Source: Mucilaginibacter ginsenosidivorax (GTDB taxonomy: Bacteria; Bacteroidota; Bacteroidia; Sphingobacteriales; Sphingobacteriaceae). Taken from it: a DNA stretch of 64,000 nt. The stretch is from the NCBI RefSeq assembly GCF_007971525.1, contig NZ_CP042437.1, forward strand, positions 3,162,001-3,226,000, read 5' to 3'. Below are positions 1 through 64,000 of this stretch, in pieces. A program made the position numbers and the translations under genes. Positions within the stretch are counted from its first letter, which is position 1, and every line of letters starts with the position of its first letter. The notes under the pieces are model-generated. The model had not been told where the DNA came from. It was given only the letters and a program-made list of their open reading frames with translations, and ran no database searches.

Positions 1-117
1 GGGACCGTTAGTAAAGACAGTAACCATACTGACGCGTTATCAGATAATAGTTTACTGGCCGAAGGATTGGATCCGGTAAATCAAGGGAAAAACTGCCCAC
101 CTGATTGTACCGCATAG
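1..117 (+). CDS. 3' end of a hypothetical protein (partial)
   Basis: An open frame enters from the left edge and ends at TAG 115-117, giving 38 residues that finish with CPPDCTA. The tail is polar and Asn/Asp/Ser-rich with two closely spaced cysteines. A hairpin terminator follows at 137-210, which supports this being a real gene end. The family cannot be recognised from this fragment. Confidence 0.5.
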   Translation, partial: GTVSKDSNHTDALSDNSLLAEGLDPVNQGKNCPPDCTA

Positions 118-136
118 ATTTAAAATAAATTTACAT

Positions 137-210
137 CCGATAAGTAAGATAGTAACGATTGCTGACCGTTAACAAAGTCAAATCCTCTTTCTTTACTTAT
201 CGGGTTTTTA
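137..210 (+). terminator. Hairpin terminator after the partial gene
   Basis: CCGATAAGTAA (137-147) pairs with TTACTTATCGG (193-203), followed directly by a run of T. The loop is long (about 45 nt). It lies 20 bases after the stop of the partial gene. Confidence 0.55.
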
Positions 211-571
211 ATTTATTTTTGTTAATCTTTCACAAAATTCAGACCGTTGCCGCAGTTTATAGTTAGCGTTTCTCATGTTATTTTGCATCGTCTATATTAT
301 GGTTAATTGATTGTAATAGAAACCTTCTGCTTAGTAAGACTATAAATATCTCGATGCAAATTTTCGTTTTTGACATATAAAAATCTTAGGGCTTATCGCA
401 CATCGATATAAATAATGTCGAATATTTCTGTTCTGATAATCAGTGTCTTATTGTTATGTACTTTTTTTCTGTTCATATAAATCCGCAAAGCTATCTTTAC
501 ACTTTACGACAGCCGATAAGGTGCTGTGCTAATTTTGTAAGAGGCTAAAACTTAATGTACATAAATATTGA
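211..571. other. AT-rich gap upstream of the membrane-protein/kinase operon
   Basis: No open frame with coding character is visible. The only recognisable signal is TAATTTTG at 530-537, which fits the Bacteroidota -7 consensus TAnnTTTG and would start transcription about 30 bases before the ATG at 572. No clear -33 TTTG box was found at the expected distance. Confidence 0.4.
530..537 (+). promoter_or_regulatory. Candidate -7 element (TAnnTTTG)
   Basis: TAATTTTG matches the primary sigma factor -7 consensus of Bacteroidota and is well placed for the gene starting at 572. There is no convincing -33 partner, so it is a candidate only. Confidence 0.35.
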
Positions 572-1222
572 ATGTTATATAATTTATACCTGGTATCGCT
601 CCCTATAACCTTTGCTTTTTGCCTTTACGCTTACAAGCATCTTGACAGGAATTTTAAATGGTTTCTGCCATATTTTGCGTTCGTAATTATTTATGAATTG
701 GTTAATTATTTTAATCTAATGCTATTGGAAAAAAGCAACGCCTGGTGCAATAATCTTGAGGGCTTGCTGGAACTTGCCCTATTTACATGGTTTTTAGCGT
801 CGCTTGTTAAAAATGAACGATACAGGAAATCGGTTTATAAATTTGCTGCAATACCAATATTGCTTTCTTTGGTTGATATTGTATATATACAGGGATTTTT
901 TAAACGTGCTACAATTGCAATAGTACTACAGGGCATATTTTTGGTAGTATTAATTTGTATTTATTATCGCTCGCTATTTGAAGAGGCAGATGAGCGGTTG
1001 GCTCTTTTAAAACATCCACCGTTTTTAGCTGCAACTGGGCTGCTTTTTTTCTTCTTGTCAAACACGCTGTTTTATGCTTGTTTTAGTTATATGATATATA
1101 AAAATAATTATCATTTTTATATTGTTGCGACGAGTATCCCGGGAATTTCAAATCTATTGTTAAATGGTCTATTGGCGTATGCTTTCCTATGTTCTTATAA
1201 CAATAAACGTATTGCTGAATAG
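572..1222 (+). CDS. Hypothetical multi-pass membrane protein upstream of a two-component system
   Basis: The 216-residue product is strongly hydrophobic, with about six to seven predicted transmembrane helices (roughly residues 5-20, 30-48, 62-80, 92-108, 117-131, 150-172, 180-205). It has no recognisable catalytic motif. It is followed by a NarL-type histidine kinase and regulator. In Bacteroidota such small membrane proteins often sit directly before this kinase type and may act as the sensory module; that is inference. The last 30 codons of a paralogue survive just downstream (1253-1411), so this copy may be a duplicate of the gene originally coupled to the kinase. Confidence 0.7.
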   Translation: MLYNLYLVSLPITFAFCLYAYKHLDRNFKWFLPYFAFVIIYELVNYFNLMLLEKSNAWCNNLEGLLELALFTWFLASLVKNERYRKSVYKFAAIPILLSLVDIVYIQGFFKRATIAIVLQGIFLVVLICIYYRSLFEEADERLALLKHPPFLAATGLLFFFLSNTLFYACFSYMIYKNNYHFYIVATSIPGISNLLLNGLLAYAFLCSYNNKRIAE

Positions 1223-1252
1223 CGACTATTTGCTGCACCCGAAACATTTTGA

Positions 1253-1411
1253 TTCCTCCCCAACGTAGTTTTGAATAATACATCGTATGAAAATAGCCGC
1301 TATTTTCTTATCCTTGCAATTGAGCAGTCGGGAATTTCAAGCCTATTACTAAACCCACTTTTAATATCTGCCTTTTTATGCTTTTCAAAGACGAACAAGT
1401 TATTCTTATAA
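1253..1411 (+). pseudogene. Remnant of the 3' end of a second copy of the upstream membrane protein
   Basis: Frame 2 between a TGA at 1250 and a TAA at 1409 encodes a stretch with GISSLLLNPLLISAFLC. This matches GISNLLLNGLLAYAFLC near the end of the intact gene at 572-1222. The remnant has no start codon and lacks the first ~170 residues. It overlaps the kinase start at 1378 in another frame, so this end was probably preserved because of the overlap. Confidence 0.65.
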
Positions 1412-2211
1412 TTATAGCCGGTACAGCTTTACTGCTGTTGCTGGGGTTTTTTATGGTTGGTTTTTTATTGATGTTTCAAAAAAAACAAAATAAAAATGCC
1501 ATGGAGAAGGCCGAGTTGAAATCGTCGTTTAAACAGGAGTTGTTAAAAACCCGGATAGAGATACAGGAAGAAACCCTGAACTATGTAAGCCGCGAGATGC
1601 ACGATAACATTACCCAGGTATTATCATTTGTAAAACTCAATATGGGCCTGCTGGCCAACAAGCTTACCGACGAACAAAAGGTAAAGTTGAATGACAGCCG
1701 TGAACTTATAGCGCAAACCATTACAGATTTGCGTAACCTTTCAAAAAGTTTAAGTTTTGAACATATCAACGCGTTAGGCCTGGTGAAAACGCTGGAACTG
1801 GAGGCGATAAGGGTGAACAAGAGCGGCCTTATTAATATGGATTTAAACGTTGAGGGCGAAATGTACTCCCTTGGCGAGCAGCGCGAACTGGTATTGTTCA
1901 GGATATTCCAGGAGGCGCTAAATAACGCGTTGAAACATGCGGATGCAGCAAACATTAAAATCGGTTTGTATTATAATGCACAAATGTTTAATTTGACCAT
2001 CGAAGATGATGGCGCAGGTTTCCAACCCGAATTGCTGACCGACAAAAGCGGATCGGGGTTGCGTAACATGAAAAATAGGGCGGGTTTGATTGGGGCTGAG
2101 GCTGTTATAACCAGTTCGCTCAAACAAGGCTGTACTATTAAGCTGTCACTTAACCCCCTGGTTGAAGAAAATTATGCTAACGAAACCCATTCAAATAGCC
2201 CTGGTAGATGA
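1378..2211 (+). CDS. Sensor histidine kinase, NarX/DesK type (HisKA_3 + HATPase_c)
   Basis: This is a 277-residue membrane-anchored kinase with one N-terminal transmembrane helix (about 8-33) and a short coiled linker. The HisKA_3 dimerisation domain carries the phospho-acceptor His75 in REMHDNITQV. A HATPase_c domain follows with an N box (EALNNALKHA), a G1 box (IEDDGAGF) and a G2 box (GSGLRNMKNRA). There is no periplasmic sensor domain, so input probably comes from a membrane partner. The 3' end overlaps the response-regulator gene by about 38 bases, indicating coupled translation. The ATG at 1378 lies inside the degraded 3' end of a membrane-protein gene. Confidence 0.93.
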   Translation: MLFKDEQVILIIIAGTALLLLLGFFMVGFLLMFQKKQNKNAMEKAELKSSFKQELLKTRIEIQEETLNYVSREMHDNITQVLSFVKLNMGLLANKLTDEQKVKLNDSRELIAQTITDLRNLSKSLSFEHINALGLVKTLELEAIRVNKSGLINMDLNVEGEMYSLGEQRELVLFRIFQEALNNALKHADAANIKIGLYYNAQMFNLTIEDDGAGFQPELLTDKSGSGLRNMKNRAGLIGAEAVITSSLKQGCTIKLSLNPLVEENYANETHSNSPGR

Positions 2212-2818
2212 TCATCGCCTTTTCAGGAGTGGCATTGCAGCGCTCATTGATAGCTTTGGTGGCTATAATATACTATTTGAAGCCACGCACGGGCAGGAAT
2301 TAATAGGAAGTATTAGCGCAGGGCTTGTGCCTGATATTATTTTGCTTGATATTAATATGCCGGTAATGGATGGCATATCTACCGCGCAATGGCTTCGCAA
2401 ATATCATCCGTCTATCCGTATCATTATCCTATCCATGTTTGAAGATGCCGAGAAGGTATTATTAATGGTAAGGGCTGGCGTAAAAGGATATTTACTAAAA
2501 GATGCCGAGCCCGACGAATTTGAACGCGCACTGATTAAAGTAAGTGAAGGCGACCTGTTTTACCCGGATTTTGTTACCCGCCACCTATTAAATAATTTTA
2601 ACATCGATAAGGAAGCCCAGGTGCAGCTAAACCCCCGCGAAATTGAATTCCTGCGCCTTACAAGTACCGAACTTACCTACAAGGAGATTGCCGACACCAT
2701 GAATATCAGCGTGCGTACGGTTGATAGTTTCCGCGATCATCTTTTTGAAAAGCTACAGATAAAAAGCCGGGTAGGACTGGTTTTATATAGTATTAAAAAC
2801 AAGCTGATAGATTTGTAA
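2174..2818 (+). CDS. NarL/FixJ-family response regulator
   Basis: The product has about 214 residues. An N-terminal receiver domain contains the acidic pair VDDH and the phospho-acceptor Asp59 in ILLDINMP, plus Lys in KGYLLKDA. A C-terminal LuxR-type helix-turn-helix follows (LTYKEIADTMNISVRTVDSF). It is the output partner of the overlapping upstream kinase. The ATG at 2174 is preferred; an in-frame TTG at 2162 would add four residues. Its targets cannot be read from the window. Confidence 0.93.
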   Translation: MLTKPIQIALVDDHRLFRSGIAALIDSFGGYNILFEATHGQELIGSISAGLVPDIILLDINMPVMDGISTAQWLRKYHPSIRIIILSMFEDAEKVLLMVRAGVKGYLLKDAEPDEFERALIKVSEGDLFYPDFVTRHLLNNFNIDKEAQVQLNPREIEFLRLTSTELTYKEIADTMNISVRTVDSFRDHLFEKLQIKSRVGLVLYSIKNKLIDL

Positions 2819-2847
2819 TTTGCTAATTAATTTAGCAAATTTGCCTT

Positions 2848-3918
2848 ATGGCGCATGAGGACAACCCCGATTTTTTTAAGGGCAGGGGGGCACAGGTTAA
2901 TACCCACAACAAATTTTTGAAAAGCAAATACGTGGCCGACCATATGGAAGGGCTTGACGAACCGTTGCTTGAAAACAGCGCCACGCAGCTTTTTGAAGAA
3001 AATCCTAAAAAAATTGTAAGCGAATCAAATAGTCCCGATTTAAGCCACATGTACTCCATAAACCCCTACCAGGGCTGCGAGCATGGTTGTATTTACTGCT
3101 ATGCCCGCAACACGCATGAGTATTATGGCTTTAGCGCCGGCCTTGATTTTGAACGCAAGATTATTGTAAAGCGCAACGCTCCTGAATTGCTGGAACAATA
3201 TTTTAACAAAAAAAATTATAAACCGGTATGCATCCTGCTATCGGGCAATACCGATTGTTATCAGCCCATTGAACGCGATTTGCAAATTACCCGACGGCTG
3301 CTGGAGGTTTTCCTGAAATATAAAAACCCGGTAGCCATCATCACCAAAAACAACCTGGTACTGCGCGACCTGGATATTTTGACCGAACTGGCCGCCATGA
3401 ACCTGGTTCATGTTAACGTATCAATTACTTCCCTTGACGAACAACTTCGGCAAAAACTGGAGCCAAGAACGGTTACCGCCACCGGCAGGCTGGCTGTTGT
3501 TCAAAGGCTCTCAGAAAAAGGCATTCCGGTAAGGGTAATGGCAGCACCTATAATTCCGGGTTTGAACAGTAACGAAGTGCCCAACATTATCAAGGCTGCA
3601 GCCGATAGGGGCGCTTTAGCTGCCGGCTTTACTATAGTGCGCCTTAATGGGAGTATTGCCGAATTATTTAGCGACTGGATCTATAAAGCTTTCCCCAACC
3701 GTGCCGAAAAGGTGTTGAACATGATCCGGTCCTGCCACGATGGTAACCTGAATGATAGCGACTTTGGCAGGCGCATGAGTGGTGAAGGAAAGGTGGCCGA
3801 ATCTATCCACCAGATGTTCAGGATGGCCTGTAACCGCTTTTTGGATGGCCGGCAGATGCCGGAGTATGACTATAGCTTATTTGTGCCGAGGAGGGGCAGG
3901 CAGACGAGTATGTTTTAG
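2848..3918 (+). CDS. PA0069-family radical SAM protein
   Basis: A 356-residue protein with the spore-photoproduct-lyase-like radical SAM signature CEHGCIYCYAR at about residues 76-86, whose three cysteines bind the 4Fe-4S cluster. The conserved NPYQGCEHGC context and ITKNNLVLRDLD are typical of the PA0069/SplB-like family. The substrate is unknown. TAnnTTTG-like bases (AATTTGCC) lie only a few bases before the ATG, so the message may have a very short leader. The gene ends one base from the convergent DUF2809 gene. Confidence 0.88.
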   Translation: MAHEDNPDFFKGRGAQVNTHNKFLKSKYVADHMEGLDEPLLENSATQLFEENPKKIVSESNSPDLSHMYSINPYQGCEHGCIYCYARNTHEYYGFSAGLDFERKIIVKRNAPELLEQYFNKKNYKPVCILLSGNTDCYQPIERDLQITRRLLEVFLKYKNPVAIITKNNLVLRDLDILTELAAMNLVHVNVSITSLDEQLRQKLEPRTVTATGRLAVVQRLSEKGIPVRVMAAPIIPGLNSNEVPNIIKAAADRGALAAGFTIVRLNGSIAELFSDWIYKAFPNRAEKVLNMIRSCHDGNLNDSDFGRRMSGEGKVAESIHQMFRMACNRFLDGRQMPEYDYSLFVPRRGRQTSMF

Positions 3919-3919
3919 G

Positions 3920-4294
3920 CTATTTTGGGCCTTTTTTAAGTATGTAAAAGTCAATAATACAACCTATCCCCACACCAACCACATAACACAGCAAATCGCT
4001 CCATAAAAAGCCTTCGCCTAAAACAAGCCTGCCAAACAGGGTATGCCTCAAATTATTTATCCAGGGCGCTTTATAAAGCTGGCTGAACTCTATCGCGAAG
4101 CAAAACAATAAACTTGCAACAACTACGAATTTTATAGGCTTATTGATAAACAGGAAGCGCGCGATAAAATAAACCATCAGCGCCCAAAGAATATCGCCAA
4201 CAAACAATGGTATGCTTTTAAAATGCCGGGAAAGCAGGCCAGTAATTATGGTAGCTGTAATGAGCATAAAATAAAGGAACCTTGATCTTCTCAT
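3920..4294 (-). CDS. DUF2809 domain membrane protein
   Basis: A 124-residue integral membrane protein with four predicted helices (about 8-22, 32-50, 55-72, 97-117). It shows the DUF2809 pattern: FVGDILWALMVYF, a central EFSQLY, and GFLWSDLLCYVVG near the end. The family has no assigned function. It converges on the radical SAM gene with a one-base gap. Confidence 0.8.
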   Translation of the reverse strand: MRRSRFLYFMLITATIITGLLSRHFKSIPLFVGDILWALMVYFIARFLFINKPIKFVVVASLLFCFAIEFSQLYKAPWINNLRHTLFGRLVLGEGFLWSDLLCYVVGVGIGCIIDFYILKKGPK

Positions 4295-4310
4295 AAAAAC
4301 TCAGTCAACA

Positions 4311-4340
4311 AAAAAAGGCACCCTGAAGATGCCTTTTATA
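4311..4340 (-). terminator. Terminator downstream of the zinc-ribbon gene
   Basis: AAAAGGCA (4313-4320) pairs with TGCCTTTT (4330-4337). On the minus strand the stem is followed by a T run, 20-50 bases after the stop of the gene at 4362-5105. Confidence 0.7.
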
Positions 4341-4361
4341 TTAATTTTATAAGTGGTTTGC

Positions 4362-5105
4362 TTATACCGTTTCGGCTTCCAAAGCCATCTGCTCATCAAC
4401 CAGGATACGTCCGCAATGTTCGCAAACGATGATCTTTTTGCGTTGACGGATATCCGACTGGCGCTGAGGCGGGATCTGGTTAAAACAGCCAGAGCATGAA
4501 TCGCGTTGAATGGTTACTACTGCTAAACCATTTTTTGCATTTTGGCGCAAACGGGTATAAGCTGTAAATAAACGCTCTTCAATATTCGGGATAGCTTTTT
4601 CTGCCTGGGCAACAAGGTCGTTCTCTTCTTTTTCAGTTTCGGCGGTAATAACACCTAACTCATCTTTTTTGGCATCAAGATCGTTCTTACGTGCTTCCAG
4701 ATCGGCAAGGGCTTTTTCGTACACCTGGGTTTTTGAAGTTATCTCGAAACCATATTCCCTTATCTTCTTTTCACTTACCTGTATATCTAATCCTTGTATC
4801 TCAATTTCTTTTGATATCGCATCATACTCGCGGTTGTTCTTAACTTCGTTAAGTTGCGCTTCGTATTTTTTGATGTTGGCCTGAGCATCTTTGATCAGGT
4901 TTTTGCGGGTTACAATCTCATCCTCTACATCATCCAGCTCATATTTGATTTTCTGTATGCGGGTTTCAAGGCCTGCAACATCATCTTCCAGATCGGCAAC
5001 TTCCATTGGCAGCTCGCCACGTACCTGGCGTATTCTGTCAATTTTAGTGTGGATGGTTTGGAGTTCGTATAAAGCTTTAAGCTTCTGTTCTACGGTTTGT
5101 TCCAT
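4362..5105 (-). CDS. C4-type zinc ribbon protein with long coiled coil (DUF164/CdsZ-like)
   Basis: A 247-residue protein, almost wholly coiled coil for residues 15-180. It ends in a C4 zinc ribbon with CSGC and CEHCG (roughly residues 203-231). This architecture is common and conserved in Bacteroidota beside Nif3-like genes. Related proteins have been linked to secretion or flagellar chaperone roles elsewhere, but no role can be assigned here. Its ATG overlaps the stop of the upstream Nif3-like gene by one base (TAATG), so the two are translationally coupled. Confidence 0.85.
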   Translation of the reverse strand: MEQTVEQKLKALYELQTIHTKIDRIRQVRGELPMEVADLEDDVAGLETRIQKIKYELDDVEDEIVTRKNLIKDAQANIKKYEAQLNEVKNNREYDAISKEIEIQGLDIQVSEKKIREYGFEITSKTQVYEKALADLEARKNDLDAKKDELGVITAETEKEENDLVAQAEKAIPNIEERLFTAYTRLRQNAKNGLAVVTIQRDSCSGCFNQIPPQRQSDIRQRKKIIVCEHCGRILVDEQMALEAETV

Positions 5106-6202
5106 TAAATAAAATATTTGACGGGGTTTGTATTTACTTCTGTTAAACGGACGGCAAAGATAGGGAATTTTTTTCTAATTATTTCATACAATAATTGCAC
5201 CGTAAATTGTTCACTCTCAAAGTGTCCGATATCGGCAATCACTATCTTTCCTTCGGCATCAAAAAACTCGTGATACTTGTAGTCGGAGGTGATGAAAATG
5301 TCGGCCCCGGCGGCTATGGCATGCTTCAGTAAAAAGCCTCCCGAGCCTCCGCAAACAGCCACTTTTTTGATGGGTTTGTGGGTAAAAGCGGTATGCCTTA
5401 TCACGTGCGTGCGCATCTTATCTTTTACATGAAACAAAAACGATTCCTGGTTGGTGGGTACTTCCAGCTCGCCAATCATACCCGATCCTACCTGTTGGTT
5501 TTGGTTGGTTAAGCTGTACAGGTCGTAAGCTACCTCTTCGTAAGGGTGGGCCAGTATCAGGGCCATTATTATTTTACTCTCCAGGTTGGCCGGGTAAACG
5601 GTTTGGATGCAAACTTCGCTTTCGCGGTGACGTTTGCCCGGCTCGCCTACATGAGGTACCGTTAGTTCATTCCCTTTAAATGTGCCGGTTCCCTCGGCGT
5701 TAAAGCTAACTTCGCTGTAGTTGCCAATATTACCCGCCCCGGCGGCAAACAATGCTTCGCGCACGGCATCGGCATGGCTGTGGGGTACAAAGGTAACCAG
5801 CTTTTTAATCAGGTTATGTTTAGGCAGTAGTATGCGGCAGTTTTTAAGGCCAAGGGTATCGCATATGCGGCTGTTAACCCCGTGCATGACATTATCAAGA
5901 TTGGTGTGAATGGCGTACAGGGCTATACCCTTGCGAATGGCTTTCTCAACCACGCGCTCCACATATGTTTTGCTGTTAAACTTCTTTAATCCCCTGAAAA
6001 CTATAGGGTGATGGGATATAATTAACTGGCAGCCTGTAGCAATGGCTTCGTCAACAACCGCTTCGGTACAATCTAAAGAAAGCAGCGCCTGGGATATTTC
6101 CTGGTCGGGGTGGCCTACAATAAGGCCTGCATTATCATAATCTTCCTGGTAAACAAGCGGCGCAAGGCTTTCAAGGTAAGCAGTAAGTGCGGATAGTTTC
6201 AT
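5105..6202 (-). CDS. Nif3-like dinuclear metal-centre protein (GTP cyclohydrolase I type 2 homologue)
   Basis: A 365-residue NIF3/YbgI-family protein. Conserved metal-binding elements are visible: SHHPIVF and HTNLD near the N terminus, and GHFESEQ near the C terminus. The central insertion (about 130-230) corresponds to the PII-like domain of long family members. The biochemical role is unsettled despite the annotation as GTP cyclohydrolase. ATG at 6202 (MKLSALTAYLE) is preferred over an upstream TTG at 6208. It is the first gene of a two-gene operon with the zinc-ribbon protein. Confidence 0.9.
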   Translation of the reverse strand: MKLSALTAYLESLAPLVYQEDYDNAGLIVGHPDQEISQALLSLDCTEAVVDEAIATGCQLIISHHPIVFRGLKKFNSKTYVERVVEKAIRKGIALYAIHTNLDNVMHGVNSRICDTLGLKNCRILLPKHNLIKKLVTFVPHSHADAVREALFAAGAGNIGNYSEVSFNAEGTGTFKGNELTVPHVGEPGKRHRESEVCIQTVYPANLESKIIMALILAHPYEEVAYDLYSLTNQNQQVGSGMIGELEVPTNQESFLFHVKDKMRTHVIRHTAFTHKPIKKVAVCGGSGGFLLKHAIAAGADIFITSDYKYHEFFDAEGKIVIADIGHFESEQFTVQLLYEIIRKKFPIFAVRLTEVNTNPVKYFI

Positions 6203-6233
6203 GAACAAATATAGAAATAAGTATGGCCTTGGT

Positions 6234-6596
6234 TTAAGGCGTCATTAACGCCATCCGGTGACTATCGTAAGCCATCTCTTTATTATACTTTAATACAAGC
6301 GATTTATTGTTCACCAAATCAACAATTGTTCCTATCAGGCAAAAACCACCGGTAAAAAGGTAAAGCAAACCCATTCCTATTTGTCCCAAAGCAAAACGCT
6401 GCACGCCTGCAACCACTATAAAGCCAAGCAGGGTAAAAATCAGTATTTCCTGTGCCGATTTCCTTTTGCTGCTATAAACCATATAAAAATAGTCGGTTTG
6501 GCTTTCGGTGAGGTTTGCGGTAGCTTGTTGTAAAAAGGCCATCTCTTCGGGAGTCATATCCGTAAAGTTCATGTAGTTGCCTTGCTTCATGTTCAT
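6234..6596 (-). CDS. TM2-domain membrane protein
   Basis: A 120-residue protein with an N-terminal soluble segment, then two transmembrane helices (about 52-68 and 74-92) joined by a short Gly-rich turn (FALGQIGMGLLYLFTGG). The sequence ends in a polar tail. This is the TM2 domain fold, whose function in bacteria is unknown. It sits 31 bases upstream of the Nif3-like gene on the same strand and may share a transcript with it. A second in-frame ATG occurs two codons in. Confidence 0.8.
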   Translation of the reverse strand: MNMKQGNYMNFTDMTPEEMAFLQQATANLTESQTDYFYMVYSSKRKSAQEILIFTLLGFIVVAGVQRFALGQIGMGLLYLFTGGFCLIGTIVDLVNNKSLVLKYNKEMAYDSHRMALMTP

Positions 6597-6718
6597 GTTG
6601 GGTGTAGGGTTTGATGTTAGCGGTTTTTCAAATTTAATGTTTTTCTGCTAAAAACAATAGAAGCCCCTCTAAATAACGCCGCTTTCATGAACGCCTTAAA
6701 AAAATCAAATCGTGAATA

Positions 6719-6825
6719 ATCTCCCTTGAAGGGGAGACTTTTGATTAGCATACTGCTCGTCAGCGCATCAAGATGCCGCGTTCTTTCAAAAGTTCCCCCT
6801 TTAGGGGGCGGAGGGGGCTTTTTTT
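6719..6825. repeat. REP-like G/C palindromes upstream of glnS
   Basis: CTCCC-TTGAA-GGGGAG at 6720-6735 and TTCCCCCTTTAGGGGG at 6793-6808 (followed by CGGAGGGGGC) belong to a short palindromic family (CCCCCTTYAGGGGG plus a G-rich tail). The family recurs at about 8503-8528, at 8600-8625 and inside murF (19720-19746). Confidence 0.75.
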
Positions 6826-6841
6826 TATTATTTTTGCCCTC

Positions 6842-8500
6842 ATGAGCGAAGAAAGATCACTGAACTTTATAGAAGAAATTGTTGAAGAAGATATAGCCAA
6901 CGGCAAGCACGGCGGCCGGGTATTAACCCGTTTCCCGCCCGAGCCCAATGGTTACCTGCATATTGGCCACGCCAAATCTATTTGCCTTAACTTTGGTTTG
7001 GCCCAAAAGTACAACGGTAAAACCAACCTGCGTTTTGATGACACCAACCCTGTTAAGGAGGATGTGGAATATGTTGACAGCATTAAAGAAGATGTTAAAT
7101 GGCTGGGCTTTAACTGGGCCGAAGAACTGTACGCTTCTGACTATTTCGACCAGCTATATGAGTTTGCGGTAACGCTTATTAAAGCCAACCTGGCTTATGT
7201 TGACGATAGCACAGCCGAAGAGATAGCCCATCAAAAAGGCACCCCTACCGAGCCGGGCGTACCCAACCAGTACCGCAGCCGCTCTGTTGAGGAAAACCTG
7301 GAGTTGTTTGCCGATATGAAAGCCGGCAAATACCCCGATGGCGCTAAAGTACTGCGTGCCAAGGTTGACCTGGCTGCACCCAACATGCACCTGCGCGACC
7401 CTTTGATGTACCGCATTAAACATGCCCATCACCACCGTACCGGCGATGCCTGGTGCATATATCCCATGTACGATTTTGCCCACGGCCAATCGGATGCTAT
7501 TGAGCAGATAACCCACTCTATTTGTACGCTGGAGTTTATTCCCCACCGGGCATTGTATGATTGGTTTATTGAGCAGTTAAGCATCTTCCCATCCAAACAA
7601 TACGAGTTTGCCCGTCTTAACCTCAACTACACCGTAATGAGCAAGCGCAAGCTGCTGCAACTGGTGGTTGAAAAACATGTTGACGGCTGGGACGACCCGC
7701 GCATGCCTACCATTAGCGGCCTGCGTAGGCGGGGGTATACGCCTGCCAGTATCCGCGAGTTTTGCGAACGCATCGGCGTAGCCAAACGCGAAAACATGAT
7801 TGACGTTGGCCTGCTGGAGTTCTGCATCCGCGAAGACCTGAACAAAACCGCATGGCGCCGTATGGCTGTGCTCGACCCTATAAAATGCATCCTGACCAAC
7901 TACCCTGAAGGCGAGGTGGAGATTATGCATGGCGAAAATAACCCCGAAGCCGAGGATGGCGACGGCAGCCGCGAGTTTCCGTTTAGCCGCGAACTTTGGA
8001 TTGAACGGGAAGACTTTATGGAGGTACCGCCAAAAAAATTCTTTCGCCTGGGTGTGGGGCTGATGGTGAGGCTTAAAAATGCCTACATCATCCGTTGCGA
8101 CGACTTTGTGAAAGATGCCGATGGCAACGTAACCGAAATTCATTGCAGCTACCTGCCCGAATCAAAATCGGGTAACGATACCAGCGGCATTAACGTGAAG
8201 GGTACCATTCACTGGGTGAGCGTACCGCACGCCAAAACCGCCGAAGTAAGGCTGTACGACCGCCTTTTCCAGGTAGAGAACCCGCAAAGCGAAGAAGGCG
8301 ACTTTAAAGATTATATCAACCCCAACAGCCTGCATATTATCCCAACCGCCTATATTGAACCCGACCTGGCCAACGCCATACCCGGCACCGCCGTACAGTT
8401 CATGCGCAAAGGATATTTTACGTTGGATAAATACTCAACCGATGATAAGCTGATCTTCAACAGAACAGTAACGCTGAAGGATGGGTGGGTGAAGAAATAG
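6842..8500 (+). CDS. glnS: Glutamine--tRNA ligase
   Basis: A 552-residue class I aminoacyl-tRNA synthetase, close to the 554 residues of the E. coli enzyme. The HIGH signature appears as [12 protein letters not shown], with the KMSKS equivalent VMSKRKL and the GlnRS-specific RFDDTNP. An anticodon-binding beta-barrel region fills the C-terminal third. It charges tRNA-Gln in the cytoplasm. The ATG at 6842 (MSEERSLNF) is chosen; in-frame sequence upstream reads through a repeat and is unlikely to be coding. A TATTTTTG motif lies only 6 bases before the ATG. Confidence 0.97.
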
Positions 8501-8502
8501 CA

Positions 8503-8530
8503 GCCCCCCAGCCCCCTAAAGGGGGAGCCT
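8503..8530. repeat. REP-like palindrome after glnS
   Basis: The sequence is GCCCCCTAAAGGGGGAGCC with a preceding C-rich block. It is the inverse orientation of the palindrome family found upstream of glnS and inside murF, and lies directly after the glnS stop. Confidence 0.7.
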
Positions 8531-8548
8531 TTTATTTGCGGCTTTAAC

Positions 8549-8587
8549 CAAAAAGGCCATTCGCTAAAAGCGAATGGCCTTTTTTAT
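8549..8587. terminator. Bidirectional terminator between glnS and the amidase
   Basis: AGGCCATTCGCT (8554-8565) pairs perfectly with AGCGAATGGCCT (8569-8580), with a 3-base loop, an A run on the left and a T run on the right. It suits termination of the two convergent genes. Confidence 0.9.
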
Positions 8588-8599
8588 TCCGTTATAGTT

Positions 8600-8625
8600 C
8601 CCCCTTCAGGGGGTTAGGGGGCATA
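8600..8625. repeat. REP-like palindrome overlapping the amidase stop codon
   Basis: CCCCCTTCAGGGGG followed by TTAGGGGGC. The minus-strand amidase gene reads through the G-rich tail, which supplies GCC CCC TAA. Same family as the repeats at 6793, 8503 and 19720. Confidence 0.75.
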
Positions 8626-9450
8626 CTTCCTATACACATTATAAAGTACATTTAAATCCAGCTGGCCCATGGTGGGGCTGTCTTCAATTTGTACAAAATG
8701 GCGTTTAAAGGCGGTTATGGCGGCGGGCAGGTTGCTGGTATCGTAGCCTATGAGGCGCAGGGCGGTGGCGTAGTCAAAGTTATCGGGGGGCAGTTCAAGC
8801 AGTTCGTCGGGCCAGTAGCCGAAGCCTTTGGCGGCCAGTAGTTTCCAGGGGAATAGCGGGCCCGGATCGGGCTTGCGGGCGGGGGCAATATCCTGGTGAC
8901 CGATGAAGTTGGCTGTGGGGATGTTATAGGCCTTTTTAAGCTGAGCCAGCAGCGCCAGCAGGCTGCGTACCTGCGGGTCGGTAAAAGGCTCGTGGCCGTT
9001 GTTATCAATCTCGATACCTATCGAGCAGCTGTTCATATCGGTAATGCTGCCCCACTTGCTGATGCCGGCCTGCCAGGCGCGCAGGTAATCGTTAAGCATG
9101 TGTACCACTTTGCCATCCTTGCCCACCACGTAATGGGCGCTCACCTGCGGTTTTACCAGCGTAAAGGTTTTAATGGTTTGCGCCAGCGAATCCTGCGCGG
9201 TATAATGGATAATTACATAATTGGGCTTGCGGGCGTTAAAGTTAACGGTGCCAATCCATTCGCTGGGGATGGGCATGCCCAGGCTATCAACCAACATGGC
9301 AGGCTGCTCGCGGGCAAACACTTCCAGCAGCGAATCGGTTTGGTGGTTGTATACCTTGTTGGTGGCTGCGTAGGGCAGTACCTTGGGCGAGCATGATGCC
9401 ACGGTTAACAAAATAGCCAGGGGCAGTATATAATAAGCGGTATTTTTCAT
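8614..9450 (-). CDS. N-acetylmuramoyl-L-alanine amidase, lipoprotein (Amidase_2)
   Basis: A 278-residue protein with a lipoprotein signal (LLTVASCS, lipid-anchored Cys near residue 20). The Amidase_2/PGRP fold has zinc-binding histidines in VIIHYTAQ and in FIGHQDIAPARK, the latter followed by DPGPLFPW. It cleaves the lactyl-L-Ala bond of peptidoglycan and probably acts in the periplasm as an AmpD/AmiD-like recycling or remodelling enzyme. ATG at 9450 is preferred over GTG at 9456. The last two codons and the stop (Ala-Pro-TAA) lie inside a REP-like palindrome, so the C terminus was probably altered by repeat insertion. Confidence 0.9.
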   Translation of the reverse strand: MKNTAYYILPLAILLTVASCSPKVLPYAATNKVYNHQTDSLLEVFAREQPAMLVDSLGMPIPSEWIGTVNFNARKPNYVIIHYTAQDSLAQTIKTFTLVKPQVSAHYVVGKDGKVVHMLNDYLRAWQAGISKWGSITDMNSCSIGIEIDNNGHEPFTDPQVRSLLALLAQLKKAYNIPTANFIGHQDIAPARKPDPGPLFPWKLLAAKGFGYWPDELLELPPDNFDYATALRLIGYDTSNLPAAITAFKRHFVQIEDSPTMGQLDLNVLYNVYRKYAP

Positions 9451-10003
9451 AGGCACAAAGTAAGCTTAAAGCTAAAGTAAGCAATTAACCACCGAAGCCG
9501 AAAATAGTTGTGCCCATGTACAGGTGTTCGGTTTTGGGAGGGGATGAGTGGGGTGTTCGGGGGCGAACACTTAATTGGTTGTTAATTAATGGGTTAGGTG
9601 TTTTGGCTTGTTAGGCAGTTTGTTTTATTAGTGTTGATTATCAGCGACTTATGTTTTTTAAGGTGTTCGGGGTGGAATTTGGAGGGGGGCGCTTGCACGG
9701 TGAGCGGTGGTCCGTGCGGACATGCGGCAAAAATGCCTCTTTATAGGTACCGCCGGGCGCCGCCCGACAACCGTTCGGGCACCGGCTACTTACCTGGTAG
9801 CCACCTTAGGGGCACCATTTTAGGGATGACTGGATTTGGGTGGCTGGAGTTTACCGTTTGCGGATATAATAGCACAAAAAACATCAAATAATTTATACTT
9901 ATATCCAATTTTTGGGTGGGGAAATTAAAAGGAAATGAAATTAATGGGATATAATTTTACACTTTTTTTCGGAGGTGGCGAGAGGAAGGCAGGGCGAGGG
10001 CAT
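9451..10003. other. Gap with hairpins, no supported gene
   Basis: This stretch contains three GGTGTTCGG tracts. One forms a hairpin: GTGTTCG 9553-9559 with CGAACAC 9564-9570. A GC-rich patch at 9745-9815 has small inverted repeats. An open frame at 9598-9891 shows no domain, has skewed composition and overlaps the GC-rich patch, so it is not called as a gene. Confidence 0.5.
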
Positions 10004-10327
10004 TAGGGTTTTCGATGGGCTCCGGACCTCAGGTTCTCTCGTAGAGGAACCTGAGGAGACGGCAACAATTGTATTACCACCATCAATTTACCGGTATCGG
10101 CAATATGGTCTGCCTCCCCGCAACCCCGTTTTTCCTGTCCTATCGGTGTTACCCGTTTGTAGCAACAATGTACCACCACGTTTTTGCCCCGTAGCGGGCT
10201 ACCTTTCTAACATGCGGGTAACTTACAGGGCAACGCAGGTAGCACCTACGGCGCACAAATCATTTTTGTTATCAAGGGCTACAAATGGGTAGCGCCTATG
10301 GCGCAGGCTGCGAATGAAGGGCATAAC
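10004..10327. repeat. Structured ~310-bp repeat, copy 1
   Basis: First of three closely related units. Elements in order: a hairpin with arms CCTCAGGTT/AACCTGAGG (10027-10056), a conserved AGACGGCAACAATTGTATTA block, TTACCCGTTTGTAGC, CCCGTAGCGGGCTACC, GTAGCACCTACGGCGCA and GCTACAAATGGGTAGCGCC. The motif GTAGCRCCTAYGGCGCA occurs twice per unit, and the TTACCCGTTTGTAGC element is an inverted partner of GCTACAAATGGGTAG. Copies 1 and 2 extend together into the 3' half of a small minus-strand gene. Confidence 0.85.
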
Positions 10328-10349
10328 CCATGACCAACGGTGCCCGACC

Positions 10350-10512
10350 GCCCAACAACCCTACCCCAACAAAGCCATAAAACCGGCCAGCGTGATAGCC
10401 ATATCCGGCGACCGGCTGGTGCAGGCCACATTTTCGAACTCGTGCCAGGTGGGGTCAATGGTGGTATCGAACGTTGGGGGGCGCAAATCGGGCAGGTGCC
10501 AATGGTGGTGGA
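10350..10512 (-). pseudogene. 3' fragment of the small hypothetical gene (truncated duplicate)
   Basis: The minus-strand sequence is nearly identical to the C-terminal half of the intact gene at 11228-11527, reading WHLPDLRPPTFDTTIDPTW and ending in GFMALLG. Homology stops at about 10512, where it is replaced by unrelated plus-strand coding sequence. It is therefore a truncated copy carried along with repeat copy 1. Confidence 0.7.
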
Positions 10513-10798
10513 CATCCCTTTTGATTTAGACCAGCGGCTAATTGGCATTGGATTTACTGGAGAGTCAATAAAACTAAAGGCTGCTTTACTAAATAAATTG
10601 TGGAAAAAAATAGTTGATCGCTATAATAGTAATGGCCAAAATCTAAACCTTTTTGACGGAGCGGTAAAGAAGTTAATAAAAAAGTTCCTAAACTACCTTA
10701 ATTCACTTTTAGGCAGTATTCTATCTGGAATCCCTGGGGGAGAGGCAATAAAGGAAATAAAAGAATTTTTAGAAGAGTACGCCGACGAAGAAGAATAG
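10512..10798 (+). pseudogene. C-terminal remnant of an unknown protein, 5' end lost
   Basis: About 95 codons have normal coding character, ending EEYADEEE at TAG 10796-10798. The segment is rich in Leu/Lys/Glu and amphipathic helices (ALLNKLWKKIVDRY, KKLIKKFLNYLNSLLGSI). It has no internal Met. The frame continues upstream only into the antisense of the truncated small gene, opening an apparent fusion from ATG 10340. The likeliest reading is a gene whose 5' part was replaced when repeat copy 1 arrived. The family is unknown. Confidence 0.5.
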
Positions 10799-10874
10799 AT
10801 ATTATTTCTGTATCCCCGAGGTTTCCCTGAAAAAGAACCTTGTGGGTTATAAGGCGACGACTTCGGGGCTCCTG

Positions 10875-11194
10875 ATGCCCTGATGGACTCTGAACCTCGG
10901 GTTCGCTCATAGAAGAGCCTGAGGAGACGGCAACAATTGTATTAACACCATCAATTTACCGGTATCGGCAAATTGATCCCCCATCCGCAACTCCAGTTTT
11001 TATGCACCATCGGTGCTACCCGTTTGTAGCAACAACGCACCACCACGTTTTTGCCCCGTAGCGGGCTACCTTTCTAACATGCGGGTAATCCACAGAAGGG
11101 TACAGGTAGCACCTACGGCGCACAAAACATTTTTGTTATCGGGGGCTACAAACGGGTAGCGCCTATGGCGCAGGCTGCAAATGAAGGGTATAAC
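10875..11194. repeat. Structured ~310-bp repeat, copy 2
   Basis: Same order of elements as copy 1: hairpin CCTCGGGTT...GAGCCTGAGG, then CTACCCGTTTGTAGC, CCCGTAGCGGGCTACC, GTAGCACCTACGGCGCA, GCTACAAACGGGTAGCGCC. Some arm changes are compensated. It abuts the 3' end of the intact small gene at 11228. Confidence 0.85.
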
Positions 11195-11227
11195 ATTTGG
11201 TCAACGGTGCCCGACGGCCCAACAACC

Positions 11228-11527
11228 TTATCCCAGCAAAGCCATAAAACCGGCAAGTGTGATGGGCATATCCGGCGACCGGCTGGTGCAGGCCACATTT
11301 TCGAACTCGTGCCAGGTGGGGTCAATGGTGGTATCGAACGTTGGGGCGCGCAAATCGGGCAGGTGCCAGTGGTGGTGGTAAAACCAGGTTTGGTCAATAA
11401 GTTTGGATTGGATGAGGGCGGCGAGTTCCTGAACCCCCACATTGCCCGGGTTGGCAAACACTATCGAACCATATTTTTTATAGTTGCCGCCATCGCGGTA
11501 CAGGTAGTTGAATTGGATGTTGGCCAT
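11228..11527 (-). CDS. Small conserved hypothetical protein (99 aa)
   Basis: Starts MANIQFNYLYRDGGNYKKYG and contains GSIVFANP and PTWHEFENV. This pattern is reminiscent of a widespread family of small uncharacterised proteins (an -EF-YLYRDxGNYK-xGS- start and a -WHEFE- motif). No enzymatic motif is visible. The ATG at 11527 is chosen over an extended frame from 11662 that runs through repeat-derived sequence. A truncated copy lies at 10350-10512, and structured repeats flank it on both sides. Confidence 0.6.
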   Translation of the reverse strand: MANIQFNYLYRDGGNYKKYGSIVFANPGNVGVQELAALIQSKLIDQTWFYHHHWHLPDLRAPTFDTTIDPTWHEFENVACTSRSPDMPITLAGFMALLG

Positions 11528-11639
11528 GTGGCAATTTAGGCGGATGGCTTGGATTGGGCAATCGGAGATAAGTGAACTTGTAGGCCAGAACCCGGTTTCT
11601 GTACCCTCGGGGTCTCCTTGAAAAGATACGGCGAAAGCA

Positions 11640-11964
11640 TTTGGGTTTTCGATGGGCTCCATCTCCTCAGGTTCCTCGACGAGAGAACCTGAGGAGACGG
11701 CAACAACTGTATTACCGCCACCATTTTACCGGTATTGTCAATATGGAATGCCCATCCGCAACTCCGGTTTTCATGCACCATCGGTGCTACCCGTTTGTAG
11801 CAACAATGTACCACCACGTTTTTGCCCCGTAGCGGGCTACCTTTCTAACATTCGGGTAATCTACAGAAGGGCACAGGTAGCACCTACGGCGCACAAATCA
11901 TTTTTGTTATCGGGGCTACAAATGGGTAGCGCCTATGGCGCAGGCTGCATATGAGAGGCATAAC
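11640..11964. repeat. Structured ~310-bp repeat, copy 3
   Basis: Third unit with the same hairpin (CCTCAGGTTC...GAACCTGAGG at 11668-11697) and the same four GTAGC-type elements. It ends 27 bases before the stop of the DUF3427 helicase. As with the other copies, it lies directly beyond the 3' end of a minus-strand gene. Confidence 0.85.
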
Positions 11965-11990
11965 ACTTAGCAACAGTACCCAAATAGTTA

Positions 11991-14900
11991 TTACCCAATC
12001 GCCAACTTCCCGCTTTCTTTCCAAATATAGGCTGGCATAGGCTCGTGCAATTGCCATTCTATGTTCATGGGTTTGGCGCCGCTCGATTTGATGTAGTTGG
12101 CTTCGCCTAAGAAAACGTAAGGCATTGTAAAACCAAATTCATCATCGTTTTGCTCGCGGACAAAAAGCAAAATTCTTTTGTGCTGCGAATTGTGGTTAAT
12201 GTACGATAAACCCTTGGCCGATTCGGGCGTGGTGGCGTTTTGCGATTGCCAATGAAACAAGGTTTCATTGATGGCATAATCATCATATAAGGTAGATGGC
12301 GAATATTCTTTCTCCGACTTTTTAAGGGTGACAAACAGCGATTCGATATTCAACTCCTTGTTGGCTGCAACGCCCTCCCGGTTTGATGATGCTTTATCAA
12401 ACTGGTGCAAACCTGTTGCTACCAATATCTGGCTTCGGTTGTACCTGCTGTGCACTTTAAGGGGCGACGGAAAATTCAGGTCGATATCTTTTTCGATAAA
12501 GTCGACTTTCGAGATCAGATAATTAACCACCTCCAATAATTCTGATACCATCACGGGATTTTGGGCAATCTGTTTAATGCTATCCTGTATCGACTTAAAA
12601 CCCAATTGCGGTCCGGCCTTTTGCCAAACATCGTAATGGAACATTAACAACATCAAATCCTGCCCGACCGATAAATTGCCTGCGTTAAATCCGCTTTCAA
12701 TTAGTTCACGCAAAAACTTAAGGTAGCTTATAGAGTTACACCTCAACAAGCGTTTAATACAGCTTGTGATTTCGGTTTCGTTGGGTTCGATGAAATTTGG
12801 TAATACACCAGCTTCTACACATAGCCGTTTCCAGTTATCTTTTTTGTAGATGAGTTGTAGTTCGATATGCTGAAACTCGATGAAGTTTTTCAGGGAAAGT
12901 GACAGCGTGGATTGATGTTTAAAGTTTTGAATTTTAATCACCAATTGCCTGCGGTTAAAGCCAATGGCGGCTCGGATGTTTTTCAGGATCACCTCCTTGG
13001 CTTTCTTCTCCAACACAATGGAGCAACCTAAGGGCAAATGCGGAAATTCATCTTCAATCTCCTTAATTATCGAAGTTTGGGTTTTGCCCACCAGCGCTCT
13101 GAATTTGTGTTCAAAGTCGTACTCCGGTCGGGCGTTGCCTACAAAGTCTAAAACGGTCAAACAGTCTTTATTTGGGGCAAGGCGTAAACCACGACCTAAC
13201 TGTTGCAGAAATATGGTTAAGCTTTCGGTCGGCCGTAAAAACAATACGGTATCAATTTCGGGAATGTCGACACCCTCGTTAAAAATATCGCGTACAAAAA
13301 GGTAATTGATCTCTTTATTCCGTAACCGCTCCCTGATGGTTTCCCTGTTTTCCGAGTTTTCGCTTGTCAGGTAATCCGCTTTAAGCCCTTCCATGTTAAA
13401 TTTCTCGGCCATGTAGCGGGCATGTTCCATGCTTACGCAAAAGCCCAAGGCCCTTACATCGTGCAAGTCGGTAAGGTATTTATCGCAGTTGGCTAAAATA
13501 TCGCCCACCCTGCGGTCGCTTTCGGTATAAAGTTTGGTTAGCTCATTAATTTCGTACCGGCCATTTTTCCAGGATAGTTTTGATAAATCAACACTATCCG
13601 ATAAGGCAAAATATTGAAACGGCGATAGTAGTTTTCTGTTGAGCGCTTCGGGTAATCGTATTTCGGCAGCTATTACGCCGCAAAAACCTTTCAAAATATC
13701 TTCGCTGTCGCCACGCTCGGGTGTGGCTGTTAGCCCCAATAAAACCTGCGGTTCAAACTGTGCCAAAATGGGGCGATAGCTTGATGCCGCTATGTGGTGT
13801 ACCTCGTCGATGATAATAAAATCATAAAAGCCGGGTGATAGCGCCAGTTTACTGATCTGGTTGGCCAGGGTTTGTACCGATGCAAATACAAACTCGTAAT
13901 TGCCGGGCTCCTGCCCATCCACCCACAACTCGCCAAAGTTGGCGTTTTTTAATATGTGCTGAAACGTGTTTTGGGCTTGCTCCAAAATCTCTTTACGATG
14001 CGCTACAAATAACAGCCGCGCCCGCGGGTTATTGTTTTTAAAGTTGCGATAATCAAAAGCCGATATTACCGTTTTACCCGTACCTGTAGCCGCAACCACT
14101 AAGTTTTTATAACGGTTGTGTACAATCCGTTCCGATTGTAGCTTCTCTAAAATTTCGTCCTGGTACGGAAAAGGCTTTAAATCAAAAAAGCTGGTGATGC
14201 TTTGTTTATCGTACGATTTTTGTTGTTTTAGCGCAGCTCTTAATTTCTGTTTGTCTTTGCCAAACTCATAGGGCTCAAAATCCTTATCAACCCAGTACGT
14301 TTCAAAAGTCTTTTTAAACTTATCAATAATGTGGTTAATCTCTTTGGAGGTTACTTTCAAGTTCCACTCTAAGCCGTTGGTTAAAGCCGACCGGGATATG
14401 TTGGATGAACCAATATAGCCCGTTGTAAAGCCCGTATTCCTGACAAATAAATACGCTTTGGCATGCAACCGTTCATGGTCCGAATTATAGGATACCTTAA
14501 TCTCGGTGTTTTTTAAGTTCGATAAAAACTCAATTGCCTTTACATCGGTTGCACCCATGTACGATGTGGTGATGATGCGCAACTTTTTACCGCTGTTGGT
14601 AAATTCTTCCAGTTCCTCCTTAAATATGCGGATGCCCGAATATTTAATAAACGATACCAGCCAGCAAATTTCATCCGAAGAAAGAATCTCTTTTTTAATC
14701 TCGCTCTCTAACGAAATCCCTACGTTATTACCTGTAAATAATTCGCTTTGGCTTAGCCGTGTGTAAGGCGTAATTTCTTTTATCCGGTTATTAAAATCAG
14801 CAAAGGGCGAATCCAGTTTAGAGAAAACAGCATCCAATATTTTGCCTTCATTATCAATCAGGTTTTCCGAAAGGCTAACGCCCGGCAATTCTGTTATTAA

Positions 14901-15137
14901 TAACTGAATGATTTTGTTGGAGAGTTCAATTTGTTTGAGTGTTTTATGCTCGTCCTTAATTTCATTTAAGGCGAATTTAATGGTCTCGGATAAATACAAA
15001 CTTAAATACCTTGCCGCTTCCTCTTTATCCAGTTGGGTGCTTTTAATAAAAAAGGCTTCGTTACTCAACAGGTTTAGCTTGTTGGCAATCAGTTTATTAA
15101 TCAATTGCTCGTACAAGCCTAATTCAACTGCTGGCAT
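11991..15137 (-). CDS. PLD-like / DEAD-box helicase with DUF3427
   Basis: A 1048-residue superfamily II helicase. An N-terminal PLD-like domain carries a single HKD-type motif (HAKAYLF about 225, GSSNIS about 243). The helicase core has Walker A AATGTGKT (about 350), DEVH (about 444), LTATPERGD (motif III region) and QQLGRGLRLAP (motif VI). The C-terminal ~250 residues match DUF3427 (ETLFHWQSQN, PYVFLG, PMNIEW). Such proteins are thought to act on nucleic acid in defence or repair. It starts one base after the NUDIX gene stop, so the two form an operon. Confidence 0.92.
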   Translation of the reverse strand: MPAVELGLYEQLINKLIANKLNLLSNEAFFIKSTQLDKEEAARYLSLYLSETIKFALNEIKDEHKTLKQIELSNKIIQLLITELPGVSLSENLIDNEGKILDAVFSKLDSPFADFNNRIKEITPYTRLSQSELFTGNNVGISLESEIKKEILSSDEICWLVSFIKYSGIRIFKEELEEFTNSGKKLRIITTSYMGATDVKAIEFLSNLKNTEIKVSYNSDHERLHAKAYLFVRNTGFTTGYIGSSNISRSALTNGLEWNLKVTSKEINHIIDKFKKTFETYWVDKDFEPYEFGKDKQKLRAALKQQKSYDKQSITSFFDLKPFPYQDEILEKLQSERIVHNRYKNLVVAATGTGKTVISAFDYRNFKNNNPRARLLFVAHRKEILEQAQNTFQHILKNANFGELWVDGQEPGNYEFVFASVQTLANQISKLALSPGFYDFIIIDEVHHIAASSYRPILAQFEPQVLLGLTATPERGDSEDILKGFCGVIAAEIRLPEALNRKLLSPFQYFALSDSVDLSKLSWKNGRYEINELTKLYTESDRRVGDILANCDKYLTDLHDVRALGFCVSMEHARYMAEKFNMEGLKADYLTSENSENRETIRERLRNKEINYLFVRDIFNEGVDIPEIDTVLFLRPTESLTIFLQQLGRGLRLAPNKDCLTVLDFVGNARPEYDFEHKFRALVGKTQTSIIKEIEDEFPHLPLGCSIVLEKKAKEVILKNIRAAIGFNRRQLVIKIQNFKHQSTLSLSLKNFIEFQHIELQLIYKKDNWKRLCVEAGVLPNFIEPNETEITSCIKRLLRCNSISYLKFLRELIESGFNAGNLSVGQDLMLLMFHYDVWQKAGPQLGFKSIQDSIKQIAQNPVMVSELLEVVNYLISKVDFIEKDIDLNFPSPLKVHSRYNRSQILVATGLHQFDKASSNREGVAANKELNIESLFVTLKKSEKEYSPSTLYDDYAINETLFHWQSQNATTPESAKGLSYINHNSQHKRILLFVREQNDDEFGFTMPYVFLGEANYIKSSGAKPMNIEWQLHEPMPAYIWKESGKLAIG

Positions 15138-15138
15138 T

Positions 15139-15522
15139 TTAAAGGTTTAAGTAATGTTTTACAATGGGCACATCGGCATCTGCCCAATCCAAAGCTAACA
15201 ATTCATTTTTATGCAGCCACTTATATTGCGCATGTTCCTTCAATATTATTTCCCCGCTGGTATGCTCGCAAATAAAAGGGATCAGTTCGATGGTGATTTT
15301 AGGGTAGGTATGGGTGTTGGATGGTAACGCTTGTATAATGCTGATTTCGATATTTAATTCTTCTTTGATTTCTCTCATCAAGCAATCTTCAGCGGTTTCT
15401 CCCGGTTCAATTTTACCGCCGGGGAACTCCCATTTTAAAGGCAGGCTCATGGCTTGGCCGCGTTGGGCGGCCAGGATTTGGTTTTGAGCGTTTATTATAA
15501 GGGCGCAGGTTACTTGGAGCAT
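15139..15522 (-). CDS. NUDIX (deoxy)nucleoside triphosphate pyrophosphohydrolase
   Basis: A 127-residue MutT-like protein. The NUDIX box is present (GGKIEPGET followed by REIKEELNI), with the Glu pair for Mg binding. The family removes pyrophosphate from oxidised or non-canonical dNTPs. It sits one base downstream of a frameshifted zinc-ribbon gene and one base upstream of the DUF3427 helicase. That spacing suggests a joint role with the helicase rather than general nucleotide sanitation (inference). Confidence 0.92.
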   Translation of the reverse strand: MLQVTCALIINAQNQILAAQRGQAMSLPLKWEFPGGKIEPGETAEDCLMREIKEELNIEISIIQALPSNTHTYPKITIELIPFICEHTSGEIILKEHAQYKWLHKNELLALDWADADVPIVKHYLNL

Positions 15523-15523
15523 G

Positions 15524-15683
15524 TTATTCGTCTTCTACCTCGAAAAATACGTGTTTACATTGGGTATTTAAACATGCCTGAATAGATAGTTGAATGGTAT
15601 ACAAAGTCGGCAACAACATCCGTTCGGGTTCCGCAGATAGGGCAGGTGGTGGGCTGGTCGGTTATTAAATACTTTGGGAGCAT
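15524..15683 (-). pseudogene. Frameshifted small zinc-ribbon gene
   Basis: From ATG 15683 the frame reads MLPKYLITDQPTTCPICGTR and then stops early at TAA 15555-15557. In another frame the expected second knuckle continues as CLNTQCKHVFFEVEDE and ends at TAA 15524-15526, one base before the NUDIX start. The two Cys pairs (CPIC and CLNTQC) together make a complete C4 zinc ribbon, so a single indel near 15575-15595 has split the gene. The unbroken first frame would still make a 42-residue product lacking the second Cys pair. Confidence 0.7.
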
Positions 15684-15894
15684 GTGTAAAGGTATTTAGC
15701 GGCGCTGGGGTTTACAATTGGACATAAGTTAACTTAGTTGTTTATAGCTTTGTAGACGTTTAAATCATTAAAAATATCGAAAACAGACAAGGAAACACGA
15801 GGGGCGCTTGCTTTGGTGTTAATATGTGCTATTTTTCCACATTATATCCGCAAGAGGATGTATCCACTATTTTAACTTTATATTTGAATTAAAC

Positions 15895-16043
15895 AAAAAA
15901 GGAGCTAAATGCTCCTTTGATGTTTGTCTAAAAAGTAAGTCCGATAGAGATGAAACAGTATTGAGAACGGACTCAATATCCGACGGTAAAATTCCGTCCG
16001 GACGATTAAAGCCTCGAGAATTTGCCCTCTCGGGGCTTTTTTG
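15895..16043 (+). ncRNA. Possible structured RNA ending in a terminator
   Basis: Four consecutive stems: AGGAGC/GCTCCT (15900-15916), AAGTCCG/CGGACT (15937-15973), GACGG/CCGTC (15982-15998), and AAAGCCTCGAGA/TCTCGGGGCTTT (16008-16039). The last is followed by a T run typical of an intrinsic terminator. No known RNA family was recognised. It could also be the 3' UTR and terminator remains of a lost gene. Confidence 0.3.
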
Positions 16044-16251
16044 TTTTCCTCTAAACAAAGAACGTGAAATGAATTCTCAATGTGAAATTTTGTGAAGTGT
16101 TGTTATCCACAACTTGAATAAAAAATCAACATTTGACCTATTTTGTGGAGCAGGTGGAATATAATTAGCGCTCAAAACGATAATAGGTGGTCTACACTGT
16201 CAATGTCTTTCGGCATGTACATGGCTTTAACCCCATTAAGTGCTTTCTTAT

Positions 16252-16282
16252 TCGATTAACTTTGGCTTGTTGGAGACAACTC
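16252..16282. repeat. 31-bp direct repeat, left copy
   Basis: The sequence running from TCGATTAAC to GACAACTC is identical base for base to 17206-17236. Weaker similarity extends about 40 bases upstream (TGTACAYGG, GCTTTCTT). It contains GTTGGAGACAAC, a small hairpin with a GAGA loop. The two copies bracket the HicB/HicA-like pair. Confidence 0.85.
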
Positions 16283-16454
16283 CAAAAAGGGCGAGAGGGG
16301 GAGCGAATATCAAGAACAAAGTACTTTAAATGTATATAGTATAGCAACTAATAATACTTATCTACAACTATATAATTATAATTTAAATGAATTTAATTAT
16401 TAAGATTATACTAGTGGCGTAATTTTTGATATTTCTGTTATGATTATTTGAATT

Positions 16455-16494
16455 GTTAATAATTAATTATTAAGTTGCATAATTAACTATTAAC
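16455..16494. promoter_or_regulatory. Palindromic candidate operator upstream of the HicB-like gene
   Basis: AATAATTAATTATT (16458-16471) is a perfect palindrome, and GTTAATA (16455-16461) pairs with TATTAAC (16488-16494). HicB-type antitoxins often autorepress through such sites. This candidate begins about 50 bases before the start codon. Confidence 0.4.
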
Positions 16495-16546
16495 AACCAA
16501 CTTAAAACAGTTTAGAATTTAAACGGCTATTAAACACTTACCAACT

Positions 16547-16807
16547 ATGCAAGCGGCACAAGCACAACCAGAACTGACTTTGACTGGTATTATGATTTCA
16601 GACGCTGAAAAAACGGAGATAACTGCTTATTTTGCAGAGTTTCCAGAAGTAATCGCCCAAGGATCAAATACCCAAGAGGCAAAAAAAAACTTACTTGAGG
16701 CATTTAGAATAATGCTTGAGTTTAAACAAAGTGAATTAGAGGATGATGAACACGAGGAAGGCGATTTACTTATTACTAAAGAGTCATTTAATTTATCTAT
16801 TTCATGA
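16547..16807 (+). CDS. HicB-like antitoxin
   Basis: An 86-residue protein with the HicB-like partial RNase-H fold pattern: ITAYFAEFPEVIAQGSN, then a helix EAKKNLLEAFRIML. The tail is acidic (ELEDDEHEEGD). There is no obvious C-terminal DNA-binding domain, so autoregulation may need another part. The stop overlaps the downstream gene (ATGA). The antitoxin is encoded first. Confidence 0.8.
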   Translation: MQAAQAQPELTLTGIMISDAEKTEITAYFAEFPEVIAQGSNTQEAKKNLLEAFRIMLEFKQSELEDDEHEEGDLLITKESFNLSIS

Positions 16808-17055
16808 ACCGGGACGCATTCATTAAATACCTTACTGACAATGGATGTGTTGTAGTAAGAAACGCTAATCAAGGATATTCAGTTGTCAGAAACGTAATGA
16901 ATGGCAAAATTTCCGGTGTGCCGAAAGAAGAGGAGGTCTACAATATCACGGCATGTCGAATATGTAAAACACTAGAAGTTGATCCTCCTAAAGAGTCAGA
17001 AGATGGGCAAGGCATCGTTGATCTCGCCCATAAAAATCACGGATCAAAAGAGTAA
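16804..17055 (+). CDS. HicA-like protein lacking the catalytic histidine
   Basis: An 83-residue protein with the HicA/YcfA double-stranded-RNA-binding-like pattern: a helix plus NGCVVVRN, then NGKISGVPKEEEV, then ACRICKTLEV. In active HicA toxins the segment after the first strand reads G-(S/N/G)-H-x-x-Y. Here it is NQGYSVV, so the catalytic His appears replaced by Tyr. It may be an inactive toxin, a divergent one, or part of a different regulatory pair. Overlaps the HicB-like gene by four bases. Confidence 0.6.
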   Translation: MNRDAFIKYLTDNGCVVVRNANQGYSVVRNVMNGKISGVPKEEEVYNITACRICKTLEVDPPKESEDGQGIVDLAHKNHGSKE

Positions 17056-17392
17056 TACACATAAAATAAAAGCTCCACGCTAATTGGAGTTTTTATTTTA
17101 ATATTAATTTATAAAACCTTCTAAGCCTAACTGCACTTTGTTGGCGTTGTCAACAACAAATTCTGTATGTACACGGATTTAGCTTCTCACCCATGGCTTT
17201 CTTGATCGATTAACTTTGGCTTGTTGGAGACAACTCTAACAAGCGCGAGTTATTAGAATTGTAGCAACAGTATTCCTGGGCATATCAAAAGTATTTACTA
17301 CAAGATCTATAATTTCATTAATCATTGTCTTTTTCTGTTAAAGGTTGTAGTCTCTACGATCATTATAATAAAGGATAGAAACTCGTCATCTA
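17056..17392. other. Gap between the TA pair and the membrane protein
   Basis: Contains a hairpin AAGCTCCACGCTAATTGGAGTTTTTATT (stem CTCCA/TGGAG) at about 17071-17098, probably the terminator of the HicB/HicA pair, and the right direct repeat. No gene seen. Confidence 0.55.
17206..17236. repeat. 31-bp direct repeat, right copy
   Basis: Identical to 16252-16282, with a spacing of 954 bases. It lies about 150 bases after the HicA-like stop. Confidence 0.85.
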
Positions 17393-18061
17393 TTATTTTG
17401 AAGCTGGTATTATACCTAATTTTACCGCCATAACACCAGCGATAAAACCTATAATAGCGGTGATCAAAGATGCAGCGACATTTGAAAAAATGTCATCTTT
17501 AGTGCGTTGAAATATATTCTTATGATCTTGCTTTCGTGATAGTATTATTTTCGAAGTAGGTAAAGCATAACGGCCCGATATATTTCCTAATAAAATACAA
17601 GCAAAGCCTGTAAGACCTTTAATAGTCTTCTCAAAATGCAGAAAGTTGAAAGGATCAAACATTACGTAAAACCCTAATAAGGTATAAATAAATGTAGTGG
17701 GGGTAGAAAGAAAAAAATATTTCTTTTTTACGTTCTCTGATAGAATTCTGTCCAAGTAAATGAATACATGAGCTCCTATTTCGCTGTCTGAGCCAACGGT
17801 GTTTAAACTGGCGCTATATTTACTGATTTTAAGCTGGACATTGACCCTCTTTTCTGAAAAGTCATAAATACTGAATTCCAAGTCGCAGTCGCCTTTGTAA
17901 TTGTGAATGAAGTCATCAAAGTTGTCATATCGATATTGACTGTCATTTAAGGTCAGTTTATTAGATTTACTCAGCAAGAAATCGCAAATATTCTTTAAGT
18001 CATCTTTATATAATATAACTGCCGAATAACGTTTGGAATTAGATTTTTCGATTAATTTCAT
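17393..18061 (-). CDS. Hypothetical protein with C-terminal membrane helices
   Basis: A 222-residue protein. Residues 1-110 are soluble and mixed alpha/beta with no known motif. There are then about three hydrophobic segments (about 117-135, 145-162, 195-216) separated by a basic stretch (SRKQDHKNIFQRTKDD). Codon and base use is AT-rich like the neighbouring accessory genes. It is not recognised. Soluble domain plus membrane segments is also a layout seen in defence effectors, but there is no direct evidence for that here. Confidence 0.6.
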   Translation of the reverse strand: MKLIEKSNSKRYSAVILYKDDLKNICDFLLSKSNKLTLNDSQYRYDNFDDFIHNYKGDCDLEFSIYDFSEKRVNVQLKISKYSASLNTVGSDSEIGAHVFIYLDRILSENVKKKYFFLSTPTTFIYTLLGFYVMFDPFNFLHFEKTIKGLTGFACILLGNISGRYALPTSKIILSRKQDHKNIFQRTKDDIFSNVAASLITAIIGFIAGVMAVKLGIIPASK

Positions 18062-18387
18062 TTGACAAGGTTTTTATAAATTTACTGATTATAATCTATG
18101 TTCAAAATGTTAAAGTGTTAACGCCCGCCCGTCCGCTCCCCCAACCTCACCCCCACAGCCCCCTCTTGACATCGCCTCAAAGAATATTCTTTATTTTACA
18201 GAACTATTGTGTGGTTGTAGTGAAAATAATCCTCGCGGTTTAGTGGCCGTTTTGCGCCATCAGTAATGTGTCCGTTTACACATGGGCACGACACCCAACA
18301 ATCATTGAACTAACAGGCAGCTTTTACAGGCTAATGGTAGCGGTATTTATCCCGTATTCAATACAAATTTGTAAACACACCCCTCCG

Positions 18388-18403
18388 CCCCTCTCGAGAG
18401 GGG
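18388..18403. repeat. CTCGAG-centred palindrome
   Basis: CCCCTCTCGAGAGGGG is a perfect 16-bp palindrome, preceded by CACCCCTCCG. The same unit occurs twice at 47028-47130. Confidence 0.75.
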
Positions 18404-18762
18404 AAATCGCGCGGGCCCCTGCTTTTACATTGGGAATTGTTGAGCTTTATGGTAAGGGATGTGTTGTGTTTACCGCAGCTCAGCGTTAGGGATTGAAATG
18501 GGTACCGGCCCGCGCCTAATGCCTCGTGCGCGTATGAATGTAAAGCCCGGCGACGCTTCTACCAGCGGCGAACGCACGGAATAGAGTTAAGAGCCAAGAA
18601 TCAAGAGTTAAGACTTTTTTTGGGGGAGGATGGGGATTACTATAGCATTGTTGGTATAGATTCAGGATGAGAGTTGTTTTTTTTCCTGTCATCCTGACGA
18701 AGGAAGGAGCTGTCTGCTGTGCATGATCGTTAGAAAAGTTGGCGAATAGATGCTTCGTACGT

Positions 18763-18944
18763 ACCTATGACAAGTTTAAAAACGGAAGTCATCCCGAACT
18801 TGTTTCGGGATCCCAGAGGACAGGTGACCCGCATGAAGTACACTTAGCATGTGGGGTGCTGAAACAAGTTCAGCATGACATTGGGGATTAAGTCGCTGTC
18901 ATTCCCCCTTCAGAATTTCGCTAAATTTAACCACTCAGGATGAC
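18763..18944. repeat. Dispersed repeat family A, copy 1
   Basis: Contains CATCCCGAACTTGTTTCGGG and GGTGCTGAAACAAGTTCAGC, each internally palindromic. Copy 2, at 25384-25560, matches along the whole length. Partial relatives (GTCATTCCCCCTTAAGAATT) occur at 47318-47370. Confidence 0.85.
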
Positions 18945-18983
18945 AGTTGTGTATTTTCCTATCATTCTCTTCCTTCACCCTTG

Positions 18984-20345
18984 TTAAAACAACTCCACCA
19001 GCCGCTCCAGGGCCATACCGCGCGATCCTTTGATGAGGATGGTTGAATGGGTGATGGGGCTGGCCTTTAATGCAGCAATGGCATCCTCGGCTGTGGCGTA
19101 ACAGGTGTTTTGGCCCATGGTCCATAGTCCATGGTCGATGGACTGAGCGGCAGCGGCAAAGTCTTTCCCGATAAAAATGCGTTCGTCAACCGGGGTATCC
19201 AGTGCTTTTTGGATCACGGAGGCATGCTCGGCGGCCGACTCGGGGCCCATCTCGAACATGTCGCCCAGGATGAGTACTTTGCGTGGGGCCTGCAGCTTGC
19301 CAACGTTTTCTATAGCTACAAACATGCTGCTGGGGTTGGCGTTATAGTAATCGCAAATAAGGGTATTGCTTGCCGTTTTCACAATTTGCGAGCGATTGTT
19401 TTTGGGCTGATAGCCTTCGATACCGGCGTTTATTTGCTCGGCAGGGATATTAAAATAGCTGCCTATGGCTATGGCCGCCAAAATGTTATGCAGGTTATAT
19501 GCGCCGGTGAGCTGGGTTTTTACGGTGTAGCTTTGCCCGGTTTTATTGTTGGTGTATTCCAAAGCAAGCAGGGGCGAGTTTTCTATTAGTTGCCCGCTCA
19601 CCAAATCATCAATAGTATTGGTGCCATAATATACCACGTTGCTCAGCTTACGGGCGGCAGCCATATCAAGCAATGTTTGGTCGTCGCTATTAATAAAGGT
19701 AACGCCACCTGGGCTGCTCACTCCCCCTTCAGGGGGCCGGGGGGCCAAATAATCATATAATTCCCCTTTGCCTTTCTTCACGCCCTCTACCCCGCCAAAA
19801 CCTTCCAGGTGCGCCTTGCCTACGTTGGTTATTAAGCCGTGCGATGGCTGGGCGATGGTGCAAAGCAGTTCGATTTCTTTTTGGTGATTGGCCCCCATTT
19901 CGATAACGGCCATCTGGTGGCTGGCGTCGATGGTTAAAATAGTGAGGGGTACGCCTATATGGTTGTTTAAATTGCCCTGAGTGGCCTGGGTTTTAAAGTG
20001 TTGGGATAGCACGGCGTTGATAAGCTCTTTAGTGGTGGTTTTGCCGTTGGTGCCGGTAAGGCCTATAACGGGAATGCTTAACTGGCGACGGTGGTGGCGG
20101 GCCAGATCCTGCAGGGCGGTAAGCACATCGGCCACCAGCAAATAATTATCGCCCAGCTGGTAGGCGGGATTATCAATTACGGCGTAGGCTGCGCCTGCTG
20201 CAATGGCCTGTTGGGCAAAGGTGTTGGCATCAAATTTATCGCCTTTAAGGGCAAAAAACAGGCTGCCGGCGGCAATTTTGCGGGTGTCGGTACTGATAAC
20301 AGGGTGCTGCAGGTATAGCTGGTAAAGTTGCTGGGTAGTAATCAT
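18984..20345 (-). CDS. murF: UDP-N-acetylmuramoyl-tripeptide--D-alanyl-D-alanine ligase
   Basis: A 453-residue Mur ligase adding D-Ala-D-Ala to UDP-MurNAc-tripeptide in the cytoplasm. The P-loop GLTGTNGKTTTKE is visible, with EMGANHQKEIELL, NYNLHNILAA-type ligase motifs and DYYNANPSS. ATG at 20345 (MITTQQLYQLYL) is chosen; the frame stays open further upstream only because it runs through a palindromic repeat. About 14 residues (APRPPEGGVSSPGG, from roughly 19704-19746) correspond to an in-frame REP-like palindrome between GKGELYDYL and VTFINSDDQ. This is an odd but apparently tolerated insertion. Confidence 0.95.
   Translation of the reverse strand: MITTQQLYQLYLQHPVISTDTRKIAAGSLFFALKGDKFDANTFAQQAIAAGAAYAVIDNPAYQLGDNYLLVADVLTALQDLARHHRRQLSIPVIGLTGTNGKTTTKELINAVLSQHFKTQATQGNLNNHIGVPLTILTIDASHQMAVIEMGANHQKEIELLCTIAQPSHGLITNVGKAHLEGFGGVEGVKKGKGELYDYLAPRPPEGGVSSPGGVTFINSDDQTLLDMAAARKLSNVVYYGTNTIDDLVSGQLIENSPLLALEYTNNKTGQSYTVKTQLTGAYNLHNILAAIAIGSYFNIPAEQINAGIEGYQPKNNRSQIVKTASNTLICDYYNANPSSMFVAIENVGKLQAPRKVLILGDMFEMGPESAAEHASVIQKALDTPVDERIFIGKDFAAAAQSIDHGLWTMGQNTCYATAEDAIAALKASPITHSTILIKGSRGMALERLVELF
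19720..19746. repeat. REP-like palindrome inserted in frame in murF
   Basis: CTCCCCCTTCAGGGGG followed by CCGGGGGGCC. Same family as the repeats at 6793, 8503 and 8600. It encodes Pro/Gly-rich residues in the central domain of MurF. Confidence 0.8.
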
Positions 20346-20423
20346 ACGTGATGCATTGGCGAAGTAAAGGTAATAAAAAGCCTCTTTTGAATGATAGTTA
20401 CGAAATGTATACGTTAATAAAGT

Positions 20424-20578
20424 GTTATTTCGAACGAACCGGCAGTGGGATTGCGCAGAGGAGGTGAGGAGAAATCTTATGCGATTTGCATCGCGAGGGG
20501 ATATGTTGATGCAGGGCGTATAGGATTTTTCGCTACGCTCAAGAGGTAGTTTCTCCTCGTACCTCGTTCGAAATGACA
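20424..20578. repeat. Dispersed repeat family B, copy 1
   Basis: The ends are inverted: TTATTTCGAACGA...TCGTTCGAAATGA. Inside are GAGGAGAAATCTTATGCGAT and GGATATGTTGATGCAGGGCG. Copy 2 is at 20944-21075; together they bracket the GIY-YIG gene. Confidence 0.85.
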
Positions 20579-20601
20579 ATTTTCTTATCAATAACCCTTT
20601 G

Positions 20602-20910
20602 TCAATCATCATCACACACTTCCTTATTCAAGAAAGTCCAGTTTGGGTTTGTGGTGGCTATTAAGGCGTCTTTCTTTTCTCTGCGCCATTTCTTAATTTC
20701 CTTTTCCCTTTCAATCGCATGTTCGATGTGCGTAAAATGTTCGTAGTAAACTAAATTGTAGCAATAAAACTGACCGGTAAAGGATTTTTTAGTTCCTTTG
20801 TTTTCCCGATGTTGAAGCAATCTAACACATAAGTCATTGGTAACCCCAATATACAGTACCGTTTTGGCAGGATTGGTGGTAATGTATATATAGTAATTAT
20901 GATTCCACAT
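20602..20910 (-). CDS. GIY-YIG nuclease family protein
   Basis: A 102-residue single-domain protein of the UPF0213/YhbQ-like type. The GIY-YIG motif appears as YYIYIT and VLYIGVTNDL. Conserved Arg (LLQHRENKG) and a Glu-rich helix (AIEREKEIKKWRREKK) follow. A nuclease fold is clear; the biological role of these short proteins is unknown. The gene sits alone between two copies of a palindromic dispersed repeat, which suggests the unit moved together or that the repeats mark its edges. Confidence 0.9.
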   Translation of the reverse strand: MWNHNYYIYITTNPAKTVLYIGVTNDLCVRLLQHRENKGTKKSFTGQFYCYNLVYYEHFTHIEHAIEREKEIKKWRREKKDALIATTNPNWTFLNKEVCDDD

Positions 20911-20943
20911 GGGTTGAAAATAAAAAAATTATTCATAACCTGT

Positions 20944-21075
20944 TGTCATTTCGAACGAACCGGCGGTGGATTGTGTGGGCAGGGGTGAGGAGAAATCTTA
21001 TGCGATTTGCATCACGAGGGGATATGTTGATGCAGGGCGTATAGGATTTCTCCTCGTACCTCGTTCGAAATGACA
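20944..21075. repeat. Dispersed repeat family B, copy 2
   Basis: Same inverted ends and core as copy 1, but lacking about 25 internal bases (the CGCTACGCTCAAGAGG part). Confidence 0.85.
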
Positions 21076-21138
21076 TTTTCTTTTATTGAAAAGAAGTGTA
21101 CACACAATGCCTTAAGGAAGACAAAAAGGTGGTTATTA

Positions 21139-21666
21139 CTATCCCTCCAAGTAAACATCAAGCAGCCCTTCGGGCAAATCGATGTAAATTTCGCAGGCTT
21201 CAATATCAATCCCCTTAATGATCTCTATATTGAGTGGGAAAAGCACTTCTTTGCCTTTAAACGTCACCGTGGCTATCAGTTGTTGCGGATATTCCTGCAC
21301 CTGGGTTATTTCGCCAAGCTCGCCGTGGGTTTCGTCGATAGCCATAAACCCTTCTACATCGTTCAGGGTAAATTCGGCTTTTTTCTTTTTGGGTTTCAGT
21401 TTGTTGGGCAGGTACAGGTCGCGTTTTACCAGCAGGCTTGCTTTCTCGATGGTATCCACATCTTCCAAAAACAAGTAGGCATTGCTTTTTTGCAGGTACT
21501 TGATAGATTGTACAAAATAAGGGATCATTTTGCCGGCCATATCAATAAAAAGGGCATCAAATTTAATAGCGTCCAGGCTATCAAAATCAACATATATCTG
21601 CATTTCGCCCTTAAGGCCCTTGGTTTTCAGTATGCTGCCAACCCTGAAACAATCTTCGGTTTTCAT
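21139..21666 (-). CDS. rimM: Ribosome maturation factor RimM
   Basis: A 175-residue protein with an N-terminal RimM domain (FRVGSILKTKGLKGEMQIYV) and a C-terminal PRC barrel (DETHGELGEITQVQEYPQQL, IDLPEGLLDV). It assists 30S head assembly by binding S19. ATG at 21666 (MKTEDCFRVG) is preferred over the longer frame from 21711. It is downstream of rpsP, the usual gene pairing, but separated by a small dispersed repeat (21720-21785). Confidence 0.95.
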   Translation of the reverse strand: MKTEDCFRVGSILKTKGLKGEMQIYVDFDSLDAIKFDALFIDMAGKMIPYFVQSIKYLQKSNAYLFLEDVDTIEKASLLVKRDLYLPNKLKPKKKKAEFTLNDVEGFMAIDETHGELGEITQVQEYPQQLIATVTFKGKEVLFPLNIEIIKGIDIEACEIYIDLPEGLLDVYLEG

Positions 21667-21718
21667 AAAAAACAGTGTTAAATAACAATGGCGAAGTTTT
21701 CGCTTCGCCATTGTTTTG

Positions 21719-21790
21719 TAGAATCAAGAGTTAAGAGTCGAGAATCAAGACAGAAGAATTTTATTTCTTGACTCTTGATTCTAATTTCCT
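21719..21790. repeat. AGAATCAAGA-type repeat between rpsP and rimM
   Basis: AGAATCAAGAGTTAAGAGTC pairs with TTGACTCTTGATTCT to form a long hairpin. Relatives are at 18596-18613, 34233-34312 and 35805-35840. Confidence 0.7.
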
Positions 21791-21804
21791 GGCTCTGGGT
21801 TAAA

Positions 21805-22314
21805 TTATTCTGCGTCTTCAGCCGGAGCTTCTTCAGCAGCAACTTCTTCGGCAACAGGAGCATTTTTAGCAGCTATTGCAGCAGCTTTTTCTTCCTTCTT
21901 TTTAGCTTCGGCAGCCAAAGCCAGTTTACGGGCTTCGTCTTTTGCAGTTACCAGGCTGGTTTTTTTGCCGGTGATTTTGCCTTCTTTAGCATCAGTCCAG
22001 GCAGCAAATTTCTCTGCAGCTTGTTCTTCGGTTAAAGCGCCTTTTTTTACACCACCTTCTAAGTGTTTTTTGTACAGCACACCTTTGTAAGAAAGGATAG
22101 CACGACAAGTATCGGTAGGCTGGGCACCAGTGTTAACCCACTCTAAAGTTTTGTCGAAGTTAATTTCGATAGTTGCAGGGTTGGTGTTTGGGTTGTATGA
22201 ACCTAAACGCTCAATAAAACGACCGTCGCGAGGTGCGCGGGCATCTGCTACTACGATGTAGTAAAAAGGTTTTCCTTTTTTACCGTGTCTTTGCAGTCTG
22301 ATTTTAGTTGCCAT
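21805..22314 (-). CDS. rpsP: 30S ribosomal protein S16
   Basis: A 169-residue S16. The core occupies residues 1-80 ([39 protein letters not shown]). A long Ala/Glu/Lys-rich extension typical of Bacteroidota S16 follows. Component of the small ribosomal subunit. First gene of the rpsP-rimM unit, with a good promoter at 22366-22391. Confidence 0.97.
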
Positions 22315-22365
22315 TTCTTTATTTTATGTATTCAACATGTCCCCGGAGTTCTTTCTGCGGGGATG

Positions 22366-22391
22366 CAAAGGTATAAATTATTATTAACAAT
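22366..22391 (-). promoter_or_regulatory. rpsP promoter
   Basis: On the minus strand, TACCTTTG (22366-22373) fits TAnnTTTG and TTG (22388-22390) sits about the expected distance upstream. It lies 50 bases before the rpsP start. A small hairpin, CCCCGCAGAAAGAACTCCGGGG, lies in the leader (22340-22361). Confidence 0.6.
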
Positions 22392-22411
22392 TTAAAGGGG
22401 TTGTAATTATT

Positions 22412-22550
22412 ATTGGTGAGTGGTTAAGTGGTTGATTAGGTGAGTGGTTGGATTAAGGCCACCCGATAAGCAACAGAATGCTTTATTGGGTAGGGCGCAT
22501 TGACTATACAATTGATAGCCAACACATTCTGATTGGTTGTAATATGCGCC
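22412..22550. repeat. Repeat arm and two inverted repeats between rpsP and the nucleotidase
   Basis: GGTTGATTAGGTGAGTGGTT at 22431-22450 is one arm of repeat family C (see 52554 and 53310). Then ACCCGATAAGCA/TGCTTTATTGGGT (22460-22490) and GGGCGCATT/AATATGCGCC (22492-22549) form imperfect stems. They lie in a divergent promoter region. Confidence 0.5.
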
Positions 22551-22585
22551 TTTTAATTATACTTTAAATTTTGCAAATTACCGGC

Positions 22586-23128
22586 ATGAGCATCACCCGC
22601 AAACCCCGCATTGCCATTGATATGGATGAGGTATTGGCAGATACCATTGATAAATTTATTGAACTGTATAAACAGCGCCACAGCCATGAAGTAATATTGG
22701 CCGATATGCACGGCATGGAAATTGGACAGGCCCTGCCGCCGCACCTGAGCAGCACGGTAAGGGCCTATGTTAACGAGCGTGGTTTTTTCAGGGATATTAA
22801 AGTAATGCCCGGCAGCCAGCAGGTGGTAAAAGCGCTTATGGAGCGATATGATGTATACATAGCATCGGCAGCTATGGAGTTTAAGTACTCGCTGGAGGAT
22901 AAGCAGGCTTGGCTGGAGGAGCACTTTCCCTTTATATCATGGACGAACATTATTTTTTGCGGGCACAAAATACTGGATGTTGATATTATGATTGACGACC
23001 GCATTAAAAACTTTGTAACTTTTAAAGGTCGCAAACTGTTGTATACATCGCCTCATAACGTGCTGATTGACGGTTTTGAAAGGGTAAATAACTGGCAGGA
23101 TGTTGCCGATAAATTATTGACCGAATAG
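22586..23128 (+). CDS. 5'(3')-deoxyribonucleotidase family protein (NT5C)
   Basis: A 180-residue HAD-superfamily phosphatase. The N-terminal motif IDMDEVLADT supplies the nucleophile Asp. YIASAAMEF corresponds to motif II, and DIMIDDRIKNF to motif IV. It dephosphorylates deoxyribonucleoside monophosphates in the cytoplasm. ATG at 22586 (MSITRKPRIAIDMD) is preferred to a TTG at 22571; TTTTGC lies about 20 bases upstream. Confidence 0.88.
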   Translation: MSITRKPRIAIDMDEVLADTIDKFIELYKQRHSHEVILADMHGMEIGQALPPHLSSTVRAYVNERGFFRDIKVMPGSQQVVKALMERYDVYIASAAMEFKYSLEDKQAWLEEHFPFISWTNIIFCGHKILDVDIMIDDRIKNFVTFKGRKLLYTSPHNVLIDGFERVNNWQDVADKLLTE

Positions 23129-23186
23129 CTAATTACTTTAATATAAATATTTTAACTTTATACAATAAGCCGGGACCAAATCAAGC

Positions 23187-25277
23187 ATGCCAATTAACAC
23201 CATCGCTCCCACAACCGATTGTATAATTATTTTTGATACCGATGAACAGAGATACCTTTTCATTAGCCCTGCTATAATTAATATTTTAGGCATTACCGCT
23301 GCACAGCTGCTTAGCAACAACAGTTTGTGGTTTGATATGATAAGCGAAACCCAGCGCGGAGGCATAGAAACTGCGGTTGCCAGCCTGGATATAAATGAGT
23401 CGGTTGAACTTAATTACCTTATAAACACCCCGCAAAACACAACCAGGGCCATTATCGATAAAAAAAACCTGGTAATTGATGAGGCTACCAATCATAAAGT
23501 TTTAGTAAGCACTATTAGTGTACAAACGCAGCCTACCGCCGGCAATGCCACAGAGGATAGCCTTTTTAGCGATTTGTTTTACAAAAACGCAAACCCGGTA
23601 TGGATAGTTGATAAACAAACACTCTGTTTTTTAAAGGTTAATCATGCGGCTACGGTGCATTATGGCTACACCGAAGATGAGTTTTTATTATTAACACTTA
23701 GTGATATCCGCCCGCCGGAAGAAATCGGGAGCTTAAAAACATATTTAAGCGAAAATGAAAACTTTGAAATAAGCGCCGACGATTTTAACCGTGCCGGTAT
23801 ATGGAAGCATTCGAGCAAAAGCGGCCAAATTATTTACGCCGATGTTAACTGGTTTGGTATAAAGTACAAGGGGCGCAATTGTATTTTATCAATTGCTACC
23901 GATGTTACCGCCAAGCTGCAATACCAGGACGAAGCCAGGCGGCGCGAACAGTTTTTAAACTCGCTGATTGATTCGCAAACCAATTTTTTGATTAGGATAG
24001 ATATTAAGGGGCGTTTTAGTTTTGTTAACAAACAGTTTTTGAAAACCTTTGGTTACAACGCCACCGAACTGATAGGGCAGCATTTTGCAATTACCACTAT
24101 ACCCCAGGAACTGCATTTGTGCGAAGAAGCCTTTGTTAACTGTGTAAGCAACCCCGGCAAAATTGTAAAACTACTGCACAAAAAACCAGATGTATGGGGC
24201 GGGCTTCATGATACCGATTGGGAGTTTATATCCATTACCAACGATAGCGGCCAGGTTTGCGAGGTACAGGGAATAGGCCAGGATATTACCGCCAAACTTA
24301 AAATTGAACGGGAAATAAAAGAGGCCGCCGAAAAGCTGGATGCTTTTATTGAAAGTATAACCGATTCGTTTTTTATTATAGATAATGAATGGCGGTTTGT
24401 GAAGGTAAACTCGGCATTCGAAAAAATGACCAACACCCCGCGGGAGGAAATGCTGGGCAATGTGCTTTGGGATGTATACCCCGAAATTATGGATTCGGGC
24501 TTTGGCAGGGCATATTATGAGATGATTGAAAAGCGCGAAAGCGTAAAGTTTACCGAATACTTTGAACCTATTGACAGGTGGCTAAGCACATCGGCCTACC
24601 CATCTGCCGAAGGCATTACCATATACGTTAAAGATATTAGCGATGAGCGCCGGGCCCAGGAAGAAGCCCACTGGACAAAAACAAGCCTGGAGGCCCTGAT
24701 AAACAATACGCATGACCACATTTGGTCGGTTGATAGGGAAATGCGCTATGTATATATGAATGATGCCTACATCAGGGAAACCACACATTTAACCGGTGTT
24801 GAACCTATAGCCGGGGCGCATTCATACCTGCATAAAGGATATAGCGAAGAGATACACAACGAGTGGGTGGCTTACTATTCGCGGGCGCTCCTTGGCGAAC
24901 AATACACCATTATTAATGAAAGCATTGACCGGCAAACAAAAACCCCATTATATTTTGAGGTTAGTTTTAACCCCATTTATACGCAGCAGGGCGATATCAT
25001 TGGCGTTGGTTGTTTTGCCCGTGATATTACGCGGCGCCTTAAAATTGAACAGGAGCTGATTGATCAAAACGAGCGCTTACGGAATATCGCCTCGCTCAGC
25101 TCGCATGAAATAAGGCGGCCCGTTGCCAGTATGATGGGCCTGATCAGCATCATGGATAAGGAAAACTTTTTTAACCCGGAAAACGAACAGATCATCCAGC
25201 ACCTGTTCACCGTAAGTGCCGAAATTGACGATGTTATCCGCTTAATTGTAGATAGCACTTTTACCAGCCACGGCTAA
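23187..25277 (+). CDS. Multi-PAS sensor protein ending in HisKA without an ATPase domain
   Basis: A 696-residue protein with about five tandem PAS domains (roughly 5-115, 122-235, 255-372, 383-492, 503-628), linked by PAC-type endings such as DITAKL. At the end is a His-kinase dimerisation helix with SSHEIRRPVASMMGLI, but translation stops about 60 residues later and no HATPase_c domain follows. Proteins of this layout occur in Bacteroidota and may signal by partnering or as phospho-relays (inference). There are no transmembrane segments, so it should be cytoplasmic. Confidence 0.88.
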   Translation: MPINTIAPTTDCIIIFDTDEQRYLFISPAIINILGITAAQLLSNNSLWFDMISETQRGGIETAVASLDINESVELNYLINTPQNTTRAIIDKKNLVIDEATNHKVLVSTISVQTQPTAGNATEDSLFSDLFYKNANPVWIVDKQTLCFLKVNHAATVHYGYTEDEFLLLTLSDIRPPEEIGSLKTYLSENENFEISADDFNRAGIWKHSSKSGQIIYADVNWFGIKYKGRNCILSIATDVTAKLQYQDEARRREQFLNSLIDSQTNFLIRIDIKGRFSFVNKQFLKTFGYNATELIGQHFAITTIPQELHLCEEAFVNCVSNPGKIVKLLHKKPDVWGGLHDTDWEFISITNDSGQVCEVQGIGQDITAKLKIEREIKEAAEKLDAFIESITDSFFIIDNEWRFVKVNSAFEKMTNTPREEMLGNVLWDVYPEIMDSGFGRAYYEMIEKRESVKFTEYFEPIDRWLSTSAYPSAEGITIYVKDISDERRAQEEAHWTKTSLEALINNTHDHIWSVDREMRYVYMNDAYIRETTHLTGVEPIAGAHSYLHKGYSEEIHNEWVAYYSRALLGEQYTIINESIDRQTKTPLYFEVSFNPIYTQQGDIIGVGCFARDITRRLKIEQELIDQNERLRNIASLSSHEIRRPVASMMGLISIMDKENFFNPENEQIIQHLFTVSAEIDDVIRLIVDSTFTSHG

Positions 25278-25578
25278 GGTAAACAGGATTGATTATTGGT
25301 AAACAATAGCATTTTCGTCATCCGGGAATAATCCATTTGTAAACCTTTGTATCGGCAGTACAGGGTAAACGGACATTTTGCCACCCATGACAAGTTGAAA
25401 AACGGAAGTCATCCCGAACTTGTTTCGGGATCCCACAGGACAGGCGACCCGCATGAAGTAGACTTAGCATGTGGGGTGCTGAAACAAGTTCAGCATGACA
25501 TTGGGAATTAAACTATTGTCACTCTTCTTTCAGATTTTCGCAAATTTTATTACCCTGGATAACAAAAAAAAGACTGAT
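25278..25578. other. Gap holding repeat family A
   Basis: Nearly the whole interval from 25384 is dispersed repeat family A. The first 100 bases show no signal. Confidence 0.7.
25384..25560. repeat. Dispersed repeat family A, copy 2
   Basis: Matches 18763-18944 along its length, including CATCCCGAACTTGTTTCGGG and GGTGCTGAAACAAGTTCAGC. Confidence 0.85.
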
Positions 25579-27849
25579 TTACTTAAACTTATTTTTTAAT
25601 GCCGCCAGTTTTATAGCAATGTCTGTCTCTGGTGCTTCCTGTGGTTTCCTGTTGAAATTAGGTTTGTTATTTCCGGCGGCCGGCCTTCTGTCATCATTCC
25701 TCCTGGCCGCGGGCTCACTTTTATCGTTTTCTTTCATCGATAAGGCAATCCGCTTGCGGTTAACATCAACCTCGGTTACGGTTACCTCAACTTTCTGGTG
25801 AACTTTCAACACCTCGTTAGGATCTTTAATAAACCGGTTGGTAATCTGGCTTAGGTGTACCAATCCGTCCTGGTGCACGCCGATATCAACAAAGGCGCCA
25901 AAGTTGGTTATGTTGGTGACGATGCCGGGCAGCTTCATGCCCACTTTAAGGTCGCCAATTGCATTTACACCATCGGTAAAGCTAAAGGCTTCAAACTGTT
26001 CGCGCGGGTCGCGGCCCGGCTTGGCCAGTTCGGCCATAATATCGTTCAGCGTGGGTAGTCCTACTGTTTCCGACGTATATTTTTGCAGCGGAATGCTCCT
26101 GCGGATAGCGGCATCGCCCATCAAATCTTTCACCGTGCACTTCATGTCCTTAGCAATTTGCTCCAGCAAGCTATAACGCTCAGGGTGTACCGCGCTCGAA
26201 TCCAGCGGATTTTCGGCATGGTGGATGCGGAGGAATCCTGCCGCCTGTTCAAACGCTTTTTCGCCCAGGCGGGGTACTTTTTTGAGTTGATCTCGGCGTT
26301 TAAAAGCCCCGTTCTGGTCGCGGTAATCCACAATGTTTTGTGCCAGCTGCGGCCCCAGGCCCGATACATAGGCCAAAATTTGCTTTGATGCCGTGTTCAA
26401 CTCTACACCAACCGCGTTCACGCAACTCATTACGGTATCGTCCAACGAAGTTTGCAGCTTGTTTTGATCCACATCGTGCTGGTATTGGCCTACGCCAATT
26501 GATTTTGGGTCGATTTTTACCAGCTCGGCCAACGGATCCATCAAACGGCGACCGATAGATACGGCGCCCCTTACGGTAATATCTTTATCAGGAAACTCTT
26601 CCCTGGCTACATCGGATGCGGAGTAGATAGAAGCACCACTTTCGTTCACCATTACAATAGCAACGCCGGGCAGGTTAAGGTTACGCACAAATAATTCGGT
26701 TTCACGACCGGCAGTACCGTTGCCTATGGCAATGGCCTCAATCTTATACCTATCAAATAAATGCTGAACCGTTTTTTCCGCCTCGCGCGCCTGTCCGGCG
26801 CCGGTGTGTGGGTAAATGGCGGTATTCTCCAATAACTTACCTTGTTCATCCAAACAAACCAGCTTACAGCCGGTGCGGAAACCAGGGTCGATGGCCATAA
26901 CCCGCTTTTGGCCAAGCGGGGCGCTTAAAAGCAGCTGACGTGCATTTTCGGCAAATACGCGGATAGCTTCTTCATCGGCTTTCTTTTTGGTAAACAGGCG
27001 TACCTCTGTTTCCATCGATGGCTTCAGCAGGCGTTTGTAGCCATCGGCAATGGCTTGTTTCACCTGGTCGGCAGATGGGTTGTTAGCCTTTACAAAGCTG
27101 TCTTCCAGCGCAGCAATGGCTTCTTCTTCATCCGGTTTTATATCCAGCCAAAGAATTTCCTCCTTCTCGCCGCGGCGCATGGCCAATATGCGGTGCGATG
27201 GAGCCGACTTTACAGGTTCGGTCCAGTCAAAATAATCTTTATACTTAATACCTTCTATCTCTTTACCATCAATTACTTTTGATTGGAAAGTACCTTTCTC
27301 TATAAAAAGCTCGCGGATGCGGGTACGTACTTCGGCATTTTCGCTAATGGTTTCGGCAATAATATCCCTTGCGCCGGCCAATGCCTCCTCAATGCTATTA
27401 ACGCCTTTTTCGGCATCAATAAAAACAGCGGCTTCTGTTTGCAGGTCGGCTTTGCGTTGTTCCAGCAGCAAATCGGCCAGGGGCTGTAAACCTTTCTCGC
27501 GGGCCGCGGTAGCGCGGGTTTTGCGTTTAGGGCGATAGGGCAGGTAGATATCCTCCAGCGAAACCATGGTTTCGGCTTCGTTTATTTGTTTTTCCAGTTC
27601 GGGTGTTAGTTTCCCCATATCGGTAAGCGATTTCAGGATCGCTTCGCGGCGTTTATCCAGGTCACGAAGTTGTTGGGCGCGGTCGCGTATCTCGGCCACC
27701 TGCACCTCGTCGAGCGTGCCGGTAACCTCTTTACGGTAACGGGAAATAAACGGGACTGTTGCTCCTTCATCAAGTAATGCTATTGTTGCACTTACCTGTT
27801 TTTCGGATATGGAAAGCTCAGAGGCTATTTTTTTAGAATGCGATATCAT
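25579..27849 (-). CDS. tex: Tex-family RNA-binding transcription accessory protein
   Basis: A 756-residue Tex protein, the usual length. Domains in order: N-terminal helical Tex_N, YqgF-like RNase H fold (MAIDPGFRTGCKL), helix-hairpin-helix repeats (LGPQLAQNIVDYRDQNG, LKKVPRLGEKAFEQAAGFL), and S1 domain (VGMKLPGIVTNITNFGAFV). A Bacteroidota-type basic tail (DRRPAAGNNKPNFNRKP) follows. It binds nucleic acids and is linked to transcription and RNA metabolism. Confidence 0.96.
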   Translation of the reverse strand: MISHSKKIASELSISEKQVSATIALLDEGATVPFISRYRKEVTGTLDEVQVAEIRDRAQQLRDLDKRREAILKSLTDMGKLTPELEKQINEAETMVSLEDIYLPYRPKRKTRATAAREKGLQPLADLLLEQRKADLQTEAAVFIDAEKGVNSIEEALAGARDIIAETISENAEVRTRIRELFIEKGTFQSKVIDGKEIEGIKYKDYFDWTEPVKSAPSHRILAMRRGEKEEILWLDIKPDEEEAIAALEDSFVKANNPSADQVKQAIADGYKRLLKPSMETEVRLFTKKKADEEAIRVFAENARQLLLSAPLGQKRVMAIDPGFRTGCKLVCLDEQGKLLENTAIYPHTGAGQAREAEKTVQHLFDRYKIEAIAIGNGTAGRETELFVRNLNLPGVAIVMVNESGASIYSASDVAREEFPDKDITVRGAVSIGRRLMDPLAELVKIDPKSIGVGQYQHDVDQNKLQTSLDDTVMSCVNAVGVELNTASKQILAYVSGLGPQLAQNIVDYRDQNGAFKRRDQLKKVPRLGEKAFEQAAGFLRIHHAENPLDSSAVHPERYSLLEQIAKDMKCTVKDLMGDAAIRRSIPLQKYTSETVGLPTLNDIMAELAKPGRDPREQFEAFSFTDGVNAIGDLKVGMKLPGIVTNITNFGAFVDIGVHQDGLVHLSQITNRFIKDPNEVLKVHQKVEVTVTEVDVNRKRIALSMKENDKSEPAARRNDDRRPAAGNNKPNFNRKPQEAPETDIAIKLAALKNKFK

Positions 27850-28011
27850 ACATCAAATTTCGGACTGCGAAGTTGAGAGAATAGCCTTACAATTCAAAAA
27901 AAGATTGTTAACAAATGGGGGGAGTAGTGAGTGGTCAGTTGTGAGTGGAGAGTTGAATTAAAGTACGCATAGTGTTGATATGATTTTCGGCCGGTGAAGT
28001 AAAAAAAAGTA

Positions 28012-28857
28012 TTACCAGCCTGATACCAACAAATTGGTTGCTGCATTCACGCTGCATTTTTGATATTTCACGTAGGCAGATACCGCCCTTGTCCTGATCT
28101 TTTCTCCCGGTTCATTTTTAATGTAACCGGCAATAGCATCGTGTAAAGTGTAGGCCTCGGGGCACATCAGGCCGGTTGTCCAAACCAGGGGGTTAGCTTT
28201 GGCCTGCGTAATAAAGCCGCTAAAGTATTTTTTGCTGATGCAAGCCAGTATAATACAATCCCGGGTTTTGCCATCGGCGTTTTTAAACTTATTGGGCAGC
28301 CCGAAATCCATCAGCCCATCATGTCCTATATAAGCCAGTAACTGGGCATTGCCATCAATCCCTATCACCTGTTTTTGATAATGAATGGTATCCTTTAACT
28401 GCCCGGCACAGCTGTACAAAAAGTCCTCGGTTGTTTTTTCGATGGCCTGCCCGTCCCAGGCGTCGGCAACAAGGAAAACGTTCTGGGTGCGGTGTTTAAA
28501 TATCAGCCGCTCGATAATCATCTTTTTGCCCTTTTGTTTTTTAACCAGCTGCCAATCCTTGCTTCGTTTAAAATAGGTGCGCACTCCGTTATAGCATCCC
28601 CAGTATAAATTGGTTTCAGGATCTTGTCCGTTGCCTATTTTGGGCGGTACAGGTACTATACCCTGGTATTTATTATCGCACAAGGCAACAAAAACATGAA
28701 TTACTTTGCAGGAAAGATTTGTATAAGCGATGTTTTTAGATTGCGGAACCGACGACTTTAAGGCCGACGGCAATGCTTTACCTGCCGGGTTTGCCTTACA
28801 CCCAAAAACCGGTAAACATATGGCAACAATATAAAACACATTTTTCCAACACCTCAT
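28012..28857 (-). CDS. Hypothetical lipoprotein
   Basis: A 281-residue protein with a lipoprotein-type signal (AICLPVFGC, Cys at about 20). The mature part is a conserved domain with HVFVALCDNKYQGIVPVP, LYWGCYNGVRTYF, VADAWDG and YIGHDGLMDF. The gene is intact and ends in CSVNAATNLL. The pattern is reminiscent of a conserved uncharacterised family; no catalytic role can be assigned. Confidence 0.7.
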   Translation of the reverse strand: MRCWKNVFYIVAICLPVFGCKANPAGKALPSALKSSVPQSKNIAYTNLSCKVIHVFVALCDNKYQGIVPVPPKIGNGQDPETNLYWGCYNGVRTYFKRSKDWQLVKKQKGKKMIIERLIFKHRTQNVFLVADAWDGQAIEKTTEDFLYSCAGQLKDTIHYQKQVIGIDGNAQLLAYIGHDGLMDFGLPNKFKNADGKTRDCIILACISKKYFSGFITQAKANPLVWTTGLMCPEAYTLHDAIAGYIKNEPGEKIRTRAVSAYVKYQKCSVNAATNLLVSGW

Positions 28858-28987
28858 GGCCGCATCGGTTTAAAGCAAGTTAGTTAGATTTTCAGCAAGT
28901 CTCCCATTAACCTTCAGTCTGCGTTGAATATTTATCGTGGTATATCGTTTTTCAAAAAGCGCTTCCGCGAAACTTTTTTTATCATAC

Positions 28988-29755
28988 CTATTCCTCAAAG
29001 TTTTTCCGTACTACTTTCTCAATTGCCTTGCCCCAAAATTCGCCCAAAACAATGGCTCCCGCTTTATTGGGATGCAGGTAAAATAAACCTTGCTTTCCAT
29101 TCTCGGGGACCTGGAGCGTAAGGTGATGTTTCTTAAAATATTTGAAAGCTTTTTTATCGCCTATAAATAGGTGTTTGGAGTTGGTAGCCGCAAGGCTATC
29201 CAGTTTCGGAATATAGCTTTGCAACCTTGACAAGCCTTCCTGCAGATATTTAGCGCCGTTTTGGGTATTGGGGCTGTACCAGATAGGGTGCTGTAATATT
29301 ACAATGGCATTCGGAAAATCGGCCAGTAATTTGCCGGTAATGGCCTCCACGTTCCGGATATAATCACCTGGCGACACCGGCGCGCCGTGCGGGCCCTCAA
29401 TAGCGCTGTCATTTGTACCCAGTTTTATCGAAAATATAAGCAATGCGTTTTTATCCGCAAATGCGTTAGCCGCTTCTTCTATCCTGCTAAAAGTGCCGGT
29501 GCCGGGCAAAAAATCAAGCGTGGTATAACCGCTATGTCCCTGGTTGCTGAATTCAACCGTGCCTAAGTCTTTCTGCCGGTGCAGATACGCGACAGCAGTA
29601 GCCGGAGGTGCATCACTTGCAGCATCGGGCAATTGCACGCCTTGCGTTATGCTGTTGCCAATAAAAACAATATTGAGGTTTGGTTTTTTATCCTGGGCAA
29701 CAGCAGATAAAACACTCAATAACAGCACAATTACACATAAAATAAATTGTTTCAT
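28988..29755 (-). CDS. Secreted SGNH/GDSL hydrolase
   Basis: A 255-residue protein with a Sec signal peptide (ILCVIVLLLSVLSAVAQ). Block I is IVFIGNSITQG (Ser nucleophile) and block III includes KLGTNDS. The C-terminal block V is YLHPNKAG, where His is catalytic and the usual Asp of DxxH is replaced. It probably de-esterifies a carbohydrate in the periplasm or outside the cell. The P1 peptidase gene ends 11 bases upstream on the same strand, so they are likely co-transcribed. Confidence 0.88.
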   Translation of the reverse strand: MKQFILCVIVLLLSVLSAVAQDKKPNLNIVFIGNSITQGVQLPDAASDAPPATAVAYLHRQKDLGTVEFSNQGHSGYTTLDFLPGTGTFSRIEEAANAFADKNALLIFSIKLGTNDSAIEGPHGAPVSPGDYIRNVEAITGKLLADFPNAIVILQHPIWYSPNTQNGAKYLQEGLSRLQSYIPKLDSLAATNSKHLFIGDKKAFKYFKKHHLTLQVPENGKQGLFYLHPNKAGAIVLGEFWGKAIEKVVRKNFEE

Positions 29756-29766
29756 ATTGCCTCTTG

Positions 29767-30948
29767 TTACTTCACCACGTTATATTTTTTCAATACCCTT
29801 ATTACGGCATCGTGCGGCAGGCCGTAAGCCTTGTTGCCGTTAATACCTTCCATGGTATCTGCGGCAACCATAGCGTTGATGATAGCCTCTTCAACAGATT
29901 GCACGGTTGCCTCGTACAGTGGGTTCATCTGGTCGTTAGCCAGCATTTCGGCCTGGGTATTATCTTTCCTGCTAAAAACCGCAGGGTTAGCAGTGGAGAA
30001 CGCCAGGAATATATCGCCCGAACCGTTTTCGCCGCGCCCGCCAACCTTTCCAACCCCTAAGGCAACCCGTTCAGCTAATCTTTTTAACTGGTGCGGCAAC
30101 AGGGGTGCATCTGTAGCCAATATCACAATAATGCTGCCATCGCCCTCCTGGTGTTTAGATTGCGGGGCTGCCTTTAGCTCGTAGTTCAGCGTGTCTTTCA
30201 ATTCACGCCCTATGGGAACGCCGGCTATGGTCAGGTTCTTTTTCCGTCCAAAATTTGATTGAACCAGTACACCCAGGGTATAGGACTTGCCGTTAATACT
30301 AATCACCCTTGATGATGTACCGGTACCGCCTTTAAACCCCAGGCACATCATGCCTGTACCACCGCCAACATTGCCTTCTTTTAACGGCCCACCGGTGGCG
30401 TTGTTGAGTGCTTCAAAGGCATTGCTTTCCTTTACCTGGAAACCATAAATATCATTTAACCCGCCATCGTAGGTTTCGGCTACTACAGGGTAGGTATACC
30501 AATATTCTTCATTGCCATACCAGTTTTTATCAACAAACCATTTCAAAACAGCATCACGCACCACACCCACGCTATTGGTGTTAGTGATCATTACCGGCGT
30601 TTCCAGGAAGCCCGATTCGGTTAGCCAGGTAGTCCCCGTCATTTCGCCGTTGCCGTTAAGAGTATACCAGTTGGCAAACACCGGGTGATGGTTTACCTTC
30701 CCATTAGGAAAAATAGCCGTTACACCGGTACGCACCGGCCCCTTGCCAATAACGTTTTTTCCCGAGCCCGAAATAATAGTGCTGTAACCAACCTCAACCC
30801 CCGCCACATCGGTAATGGCATTGTTTTTACCGGTTGTGCCTTCAAAAGGGATCCCTATATCGCGCGCCCTGGGCTTTTGGGCGAAAGAACCGATGGTTAC
30901 GAAAGTTAATGTTATTGCAGCAAAGTAACGGGAATAGCGGCTTGTCAT
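29767..30948 (-). CDS. P1 family peptidase (DmpA/L-aminopeptidase-like)
   Basis: A 393-residue protein with a signal peptide (AITLTFVTIGSFAQ). The DmpA fold is shown by GIPFEGTTGKNNAITDVAGV, GVTAIFPNG, GGGTGMMCLGFKGG and GTSSRVI; the last region contains the expected autoproteolytic/nucleophile Ser. The family are N-terminal nucleophile aminopeptidases acting on short peptides. It is upstream of the SGNH hydrolase in a likely two-gene operon. Confidence 0.9.
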   Translation of the reverse strand: MTSRYSRYFAAITLTFVTIGSFAQKPRARDIGIPFEGTTGKNNAITDVAGVEVGYSTIISGSGKNVIGKGPVRTGVTAIFPNGKVNHHPVFANWYTLNGNGEMTGTTWLTESGFLETPVMITNTNSVGVVRDAVLKWFVDKNWYGNEEYWYTYPVVAETYDGGLNDIYGFQVKESNAFEALNNATGGPLKEGNVGGGTGMMCLGFKGGTGTSSRVISINGKSYTLGVLVQSNFGRKKNLTIAGVPIGRELKDTLNYELKAAPQSKHQEGDGSIIVILATDAPLLPHQLKRLAERVALGVGKVGGRGENGSGDIFLAFSTANPAVFSRKDNTQAEMLANDQMNPLYEATVQSVEEAIINAMVAADTMEGINGNKAYGLPHDAVIRVLKKYNVVK

Positions 30949-31027
30949 AATTATCGATTTAGGTTGATAAATATGCGATAAATTTCGAAATATCAGCCCC
31001 CAAAATTCTAATATTCAAGCACATTAC

Positions 31028-33154
31028 TCACCACTTCGCCCCCAAATTCCAAAACATAAAGGCCCATTTATCAACCTGTCCGCTTATCACCTGGGCGGTT
31101 GATTGGCCTGCGCCATGACCGGCATTGGTTTCAATGCGAATAAGTACCGGCCCGGCCCCTTTTTGGTACTCCTGTAGCCGCGAGCCAAACTTAAAGGAGT
31201 GAGCAGGAACCACGCGATCGTCATGGTCGGCTGTGGTAACCATTGTTGCAGGATATTCCCGGGGTGTAAGGGCATGGTAGGGCGAGTATTTGTACAGGTA
31301 TTCAAACATCTCTTTCGAATCTTCTGCCGTGCCATAATCATAGCTCCAGCCCGCGCCGGCAGTAAATTTATTGTAACGCAGCATATCCATAACGCCAACC
31401 GCCGGGAAGGCTACTTTAAACAATTCTGGCCGCTGGGTAAGCATTGCCCCGATGAGCAGGCCGCCGTTTGAACCGCCGGATACCGCCAGGTGCTCTTTAG
31501 ACGTGTATTTGTTTTTGATAAGGTATTCGGCAGCGGCAATAAAATCGTCAAAAACGTTTTGTTTTTTCATTTTGATGCCCTTTTTATGCCAGGTTTCGCC
31601 GTACTCGCCGCCGCCGCGCAAATTTGGCACAGCGTAAATACCGCCATGCTCTAACAGTATAATGTTCGATGTGCTGAACGCAGGTGTTAAACTCACGCCG
31701 AAACCGCCGTAGGCATATAACATTAAAGGATTCTGGCCATTTAGCACCGTACCTTTTTTATAGGTGATGATCATCGGGATTTTGGTTTTATCCTTCGACG
31801 CGTAAAACACCTGTTTCGATTCGTACTGTTCGGGATCAAACTGCACGCCCGATTTTTTATAGATACTCGATTGCCCGGTAGCTATATCCAGCTTAAAAAT
31901 GGTAGGAGGGTATATGTAGCTGGTAAAAGTATAATAGGTTTCCTTTTCTTCTTTTTTGGCTGCAAAGCCACCCGCAGTTCCAACTGATGGCAGGGTGATG
32001 GTTCGTTCCAACTTGCCATCCATGCTGTACTGTTGCACAAAAGAGGTGGCATCTTTCAGGTATTCGGCAAAAATTTTGCCCCCGGCGGTACTGGCCGTTA
32101 AAACATTTTTTGTTTCGGGTATCAAATCTTTCCAATGGGTTATGCCGGGCGTTGCGGCATCAACGGTAACTATTTTAAAATTTGGCGAATAAATGTTGGT
32201 TAGGATATACAGCTTGCTGCCCACATTGTCCAATACATTATGCTGGTTGTCAAAATTATCAACCACGGTAACTATAGGGCTATCGGCCTTGCTCAAATCC
32301 TGTATGTACAACTCATTGCCGGTGGTTGATGTGGCAGCGGTTATCACCAAAAAACGTTCGTCTTCGGTAAGGTAAGCGCCAATGTACCGGCGTTTGGTTT
32401 TCTCGCCGCCAAATATCAGCCTATCGGTGCTTTGCGGCGTACCCAGTTTGTGGTAAAACAATTTGTGGTATTGCGTTAAGCCCGACAGCTGGCTGCCGGC
32501 TTTAGGTTTATCGTAGCTGCTGTAATAAAAGCCATCGGTGCCTTTCCAGGCCAGGCCGCTAAATTTTACATCGATAAGGGTATCGCCAACCACACTTTTG
32601 TCGCTGGTTTTTATCACGATAACCTTGCGCCAGTCCGATCCGCCTTCCGAGATCTGGTAGGCGGCCAGGTCGCCGTTTTTTGTAAAATCGATGCCCTGTA
32701 AAGAGGTAGTACCATCGGCCGAAAATTTATTGGGGTCTAAAAACACTTCGGGTTTACCGCTATCGCCAATTTGCCTGTATAAAACCGATTGACTTTGCAA
32801 CCCGTCGTTTTTATAAAAATAAGTGTACTGCCCCTCTTTAAAAGGAGCGCTGTATTTCTCGTAATTCCACAATGTTTCCAACCGTTTGCGGATGTCTTCG
32901 CGATAGGGTATCTGTTTCAGGTAATCCTGGGTAACCTTATTTTCTTCTTTTACCCAGGCCTTTGTATCTGGCGCCTGGTCGTTTTCCAGCCAGCGGTAAG
33001 GGTCGGGCACCTGGGTACCAAAGTATGTATCAACGGTATCAACCTTTTTTGTTTTGGGGTATGGCAGTGTTTTAATAGTCATTTGTTGCGCGTGGGAATA
33101 GCTGTAAAATAAAACAGCTAATGCAAGTAAGCAGGGTGTTCTTTTCATCTCCAT
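31028..33154 (-). CDS. Prolyl oligopeptidase (S9A)
   Basis: A 708-residue secreted serine peptidase with a signal peptide (LALAVLFYSYSHAQ). A seven-bladed propeller is followed by an alpha/beta hydrolase domain. The catalytic Ser is in SGGSNGGLL, the Asp in DHDDRVVP and the His in NAGHGAG. It cleaves after proline in short peptides, probably in the periplasm. Same strand as the P1 peptidase, with a 79-base gap. Confidence 0.95.
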   Translation of the reverse strand: MEMKRTPCLLALAVLFYSYSHAQQMTIKTLPYPKTKKVDTVDTYFGTQVPDPYRWLENDQAPDTKAWVKEENKVTQDYLKQIPYREDIRKRLETLWNYEKYSAPFKEGQYTYFYKNDGLQSQSVLYRQIGDSGKPEVFLDPNKFSADGTTSLQGIDFTKNGDLAAYQISEGGSDWRKVIVIKTSDKSVVGDTLIDVKFSGLAWKGTDGFYYSSYDKPKAGSQLSGLTQYHKLFYHKLGTPQSTDRLIFGGEKTKRRYIGAYLTEDERFLVITAATSTTGNELYIQDLSKADSPIVTVVDNFDNQHNVLDNVGSKLYILTNIYSPNFKIVTVDAATPGITHWKDLIPETKNVLTASTAGGKIFAEYLKDATSFVQQYSMDGKLERTITLPSVGTAGGFAAKKEEKETYYTFTSYIYPPTIFKLDIATGQSSIYKKSGVQFDPEQYESKQVFYASKDKTKIPMIITYKKGTVLNGQNPLMLYAYGGFGVSLTPAFSTSNIILLEHGGIYAVPNLRGGGEYGETWHKKGIKMKKQNVFDDFIAAAEYLIKNKYTSKEHLAVSGGSNGGLLIGAMLTQRPELFKVAFPAVGVMDMLRYNKFTAGAGWSYDYGTAEDSKEMFEYLYKYSPYHALTPREYPATMVTTADHDDRVVPAHSFKFGSRLQEYQKGAGPVLIRIETNAGHGAGQSTAQVISGQVDKWAFMFWNLGAKW

Positions 33155-33477
33155 TTAAATTACAGGGAACTAAAGATAGTGATTTGCACAACACGGGCAC
33201 AAATGATTTAGGCCATTAAAGGTTAAAAGTTGTTAATTTTGCCCTTTGCTGCTGTTTAATTGACCGGGGCAAGCTATATTAGCGCCCTGTAACTAAAAGC
33301 GGCTGTAGCTGTTGCCTTAACTGCGTTTGCGCGGATTCGGCGTGTATATTATCTGCTTAGGCCTGTTTTTTTAACTTAGGCGCCATTAGCGATAATAATG
33401 CATTTTTTTAGGCGTTTGCTAAACCAAATAAGCAGGGTTTTAGCAAACCAGATTTATTTTATTAGGACTATTACAAC
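33155..33477. other. Upstream region of the beta-barrel gene
   Basis: No gene. Contains the strong inverted repeat at 33414-33448, and a G/C-rich segment around 33290-33350 without a clear signal. Confidence 0.55.
33414..33448 (+). promoter_or_regulatory. Inverted repeat in the leader of the beta-barrel gene
   Basis: GTTTGCTAAA (33414-33423) pairs perfectly with TTTAGCAAAC (33439-33448), with a 15-base loop. It ends 29 bases before the ATG at 33478. It could be an operator or a translational hairpin in the mRNA leader. Confidence 0.5.
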
Positions 33478-34230
33478 ATGAAACAAACTTTTACATTATT
33501 GGCTGCAGCTTTTTTTATGCTGATGGCATTTAAATCAAAGGCGCAGGATGTGCAGGATGACGAAACGGTTTCCGAAAAATCTAAAAGTTATTTAAGTTTG
33601 GGATTTGGCCAGTCAAGGCCTTATGGCGATTTTAAATCAACTGATTACAGCAACAACAAATCGGGTTTTGCCAAAAAAGGCCTGGTATATTCTTTAGATG
33701 GTGCACATTACTTTTTTAAGCGCGCAGCATTAGGATATAGCGTGACCTACCAGGACCAGGGTAATCTTGTTTATGATGATGATCAAAAGATTTCGCAGGG
33801 GTATACAGATAGCTATAAAGCCGATGGATCGATAGTTACTGCCAACAAACGCTACCGCAGCCTTAATATATTATTGGGCCCGCAATATACCGTTGTATGG
33901 CACGCTTTTTCGTTCGATTTCAGGGCATCTGCCGGCGCCATTAAAAGCTTTGCCACACCTACCGTTGCTGTGCAAATACAGGGCGTTGATGCACAAAGCG
34001 GCGAGTTTTTGCAACACAGTTCAACTAAATTTGCTTTTGCTTACGGAGGCAGTGCGGCTATCCGCTTAAATACTGGCGCAGGATGGGGCTTGTTCCTGAA
34101 AGCTAATTATATTAACTCTGCCGGACCAAAAATTACCTATACTGACCGTACACTGGTACTTGGCCGCACGGTTACCAACCAGGCTATGACGGAGGGACAG
34201 GCCATTTTTGGTTTATATAAAGAGTTTTAA
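33478..34230 (+). CDS. Outer-membrane beta-barrel family protein
   Basis: A 250-residue protein with a signal peptide (LLAAAFFMLMAFKSKAQ). Alternating aromatic/polar strands follow (YLSLGFGQSRPYGDF, YFFKRAALGYSVTYQ, GWGLFLKANYINSAG) and the protein ends in Phe (FGLYKEF), typical of outer-membrane barrels. It resembles the small PorT/OMP_b-brl group of Bacteroidota. The ligand or function is unknown. A stem-loop sits in its leader. Confidence 0.75.
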   Translation: MKQTFTLLAAAFFMLMAFKSKAQDVQDDETVSEKSKSYLSLGFGQSRPYGDFKSTDYSNNKSGFAKKGLVYSLDGAHYFFKRAALGYSVTYQDQGNLVYDDDQKISQGYTDSYKADGSIVTANKRYRSLNILLGPQYTVVWHAFSFDFRASAGAIKSFATPTVAVQIQGVDAQSGEFLQHSSTKFAFAYGGSAAIRLNTGAGWGLFLKANYINSAGPKITYTDRTLVLGRTVTNQAMTEGQAIFGLYKEF

Positions 34231-34232
34231 AA

Positions 34233-34312
34233 ATAGAATCAAGAGATTAGAGTCAAGAATCAAGACGGAATTTAAAAAGAGTCAAGAATTAAGAGTCAAG
34301 AATCAAGACAGG
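34233..34312. repeat. AGAATCAAGA-type tandem repeat
   Basis: Four degenerate copies of AGAATCAAGA / AGAGTCAAGAATTAAG in tandem. Same family as 21719-21790 and 35805-35840. Confidence 0.7.
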
Positions 34313-34318
34313 ATAAAA

Positions 34319-34356
34319 AGGGGATGTTTCATTAGTTTGAGACATCCCTTTTTTTA
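34319..34356. terminator. Terminator after the beta-barrel gene
   Basis: GGGATGTTTCA (34321-34331) pairs with TGAGACATCCC (34338-34348), followed by a T run. Confidence 0.75.
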
Positions 34357-34410
34357 TTTAAAAATTCATATTTGCTTGCGGCCTGTCCTTTGGCGCAAAG
34401 TACCCGGCGA

Positions 34411-34776
34411 TTAGTAAAAAAACGTTTCGGTTATTATCTTATCGTCTTTTACACCAAAAACGGCTACTTCTGCTACTTGTAGCCTTTGGCCATTTTTTAG
34501 CGTCATGTCCCGGCCCATGGCTACGCTAAAATAGTTGCCGCCTACCACCGGCTGGCTGCAAAAAAAGCTGTGCACTTCGGCTATGAGTTCCTGCCTGGCT
34601 TTTGATTTTGCTAAAACCGCCTCAATACCTTTTGTAACAGTGGGCACGCCCATGGCCAAGGCATGTTCCGGTTCGGTACAAACTATGTCGGCACTATACA
34701 GCTGTTCATAAATTTCTGTTACTTTCCGTTGTTGAAAAAGTTCATTGTAGCTATCAGCTAATTCCTGTGTTGTCAT
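34411..34776 (-). CDS. SnoaL-like / nuclear transport factor 2 family protein
   Basis: A 121-residue protein with the NTF2-like pattern: ELADSYNELFQQRKVTEIYE, LYSADIVCTEPE, and a C-terminal RLQVAEVAVFGVKDDKIITE. The fold serves ligand binding or enzymes such as isomerases; the substrate is unknown. It is divergent from an AraC regulator that may control it (inference). Confidence 0.8.
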   Translation of the reverse strand: MTTQELADSYNELFQQRKVTEIYEQLYSADIVCTEPEHALAMGVPTVTKGIEAVLAKSKARQELIAEVHSFFCSQPVVGGNYFSVAMGRDMTLKNGQRLQVAEVAVFGVKDDKIITETFFY

Positions 34777-34870
34777 TTTTTTCTGATTTTGATATCACAA
34801 AATTAATCGGTCTTATAACACTAAAAGCATCAAATAGTGCTATATATTTGCTTGATCGTATCAATTTACA

Positions 34871-35785
34871 ATGGACGCTTTAAGTACAATATTAGATGCA
34901 ACCAGCCTGCGGAGTGTTGTTTACAGCAAAATCCCGCTTTCGGCCCCCTGGGGGCTGGATATTGTTAAAGATGATAATTCGCAATTCTGGCGGTTGGTGA
35001 GCGGCAGTTGTGCCATTGGCACACCCGACGGCCGTATCATAGAAATGGAGGAAGGCGACCTTGTATTTGTGCCTCACGGCAGCGCCCATTGGATAGCCGA
35101 TAAACCTACAAGCCTGCGTATGCCATCGCCGGAATTTGTGAAAGCCCGCAGGGCGGGAATACCCGTTTTTAATAGCGGGGGCAATGTAACCACGCTGATA
35201 GCGGGCCATTTTGAATTTGATTACCAGGCCTTACATCCCTTTTTAAAAGATTTGCCCGCAGTTATCCATATCAGGCAATATGTAACCGAAAATCAGCTGC
35301 TGGTAAAGCAGGTTGCACAGTTAATGCTGAACGAACTCAATAACGAAAAACCGGGGAGCAGGGTAATGCTGAAGTGTTTATCCGAAATTATGTTTGTGAA
35401 TATCATCAGGGCATATTTAGAACAGGATGCGCCCCAAAGTGGTTTTCTCTCGGCATTAAATAACCCGAGGATCAGCAAGGCGCTGACACTGATGCAAGAC
35501 TCGCCCCAAAAGAATTGGACGCTTGATTCTCTTGCACTGGAGGTTGGGATGTCGCGGTCTGTTTTCTTTAACCAGTTTAAACAATTAGTATACGAAACGC
35601 CATTAAGCTACCTTACCAACTGGCGCATACGGCAAGCTCAAAAGTTGTTACTGATGGATAAGAACAATGTGGCCGAAATAGCGGCAAACGTGGGTTATCA
35701 ATCAGAAGCGGCTTTTAACCGTGTATTTAAATTAAAAACCGGGCAAACGCCCGCGGCTTACCGAAGAAGTAAGCTTAACCGGTAA
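34871..35785 (+). CDS. AraC-family transcriptional regulator with cupin sensor
   Basis: A 304-residue protein. The N-terminal AraC_binding/cupin_6 domain has the pattern GSCAIGTPDGRIIEMEEGDL and VFVPHGSAHW. The C-terminal double helix-turn-helix contains LDSLALEVGMSRSVFFNQFK and NVAEIAANVGYQSEAAFNRV. This resembles the AraC regulators that govern adjacent oxidoreductase or NTF2-like genes. TATATTTG at 34844-34851 is a candidate -7 element. Confidence 0.92.
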   Translation: MDALSTILDATSLRSVVYSKIPLSAPWGLDIVKDDNSQFWRLVSGSCAIGTPDGRIIEMEEGDLVFVPHGSAHWIADKPTSLRMPSPEFVKARRAGIPVFNSGGNVTTLIAGHFEFDYQALHPFLKDLPAVIHIRQYVTENQLLVKQVAQLMLNELNNEKPGSRVMLKCLSEIMFVNIIRAYLEQDAPQSGFLSALNNPRISKALTLMQDSPQKNWTLDSLALEVGMSRSVFFNQFKQLVYETPLSYLTNWRIRQAQKLLLMDKNNVAEIAANVGYQSEAAFNRVFKLKTGQTPAAYRRSKLNR

Positions 35786-35804
35786 TTTTTCCCGCCACGC
35801 TTTT

Positions 35805-35840
35805 TTCTTAACTCTTGATTCTAATTTCTTGATTCTTGCA
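35805..35840. repeat. Short AGAATCAAGA-type repeat
   Basis: TTAACTCTTGATTCTAATTTCTTGATTCTT, the complement of the family seen at 21719 and 34233. It lies between convergent genes. Confidence 0.65.
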
Positions 35841-36185
35841 CTAATGCACTTCAATTTGCTCAGCGCGGCTGGCTACTACTTCGGGCTGATCTTTAAACAT
35901 TTCGAAAACGCCGGTAACGCAAATTGCTTTGCGTTTAATATTAGGGAGGTCTAACGTTACCTTATTCCCCTTTATTGCGATGGTATATTTTTGATGCGGA
36001 TAAACACCGCCCATGTTAAGCAATGTAAGTGTATCGCTCACTATTTTGAGCGAGTAAACGGTATCGCATAACGTGCCGGTTTTGCCCAGGCCAGCCTTAA
36101 AATCGGCAGCGTTGAATTTATTTTGCGCTTTTACCGTGCCTGCTAACGCAGTTGCCATCAAAGCGGTTAATATCAGTTTTTTCAT
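35841..36185 (-). CDS. Small secreted hypothetical protein
   Basis: A 114-residue product with a clear signal peptide (MKKLILTALMATALAGTVKAQ). A short domain follows with CDTVYSLKIVSDTLTLLNMG and KGNKVTLDLPNIKRKAICV, which looks beta-rich and possibly OB-like. ATG at 36185 is chosen over a TTG/ATG reading four codons upstream. Function unknown. Confidence 0.65.
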   Translation of the reverse strand: MKKLILTALMATALAGTVKAQNKFNAADFKAGLGKTGTLCDTVYSLKIVSDTLTLLNMGGVYPHQKYTIAIKGNKVTLDLPNIKRKAICVTGVFEMFKDQPEVVASRAEQIEVH

Positions 36186-36419
36186 ATAAATCCCCATTAT
36201 ATAAACACGAATTTCATCAACACGAATTTCACGAATGGCTTCGAATTACACAAACAAAGCCTGATTGATCCTTCAAAATTCAGATTATCAATGCAGCTGC
36301 TGCAATAATCCGCATGCCAATCAATTCGTGAAATTCGATACAATTGCTAAACGCCATGCAAGTATTCGTGTGTATTGAAATTCGATACAATTGCTAAACA
36401 CCCTGCCAGTATTCGTGTG
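36186..36419. repeat. Tracts of AACACGAATTTCACGAAT type
   Basis: Several degenerate copies of ACACGAATTTC / GTGAAATTCG and a tandem 45-base unit (AATTCGATACAATTGCTAAAC... at about 36331 and 36377) fill this gap. No gene. Confidence 0.6.
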
Positions 36420-36641
36420 TTAATCTTCGTCCTCATCAACATCGGGCGTTAAGCCGTCTTCTACATTTAAGGTAAATGCCGATTCGGAGGCGCGGGTGGC
36501 AGCTTCTAAAGCGGCAATATCTGCAACGTCAGTATCCAAACGTTCGTTACCAGTGTCCTGGCCTTCGTTTTGTTCGTATTCGTTGCCTGGGTCTTTTTCG
36601 TCCTGGTTATCGTCAAGATTGGGGTTTTCTGGAAGTGGCAT
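36420..36641 (-). CDS. Small acidic hypothetical protein
   Basis: A 73-residue protein that is extremely acidic, ending DEDED, with repeated NEYEQNEGQDTGNE-like polar stretches. It is probably intrinsically disordered. Similar short acidic proteins are scattered in this family. No function can be proposed. Confidence 0.5.
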   Translation of the reverse strand: MPLPENPNLDDNQDEKDPGNEYEQNEGQDTGNERLDTDVADIAALEAATRASESAFTLNVEDGLTPDVDEDED

Positions 36642-36761
36642 AATATGGTTGTTTTTTATTGAGTAACAGCATTAACGCTTATTAGGTTTTAAATTAAAGT
36701 TACATAAATAGCGGCCAAAACAACTTACAATCCGCTGAAATAATATATCCCCGAAAATACG

Positions 36762-36769
36762 TATTTTTG
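36762..36769 (+). promoter_or_regulatory. Candidate prfA -7 element
   Basis: TATTTTTG fits TAnnTTTG, 106 bases before the prfA ATG. No strong -33 box found. Confidence 0.35.
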
Positions 36770-36874
36770 TGCGTTTTTTGAAGCAAGCCTGTAAACCGAC
36801 CGAAACGTAACGCCTTTTGTAGCCGGACCATCATCAAGCAAAGCTGCTTTGATTAGCTTTTGAATATACCGAGT

Positions 36875-37948
36875 ATGTTAGAGAAATTAGAACTGATATT
36901 TCAACGCTGGAAAACCGTTGAAGGCGAATTGAGCAATCCTGAAGTAATGCAGGATATGAAACGCTATGCCCAGCTGAATAAAGAATATAAAGACCTTGCT
37001 AAAATTGTTGACGAGTATAACATATACCGCAACATTATGAGCAATATTGATAGCAATAAAGAAATTCTGGCTACCGAAAAAGACGAAGAGTTTCGTGAAA
37101 TGGCCAAAATGGAACTGGATGAGTTATTGGGCAAACAGGAAGAGATGGAAGAAGCCATCCGCCTGATGCTGATTCCGAAAGACCCTGAAGATACAAAAAA
37201 CGCGATGGTAGAAATTCGTGGCGGTACAGGTGGCGACGAAGCCGCTTTATTTGCCGGCGACCTTTACCGCATGTACATGCGCTATTGCGAAAAACGCGGC
37301 TGGAAAACCGAACTGGTTGATTATACCGAAGGCACCAGCGGCGGCTACAAGGAAATTGTATTTAACGTAATAGCCGAAGACGCTTACGGTACCTTAAAAT
37401 ATGAATCGGGCGTACATCGCGTTCAACGCGTTCCTGATACCGAAACCCAGGGCCGGGTACATACCTCGGCCGCATCGGTTGTAGTATTGCCCGAGGTGGA
37501 TGAGTTTGATATCGACCTGCAGGTTAGCGATATCCGCAAGGATTTGTTCTGCGCATCGGGCCCGGGCGGTCAATCGGTAAATACTACCTACTCGGCAGTA
37601 AGGTTAACCCACTTGCCTACAGGTATTGTGGCGCAGTGCCAGGACCAAAAATCGCAATTAAAAAACTACGATAAGGCATTACAGGTATTACGCTCACGCG
37701 TGTACGAAATGGAGCTGCAAAAGCACCTGGAAGAAACATCCAAAAAGCGCAAAACCATGGTATCAACCGGCGACAGGTCGGCCAAGGTACGTACCTACAA
37801 CTATCCGCAGGGGCGCTTAACAGAGCACCGCATCGGCCTTACCATATACAACCTGCCCGGCGTGTTAAACGGCGATTTACAGGAAATAATGGAAGCTTTA
37901 CAGTTTGCAGAAAATGCAGAGAAACTGAAAGAAGGAACCGTAGTTTAA
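36875..37948 (+). CDS. prfA: Peptide chain release factor 1
   Basis: A 357-residue class I release factor. The GGQ motif that triggers peptidyl-tRNA hydrolysis is in [19 protein letters not shown]. The upstream region ([27 protein letters not shown]) matches RF1, which reads UAA and UAG. ATG at 36875 ([10 protein letters not shown]) is preferred to an upstream TTG at 36860. Confidence 0.96.
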
Positions 37949-38027
37949 AGGTAAGGTGAAAGGCAAAAGGAGAAAGGTAAAAGGTTTGCCGGCCTGCTTT
38001 TTAGGCCTTTATAACACCTGAATAATA

Positions 38028-38075
38028 TTGAAGGCTTTTAGCAATATGCTGAAGGCCTTTCTTTTTTGCTGAATC
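38028..38075 (+). terminator. Terminator after prfA
   Basis: GAAGGCTTTTAGCA pairs with TGCTGAAGGCCTTTC (imperfect stem 38031-38062), followed by TTTTTT. Confidence 0.65.
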
Positions 38076-38114
38076 TTTTTAGGGTTTTAGCTATCTTTAG
38101 TAAACACTACAACT

Positions 38115-38810
38115 ATGGACGAACCAGAAAAACTCGATCGTATTATTGAGGCCCGCATGAAACTTAAAGCCCGGTTTGAGGAAAAGATGAAGCTTACACC
38201 ATCAGTAGCCGACGACAAACCCCGCGGTACCGGCGCACCAAACAGGCATGGCATGCCGGCTATCCCCATAGGTCAAACGGCTACTGTTAAATGGCCTGTG
38301 CTTGATTTGGGCTACCAGCCCAATATACCAACCGAAAAATGGAGGCTGACCATTGATGGAGCAGTTGACAACCCGGTTAAGCTTACCTGGAAACAATTTT
38401 TAGATTTACCCCAAACCAAAGACACCTCCGATTTTCATTGCGTAACCACCTGGTCTAAATTAAATATGCCCTGGAAGGGTGTAAGCCTGCTTGATATTGC
38501 GGCATTGGTGCACCCTAAAGAAAACGCCACTCATATTATGTGCTACGGATACGATACGTATAGCACCAATATATCGTTAGAAGAAGCCCTTAAACCCGAT
38601 GTTTTATTGGTGCATACTTTTGAGGGGCAGCCTTTGCCAATAGAACACGGCGGCCCGGTACGCATGATTACACCCCAGCTTTATGCCTGGAAAGGTTCAA
38701 AATGGATAAAACGGATTGAGTTTTTAACCGAAAACAAATTAGGTTTCTGGGAAGATCGCGGCTATTCAAACACGGCCTATCCCTGGCGAAACGACAGGTA
38801 TAGTGATTAG
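38115..38810 (+). CDS. Sulfite oxidase-like molybdopterin oxidoreductase
   Basis: A 231-residue single-domain member of the YuiH/sulfite-oxidase-like family. The molybdenum-ligand Cys is in DFHCVTTWSKL, followed by PWKGVSLLDI and GGPVRMITPQLYAWKGSKW. No Tat or Sec signal is visible, so it is probably cytoplasmic. The substrate is unknown. Confidence 0.88.
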   Translation: MDEPEKLDRIIEARMKLKARFEEKMKLTPSVADDKPRGTGAPNRHGMPAIPIGQTATVKWPVLDLGYQPNIPTEKWRLTIDGAVDNPVKLTWKQFLDLPQTKDTSDFHCVTTWSKLNMPWKGVSLLDIAALVHPKENATHIMCYGYDTYSTNISLEEALKPDVLLVHTFEGQPLPIEHGGPVRMITPQLYAWKGSKWIKRIEFLTENKLGFWEDRGYSNTAYPWRNDRYSD

Positions 38811-38871
38811 CAGAAAGCTAACGTTTTACCAAAAACAGCTTCCTGCTATAGGCGTTTTTCTTTAAGCGCCT

Positions 38872-39390
38872 TTACGGTTTCGCTGTGATTTTTGCCGATT
38901 GCTCCAGCTCGCTGCTTACCGAATCGTCAAAATACAGGCGGTAAATTACCCATTCGTTTTTAGGCTTGTAAAACATAAATGTAAACCGCAGGGGTTGGTT
39001 TTGATGTTTTACAAGATAACTGTACAATATCAGGCTATTAGATGCCCTGCGCTGAACGATAAGATCTTTACCTGTATAAGCGCCGATAATGCTCCGCGTA
39101 GTATCTATTTTTGAAATAAGCTTCACCAGGCTGTTGGAATCAATAAGCGGATTGGTTTTAAATATATCAATCATCGCTTTTGTGGTGCTCTCTTTATCGT
39201 AACTCCTGAAAAACTTTTCTATAAGGGTTGTAGGCGCTATAATTCCTGCAGCTGTTGGCGTTTTCGCGGCGGCTTCGGGTTTTGCTGTTGTAGCTGGGGT
39301 TTTGGTTTGTGCTGATAAATTGCTGCCGATAGCACCTGCAAACACAATTAAAACTATAAGCCTTGTGGCTTTAAAACGGGAGTTGAGCAT
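38872..39390 (-). CDS. Secreted hypothetical protein
   Basis: A 172-residue protein with an N-terminal signal (LIVLIVFAGAIGSNLSAQ) and an Ala/Thr/Pro/Lys-rich linker (TPATTAKPEAAAKTPTAAG). A C-terminal domain follows with RRASNSLILYSYLV and RFTFMFYKPKNEWVIYRLYF, resembling NTF2-like DUF3887-type folds. Role unknown. Confidence 0.6.
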   Translation of the reverse strand: MLNSRFKATRLIVLIVFAGAIGSNLSAQTKTPATTAKPEAAAKTPTAAGIIAPTTLIEKFFRSYDKESTTKAMIDIFKTNPLIDSNSLVKLISKIDTTRSIIGAYTGKDLIVQRRASNSLILYSYLVKHQNQPLRFTFMFYKPKNEWVIYRLYFDDSVSSELEQSAKITAKP

Positions 39391-39486
39391 ACTGTTGGTA
39401 TTTGTGTGCCTAAAATAGGGAATTTAAATAAAAAGCCACTTATCTGCTTACTATAAATACGCTTGATGGCAATTTATCAGCACCTA

Positions 39487-39807
39487 TCAGGGTAACTGAA
39501 ATAAGATTTTAAGCTTACCATTCATATCAGTAAGTTCATTCGCCGAAAGTCTGCCCAAGAGTCCCTTTGCTAACGACCTGTCAAGGGTAGCAATTTTGCT
39601 TGTTCTGATAAGAGATTGCTTCTTTAATCCATTTAATGGATTTGGCATCAGCATAGTATCGGTCGGTTCCTGCCAGCTGGTTTGTGTCGTAATAAAGCAA
39701 ACAGTCAGATCAAGACTGGTGTTAGCGAGTACCACAGCAGGCCTTAATTTGCTACCGCTCAGGTCTGTAAAAGGAAAAGTAATAAGCACAATGTCACCTT
39801 TAGCCAT
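39487..39807 (-). CDS. MazF/PemK-family toxin
   Basis: A 106-residue protein matching the PemK/MazF fold: GDIVLITFPFTDLSGSKLRP at the start, then VVLANTSLDLTVCFIT, and the conserved SLIRTSKIATLDRSL. These are ribosome-independent or -associated mRNA endonucleases. It overlaps the upstream antitoxin gene by 8 bases. Confidence 0.88.
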   Translation of the reverse strand: MAKGDIVLITFPFTDLSGSKLRPAVVLANTSLDLTVCFITTQTSWQEPTDTMLMPNPLNGLKKQSLIRTSKIATLDRSLAKGLLGRLSANELTDMNGKLKILFQLP

Positions 39808-40030
39808 TGTAAACCTCTTTTAAATCTACTACAGAATATAGCTCTTCCTCGTTATTTAAAAAGTCAAAAGTGTTACTGTCAGAGGCAAGCTTTTGTATGC
39901 CCTGAGTTAATTGATGTTCCTCATAACGTTTACTTACAAAGTCTGCAAAGTCAGAAATTTCTTCTGCTTTGTCTTCCGGCAGTTGGTTAATTGCTTTAAC
40001 TGTGCGCTCAATGATTGCCTGTCTTGTCAT
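39800..40030 (-). CDS. Antitoxin of the MazF-type pair
   Basis: A 76-residue product with LPEDKAEEISDFADFVSKRYEE (DUF2281-like helix) and an acidic C-terminal peptide (FLNNEEELYSVVDLKEV) suited to filling the toxin groove. ATG at 40030 (MTRQAIIERT) is preferred over a TTG at 40051. Antitoxin first, toxin second, with overlap. Confidence 0.78.
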   Translation of the reverse strand: MTRQAIIERTVKAINQLPEDKAEEISDFADFVSKRYEEHQLTQGIQKLASDSNTFDFLNNEEELYSVVDLKEVYNG

Positions 40031-40267
40031 GTCCAAAGGGTTTATATTCAAATATAAGAATATATATAAGGATGCTACGCTATAACGAGGCTACGCTACT
40101 ATGAATTAACCCGGCATATTGGCGCAGCAGGTGTCAAAAACACACTTCATCGCAGCGAAAAAGCTAAAATACTAACAATCAAGCCCAAAAATTCAAAATA
40201 AATTCATTTTACGTTCAATAAAATACAAAATCATTTGAAAAAAGAATAATTATGTGCTAAATTCGCA

Positions 40268-40666
40268 ATGATGGCACTCACAAAAAAAATATTCTTTGTA
40301 TTATTTTTTTTCCAGCTTTCTGTAGCTGTTGCTGCCAATGCGGATACAATTTTAAAACATTATAACCGATGGGGTTCAACAGCCGACGATATCTCCAGGC
40401 TGCACCACAACCTCATTAACATTGCACAGCAGCAGGAACTAAGCGACGATTCGCCGGAATCCGGCGGCAGCCAAAACAGCCATGCCTGTGTTTATGTAAG
40501 GTTTGTTCATGTCCGCACAAATTATTCCGCAATTCTACAACCGGCCAATCAATCGTTGTCCGGCATTGTTACAAGCTTTATAAAGCAGGAACCCAAGCAA
40601 AATATTGTCAGGGAAGCCTTTCTTCCGGCATATTACAGCTTCCTGTTCCGGCTAAGCCCTTTCTGA
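40268..40666 (+). CDS. Small secreted hypothetical protein upstream of the RND operon
   Basis: A 132-residue protein with a signal peptide (IFFVLFFFQLSVAVAANA) and no recognised domain; the mature part is polar. It ends 117 bases before the RND adaptor and could be co-transcribed. Small lineage-specific exported proteins before efflux operons are known in this group, but no function is apparent. Confidence 0.45.
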   Translation: MMALTKKIFFVLFFFQLSVAVAANADTILKHYNRWGSTADDISRLHHNLINIAQQQELSDDSPESGGSQNSHACVYVRFVHVRTNYSAILQPANQSLSGIVTSFIKQEPKQNIVREAFLPAYYSFLFRLSPF

Positions 40667-40783
40667 TCTTTTTTCTGATACGATGCCCCGCCCCGGTGCA
40701 TTATACCTCCTGTTTAACGAAATATTAACATAGCCATTTTGGTACGTGAATGCTACCACTATGCTTATAACGCTATCAGAAAA

Positions 40784-41923
40784 ATGAAAACATTTAAAGC
40801 AATGCTGCCTTTACTGGCGGTTATAACATCTATATATGTCACGGGTTGCGCCTCAAAAGCACAAAGCACGCAGGAAGAAACAGCCGACACCCTGCAACTA
40901 CCTGTATTTACATTAACCACACGCGATACGGTTATCCAAAAGCCTTACGTAGCCGATATCCAGGCCTTAAAAAACATTGATATCCGTTCGCGGGTGCGTG
41001 GTTTTTTAGAAAAAGTATTTATCGACGAAGGTGCGTCGGTACAAAAAGGCCAGCTCCTTTTTAAACTTAACGACCAGGAGTTTAAGGTAAACCTTACCAA
41101 GGCCAAAGCTGCCTTAAGTAACGCCGTGGCCGATGCCAAGGCGACAGCGCTGGAGGTTGACCGCGTTAAATTGCTGGTTGATAAAAAAGTGATCTCCAAA
41201 TCGGAACTGGATGTGGCCGAATCAAAGCTGAGTGCTGATAAAGCCACCATTGAAGAGGCCCGTTCCATGGTGCAAAGCGCCGAAGACCAGCTGGCCTATA
41301 CCTACATCCACGCGCCGTTTGATGGCATTGTGGATAGAATCCCCCTTAAATCGGGCAGTTTAATTGATGAGGGCACCTTACTTACCAGCCTGTCGGATAT
41401 CAGCTCGATGTACGCGTACTTCAGCTTCCCCGAAAACGAATACCTCCAATACGTTCGGAAACGCAAAACCGCGCCCGGCAAAACAAGCGACAAGGTGCGG
41501 CTGGTATTGGCCGATGGCCTCGACTTTCCGTATGAGGGTGATATTGAAACCGTTGAAGCGGAAATTGAACAAAAAACCGGATCTATTAATTTCAGGGCAC
41601 GCTTTCCCAATCCGCAAAAACTTTTGAGGCATGGGGCCACCGGCAAGCTGTTTATATCAACCAGGGCCGATAACGTGGTGATGGTGCCGCAACAATCGGT
41701 ATTTGATATCCAGGATAAAAGCTACGTTTATTTAGTTGATAAAAACAACCAGCTGCACATGCGTGCCTTTGTACCGCAAACCCGTTTTTCTAACTATTAC
41801 ATTGTAAAAGACGGCTTAAAGCCCGGCGACAAAATATTGCTGGAAGGCACCCAGAATGTACGCGACGGAATGATCATTAAACCAAGAAAACTCAGCAGGG
41901 ATTCATTATTAGCCATGAAGTAG
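40784..41923 (+). CDS. RND efflux periplasmic adaptor, lipoprotein (AcrA/MexA type)
   Basis: About 379 residues with a lipobox (SIYVTGCAS). A biotinyl-lipoyl-like hairpin region (GFLEKVFIDEGASVQKGQLL) brackets a long coiled coil (about 110-175). TYIHAPFDGIVDRI and a beta-barrel/membrane-proximal domain follow (ADNVVMVPQQSVF). It links the inner-membrane pump to the outer-membrane channel. ATG at 40784 is chosen because it gives a clean signal. First gene of the three-gene efflux operon. Confidence 0.93.
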   Translation: MKTFKAMLPLLAVITSIYVTGCASKAQSTQEETADTLQLPVFTLTTRDTVIQKPYVADIQALKNIDIRSRVRGFLEKVFIDEGASVQKGQLLFKLNDQEFKVNLTKAKAALSNAVADAKATALEVDRVKLLVDKKVISKSELDVAESKLSADKATIEEARSMVQSAEDQLAYTYIHAPFDGIVDRIPLKSGSLIDEGTLLTSLSDISSMYAYFSFPENEYLQYVRKRKTAPGKTSDKVRLVLADGLDFPYEGDIETVEAEIEQKTGSINFRARFPNPQKLLRHGATGKLFISTRADNVVMVPQQSVFDIQDKSYVYLVDKNNQLHMRAFVPQTRFSNYYIVKDGLKPGDKILLEGTQNVRDGMIIKPRKLSRDSLLAMK

Positions 41924-42084
41924 TTTTTTAAGTCTTTAGTCTAAAGTAATAAGCCTAAAGTCGCAAGCCTGATGTTTTATACTCGAAGTTTTCTGCCTGA
42001 AGCTATGGCTATTGGCTCTTTTGACTCAAAACCCGGGACTTAGAACTCAAGACTTAGTTTATTGTATACAAACCCCAACACGCT

Positions 42085-45000
42085 ATGTTCGAAACATTTA
42101 TAAAGCGGCCGGTGCTGTCGCTTGTGATATCTTTAATAATAACCCTGCTGGGCGTACTGGCGTTAATAACACTGCCGGTTACCCAGTTCCCTGATATTGT
42201 GCCGCCATCGGTAACCGTTACCGCCAACTATACCGGTGCGAACGCCGAGGTTTGCGCCAAGGCCGTGGCAACCCCGCTTGAACGCGCCATTAACGGCGTA
42301 CCCGGCATGACCTATATGACCACCGTTTGCAGTAACGACGGGCTTACGGTGATACAAATTTATTTTAACGTTGGGGTTGACCCCGACCAGGCTGCTGTAA
42401 ATGTACAGGGCCGTGTTGCCACTATTATTGACGAGATGCCCGAAGAGGTGATAAAAGCCGGGGTAACCACCGAAAAAGAGGTAAACAGTATGCTGATGTA
42501 CCTGAATATCATCAGCGAAGACCCCGGCATGGACGAGAAATTCATCTACAACTTTACCGACATCAACGTACTGCAGGAATTAAAGCGTATTGACGGCGTT
42601 GGCCGTGCCGAAATTATGGGTGCCAAAGAATACTCTATGCGGGTTTGGTTGAAGCCCGATAGGATGATGGCCTACAAGGTATCTACTGATGATGTCATTG
42701 ATGCTATCCGCGCGCAAAACGTGGAAGCTGCGCCGGGTAAAACCGGGCAAAGCTCAGATAAATCGCCGCAAATGCTGCAATATGTTTTGCGCTATCCGGG
42801 CAAGTTTTTTGAGCCCAAACAATATGAAAACATTGTTATCCGCGCCGAAGAAGGCGGATCTGTATTAAAACTGAAAGAAATTGCCGATGTTGAATTTGGC
42901 TCGCTTACTTACAGCATGGTATCCAATACCGATGGTAAGCCATCAGCATCTATCATGATAAAACAACGCCCCGGCTCAAACGCCCGGGATGTTATCAACA
43001 ACATTAAAACCCGCATGGCCGAGCTCAAAAAAAGCTCGTTCCCGGCCGGCATGAGTTTTAATGTAAATTATGATGTATCGCGCTTTTTGGATGCATCTAT
43101 CCACGAAGTGTTGCGCACTTTGGTAGAGGCCTTTATACTGGTATTTATTGTAGTGTTCATTTTCCTGCAGGATTTCCGCTCAACATTAATACCTGCTTTG
43201 GCTGTACCCGTGGCGCTTATTGGTTCGCTGTTTTTTATGCAGCTTCTGGGTTTTTCCATCAACCTGCTTACATTATTCGCGTTGGTACTGGCTATTGGTA
43301 TTGTGGTTGATAACGCCATTGTGGTGGTTGAGGCCGTGCACGTAAAAATGACCGAAGAGCACATGAACGCTATGGATGCAACCATACAGGCCATGAAAGA
43401 GATTAGCGGGGCTATAGTGGCCATTACTTTGGTAATGTCGGCAGTATTTGTGCCGGTGGCTTTTATGTCGGGCCCTGTAGGGGTATTTTACCGGCAGTTT
43501 TCATTAACGCTGGCCATATCAATTGTGATATCAGGTGTAAACGCATTAACCCTTACCCCTGCACTTTGCGCCATAATGCTAAAGCATAACCCCGAGCCTA
43601 AAAAGAAAAGCGTCACCCAACGCTTTTTCACGGGCTTTAATAAACGTTATGACGGCCTGCAAAACAAGTATTCGGGCTTCATGACGTTCCTGTCGCCGCG
43701 TAAAGGAATAACAATTGCCTTACTGGTGGGCTTTTTTGTGCTTACCTGGGGCACCAGCGCCATATTACCAACAGGCTTTATCCCTACCGAAGACCAGGGG
43801 ATGATTTACGTAAACGTAACCACGCCAGCCGGTGCAACAGTTGAGCGTACCGAACAGGTTTTAAAAGAGATAGCCAGCAAAACCAAAAGCATCAAGGCAA
43901 TTGAGTCGATATCCACTTTATCGGGCTATAGTTTGGTAAACGAAATTGCAGGCGCATCTTACGGCATGGCCATGATTAACCTGAAACCATGGGATGAGCG
44001 TAAGGAATCGTTAGAGGATATTATTGCCACACTGACAGCAAAAACCAAAAACATAGGTGATGCATCTATCCAGTATTTTCCGCCGCCAACGGTGCCGGGC
44101 TTTGGTAACTCCAGCGGTTTCGAGATCAGGGTACTTGACCGTACCGGCCAGGGCGATCTGCAAAAAGCCGCCAAAGTAACCAAAGATTTTGTGGATGCGC
44201 TAAATGCATCACCCGAAATTTCGGGCGCGTTTACCAGCTTCGATCCTAATTTTCCACAGTACATGATCTCTGTCGATCAGCAAACGGCGGCCCAAAAGGG
44301 AATTACGGTTGATAAAGCGATGTCGACCCTGCAAACCTTAATGGGTAGTTTTTATGCATCCAACTTTATCCGCTTTGGGCAAATGTACAAGGTGATGGTG
44401 CAGGCCGCGCCCGAGTACCGCGCCCGGCCCGAGGATGTTTTAAACCTGCAGGTTAAAAACGATAAGGGCGAAATGGTGCCATTTTCCACTTTTATTAAAA
44501 TGGAGAAAGTTTTCGGCCCCGAGCAGCTTACCCGCTACAACATGTACACATCGGCCATGGTTACCGGCGATGCGGCCAAAGGTTTCAGCAGCGGCGATGC
44601 CAACGCCGCTATTGAACGCATAGCCAAACAAAAGCTACCCAAAGGCTATACCTTTGAATGGTCGGGCATGACACGGGAACAGATCTTATCGGGCAACCAG
44701 GCTATTTACATTTTTATCATCTGTTTAATATTTGTTTACCTGCTGCTGGCTGCGCAGTACGAAAGCTTTTTGCTCCCGCTTCCCGTTATCCTATCATTAC
44801 CTACCGGTATTTTCGGTGCATTTTTCTTTTTAAAGATCACCGGGCTCGAAAACAATATTTACGCACAGGTAGCCCTGGTAATGCTCATTGGCTTGCTGGG
44901 CAAAAACGCCATCCTGATAGTGGAATTTGCCATCCAGCGGCAAAAAGAGGGGCTATCGATAGTTAAAGCCGCTATTGAAGGCGCGGTATCCCGTTTACGG

Positions 45001-45249
45001 CCCATCCTGATGACATCGCTGGCATTTATTGCCGGCTTAATTCCATTATGTATTGCCGATGGCGCGGGGGCAATGGGTAACCGGTCGATAGGTACCGCGG
45101 CGGCGGGAGGGATGCTGATGGGCACCATCTTCGGTGTAATATTAATACCGGGCCTGTATGTAATATTTGCCGGAATGGCCGCACGTAAACACAAAAAGCC
45201 CGAAGAGCCGCTTACCGAAATGCACCATGAAATGAAAATTGTTAACTAA
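42085..45249 (+). CDS. RND efflux permease, HAE1/AcrB family
   Basis: A 1054-residue pump with twelve transmembrane helices and two large periplasmic loops. Helix 4 reads GIVVDNAIVVVEAV: the first proton-relay Asp is present, while the second Asp of AcrB (DD) is Asn here, as I recall for related Bacteroidota pumps. Helix 10 keeps the relay Lys in LLGKNAILIVEF. It exports drugs, detergents or metabolites using the proton gradient. The stop overlaps the start of the outer-membrane factor (TAATG). Confidence 0.96.
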   Translation: MFETFIKRPVLSLVISLIITLLGVLALITLPVTQFPDIVPPSVTVTANYTGANAEVCAKAVATPLERAINGVPGMTYMTTVCSNDGLTVIQIYFNVGVDPDQAAVNVQGRVATIIDEMPEEVIKAGVTTEKEVNSMLMYLNIISEDPGMDEKFIYNFTDINVLQELKRIDGVGRAEIMGAKEYSMRVWLKPDRMMAYKVSTDDVIDAIRAQNVEAAPGKTGQSSDKSPQMLQYVLRYPGKFFEPKQYENIVIRAEEGGSVLKLKEIADVEFGSLTYSMVSNTDGKPSASIMIKQRPGSNARDVINNIKTRMAELKKSSFPAGMSFNVNYDVSRFLDASIHEVLRTLVEAFILVFIVVFIFLQDFRSTLIPALAVPVALIGSLFFMQLLGFSINLLTLFALVLAIGIVVDNAIVVVEAVHVKMTEEHMNAMDATIQAMKEISGAIVAITLVMSAVFVPVAFMSGPVGVFYRQFSLTLAISIVISGVNALTLTPALCAIMLKHNPEPKKKSVTQRFFTGFNKRYDGLQNKYSGFMTFLSPRKGITIALLVGFFVLTWGTSAILPTGFIPTEDQGMIYVNVTTPAGATVERTEQVLKEIASKTKSIKAIESISTLSGYSLVNEIAGASYGMAMINLKPWDERKESLEDIIATLTAKTKNIGDASIQYFPPPTVPGFGNSSGFEIRVLDRTGQGDLQKAAKVTKDFVDALNASPEISGAFTSFDPNFPQYMISVDQQTAAQKGITVDKAMSTLQTLMGSFYASNFIRFGQMYKVMVQAAPEYRARPEDVLNLQVKNDKGEMVPFSTFIKMEKVFGPEQLTRYNMYTSAMVTGDAAKGFSSGDANAAIERIAKQKLPKGYTFEWSGMTREQILSGNQAIYIFIICLIFVYLLLAAQYESFLLPLPVILSLPTGIFGAFFFLKITGLENNIYAQVALVMLIGLLGKNAILIVEFAIQRQKEGLSIVKAAIEGAVSRLRPILMTSLAFIAGLIPLCIADGAGAMGNRSIGTAAAGGMLMGTIFGVILIPGLYVIFAGMAARKHKKPEEPLTEMHHEMKIVN

Positions 45250-46709
45250 TGAAAAAGCTACTCATGCTAAAAAAAGCAAATTTATATATCCTGACTACCG
45301 CGTTTTTATTGATTTTAACAGCAGGCTGCAAAACGTACAAGCCCGTTAAGGGCCCGGATGCGGCCGCAAATTTACCCGGCACCTTTGGGAGTAGCACGGA
45401 TACTACAACCATAGCAGCCTTACCCATCAGCCAGTTTTTTGCCGATCAAAAACTCATCAGCCTTATTGATACCGCGCTAAAGGCCAACCCGGATATACTG
45501 ACGGCATTGCAGCGGGTAGAAGCATCGCGTGCCAACCTCAGGTTCAGCACATCAAAACTATTACCAACCCTTAACATCGCCGCCAATGCCGGGCTGGAAA
45601 AATATGGTGATTATACGCAAAACGGCGTTGGTAATTACGATACCAACTTTTCGCAAAACATCAGCAGCAACCAGCACATCCCCAACCCAACGCCCAATTA
45701 TTTTCTGGGTTTTCAAAGTTCATGGGAGGTTGATTTATGGGGCAAACTAAGCAATCAAAAAAAAGCTGCCTTTGCCCGTTTCCTGGCCAGCCAAAGCGGG
45801 CACCGGCTAATTACAACCCAGCTTACGGCACAAATAGCCGGGCTATATTACCAATTGCTGGCGCTTGATGCCGAGTTGGCCATCATCAAAAAAAACATAG
45901 CGCTACAGGATAACGCGCTGGAAATTGTAAAAATTCAAAAACTGGGCGGCCGGGCTACCGAGCTTGCCGTACAGCAGTTTGAGGCCCAATTGGCGCGCAC
46001 CAAAGGCCTGCAATACACAACGTTGCAGCAAATAACCGAAACTGAAAACCAGCTTAATTTTTTATCGGGCAGTTTTAATGGAAAAATTACAAGGGATACG
46101 GCTATCATGAAAATTGCATTGCCGGTAATTATCGGGGCGGGTGTACCGTCACAGCTATTACTTAACCGCCCCGACATCCGCGCTGCCGAGCTGGAACTTA
46201 CGGCCATGAATGCCGATATTAAAGCGGCCAGGGCAAACTTTTTTCCCACACTTACCTTAACGCCTTACGCCGGTTATAACAGCTTTAACGCGGGCTTGCT
46301 GTTTAACCCCGGCTCGTTTACCTATGGGTTGATTGGCGGGCTTACAGCGCCTGTATTTAACCGCAAGGGCATAAAGGCCGAATATGAACGTACCATTGCC
46401 GAAGAAAAGATAGCGGTTTATAATTACCAGAAAACTATCCTATCGGGTTTCCAGGAGGTTAACAATAACCTGAGCGGCATCGGCAATTATAAACAGGCCT
46501 TTGAATTTAAACAACAGGAGCTGCAGGCGCTCAACAACGCGCTATCGGTAGCTAATGATCTTTACCTGGTTGGCCGCGCCAATTACCTCGAGATCATCAC
46601 CGCCCAACGCAGCGTACTGGATGCCGAACTGGAACTAACCAGCATTAAGCGAAATATATTCTTAAGCTCGGTGAATTTGTACCAGGCGGTAGGAGGGGGG
46701 TGGCGGTAG
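45249..46709 (+). CDS. Outer-membrane efflux channel, NodT/TolC-family lipoprotein
   Basis: A 486-residue protein with a lipobox (LILTAGCKTYKP) and two OEP repeats. Conserved NodT features are LLNRPDIRAAELELTAMNAD and SYGL/TAPVFNR-like GLTAPVFNRKGI. It completes the tripartite pump. Translation is probably coupled to the permease through the TAATG overlap. Confidence 0.94.
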   Translation: MKKLLMLKKANLYILTTAFLLILTAGCKTYKPVKGPDAAANLPGTFGSSTDTTTIAALPISQFFADQKLISLIDTALKANPDILTALQRVEASRANLRFSTSKLLPTLNIAANAGLEKYGDYTQNGVGNYDTNFSQNISSNQHIPNPTPNYFLGFQSSWEVDLWGKLSNQKKAAFARFLASQSGHRLITTQLTAQIAGLYYQLLALDAELAIIKKNIALQDNALEIVKIQKLGGRATELAVQQFEAQLARTKGLQYTTLQQITETENQLNFLSGSFNGKITRDTAIMKIALPVIIGAGVPSQLLLNRPDIRAAELELTAMNADIKAARANFFPTLTLTPYAGYNSFNAGLLFNPGSFTYGLIGGLTAPVFNRKGIKAEYERTIAEEKIAVYNYQKTILSGFQEVNNNLSGIGNYKQAFEFKQQELQALNNALSVANDLYLVGRANYLEIITAQRSVLDAELELTSIKRNIFLSSVNLYQAVGGGWR

Positions 46710-47521
46710 GTTGATAGGTTGCGTACGTTGTTTTGAGGTAAAAACTACCATATCGTAGACCTATAATACGATGCATGGGACATATCCAATTTTCCTGTCA
46801 TCCTGAGGTACGAAGGATCTATCAGTTATGCATGACCGCTAGAAAAGTTCGCGAATAGATCCTTCATACCTACCCATGAAATGTTGTAAACACCTCCCTT
46901 TATCATTCTGAGTAACCACCAGCTTAGGCTGGAAAAAACAGTTATGACATCGTTGCAAATGGGGCTGTTGTAGACGCAATAATATTTTGTGGATCCATTT
47001 AAAAAAAGCGGAGGAAATGTGCGATTCCCCTCTCGAGAGGGGCGGAGGGGTGTGTTTATGTACGCGCGATAAAACGCGGAAAAACACACCCCTGCTAACG
47101 CGCTTCCCATCCCGCCCCCTCTCGAGAGGGGAATAAAACATAGGATACGCCTAATTGCATTTCATACATTAGAAGCTAAAAAATATATTTGATAATCAAC
47201 AACTTAAAAACACGTCATTATAAACGGAGTGAAGAGTCTGTTAACCGACATGCATCACCGACGGAAAAGTTCGCGAATAGATCCTTCACTACGTTCAGGA
47301 TGACAGTTCTCTTATTGTATGTCATTCCCCCTTAAGAATTTCACGAAATTTTACAACTCAAGATGACAGTCGTTTATTTTTAAATGTCGCTTTCTCTTTG
47401 GAATCCGCGAATTTTACTACCCGACAGGTTATTGAAACCTAAAGCCAACACGCAGTCCCATTTTTTAGTTTTACCTGATGGGCACCCAATGGTAATTTTG
47501 GCTTTCTCCGGTTATCAGCAA
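46710..47521. repeat. Repeat-rich gap between the efflux operon and pdhB
   Basis: Two CTCGAG-centred palindromes (CCCCTCTCGAGAGGGG at 47028-47043 and a longer CCCCCTCTCGAGAGGGG near 47113) face each other around a GTGTGTTT core. Two units read GTTCGCGAATAGATCCTTCA (46848-46867 and 47269-47288). A partial family A element is at 47318-47370. Apart from these no gene is supported. Confidence 0.75.
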
Positions 47522-47742
47522 TTATCTTTTCTTCAAAAATTCCGTTTTAAGCACAATACTCATACCGTCAATTTTGCAGTCAACTTCTTTGTCTTCATCC
47601 GTAGAGCGAGTTTTTTTTACCGGCGTACCTTGTTTAAGCGCTACGCCGCCTTTAACTTTTAAACTTTGATGTGTGTTACCGAATCGCCATCGTTCAGGAT
47701 GTTTCCGTTGCTGTCTTTTACGTTTGATACGCTATTATGCAT
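47522..47742 (-). pseudogene. PhnA/YjdM-like domain gene broken by a one-base deletion
   Basis: From ATG 47742 the frame reads VKDSNGNILNDGDSVTHIKV and stops at 47659-47661. The next frame continues KVKGGVALKQGTPVKK, then DCKIDGMSIVLKTEFLKKR to TAA at 47522. Together this is a complete YjdM/PhnA C-terminal domain (usual pattern KDSNG-x-L-x-DGDSVT-x-IKDLKVKG). The expected IKDLKV appears as IKV plus stop, so one base is missing near 47664. Confidence 0.75.
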
Positions 47743-47756
47743 TTGTATTAAAGTAA

Positions 47757-47788
47757 AAAGCCCGATACAAATACCGGGCTTTTTGATA
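47757..47788 (-). terminator. Terminator after pdhB
   Basis: AAAAAGCCCG pairs with CGGGCTTTTT around a short AT loop. Located 66-97 bases past the pdhB stop on the minus strand. Confidence 0.8.
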
Positions 47789-47853
47789 TTATTTAGATTT
47801 TAAAAATGACAAGAAAAATCCTGTCAATCCTGTATAATCCTTAAATCGTGTTA

Positions 47854-48837
47854 TTATTTAGTAACGTACATTACCTCTTTAACGGCTTTAACAACCCTTT
47901 CAGGGTTTGGCAGGTATTCCTGTATTAAAGTTGGCGCATAAGGCAACGGAACATCGCCACCCATAATACGCAGAATAGGCGCATCAAGGTAATCAAAAGC
48001 ATCTTTTTGTACTTTAAAAGCAACCTCGGTAGCAATTGAACCTAAAGGCCAGCTTTCTTCGATAATTACCAAACGGTTTGTTTTTTTAACCGAGTTGATT
48101 ACTGTTTCGTAATCAATAGGGCGTACAGTACGCAAATCTATCACTTCGGCGTTGATGCCTTCTTTTGCCAACTCGGCAGCGGCAGCAATAACCACTTTCA
48201 TGATCTTGCCGAAACCAACCAAAGTTACATCGGTACCTTCTGTTACCACTTTGGCTTTACCCAATGGGATATAGTAAGTTTCTTCAGGAACTTCGCCCTT
48301 ATCGCCATACATTAATTCCGACTCCATGAAAATAACCGGATCCGGATCCAATATTGCAGATTTTAATAAGCCTTTTGCATCGTAAGGGTTTGATGGAACA
48401 ACAACCTTTAAACCCGGGCAGTTGGCATACCAGTTTTCAAAGCACTGTGAGTGCTGCGAACTAAGCATACCTGCATTACCGGTTGGCCCACGGAAAACGA
48501 TTGGCACAGAAAACTGGCCACCGCTCATCGACATGATTTTGGCCGCACCGTTGATGATCTGATCGATAGCCACTAACGAAAAGTTAAAGGTCATGAACTC
48601 GATGATCGGGCGTAAGCCATTCATAGCCGAACCGATACCAATACCGGCAAAGCCTAATTCAGAGATGGGCGTATCAATAACGCGTTTAGCACCAAATTCA
48701 TCCAGCATACCCTGGCTTACTTTGTAGGCACCATTATATTCGGCAACCTCTTCACCCATCAGGTATATATTTCCGTCGTTGCGCATTTCTTCGACCATAG
48801 CCTCACGTAGCGCTTCTCTGAATTGTATTTCTCTCAT
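47854..48837 (-). CDS. pdhB: Pyruvate dehydrogenase E1 component, beta subunit
   Basis: A 327-residue transketolase-like protein: MREIQFREALREAM, EVAEYNGAYKVSQGM, ELGFAGIGIGSAMNGLRPI and the C-terminal transketolase_C domain (LRTVRPIDYETV, EESWPLGS). With the alpha subunit, encoded elsewhere, it performs thiamine-diphosphate-dependent decarboxylation of pyruvate for acetyl-CoA synthesis. Confidence 0.95.
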   Translation of the reverse strand: MREIQFREALREAMVEEMRNDGNIYLMGEEVAEYNGAYKVSQGMLDEFGAKRVIDTPISELGFAGIGIGSAMNGLRPIIEFMTFNFSLVAIDQIINGAAKIMSMSGGQFSVPIVFRGPTGNAGMLSSQHSQCFENWYANCPGLKVVVPSNPYDAKGLLKSAILDPDPVIFMESELMYGDKGEVPEETYYIPLGKAKVVTEGTDVTLVGFGKIMKVVIAAAAELAKEGINAEVIDLRTVRPIDYETVINSVKKTNRLVIIEESWPLGSIATEVAFKVQKDAFDYLDAPILRIMGGDVPLPYAPTLIQEYLPNPERVVKAVKEVMYVTK

Positions 48838-48977
48838 TATATTGTATAAATGATGTTTTTTGCGACCGCAAATATAATCACTAATGTGTTAAATGCAATT
48901 GCCACCCATGCACTTTACATTTTTAGTACACATATTTTACAAATTGTACTTACATTGCCTGTATAAACCCTGCCACA

Positions 48978-50867
48978 ATGAAATTCCCATCCATAAAAAC
49001 GCTTGCCGAAGGTTTTTTAATTACTATAAAACGTTACCCATTCGAGCTATTCTTTGCCCTTATTGGCACTTTGGCGGGCACTACCGAGGTTGAATTACGG
49101 CATTTGAACCGGGTACATGAAGGCTGGCTGATGCGCGGTGTGATGACGGCCAACCTGGGTTTGCTTTTAAGCCTGTCGGCAACGCTTTTTACGCAAAGCC
49201 GGCAGTTTAGCAAACAAAGTAAATTCATTATAAAAATCATAACTGCACTTTTTGCAGCCTCGCTTGTTTTCATTATCGATCCCACAGCCCGCGAGGCCGA
49301 TTATATCCGGTTTTTCCTGCTATCGCTTTCTTTTCATTTGCTGGTTGCCTTTGCGGCATTTACGGGTAAGGGGCAGGTTAACGGGTTTTGGCAATTTAAT
49401 AAAACATTGTTCCTTCGTTTTTTAACAAGTGTGTTGTACGGTGTGGTTTTGTTTTTAGGGATTGCTGCCGCCATTGCGGCCACTAACTTTTTATTCAACT
49501 TTAAGTTTGAGTGGGATACTTATGCCATACTTTGGGTTTGGATAGCAGGTTTGTTTACCACCACCTTTTTCCTGGCTGGCGTACCTGCCAATACGCAATC
49601 TCTTAACGACGATTTGACCTACCCCAAAGCATTGAAAATATTTACGCAGTTTGTATTGATCCCGCTATCAACCATATATGTGCTTATTTTATTAGCCTAC
49701 GAAGTTAAGATCATTATACTTTGGAGCCTGCCAAAGGGCCTGGTATCAAATCTTATTTTAAGCTATGCGGTGTTTGGGGTGCTGTCATTATTGCTGGTAT
49801 ATCCCATTCGCGAACATGATGGCAATAAATGGATCAAAAATTATTCGCGCAGCTTTTATTTTTTATTGATCCCCCTGTTGGGCCTGCTGTTTGTGGCGGT
49901 TGGTGCAAGGGTTTTCATGTATGGCATTACTGAATGGCGTTATTTTTTAATAGCGCTTGCCTGCTGGCTGTTGTTTATTTGTGTTTACTTTTTAGCTTTT
50001 AAAAAGCAGAATATAAAGCTTATGCCCATCTCCTTATGTATAGTAACCATTTTATCGGTTTACGGCCCGCAAAGTGCTTTTTCGGTAAGCATGTATTCGC
50101 AAAGGCGAATTATTGTCAAATTTTTTGAAAAGCACAATGCGTTGAAAAATGGCAAATTCATCGCGGTTGATAGCACAAAGTTGAGCGAAAAGGAAGGCAG
50201 CAAAGCTGTGGCATCTTTAAATTATTTTATTTACAAATACGATATCACACCCTTGCAGCCGTATTTTAACAAGAACCTTACCGCATTGTCCGATTCGTTA
50301 GGTAAGTTGAAAAGCCGTGACTGGCGCACTACGGGAGATTATGGGCGGAGAGAGTTAAGGGAAAGCAAGTATGAGTGGGCCCGAATTTCCCTTGGCCTGC
50401 ATCATTTTGAAACCTGGTACAACGAGAATGATAACGTGATGACCTGTTACTATACATTTAGCAAAAAAGAAAAAATATTAGTTGTAAAGGGCTATGATAT
50501 AACCCTCGCCGCCGATGAGTATACTGATACGCTGACTAATAATTTCAACGGCATTCAAATTAAGCAAACACAAACGGCAAACGGATCATTTACCTTGAAA
50601 CTCAATAGCGAAACTTTTAATTTCAGACCTTTTGATGTTGCCCGTAAATTTTTGGCGGATACAGCAACGCTTAATAAATATCACACGCCTACAGAATCTG
50701 AATATTATAAAAATTACGATCTGCCGGCTAAAGAGACTTTACTTATCAAAGAAACAGCTATGTATAAAGTAGCATTTCAGATCAACAGTATAAATTTTAA
50801 TATTACCGGAAAAGAAAAGCCAGCCGACATAAAAATATTGGGCACCTATTTAATCAAAACAAAGTAG
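48978..50867 (+). CDS. DUF4153 domain membrane protein
   Basis: A 629-residue protein. Residues 1-385 hold about 11 hydrophobic helices; the remaining 240 residues are soluble. The pattern matches DUF4153 proteins of Bacteroidota (LVYPIREHDGNKWIKNYSR, FYFLLIPLLGLLFVAVGAR). No function is established. It is divergent from pdhB and convergent with the EcsC-family gene. Confidence 0.82.
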   Translation: MKFPSIKTLAEGFLITIKRYPFELFFALIGTLAGTTEVELRHLNRVHEGWLMRGVMTANLGLLLSLSATLFTQSRQFSKQSKFIIKIITALFAASLVFIIDPTAREADYIRFFLLSLSFHLLVAFAAFTGKGQVNGFWQFNKTLFLRFLTSVLYGVVLFLGIAAAIAATNFLFNFKFEWDTYAILWVWIAGLFTTTFFLAGVPANTQSLNDDLTYPKALKIFTQFVLIPLSTIYVLILLAYEVKIIILWSLPKGLVSNLILSYAVFGVLSLLLVYPIREHDGNKWIKNYSRSFYFLLIPLLGLLFVAVGARVFMYGITEWRYFLIALACWLLFICVYFLAFKKQNIKLMPISLCIVTILSVYGPQSAFSVSMYSQRRIIVKFFEKHNALKNGKFIAVDSTKLSEKEGSKAVASLNYFIYKYDITPLQPYFNKNLTALSDSLGKLKSRDWRTTGDYGRRELRESKYEWARISLGLHHFETWYNENDNVMTCYYTFSKKEKILVVKGYDITLAADEYTDTLTNNFNGIQIKQTQTANGSFTLKLNSETFNFRPFDVARKFLADTATLNKYHTPTESEYYKNYDLPAKETLLIKETAMYKVAFQINSINFNITGKEKPADIKILGTYLIKTK

Positions 50868-50879
50868 GTGCCCATAGTA

Positions 50880-51434
50880 TCAATTCACCTGTATCACCAT
50901 TGGCAAGCCTTGCATTTCCTTAACCGATTTTGCCATCCGTTTAATAAACAAGTAGTTGGTTGTTCCTCCAATAACAGCGCCAACAACCGGCACCAACCTT
51001 TCGGCAGTGCGTACGCCCAGGTTGAGGATTATTTTTTCGGCTACGCTTTCCATCATGGTTTTGCTGAGGGCAATTCCGGTTTCTACTTTAAAAGATATAG
51101 CTACAAGTTTCATAAACTCATCAAACCCCATCTGGTAGCTGCCCCTGTTATGGTACATAATAGCCATGGTAACCCTGAATTGCTGGGTTATCAGGTTAAG
51201 CACATCAACAGGCATGCCTATCACCATGGTTAAAACACCGCCGCTTCCCGATATAGCACCGCTGCCGGCAGCCATAATTGCGCACTGGTTTATAAATTTA
51301 TCAAGGCCCATTTTGTCGACACCCTTTTTTACATTCAATTGGTCGATATGATCAAACACCTGCTTAAACCCATCGTGCGATAATTGTTCGGAATAGTGTT
51401 TTATATCGGTGCCTATTTGCTTTAATGATTTCAT
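50880..51434 (-). CDS. EcsC family protein
   Basis: A 184-residue protein with amphipathic helices and Gly-rich hydrophobic segments (AAGSGAISGSGGVLTMVIGM, LVPVVGAVIGGTTNYLFI) diagnostic of EcsC-like proteins. These are membrane-associated and of unknown function. Convergent with the DUF4153 gene; 12 bases separate the stops. Confidence 0.85.
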   Translation of the reverse strand: MKSLKQIGTDIKHYSEQLSHDGFKQVFDHIDQLNVKKGVDKMGLDKFINQCAIMAAGSGAISGSGGVLTMVIGMPVDVLNLITQQFRVTMAIMYHNRGSYQMGFDEFMKLVAISFKVETGIALSKTMMESVAEKIILNLGVRTAERLVPVVGAVIGGTTNYLFIKRMAKSVKEMQGLPMVIQVN

Positions 51435-51624
51435 TTTAATTGATTTATGTAGTAAAGGGCAAGCCCTTGTATATTGTTACGCTATTCGCGTGCCAGTTTA
51501 TAAAGCCTGTAAAAATGGCGGGAATAGGTAGTTGTTTTGTAATTAAGTTACCCCGCAGATAGTTAACCATATAAGTATCATGGTTGTTTAGTAAATTTGT
51601 GGTTCATAAAAATTTTAAGCCCAG

Positions 51625-52554
51625 TTGAAAAATAACATTCTTATTGTTGATGATGTACACCCCATATTTATGGATCAGGCCGAAGCCAAGGGTTATACAT
51701 GCGATTACAGGCCAACCATAAAAACCGAAGAAGCTTTACAAATTATAGGCAATTACGCGGGGCTGGTTATCCGCTCAAAATTCCAGGTAAGCAGGCAAGT
51801 TTTTGATTTGGCCACAAACCTGCAATTTGTGGCCCGCGCAGGTGCCGGGATGGACAATATTGACGAGGCTTACGCCGCCCAAAAGGGAATTAAACTGATT
51901 AACGCGCCCGAAGGCAACTCCGATGCTGTTGGCGAACATGCCATAGGATTATTGCTATCATTAATGAATAATTTTAACCGGGGCGATGCCGAGATCAGGA
52001 ATGGCAAATGGGAGCGGGAGGGCAACCGCGGTTACGAACTGAAAGGAAAAACTGTGGGCATTATTGGCTACGGCCATATGGGGCATAGCTTTGCCCGTAA
52101 GCTTTCGGGTTTCCAGGTTGATGTAATTGCTTACGATAAGTACAAAACCGGCTTCAGCGACCGTTATGCGCGCGAAGTAAGCATGGAGCAAATAGTAAAA
52201 CTAAGCGATGTGCTAAGCATACACGTACCGCTTACATCAGAAACCAATGGGTTGATTGATGACGAATACCTGTTTCACTTTAAAAAGCCGATATTTTTTA
52301 TCAACACCTCCAGGGGAAAAACCGCAAAAGTAAGCAGCGTGCTAAAAGCCATTAAAGAAGGCAAAATATTGGGTGCAGGATTAGATGTGCTTGAAGTGGA
52401 AAAATTCCCTACCCTGGCCGAGCAGGCCTGGTACGATGAGCTGCGCCAAAGCGGCAAGGTTATTCTTAGCCCCCACGTTGCCGGCTGGACGTTTGATTCG
52501 TACCGGAAGATAAGTGAAGTGATGGCTGAAAAATTGGTTAAATTGGTTGATTAG
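51625..52554 (+). CDS. D-2-hydroxyacid dehydrogenase (phosphoglycerate dehydrogenase-like)
   Basis: A 309-residue NAD-dependent enzyme. The catalytic domain has VARAGAGMDNID and the Rossmann fold GKTVGIIGYGHMGHSFARKL. Catalytic Arg is in FINTSRGKTAK, Glu in LDVLEVEKFP, and His in VILSPHVAGWT. It starts at TTG 51625; the next ATG is 16 residues in and would cut off the first strand. It may act in serine synthesis or on another 2-hydroxyacid. The stop codon is part of a long inverted repeat (52554-52648). Confidence 0.88.
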   Translation: MKNNILIVDDVHPIFMDQAEAKGYTCDYRPTIKTEEALQIIGNYAGLVIRSKFQVSRQVFDLATNLQFVARAGAGMDNIDEAYAAQKGIKLINAPEGNSDAVGEHAIGLLLSLMNNFNRGDAEIRNGKWEREGNRGYELKGKTVGIIGYGHMGHSFARKLSGFQVDVIAYDKYKTGFSDRYAREVSMEQIVKLSDVLSIHVPLTSETNGLIDDEYLFHFKKPIFFINTSRGKTAKVSSVLKAIKEGKILGAGLDVLEVEKFPTLAEQAWYDELRQSGKVILSPHVAGWTFDSYRKISEVMAEKLVKLVD

Positions 52555-52648
52555 GTGAGTGGTTGATTGAGTTAGATTAAGTTGAATAGTCTACTATGAA
52601 AGGTGCAAAAACATAATCAACCTAATCTAACTCAATCAACCACTCACC
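52554..52648. repeat. Long inverted repeat (family C) overlapping a stop codon
   Basis: The 26-base arm 52554-52579 (GGTGAGTGGTTGATTGAGTT...) is the exact reverse complement of 52623-52648. The left arm begins at the last base of the stop codon of the dehydrogenase. A second copy with the same arms lies after greA. Confidence 0.9.
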
Positions 52649-52701
52649 CCTCAAATAAATTTGCATATTAAAACTTAAATCACTTATCTTCGTTTAATAC
52701 T

Positions 52702-52746
52702 AAACAAGACTATGTAGGCATGGCCCATATAGTCTTGTTTGTTTTT
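52702..52746 (+). terminator. Strong hairpin terminator
   Basis: AAACAAGACTAT (52702-52713) pairs perfectly with ATAGTCTTGTTT (52729-52740), followed by GTTTTT. It lies before greA and may end the dehydrogenase transcript or control greA. Confidence 0.75.
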
Positions 52747-52829
52747 ATAGTCGTTGCGTCCTTCTTAAAAAAGGGAGGGCGGTTTTTTTTGGACAACCAA
52801 TAGGATAAACAATAATTAATTTACGTGTT

Positions 52830-53303
52830 ATGGCAGAGGTATCATACTTTACCAAAGATGGTTTAGAAAAACTAAAAGAAGAATTACAAAGGTTAAAAAC
52901 AACCGGCCGCTCGGATATATCAAAACAAATTGCTGAAGCGCGCGATAAAGGCGATTTGTCTGAAAATGCCGAATACGATGCTGCCAAGGAAGCCCAGGGC
53001 TTGCACGAGGCTAAAATAGCTCAGATGCAGGAAACACTGGCAAATGCCCGCCTGCTTGATGAATCTAAACTGGATACATCAAAAGTATTGGCACTATCTA
53101 TCGTTAAAATCAAAAACCTTAAAAACGGCGCCACCATGAGTTACCAGCTGGTAGCCGAAAGCGAGGCTGATATGAAAGCCGGTAAAATTTCGGTGGCATC
53201 GCCCATAGCCAAAGGCCTTTTAGGCAAAAGAGTAGGCGAAAAAATTGAGATCACCGTACCCGCAGGTAAAATTGAATTTGAAATACTGGAAGTAAGCCGG
53301 TAG
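52830..53303 (+). CDS. greA: Transcription elongation factor GreA
   Basis: A 157-residue factor with an N-terminal coiled coil (GLEKLKEELQRLKTTGRSDI, DKGDLSENAEYDAAKEAQG) carrying the acidic tip, and a C-terminal FKBP-like domain (SPIAKGLLGKRVGEKIEITV). It rescues backtracked RNA polymerase by stimulating transcript cleavage. Confidence 0.96.
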   Translation: MAEVSYFTKDGLEKLKEELQRLKTTGRSDISKQIAEARDKGDLSENAEYDAAKEAQGLHEAKIAQMQETLANARLLDESKLDTSKVLALSIVKIKNLKNGATMSYQLVAESEADMKAGKISVASPIAKGLLGKRVGEKIEITVPAGKIEFEILEVSR

Positions 53304-53309
53304 TTATTG

Positions 53310-53376
53310 GTTGATTAGGTGAGTGGTTGATTGAGTTAGCCGTCCGTAAACTTAATCAACCACTCACCTAATCAAC
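53310..53376. repeat. Inverted repeat (family C) after greA
   Basis: GTTGATTAGGTGAGTGGTTGATT, 23 bases at 53310-53332, is the exact reverse complement of 53354-53376. It begins 7 bases past the greA stop and probably also ends its transcript. Arms are shared with 52554-52648 and with a single arm at 22431. Confidence 0.9.
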
Positions 53377-53391
53377 ATAATCAACCCCAAA

Positions 53392-53781
53392 ATGAGCATC
53401 TTTTCAAAAATTATAGCAGGCGAGATTCCGGCACATGTTGTTGCCGAGAGTAATGAGTTTTTAGCTTTTTTAGATATCAGCCCACTGGCCGAAGGGCATG
53501 TGCTGGTGATTCCGAAAAAAGAAGTTGATTACATTTTTGACCTGGATGATGAAACTTATACCGGGTTACAAATATTTGCTAAAATTGTAGCGACCGCAAT
53601 TAAAAAAGCCATACCATGCAAAAAGGTAGGGGTAGCAGTTATCGGCCTCGAGGTACCGCATGCGCACATCCACCTTATTCCCCTGAACCGGGTTGACGAT
53701 CTTAATTTTTCAAGGCCCAAACTAAGTTTTAGCGCCGAAGAGTTGAGTATTACAAAAGATAAGATCAAATCAGCTTTTTAA
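53392..53781 (+). CDS. HIT family hydrolase
   Basis: A 129-residue histidine-triad protein: SIFSKIIAGEIPAHVVAE, LDISPLAEGHVLVIPKKE and the triad HAHIHLIPL. It is a nucleotidyl hydrolase acting on AMP-linked substrates. A short hairpin terminator (53818-53841, AATGCCCG pairs) follows. Confidence 0.94.
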   Translation: MSIFSKIIAGEIPAHVVAESNEFLAFLDISPLAEGHVLVIPKKEVDYIFDLDDETYTGLQIFAKIVATAIKKAIPCKKVGVAVIGLEVPHAHIHLIPLNRVDDLNFSRPKLSFSAEELSITKDKIKSAF

Positions 53782-53811
53782 ATATTGACTGCATGATCTG
53801 AAAAAAACTTA

Positions 53812-53846
53812 AACGGGCATTGCTTAAAGCAATGCCCGTTTTATTT
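53812..53846. terminator. Terminator after the HIT gene
   Basis: AACGGGCATTGCTT pairs with AAGCAATGCCCGTT, followed by TTATTT. It separates convergent genes. Confidence 0.8.
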
Positions 53847-53888
53847 GAACCCTGAAAGCAAAAGCATCCATGATGCCCCCGGCTTTGG

Positions 53889-54713
53889 TTAATAAGGAAA
53901 TATCAGCAATGGTATTGAAATATGCCCCGGCAGCGCTTCGGTCAAATAATCCCCAATGATTTCTTTAAAATGATAACGGTGGTTAACAAGCACCAGCACA
54001 TCGTTATGCATCCCGTTAATTATCACATCAACGGCCTTGTGGATATCTTTTTCCCTGATGTTGTTAAAGCCAACCGGGTAACTATGTATATGGTTTCCAA
54101 CCTGTTCGGTAAACAGCCGCTGTCCATAATTTTCCTCAATATCCGGAATTCCTTTAGCCGACAAATGCGCTACAGCTACGCTGGCCTGCATGGGTTCGGC
54201 CAGTTGAACAAGGTATTTTACAACGGCAGCGCGGCAATACCGTAAATCGGCCATATAGGTTATATGTTGTATGTTTTTTAATGTCCAGTTTTCGGGCACT
54301 ATCAGCAGCGGACACTGCACTTTATTTAATACACTTTGGAGGTTTAGTAAAGGTTGTCGAGGCCCATTTTGCAACGTGGTACCGCTTCCGCTTACCATTA
54401 GCCAAATATTTCTTTTGATTATCATAGCGGCCAATTGCGTAGTATCAAATCCCACGATATCCTCAGCTGATATTTCGGGCCGGTAAGCCCCCGCATCATG
54501 GCTAAGCTCATTCAGCAATTTTACTATAGGTTCCCTGGCAATCAACAACGATTGTTCAGTATGATGCCCGGCCATCACTTTTGCCATCGTGTTAACCTTA
54601 TAGGTGTTGGCCACTAAAATATTGGCTTTTACCGCCTGCGCAATTGCAAATGCCAGTTTTGATGCGTGCGCCGCAGAGGCTGAGCCATCATTAATTACAA
54701 TAATTGTTTTCAT
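53889..54713 (-). CDS. Universal stress protein family (two USP domains)
   Basis: A 274-residue product with two Usp folds. The first starts TIIVINDGSASAAHASKLAF; the second includes LQSVLNKVQCPLLIVP and ends LVNHRYHFKEIIGDY with IPLLIFPY. The ATP-binding G-2x-G-9x-G motif is not clear. ATG at 54713 (MKTIIVINDG) is chosen over an extension from 54749. A CRP/FNR-like palindrome (54770-54783) lies about 60 bases upstream. Confidence 0.85.
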   Translation of the reverse strand: MKTIIVINDGSASAAHASKLAFAIAQAVKANILVANTYKVNTMAKVMAGHHTEQSLLIAREPIVKLLNELSHDAGAYRPEISAEDIVGFDTTQLAAMIIKRNIWLMVSGSGTTLQNGPRQPLLNLQSVLNKVQCPLLIVPENWTLKNIQHITYMADLRYCRAAVVKYLVQLAEPMQASVAVAHLSAKGIPDIEENYGQRLFTEQVGNHIHSYPVGFNNIREKDIHKAVDVIINGMHNDVLVLVNHRYHFKEIIGDYLTEALPGHISIPLLIFPY

Positions 54714-54769
54714 GGTATCGGGGTTATAATTTTCTGTCGTAAATTTCACAAACGCTTTTCACAGGAAAC

Positions 54770-54783
54770 ATGATGCTGGTCAC
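54770..54783 (-). promoter_or_regulatory. CRP/FNR-like operator upstream of the USP gene
   Basis: ATGATGCTGGTCAC has TGA and TCA half-sites six bases apart (TGA-N6-TCA). The same 12-mer core (TGATGCTsGTCA) occurs at 55468-55481, upstream of the next stress gene. Placed 57-70 bases before the start. Confidence 0.55.
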
Positions 54784-54931
54784 TCTATAAATTGCTTATG
54801 ATCACTTACTTACAACCATTGTTATAATATCAACGGATAAAAAACTATTCTGGTAAAATGCAGCAAGAAAATCATCGGGAGATGGCGCCGATAACACAGA
54901 TCGGGCCCTGGTAAAACGGCATCACCGATTG

Positions 54932-55384
54932 TCAGTTTTTTTCGAACCGGCCGGTTATTTTATCAAGGTTGATCTTGTAAATAATCAATTCAACTTTTTC
55001 ACCCACATCGCTGTCGTTTTCGGTTATCCCATGCGAAGGATGATTAGCCGGGTGGTTGGCCAGGGGCATTATCCGATGTATAAGGCCCTGCATCAGGCGA
55101 GCTTTTTCGTCTATATCGGTCACTTCTTCAAAACGCCCCCAGGCGACAACGCTTTTCCAGCTGAATATGCTTTGGATGTCATCAACTTCAAAACACACCT
55201 CCGGGTTCTGTCGCATCATTTCAATCTTTTTGCCATATGCCGAATGGCTGTAGATATATGGCGCACTATAAAAGTAATTTATCGGGACAATATAAGTAGT
55301 ACCGCCGGCATGGCATGCTAAACGACCGGTAACCTGCTGTTTCAGCAAACTTTCAATCTGTATGTCTGTAAGTACCCCCAACAT
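54932..55384 (-). CDS. Pyridoxamine 5'-phosphate oxidase-like flavin-binding protein
   Basis: A 150-residue split-barrel protein: LKQQVTGRLACHAGGTTYIVPIN, then HSAYGKKIEMMRQNPEVCFEVDD and WGRFEEV, typical of the PNPOx-like family that binds FMN or heme. Members often accompany universal stress proteins in redox or hypoxia responses. A CRP/FNR-like site lies at 55468-55481. Confidence 0.9.
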   Translation of the reverse strand: MLGVLTDIQIESLLKQQVTGRLACHAGGTTYIVPINYFYSAPYIYSHSAYGKKIEMMRQNPEVCFEVDDIQSIFSWKSVVAWGRFEEVTDIDEKARLMQGLIHRIMPLANHPANHPSHGITENDSDVGEKVELIIYKINLDKITGRFEKN

Positions 55385-55467
55385 GATTTTAAATTTAAAC
55401 GTTGATTAGTAACGTCAAAAGTATGCTCCGGCTACAGGTTAAAAAATGATCATTTTATCGTTTAAAA

Positions 55468-55481
55468 GTGATGCTCGTCAC
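55468..55481 (-). promoter_or_regulatory. CRP/FNR-like operator upstream of the PNPOx-like gene
   Basis: GTGATGCTCGTCAC is GTGA-N6-TCAC, with matching half-sites of the CRP/FNR type. It shares TGATGCTsGTCA with the site before the USP gene. Located 84-97 bases upstream of the ATG. Confidence 0.6.
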
Positions 55482-55593
55482 GAAACAATGACTGAAGGCG
55501 AGGTACTGGAAAAAATATGGCTCAATCAAAATAATTGATTTAACCTGGCGCACTTTTCCACAATCCGGTTCGCTTTGGAGGGGCTTAAAACCC

Positions 55594-55629
55594 AAAAAGC
55601 CTTTAAATCATATGATTTAAAGGCTTTTT
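55594..55629. terminator. Perfect 36-bp palindrome / bidirectional terminator
   Basis: AAAAAGCCTTTAAATCAT and its exact reverse complement are directly joined. A second hairpin (AACATTT-TTT-AAATGTT) follows at 55630-55646. The A/T run ends fit a bidirectional terminator. Confidence 0.7.
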
Positions 55630-55649
55630 AACATTTTTTAAATGTTTTC

Positions 55650-55673
55650 AGCGGAATGGACGGGACATGAACC
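55650..55673. other. Possible attachment site resembling a tRNA 3' end
   Basis: GCGGAATGGACGGGACATGAACC, 23 bases, resembles the complement of a tRNA acceptor/T-arm (GGTTCATGTCCCGTCCATTCCGC). Only this end is present; no anticodon arm follows. It lies at the border of the AT-rich island at 56-64 kb. An att remnant is possible, not shown. Confidence 0.3.
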
Positions 55674-56081
55674 ATGCCCTTATATTGTTGAATTTCAATG
55701 TTTTTACTTTCTAAAAACCTGGTGCTCACCAGATGCTCACCTATTTTTTGCAACTGATTGAGTGCAAATGGGTTACGTCAAAGCTATGAAAAAGTATGTT
55801 TTGATGCAATTTTATTCGCCGAATTTTTAAAACTACTGTTTAAAAACTGATTATACCCTTCTCTGATTTTAATCAGAAGTTACTCGATTTTATTAATATC
55901 TGCTTATCCGGCAGATTGCTTTTTGAGTAGATGCTCTTAATCATTTTCTGGCGACAGCGTAAACGCTTTGACACTTACATCACTCTTAATTATAAAAAGC
56001 AAAACCGTTAAAGGCACAAGTACGCCACGTCTTTGCCTACACTGCAACTGCCGCGGTTGAGGTTATAAACTCGCAATCAAT

Positions 56082-56663
56082 TCAGAATAAAAGATTAGGA
56101 ATTGATTTTTTTAAAGTAATAGCAGGTGTTTTCTTTTCAAGGTATCGTTTTACCAAACCGGCATGGGATAAGGGCTTTTCTAAGTTTTCAATTTCGATAT
56201 TGGTTTCATAGTCCAGGAAAACTAAATCCTTTTGCAGAGCTAATTGTGTTAGCTTTCCTAACAATGTTTGTAGCTTATGATCTAATACCCAGGCATACGT
56301 TTTTAAATAAATTTTTTTTCTGGCCTCCTGATAGTCGAGCAGCTCTGTTCCGTAAACGCCTTTTCGATGTCCGCATACCCGCCCGTTTTTTCTAACGGAG
56401 CGTTTTATGTTCTTCATGTCTTCAATCATAAATTTAGTGGTATCAATATCCTGATCTTCAAAAACTTTCAGGCCTTGCCATATTCCTTCAACGCTTTTCG
56501 CGAACGCATCGCAAAATGGAACGGGTATGTCTCCATGGGGATAGAACGGGCTAAATTGTTTGTACTCATCTATGCCCGATGACGTAAAATCTAGTATTAT
56601 CGCTTCCGGGTATTTCTGAACTAATCCCTGCATTTTTTTTCGTTTGCTTTCAATAAAGATCAT
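56082..56663 (-). CDS. DUF6939-like protein in the DarT-like cassette
   Basis: A 193-residue protein starting MIFIESKRKKMQGLVQKYP. Conserved blocks are FSPFYPHGDIPVPF, SVEGIWQGLKVFEDQDID and RVCGHRKGVYG...LLDYQEARKKIYL, which I recognise as a DUF6939-type pattern. No catalytic function is established. The ATG directly follows the TAG of the DarT-like gene with no gap, so the two are made together. It may be an antitoxin, immunity or modifying partner (inference). Confidence 0.7.
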   Translation of the reverse strand: MIFIESKRKKMQGLVQKYPEAIILDFTSSGIDEYKQFSPFYPHGDIPVPFCDAFAKSVEGIWQGLKVFEDQDIDTTKFMIEDMKNIKRSVRKNGRVCGHRKGVYGTELLDYQEARKKIYLKTYAWVLDHKLQTLLGKLTQLALQKDLVFLDYETNIEIENLEKPLSHAGLVKRYLEKKTPAITLKKSIPNLLF

Positions 56664-57752
56664 CTATAAGTTTTTTATGTAAGCAATCGGGATTTTTTCG
56701 AATACAAGCACTTCAGCCTGAAAAGCATCATAATGAGACCTATCACCATATTGAGGCGTCCGTTGCGTTAATGCATAATTTATCCGGGTAAAATCTGCAA
56801 CAGACTCGCCAATCATCGCGTCTTTTCGGGTTGCATTCATATTGCTGAATTTTGTACCATTCCAATAAATGATCTCAGGATCTATTTCTAAAAATACAGG
56901 ATTTTTAACAGTCCCGTCCCCGATCACCCGATTTAGCATAGGGTGTTTTTGGCAAAATGAAGTTCTAACATAATTTTCGAGTTTTTTGCGACTGTCCAAA
57001 TCCCTTGATAGCGAATTGCCGCCGGGTGCGGGAATTAAAATTTCGTTTTCTTCGCAATATTTCCAAGAGTAAAGATAGCCGTGTTGAAGGATGGAATCAA
57101 TATTACTTCGGTCTGTAAAATGATACAACTTGTAAATGCCGTTCTTTTTAATGATGATGTTAAAGGCCTCCGCATCAGTTTTGTAAATTACCTTTTCCTT
57201 CGGCTGGGCTCGTAACAGTTCAATTTCGGCATCCTGTTGTCTCAGGAAATCAGGCAGATTGTGCTCGTTTTCCAGCACTTTTTCCAGAAATGCAGTAATG
57301 TCGGCTGCGATCTCATCTGTCAGAGCCTGAAATTGATTTAACTTCGTTTTATTACGCAGTACAAAGACAGAATCTACGCTGGAAAATAAATATCTGAAGT
57401 ATTGCAGCAGTTCATCAATCCTACCAGCATAAAGATCATTCAGCCATGAAAACTCTGGGGAGGATATTTTGAGCGTCAGATGGTAGTAAGCGTTTTCCTC
57501 ATTTAATTCTGCCGGGATGTAAGCGTAGGTGGATTTCGGAACGAACTTTATCTCATAGTCGATATGAGGGCTTAATGCCTGATCCTGAAATATATTATCG
57601 TAGATGCCGATAAGTTCCCGGACATTAACCTGCTTGTCTTTCTGTTCATAATTAAGTAACAGTGATTTGATTTCAGCGACGTTCCCGAGAAGCCGCTCAA
57701 GCGTTCTGATATACTCCGCGTGTGCATCGGGACCGATAACTTTTTCAGACAT
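56664..57752 (-). CDS. DarT-like ADP-ribosyltransferase (DUF4433) with N-terminal extension
   Basis: A 362-residue protein. Residues 204-362 carry a DarT-type fold: IYKLYHFTDRSNIDSILQHG, NYVRTSFCQKHPML, FSNMNATRKDAM and QAEVLVFEKIPIAYI. The Glu of QAEV (about 347) lies where the DarT catalytic Glu sits. DarT enzymes ADP-ribosylate thymidine in single-stranded DNA and block replication. The first 200 residues are helical, with a short predicted coiled coil (about 150-185). No DarG macrodomain gene is adjacent, which is unusual. Overlaps the upstream gene by 8 bases. Confidence 0.7.
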   Translation of the reverse strand: MSEKVIGPDAHAEYIRTLERLLGNVAEIKSLLLNYEQKDKQVNVRELIGIYDNIFQDQALSPHIDYEIKFVPKSTYAYIPAELNEENAYYHLTLKISSPEFSWLNDLYAGRIDELLQYFRYLFSSVDSVFVLRNKTKLNQFQALTDEIAADITAFLEKVLENEHNLPDFLRQQDAEIELLRAQPKEKVIYKTDAEAFNIIIKKNGIYKLYHFTDRSNIDSILQHGYLYSWKYCEENEILIPAPGGNSLSRDLDSRKKLENYVRTSFCQKHPMLNRVIGDGTVKNPVFLEIDPEIIYWNGTKFSNMNATRKDAMIGESVADFTRINYALTQRTPQYGDRSHYDAFQAEVLVFEKIPIAYIKNL

Positions 57753-58440
57753 AATAAATAATCTCCAGCCGCCTGTTTGGCATCTTTAATATAAATTTTT
57801 CGATTTGATCAAATCTGTTAACAGTAATTTGAAAAGCATAATCAGGATCTTCCCCAGCATATTCCAACTGGTTGCCGTTTCGGCGCGATAGCCTGGCACT
57901 TTTCGCAGACAAGGTTGGTTCGATACTAATCATCGCCCTTCTTTTTTCATCTGTAAAATTGACGATTACCTTACGATCGGCAATGGAGTTGTTTACCATT
58001 AAATTGTTCTCATACCTTTCGTGGCGAACGGAATCAAAAATGCACATGTCGGATTCCACGTTATCTATCGCTCTGCCATGTGTTCTGAAAAAATACTCCC
58101 TCAGAAAATCCCACATACCAGCCCATGAGATATTTTGGACGATCATAAATGACGCTGTAGTAACATGGTTTTGAGTATAGTCCTGCGGAAAAAGCCGCGC
58201 AGTATAATTTGTAAACCACAGTGCGATATCATGAAAACGCATATTGGCGTTAACATAATTTTGTAGCTGGTTAATATCGTGATGAGATGATATTTGCTGC
58301 CTGTGATTTTCCAGGATGAGCAGACAGGCCACGTTGATGGTTTCTGTTTCTACATCCTGTAAGATCAGATTTCCTTTCTTTTGCTGCAGATCAGCTAAAG
58401 ATTCATACAGCTTTTGTTCGGCTATTTGTTGTGTCAGCAT
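57745..58440 (-). CDS. Unknown protein in the DarT-like cassette
   Basis: A 231-residue protein with a mixed-helical N-terminal half (LILENHRQQISSHHDINQLQ, MWDFLREYFF) and a beta-rich second half (RKVIVNFTDEKRRAMISIEP, YAFQITVNRFDQIEKFIL). No known motif and no macrodomain signature (no GDIT or NAAN-type loops). It overlaps the DarT-like gene by 8 bases and begins 24 bases after the nuclease gene. Its position makes it a candidate antitoxin or accessory subunit. Confidence 0.65.
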   Translation of the reverse strand: MLTQQIAEQKLYESLADLQQKKGNLILQDVETETINVACLLILENHRQQISSHHDINQLQNYVNANMRFHDIALWFTNYTARLFPQDYTQNHVTTASFMIVQNISWAGMWDFLREYFFRTHGRAIDNVESDMCIFDSVRHERYENNLMVNNSIADRKVIVNFTDEKRRAMISIEPTLSAKSARLSRRNGNQLEYAGEDPDYAFQITVNRFDQIEKFILKMPNRRLEIIYYV

Positions 58441-58464
58441 TTGCGAATCAATAAGTTGATAAGT

Positions 58465-59748
58465 TTATATTATTTCTTCAAACTCAGGTTGTCCTTTAAC
58501 GGCGTTAGGTAAATACTGCCAGTAACCAATCGGTATATCAAGTACATTTTTTACCCGTTGAAAATAAGCCGTTTCCCGTACTGATAAAAACGATGGTGCA
58601 ACGATGATCAGTTTTTTTATTTTCAGGCCGCTATACCAGCAGCCATAATCGAGTAATTGACCGAGGGCCTCCCTAATATTTTTTCGGGCGAGCCCGGAGG
58701 TTTTTATCTCAAGTATCGTTATTTCTTTTGCGTGATGAATGAGTACTACATCGGCAATATTATCACCAAAGCGGGTTTTTTCAATTGATATGTTTTTGTT
58801 GCTGCGTGCAAATTGCGGTCTTAAATACTGCTCTAATGCGGTAGAAATATCACTGTGAATTCTTTGGATTACACGGACGGACGGACTAGTAACCCGCTGA
58901 TGCCCTCCGCTGTTTCGGGCCACACCAGGATTAAAAACGAAATCATCTTCGGGCAACACACCATCTATGAGTAACTGCAGTTCATCATCGACGATATAAG
59001 GTAAAAAACGGTTATACTGATGGCCGTCAAGTGCGGGAGCTGGCAACATGACTTCAAAAAGTTCTTCACCGGTTAGGCGAAAACGAACGTTTGGCAGTAA
59101 TCCGTAATTATCCAAACCATTTTCATCTGCATCAACGTCGTGTAATTCAACTTTCACATCCTCGAAGTGATGCCTGTATAATTTTTCAGCTATACGCATA
59201 ATATCAGGCTTAGCTTTGATGACTTCCAGATCGTTGATTTGTCCGACTAAAAAACGCTCCTTGGTTTCCTGGTTTAAGCTGAATAACCATGCTTTTGGAA
59301 CCAATATTACATCGGTTGCAAGATCACTTACGCCTCTTATGAATCCATATTGATACCCGTCGATGATGTAACGCGGGTTGAACAGCCATTCCTCGCCACC
59401 GAAACCATATTGATTCTCAAAGGCTATGTTGGAATTTCCCTGATTGGCTTTACGCCACTTGTGCTTAATGGGAAACTGCCATCCGGTGGTATTCCAGGTT
59501 AAGCGAAACAATCGGTCAACTTCGTTGGCTGAAGTTTTTAAAACAATACGCCCATCAATCCTTTCAAATAAATGACCGTAATTGTTCACACGTGCGCTGA
59601 TTTGGCTCGGGGTTGGAAACTGGTTGTCGGATGGCCGGTGCCATATACGTTTTTTTGCAATCGCAGCCGCGATCTCGGTGGTGGTGAGCGGGCTAGCCGC
59701 ATTGGTTAACAAGGAGGCTATTACATCTTGCAGATCGGGTTGTGACAT
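58465..59748 (-). CDS. HARE-HTH / PD-(D/E)XK nuclease-like protein
   Basis: A 427-residue protein. The N-terminal 70 residues resemble a HARE-HTH winged helix (VIASLLTNAASPLTTTEIAA, then FERIDGRIVL), a fold proposed to read DNA state. The C-terminal domain has the PD-(D/E)XK pattern: IADVVL (Asp about 333), ILEIKTSG (Glu about 347, Lys about 349) and ALGQLLDY (Gln about 364). First gene of a four-gene operon. A role as DNA sensor or nuclease is inference. The start at 59748 (MSQPDLQDVIASL) follows a 380-base divergent intergenic region. Confidence 0.75.
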   Translation of the reverse strand: MSQPDLQDVIASLLTNAASPLTTTEIAAAIAKKRIWHRPSDNQFPTPSQISARVNNYGHLFERIDGRIVLKTSANEVDRLFRLTWNTTGWQFPIKHKWRKANQGNSNIAFENQYGFGGEEWLFNPRYIIDGYQYGFIRGVSDLATDVILVPKAWLFSLNQETKERFLVGQINDLEVIKAKPDIMRIAEKLYRHHFEDVKVELHDVDADENGLDNYGLLPNVRFRLTGEELFEVMLPAPALDGHQYNRFLPYIVDDELQLLIDGVLPEDDFVFNPGVARNSGGHQRVTSPSVRVIQRIHSDISTALEQYLRPQFARSNKNISIEKTRFGDNIADVVLIHHAKEITILEIKTSGLARKNIREALGQLLDYGCWYSGLKIKKLIIVAPSFLSVRETAYFQRVKNVLDIPIGYWQYLPNAVKGQPEFEEII

Positions 59749-59803
59749 GGTAAAAAAGGTTAATGGTATGCTAATTAACCTTTTAATTTTTATAAAACAA
59801 AAA

Positions 59804-59854
59804 AAGCAGGCAGGTACAGTCTATTTTATACTGTATCCGATATTGTTCCTGCTT
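59804..59854. promoter_or_regulatory. Nested inverted repeats in the divergent region
   Basis: AAGCAGG (59804-59810) pairs with CCTGCTT (59848-59854); inside it TACAGT (59815-59820) pairs with ACTGTA (59830-59835). This is a candidate operator or leader hairpin of the HARE-HTH operon, 56-106 bases before its start. Confidence 0.45.
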
Positions 59855-59996
59855 CATAGCTCTTTCAATCCTCTGGCTTCTCTCTCGTATCTGCCATTCT
59901 AACTATCCTTGGCTCAAATTTGGCTAATACCTCCACCAAACGGGTTTCTCTATTTGCCTTTATTCTATATTTACATGATGATTAAGAATAATAGCT

Positions 59997-60013
59997 ATAT
60001 GTTAATAACATAT
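59997..60013. promoter_or_regulatory. 17-bp palindrome upstream of the helicase gene
   Basis: ATATGTTA-A-TAACATAT is a perfect palindrome with a single central base, 115 bases before the helicase ATG. A candidate binding site. Confidence 0.4.
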
Positions 60014-60128
60014 AACAGTTACCCTTAATATATAAATAGTATGATGTTTTATATCCTTATTATTGTTGTAGCTTTCGATACAACTAAGAATTAGGATCAG
60101 AATCATAGCCATTAATCAACCTTTTATA

Positions 60129-63100
60129 TTGATGTCAGCCAAGTTTTTTACTAACCGAGAGGAAAAAAGTTTATTCAAGAAGTTTAAAGGAGCCATAGAT
60201 CATATGGCTGATATTTACGCGTTCCATGCTGTTGTTGGTTATTTTAGGGCTTCTGGATATTTCCCCATTCGCGAACATTTACACAAAGTACCGGAAGTTA
60301 AAATATTAGTTGGCATAGACGTAGATCAAATTAGTGCGGAAGCCAAGCGTAGGGGTCTATTATTTTTTGGAGATCCGGACCGTACTCGTGAAGAGTTTGT
60401 TAAATTAATGCGCCAGGATATTCGTGAAGCTGAATATGCTAAAGAAGTTGAAGATGGTATCCTGCAATTTATGGAGGATGTTATTGATAAAAAGATTCAT
60501 ATTAAAATACATAAAACTAAAAAGCTCCACGCCAAAATATATGTCTTTTTACCAAAAAAATTCAATGAATACAGTGGTGGAGAGGTGATTACTGGCTCAT
60601 CTAACCTAACAGATGCCGGGTTAGGAATAAAGAATGAAGGCAATTACGAGTTTAATGTTGCATTAAGAGATTATGAAGAGGTCGCATTTGCCGAAATGGA
60701 ATTTCAAAAACTATGGAGCGAAGGAGAAGAGATTCTACCAATTGACATAAATCGTATTAAAGAAGGAAGCCACATTGGACAGTTATATAAACCGTTTGAA
60801 ATTTACATTAAGTTACTTATAGAATATTTTGGAAAAAACATTGAATATGATCCCGACTCAGTTGGAGATCTTCCCAAGAACTTTAAGAAATTAACTTATC
60901 AGATTGATGCTGTCAATCAGGGATATAGTATGTTGTTGGAACATAATGGTTTTATGCTGGCTGATGTGGTTGGTCTAGGCAAGACAATTATTGCAACGTT
61001 AGTTGCTAAACGCTTCCTTATTGCAAATGGGACAATAAATACAAAAATACTGATAGTATACCCACCTCATTTGGAACAGAATTGGAAAAGTACTTTTAGC
61101 CAATTTGGTCTTGATAAACATGTTCGCTATATAAGTAATGGGAGCTTACATAAAATAATTGAACATAAAAATGATGATTATTGGCCCAAAGAAGATTACG
61201 ATTTAATATTGGTTGACGAGGCTCATAAATTCAGGAATCATAAAGCCCAAATGTTCCAACAGCTTCAGCTTATCTGTAAAACACCACGCTCTGTTGAAGG
61301 AAATGTATTAGGATTACGAAAAAAGGTGATCTTAATTTCGGCAACACCCTTAAATAACCGGCCCGAAGATATTTATTATCAACTTCAATTATTTACTGAT
61401 GCCCGGAAGTCTACCTTGCCGGTTACAAACCTGCAAAGTTTTTTTGCGCCGCTAATTAGGAAATATAAGGAAGTATTATCGGCAGCAAAAGTAACAGGTA
61501 AACCGGATATTAATGAACTAAGGAAAATCTATGGGATCATTCGCGAAAAAGTATTGCAACCTATTACTGTGCGGCGCACCCGAAAAGATGTAGAGTCGTA
61601 TGGAGATTACAAAAAGGACCTTGATGAACAGGGCATTAGATTTCCAGCAATAAATCCCCCAATTTCTATTGAGTATGAACTTGGGCCTGAGCTAGGGCCA
61701 GTATTTGTTAGCACTATTGATTACCTTGTAGATAAGATTGCTTATTACAGATACCGGGCAATAGAATATCTTTTGCCCGAGATTCAAAAGAAGTATTATA
61801 CACAAGCAGAAACAGCGTCGAAAACGCTTGCATTCATTATGATGACCCAATTGGTGAAGCGGTTAGAAAGCTCTTTCGATGCTTTTAAAATATCATTGGA
61901 TCGCTTCCATCTCTCCACGGTTCGTATGATAGAAATGTTTGATAAAGGGAAAATTTATGTTGCGCCTGATGCTCAAATCAATGATTTGATGAACAAGGGT
62001 TGGGATGAAGAAAGGATAGATGAATACATTCTTGAACTTTCTATAGAAAATCCTAAGAATCAAATATTTGTGCCTGAAGATTTTGATGATAAATTTTTAG
62101 TGTTTCTAAAAGAAGATCTTGTAAATATTGATGCCATATGTAAAGAATGGAAAAAGATACATCTCGATCCAAAGTTGGGTGTGTTTAAAAAATTATTAAC
62201 TCAGGAACTTTTACGCAAAGACTATAATCCATCCGGTAAGCTGGTGATTTTTACAGAATCAAAAGACACTGCAAAATACTTATTTAAGGAATTTAGCCAA
62301 TGGGGATATGAACAGCAAACACTGATGATTTCGGCTGAAAATCGCAAATCTATGCAAAGTCGGATTCTAAGTAATTTTGATGCTAATTTGCCAGGCAAAC
62401 AAACCGATGATATTAAATACCTAATTACTACTGAAGTATTGGCAGAGGGTATTAACCTACACAGGGCAAATATTTTAGTTAATTACGATACGCCATGGAA
62501 TGCCACACGGCTAATGCAGCGAATAGGTAGGGTTAATCGAATAGGTAGCACTGCGGAAGTTATTTATAACTACTCGTTTTACCCAAGCCGAGAAAGTGAT
62601 GCGTTAATAAGTTTATACAACAACGCGTACATAAAATTACAGGGATTCCATTCCGCTTATGGCGAAGATGCACAAGTATACACTCGCGAGGAAGTGTTAG
62701 AACAGGTTACTTTACACATTAAGGGCTTGCCAGAAGAAGAAGATAAACGCTTAAAATATCTTGAATTTATTCGCGATTTTAGGAATAAAAACGAAAAAGA
62801 GTTTAAACGTATAGCGCGATTACCTCTGCGTGCACGGACCGCACGGGATACGCAGCAAGCTGATAGAAAAAACATGAAAGGCCAAACCTTGGTGTTTTTA
62901 AAATCGGATTATAAAATGGATTTTTTTAAGGTTGCCGATAAGAAAATTGAACCTTTAAGTTTTGTAGAAGCCGCCGAGATATTTGAAGCCAAACCTAATG
63001 AACTTGCTGCTGACGAGTTGGCATCTTATCATCACACACAGGTACAAATGGCTGTGAAAAAATTCGAAGAGGATTTGCTTACACAATCTTCCGATGCTTT

Positions 63101-63437
63101 ATCCGGTCCACATGCCGATGCCAAAACAAACCAGGCTAAAAAGTTTATACGGGAAGAAAAGGCTAACAGTACGGATGAGAAATTCAGAAAAGCCTGCGAA
63201 TTGCTTTATGCCCTACTTGAAACGGGTACTTATACTAATTTGGCGGCCGAAATAAACCAGGTGCGCCTAAAATGCGATAAAAACCAAATGCCAGTAGCAA
63301 AGGCGCATAACTTATTATTAACCTACGCGGTAAAATATGGCCATCAGGTCAATAATGACGACGACGAGCAGCCCGAATTACCTGTAACAATTACCGATAA
63401 ACCTGCTATTATAATTTCAGAAACCTTCACCTTATAA
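60129..63437 (+). CDS. PLD-like / SNF2-type helicase of a restriction-modification-like system
   Basis: A 1102-residue protein. The N-terminal PLD-like domain has one HKD-type motif (KLHAKIYVF about 133, GSSNLTDAG about 156). The SNF2-type helicase has GLGKT (about 282-286), LVDEAHKF (DEAH about 363-366) and ISATPLNN. The C-terminal helicase lobe has QRIGRVNRIG (about 797-806). The pairing with a downstream Eco57I-type methylase gene (7 bases away) fits a restriction-modification or anti-phage module in which the helicase acts with the methylase. Its codon use is AT-rich. Confidence 0.92.
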   Translation: MMSAKFFTNREEKSLFKKFKGAIDHMADIYAFHAVVGYFRASGYFPIREHLHKVPEVKILVGIDVDQISAEAKRRGLLFFGDPDRTREEFVKLMRQDIREAEYAKEVEDGILQFMEDVIDKKIHIKIHKTKKLHAKIYVFLPKKFNEYSGGEVITGSSNLTDAGLGIKNEGNYEFNVALRDYEEVAFAEMEFQKLWSEGEEILPIDINRIKEGSHIGQLYKPFEIYIKLLIEYFGKNIEYDPDSVGDLPKNFKKLTYQIDAVNQGYSMLLEHNGFMLADVVGLGKTIIATLVAKRFLIANGTINTKILIVYPPHLEQNWKSTFSQFGLDKHVRYISNGSLHKIIEHKNDDYWPKEDYDLILVDEAHKFRNHKAQMFQQLQLICKTPRSVEGNVLGLRKKVILISATPLNNRPEDIYYQLQLFTDARKSTLPVTNLQSFFAPLIRKYKEVLSAAKVTGKPDINELRKIYGIIREKVLQPITVRRTRKDVESYGDYKKDLDEQGIRFPAINPPISIEYELGPELGPVFVSTIDYLVDKIAYYRYRAIEYLLPEIQKKYYTQAETASKTLAFIMMTQLVKRLESSFDAFKISLDRFHLSTVRMIEMFDKGKIYVAPDAQINDLMNKGWDEERIDEYILELSIENPKNQIFVPEDFDDKFLVFLKEDLVNIDAICKEWKKIHLDPKLGVFKKLLTQELLRKDYNPSGKLVIFTESKDTAKYLFKEFSQWGYEQQTLMISAENRKSMQSRILSNFDANLPGKQTDDIKYLITTEVLAEGINLHRANILVNYDTPWNATRLMQRIGRVNRIGSTAEVIYNYSFYPSRESDALISLYNNAYIKLQGFHSAYGEDAQVYTREEVLEQVTLHIKGLPEEEDKRLKYLEFIRDFRNKNEKEFKRIARLPLRARTARDTQQADRKNMKGQTLVFLKSDYKMDFFKVADKKIEPLSFVEAAEIFEAKPNELAADELASYHHTQVQMAVKKFEEDLLTQSSDALSGPHADAKTNQAKKFIREEKANSTDEKFRKACELLYALLETGTYTNLAAEINQVRLKCDKNQMPVAKAHNLLLTYAVKYGHQVNNDDDEQPELPVTITDKPAIIISETFTL

Positions 63438-63444
63438 GTCACAT

Positions 63445-64000
63445 ATGTTAAATACAGAACAGCTTCGGCCTATTTTAGAGAATAAATACAACCGCGATGA
63501 TTGGTACAAAATTCTGAGGCAAAACTTTAATGTAGATGTATTAAGAGATAATCCTCCTCCAATAATAGCAGTTACAGGAAATGAATTTAATGCCATTGCC
63601 TATGAACTAGGCGAATTTGATACTACAGATGGATTTAAAGTTGGTATCTATGAGGTTGATGTACCTGGAGTTAAGCAGATCTATCGCAATAAAGTTGGTT
63701 TACGCAAATTGCTTCAAAACGTTTATACCACCACCGTTGACGCTGCATTAATAGTTTTCACCCAAGGCGATAAGTGGCGGTTTAGCTATGTTAGTGAAGT
63801 AACAACACGTAATCCTGATACCGGAATACGTGAAAGCATTAAAACAGATGCTAAGCGTTATACCTACCTTTTTGGAAAAAACGAAAAAGCTAAAACAGCT
63901 GCCGACCGTTTTTCAAACATTCAACAGGGAGATATTATAGGTGGTAAGGGCACAACCCTGAAAGGCCTTCAGGATACCTTTAACGTTGAAAAAATGTCAA
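63445..64000 (+). CDS. Type II (Eco57I-type) restriction-methylase, 5' part (partial)
   Basis: A 185-codon open frame from ATG 63445 runs off the right edge without a stop. It starts MLNTEQLRPILENKYNRDDW. Conserved features of the N-terminal domain of Eco57I-type restriction-modification proteins are present: KVGIYEVDVPG, NKVGLRKLLQNVYTTTVDA, DKWRFSYVSE and KRYTYLFGKNEKAKTAADRF. The methylase motifs should lie to the right of the window. The gene follows the helicase by 7 bases. Confidence 0.75.
   Translation, partial: MLNTEQLRPILENKYNRDDWYKILRQNFNVDVLRDNPPPIIAVTGNEFNAIAYELGEFDTTDGFKVGIYEVDVPGVKQIYRNKVGLRKLLQNVYTTTVDAALIVFTQGDKWRFSYVSEVTTRNPDTGIRESIKTDAKRYTYLFGKNEKAKTAADRFSNIQQGDIIGGKGTTLKGLQDTFNVEKMS

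Follow-up and report, generated by a model that had tools for sequence, protein, structure and literature searches.

REPIN/RAYT systems, as reportedly described by Bertels and Rainey in 2011, have two arms in inverted orientation. Palindromes of 20-40 bp known as GTAG/CGTC REPs are mostly intergenic and often arranged as inverted pairs, and some of them lie in frame within genes (Di Nocera et al. 2013, PMC3733652). Several of these intragenic copies sit in DNA repair genes, the ends of the repeats can supply stop codons, and different REPs are found at about the same recB site in two Xanthomonas species (PMC3733652). The RPE of Rickettsia, as Ogata et al. (2000, 2002) are recounted in PMC10969869 and PMC3733652, are selfish palindromes of ~150 bp that lie in frame in housekeeping proteins.

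We analyzed a window of 64,000 nucleotides (bases 3162001-3226000) from the genome of the soil bacterium Mucilaginibacter ginsenosidivorax, which is a single contig of 7,811,413 bases. Its murF gene carries a short palindromic repeat, called repeat A here, within the coding sequence.

Repeat A in murF and in the genome

The features of the gene and of its central-domain loop are as follows.

18984..20345, minus strand: murF, UDP-MurNAc-tripeptide--D-Ala-D-Ala ligase, 453 aa (ORF; TIGR01143; PDB 1gg4)
19721..19745, minus strand: repeat A, solo "G arm", coding strand GCCCCCCGGCCCCCTGAAGGGGGAG, read APRPPEGG (exact copy; 85-place genomic family)
19719..19745, minus strand: 9 extra codons, APRPPEGGV, 27 nt beyond the 15-residue baseline (alignment and lengths; AlphaFold2 model)

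The murF product belongs to the TIGR01143 family, with a score of 389.7 bits against a cut-off of 288.6, and is matched by the MurF of PDB 1gg4 with an E value of 3.3e-64. Repeat A is present as a 25-bp REP-like arm that keeps the reading frame. The first-pass annotation had placed an in-frame REP-like palindrome at 19704-19746; repeat and frame are borne out, but that span includes neighboring codons. Nor does the repeat add about 14 residues, as had been estimated: the loop segment, taken from KGELYDY to the next strand, has 24 residues here versus 15 in most insert-free species, leaving 9 extra residues. Mapping onto structure, a check proposed with that annotation, puts the insert in a helix-strand turn. 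In the AlphaFold2 model (mean pLDDT 87.3) it lies between helix 194-200 and strand 215-219, and residues 206-209 have pLDDT values below 50, making the loop the region of lowest confidence in an otherwise good model. The corresponding turn of E. coli MurF (1gg4) is short.

Other palindromic repeats adjoin both ends of murF, of the CATCCCGAACTTGTTTCGGGAT type downstream (18790-18885) and of the TTTCGAACGA...TCGTTCGAAAT type upstream (20430-20580). The first-pass annotation had called murF essential, which goes beyond the evidence, since a second gene encodes a fusion of MurF with alanine racemase, whose TGSNGKT motif looks intact (27% identity over 437 aligned columns). A close stand-alone MurF was not found in six of the 100 genomes searched (G034, G045, G049, G083, G095 and G096; completeness >=99), and the fusion may stand in for MurF there.

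The arm in murF belongs to a family of short palindromic repeats that is enriched in the genus. The 23-base arm occurs at 85 places in the genome with <=3 mismatches, 8 of them exact, and the reversed-pattern control gave 0. Within the window the arm has one exact match and 3 matches with <=3 mismatches, compared to none in 100 shuffles. The 14-base core lies at four window places (6795, 8512, 8600 and 19723), or 8 matches counting both strands, a number reached by 0/100 shuffles (mean 0.65). An accidental match of a GC-rich loop, with no repeat insertion at all, could draw on the low-complexity C and G runs of the arm. The shuffle and reversed-pattern controls refute such a chance match, and the 8 exact genomic copies and the absence of the residues in relatives leave it a negligible probability. 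Repeat A is present in 86 of 100 genus genomes, with no match for the reversed control, and a family-wide draw found it in 11 of 13 Mucilaginibacter and in 6 of 108 others, with 1-6 copies apiece.

The three other window sites that the first-pass annotation had listed (cores at 6795, 8512 and 8600) are confirmed.

8503..8527, plus strand: repeat A, G arm, left half of an inverted pair (arm and core searches)
8598..8622, minus strand: repeat A, T arm GCCCCCTAACCCCCTGAAGGGGGAA, right half of the pair (arm and core searches)
6795..6808, plus strand: core of another repeat A copy (core search)

Their description as three intergenic sites is only partly correct. The cores at 8512 and 8600 form one inverted pair between two convergent ORFs, and the status of 6795, which falls within a 575-aa ORF, 22 bases past its called start, hinges on where that ORF truly begins. 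The TAA of the T arm at 8598..8622 is the stop codon of ORF 8614-9456 (minus strand). A terminator-like hairpin lies between the arms of the 8503-8622 pair, and the DNA fold of 8500-8628 has a z score of -7.35. As DNA, the solo murF arm folds no better than shuffles (z -0.01).

The stretches around the 85 places contain 101 arms: 54 G arms of the murF kind, 41 T arms with TAA in the tail (GCCCCCTAACCCCCTGAAGGGGGAAC), and 6 that are unassigned. They are arranged as 30 inverted pairs and 41 solo arms. Paired stretches span 76-177 nt, and their spacers are mostly unlike one another, share a few bases next to the arms, and may contain a terminator-like hairpin or the next gene's start codon. These spacers leave a fixed mobile unit with a conserved spacer in doubt. 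At most of the 85 places there is no covering long ORF, where orphan small ORFs (60-150 aa) over repeats are excluded from gene counts; the same repeat is found within and outside genes, as had been claimed.

Many, mostly intergenic copies and inverted pairs are both traits of RAYT-mobilized REP/REPIN elements, and repeat A has both. No cognate RAYT flanked by repeat A was found among the 6 PF01797 (Y1-type transposase) genes of the genome in stretches of 1.9-2.1 kb; the sole A-core match near them has 3 mismatches and is chance-like. Three RAYT-like genes (L251, L252 and L253) are flanked by other inverted palindromes. Because no PF01797 gene is flanked by an arm, we set aside a RAYT as the demonstrated mobilizer of repeat A, and no transposase linked to the repeat was found in this genome.

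The MurF loop across Mucilaginibacter

MurF sequences were taken from 100 genus genomes and 80 named loci, which gave 171 proteins and, after 23 identical ones were dropped, 148 distinct MurFs: 105 from Mucilaginibacter and 43 from records not so titled. All 43 of the latter have a 15-residue loop segment. Among the 105 Mucilaginibacter proteins, 56 are short (14-16 residues), 12 carry repeat A and 14 repeat B (both assigned at <=2 mismatches), one carries C (L048), one is a compound loop with 54 extra residues that includes D (L058), and 21 are other or decayed, several of which match no known repeat family. Repeat B is a tandem octamer, AGTCSGRA, read KSESPEVG, and is itself repetitive, being found in 82 of 100 genus genomes against 2 matches in all for the reversed control. 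This alignment, which had been suggested as a check, disposes of the idea that all relatives share the same residues. It also shows that murF does not hold a single odd insertion, since the same loop carries different repeat families in different species. The earlier proposal of a tolerant loop is upheld; the tolerance itself we infer from the sequences.

We asked where in murF the repeats lie. Of the 105 genes, 12 have A in the loop and 2 have it elsewhere; the corresponding numbers are 15 and 2 for B (<=3 mismatches) and 1 and 1 for C. The loop averages 58 of 1331 nt, and reversed patterns gave 0. Three of the 5 gene-motif matches off the loop fall in a second MurF loop (L048, L135 and L145), and the remaining 2 are chance-like. 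This second loop belongs to the C-terminal domain, and the window gene carries a repeat there too.

19115..19136, minus strand: octamer family F repeat GACCATGGACTATGGACCATGG, in frame, read DHGLWTMG (exact match; 0 in 100 shuffles)

In the window gene and its sister, the second loop holds the octamer (GACCATGG)n. Family F is present in 26 of 61 genus genomes (reversed control 0), and 19115-19136 is its only copy at <=1 mismatch in the M. ginsenosidivorax genome. Model block 401-410, which includes this loop, has a mean pLDDT of 63. The second loop of relatives is occupied by B, A, C/D-type or other repeats.

A MurF tree built without the loop columns needs a minimum of 32 state changes in total, with 17 between insert and none and 9 between A and B among 26 rows, and these counts cannot separate gain from loss. 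Different repeats are found in the well-supported sister pairs L003/L004 (100/100) and L011/L015 (100/98), and L018 (A) and L019 (decayed B) form another sister pair (100/100). The L007/L008 pair also differs, in a weakly supported grouping. The murF of the window has A and that of its sister, G020/OK283, has B, at 95% amino-acid and 92.3% nucleotide identity. The first-pass annotation had called the element active or recently active. That goes too far: sister species differ at this murF distance, but neither within-species polymorphism of the repeats nor a transposase link was found. Empty loops are too diverged for a target-site duplication to be read.

All 12 A copies in MurF lie on one strand and in one frame, and all 14 B copies lie on one strand. 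Read from sequence, the murF arm is open in 5 of its 6 frames and has a stop in one. The uniform strand and frame argue against many fully independent random insertions, and it appears from the sequences that the MurF pattern must owe something to a small number of insertions combined with exchange or descent, or to peptide selection.

We favor the reading, at a probability of roughly 0.7, that a repeat within a gene persists only at a tolerant loop and in frame, decays, and is then replaced by another repeat or by interspecies exchange. It starts from direct observations, namely repeat identity, frame and position, occupancy by several families, and differences between sister species. Copies of A and of the unrelated families B, C, D, E and F would arise across Mucilaginibacter genomes, and an intragenic copy would persist only if it is in frame and the protein accepts the extra residues. 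In MurF, the accepting sites would be a surface turn between helix and strand in the central domain and, in the C-terminal domain, a second loop. Loop content would decay by substitution and deletion, and the same codon neighborhood would be refilled repeatedly by whichever repeat arrives; as an alternative to refilling, content could be exchanged between species by recombination. We infer the order of insertion, decay and replacement.

A possible though rather doubtful alternative leaves new insertion a minor role: one or a few ancient insertions would have produced A-type and B-type loop alleles that then spread by homologous recombination. The uniformity of A (12/12 for strand and frame) and B (14/14 for strand) is what such alleles would give, and A-type loops of one clade share post-repeat residues (SKTDG in L008, L014 and L039), as do B-type loops. 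However, junctions and tails vary between A clades: there is none in L049, L034 starts three codons earlier, and the tails of L028 and L113 read AFETHNGG and AFEKHNG. No exchanged tract is visible in the flanks of swapped pairs, although the identity profiles are not decisive (L003/L004: 94-100% on the left; 97, then 83-88%, on the right). Compound loops of several families (L048 and L058) also speak against ancient alleles, as does the fact that A and B are many-copy repeats in the same genomes.

Repeats in other genes

Family-confirmed genes with repeat A well inside the coding sequence in the M. ginsenosidivorax genome are murF, recN (TIGR00634) and a TIGR02757 gene, which carries an inverted pair. 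In-frame insertion in protein genes, a trait shared with RPE, is found in all three. We read the loops of RecN and TIGR02757 in the best 30 of 57 genomes with recN and the best 30 of 59 for TIGR02757, a selection that favors close relatives. Among these, the RecN loop has A in 15, B in 5 and C in 1, and is short in at least 3 (L334, L337 and L340); the TIGR02757 loop has A in 20 and E in 2 (GTCATYCTGAGCGAAGC type). Reversed controls gave 0 for both loops. As judged from these sequences, recN and the TIGR02757 gene are recurrent landing loops too. The stem alone can be exchanged with unchanged flanks, as in recN (L320 vs L325) and in argC, where L263 has an A stem (CCCCCTTCAGGGGG) and L265 a C stem (CCGCCAACTGGCGG). 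The T arm in TIGR02757 is read PPNPLKGE, the one open frame of its sense strand, and such a frame would support selection.

These data bear on the proposal that peptides such as PPxPPEGG and KSESPEVG have been co-opted, being retained for a role in MurF, either as a linker or as a site of interaction. The peptides are exclusively polar and rich in Pro, Gly, Ser and Lys, and each family keeps to one strand and frame, as co-option would have it. Yet 56 of 105 congeners and all 43 other records do without an insert, unrelated peptides substitute for each other between sisters, and the same turnover is seen in RecN and TIGR02757, and we consider co-option improbable.

Repeat A also lies at the N-termini of trpG-type, thrB, murG, argC, cupin and 2-phosphosulfolactate phosphatase genes, and at the C-terminus of argG. 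The N-terminal extensions of ArgC, TrpG-type, ThrB and MurG proteins and the ArgG C-terminus are built of repeat, with the start codon between two arms (L234 2450-3070, L199 2380-2580, L205 and L213). In trpG and argC, there is no ATG, GTG or TTG among the codons between repeat and conserved core, and translation through the repeat is therefore likely in these two genes, as far as sequence can tell. The other N-terminal copies possibly have a downstream start instead, the same reservation that Di Nocera et al. express about REPs at N-termini (PMC3733652). Among 16 genomes, that of M. ginsenosidivorax included, 7 carry the repeat at the end of argG, 7 at the start of argC (a C-type stem in one of them) and 11 at the start of trpG; the others lack it. 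The 134-aa gene behind argG, guessed from sequence to be an acetyltransferase, encodes a cupin protein.

In 40 regions of four other genomes, we found 61 A places, including RadA, MurF, RecN, TIGR02757 and a GldF-GldG frame; the regions were hand-picked from the matches listed, with some placements in MurF, RecN and TIGR02757 known beforehand, and this recurrence is not an independent test. RadA/Sms of G056 (TIGR00416; L377 1050-2465) has an in-frame repeat read APQPPEGGA, and in G022 (L412 393-2786) a repeat joins gldF and gldG in one 798-codon reading frame. We lean slightly toward the view that MurF (twice), RecN, TIGR02757 and perhaps RadA are long-lived landing pads, where one unrelated family replaces another at the same codons over the time scale of speciation, sometimes by a swap of the stem only. 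If so, evolution within the genus amounts to a natural screen for insertion tolerance in these proteins.

Comparison with known systems

Where a cell-wall enzyme can take up additional residues is shown by more than 100 naturally occurring MurFs, some with inserts and some without. As a comparative system, they make it possible to test how short repeats spread without a known transposase, and whether a gene is refilled by new insertion or by interspecies exchange. The literature searched, which was limited by license, held no report of repeats in MurF or of repeat A in Mucilaginibacter; this does not prove that none exists.

Like the GTAG/CGTC REPs, repeat A is short, palindromic and mostly intergenic, forms inverted pairs, lies in frame in some genes and can supply a stop codon. 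In contrast to those REPs, a single MurF loop in Mucilaginibacter hosts three or more unrelated families, sister species differ, and three genes recur. Repeat A resembles REPINs in its inverted arms (30 pairs among 101 arms in the M. ginsenosidivorax genome), but differs from REPIN/RAYT systems in that its spacers vary from copy to copy and may hold a start codon or terminator, and in that the RAYT-like genes are flanked by other palindromes. With RPE, as the sources cited above portray them, it shares in-frame placement in housekeeping proteins; unlike these, it consists of 25-bp arms adding 9 residues, occurs in another phylum and shows recurrent family turnover at one site. The recB REPs of the two Xanthomonas species are the closest precedent for MurF loop turnover, although so much turnover at a single site is unusual. 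REPs and RPEs within genes are already known; what is new is that, across a single genus, several unrelated families have repeatedly occupied the same loops.
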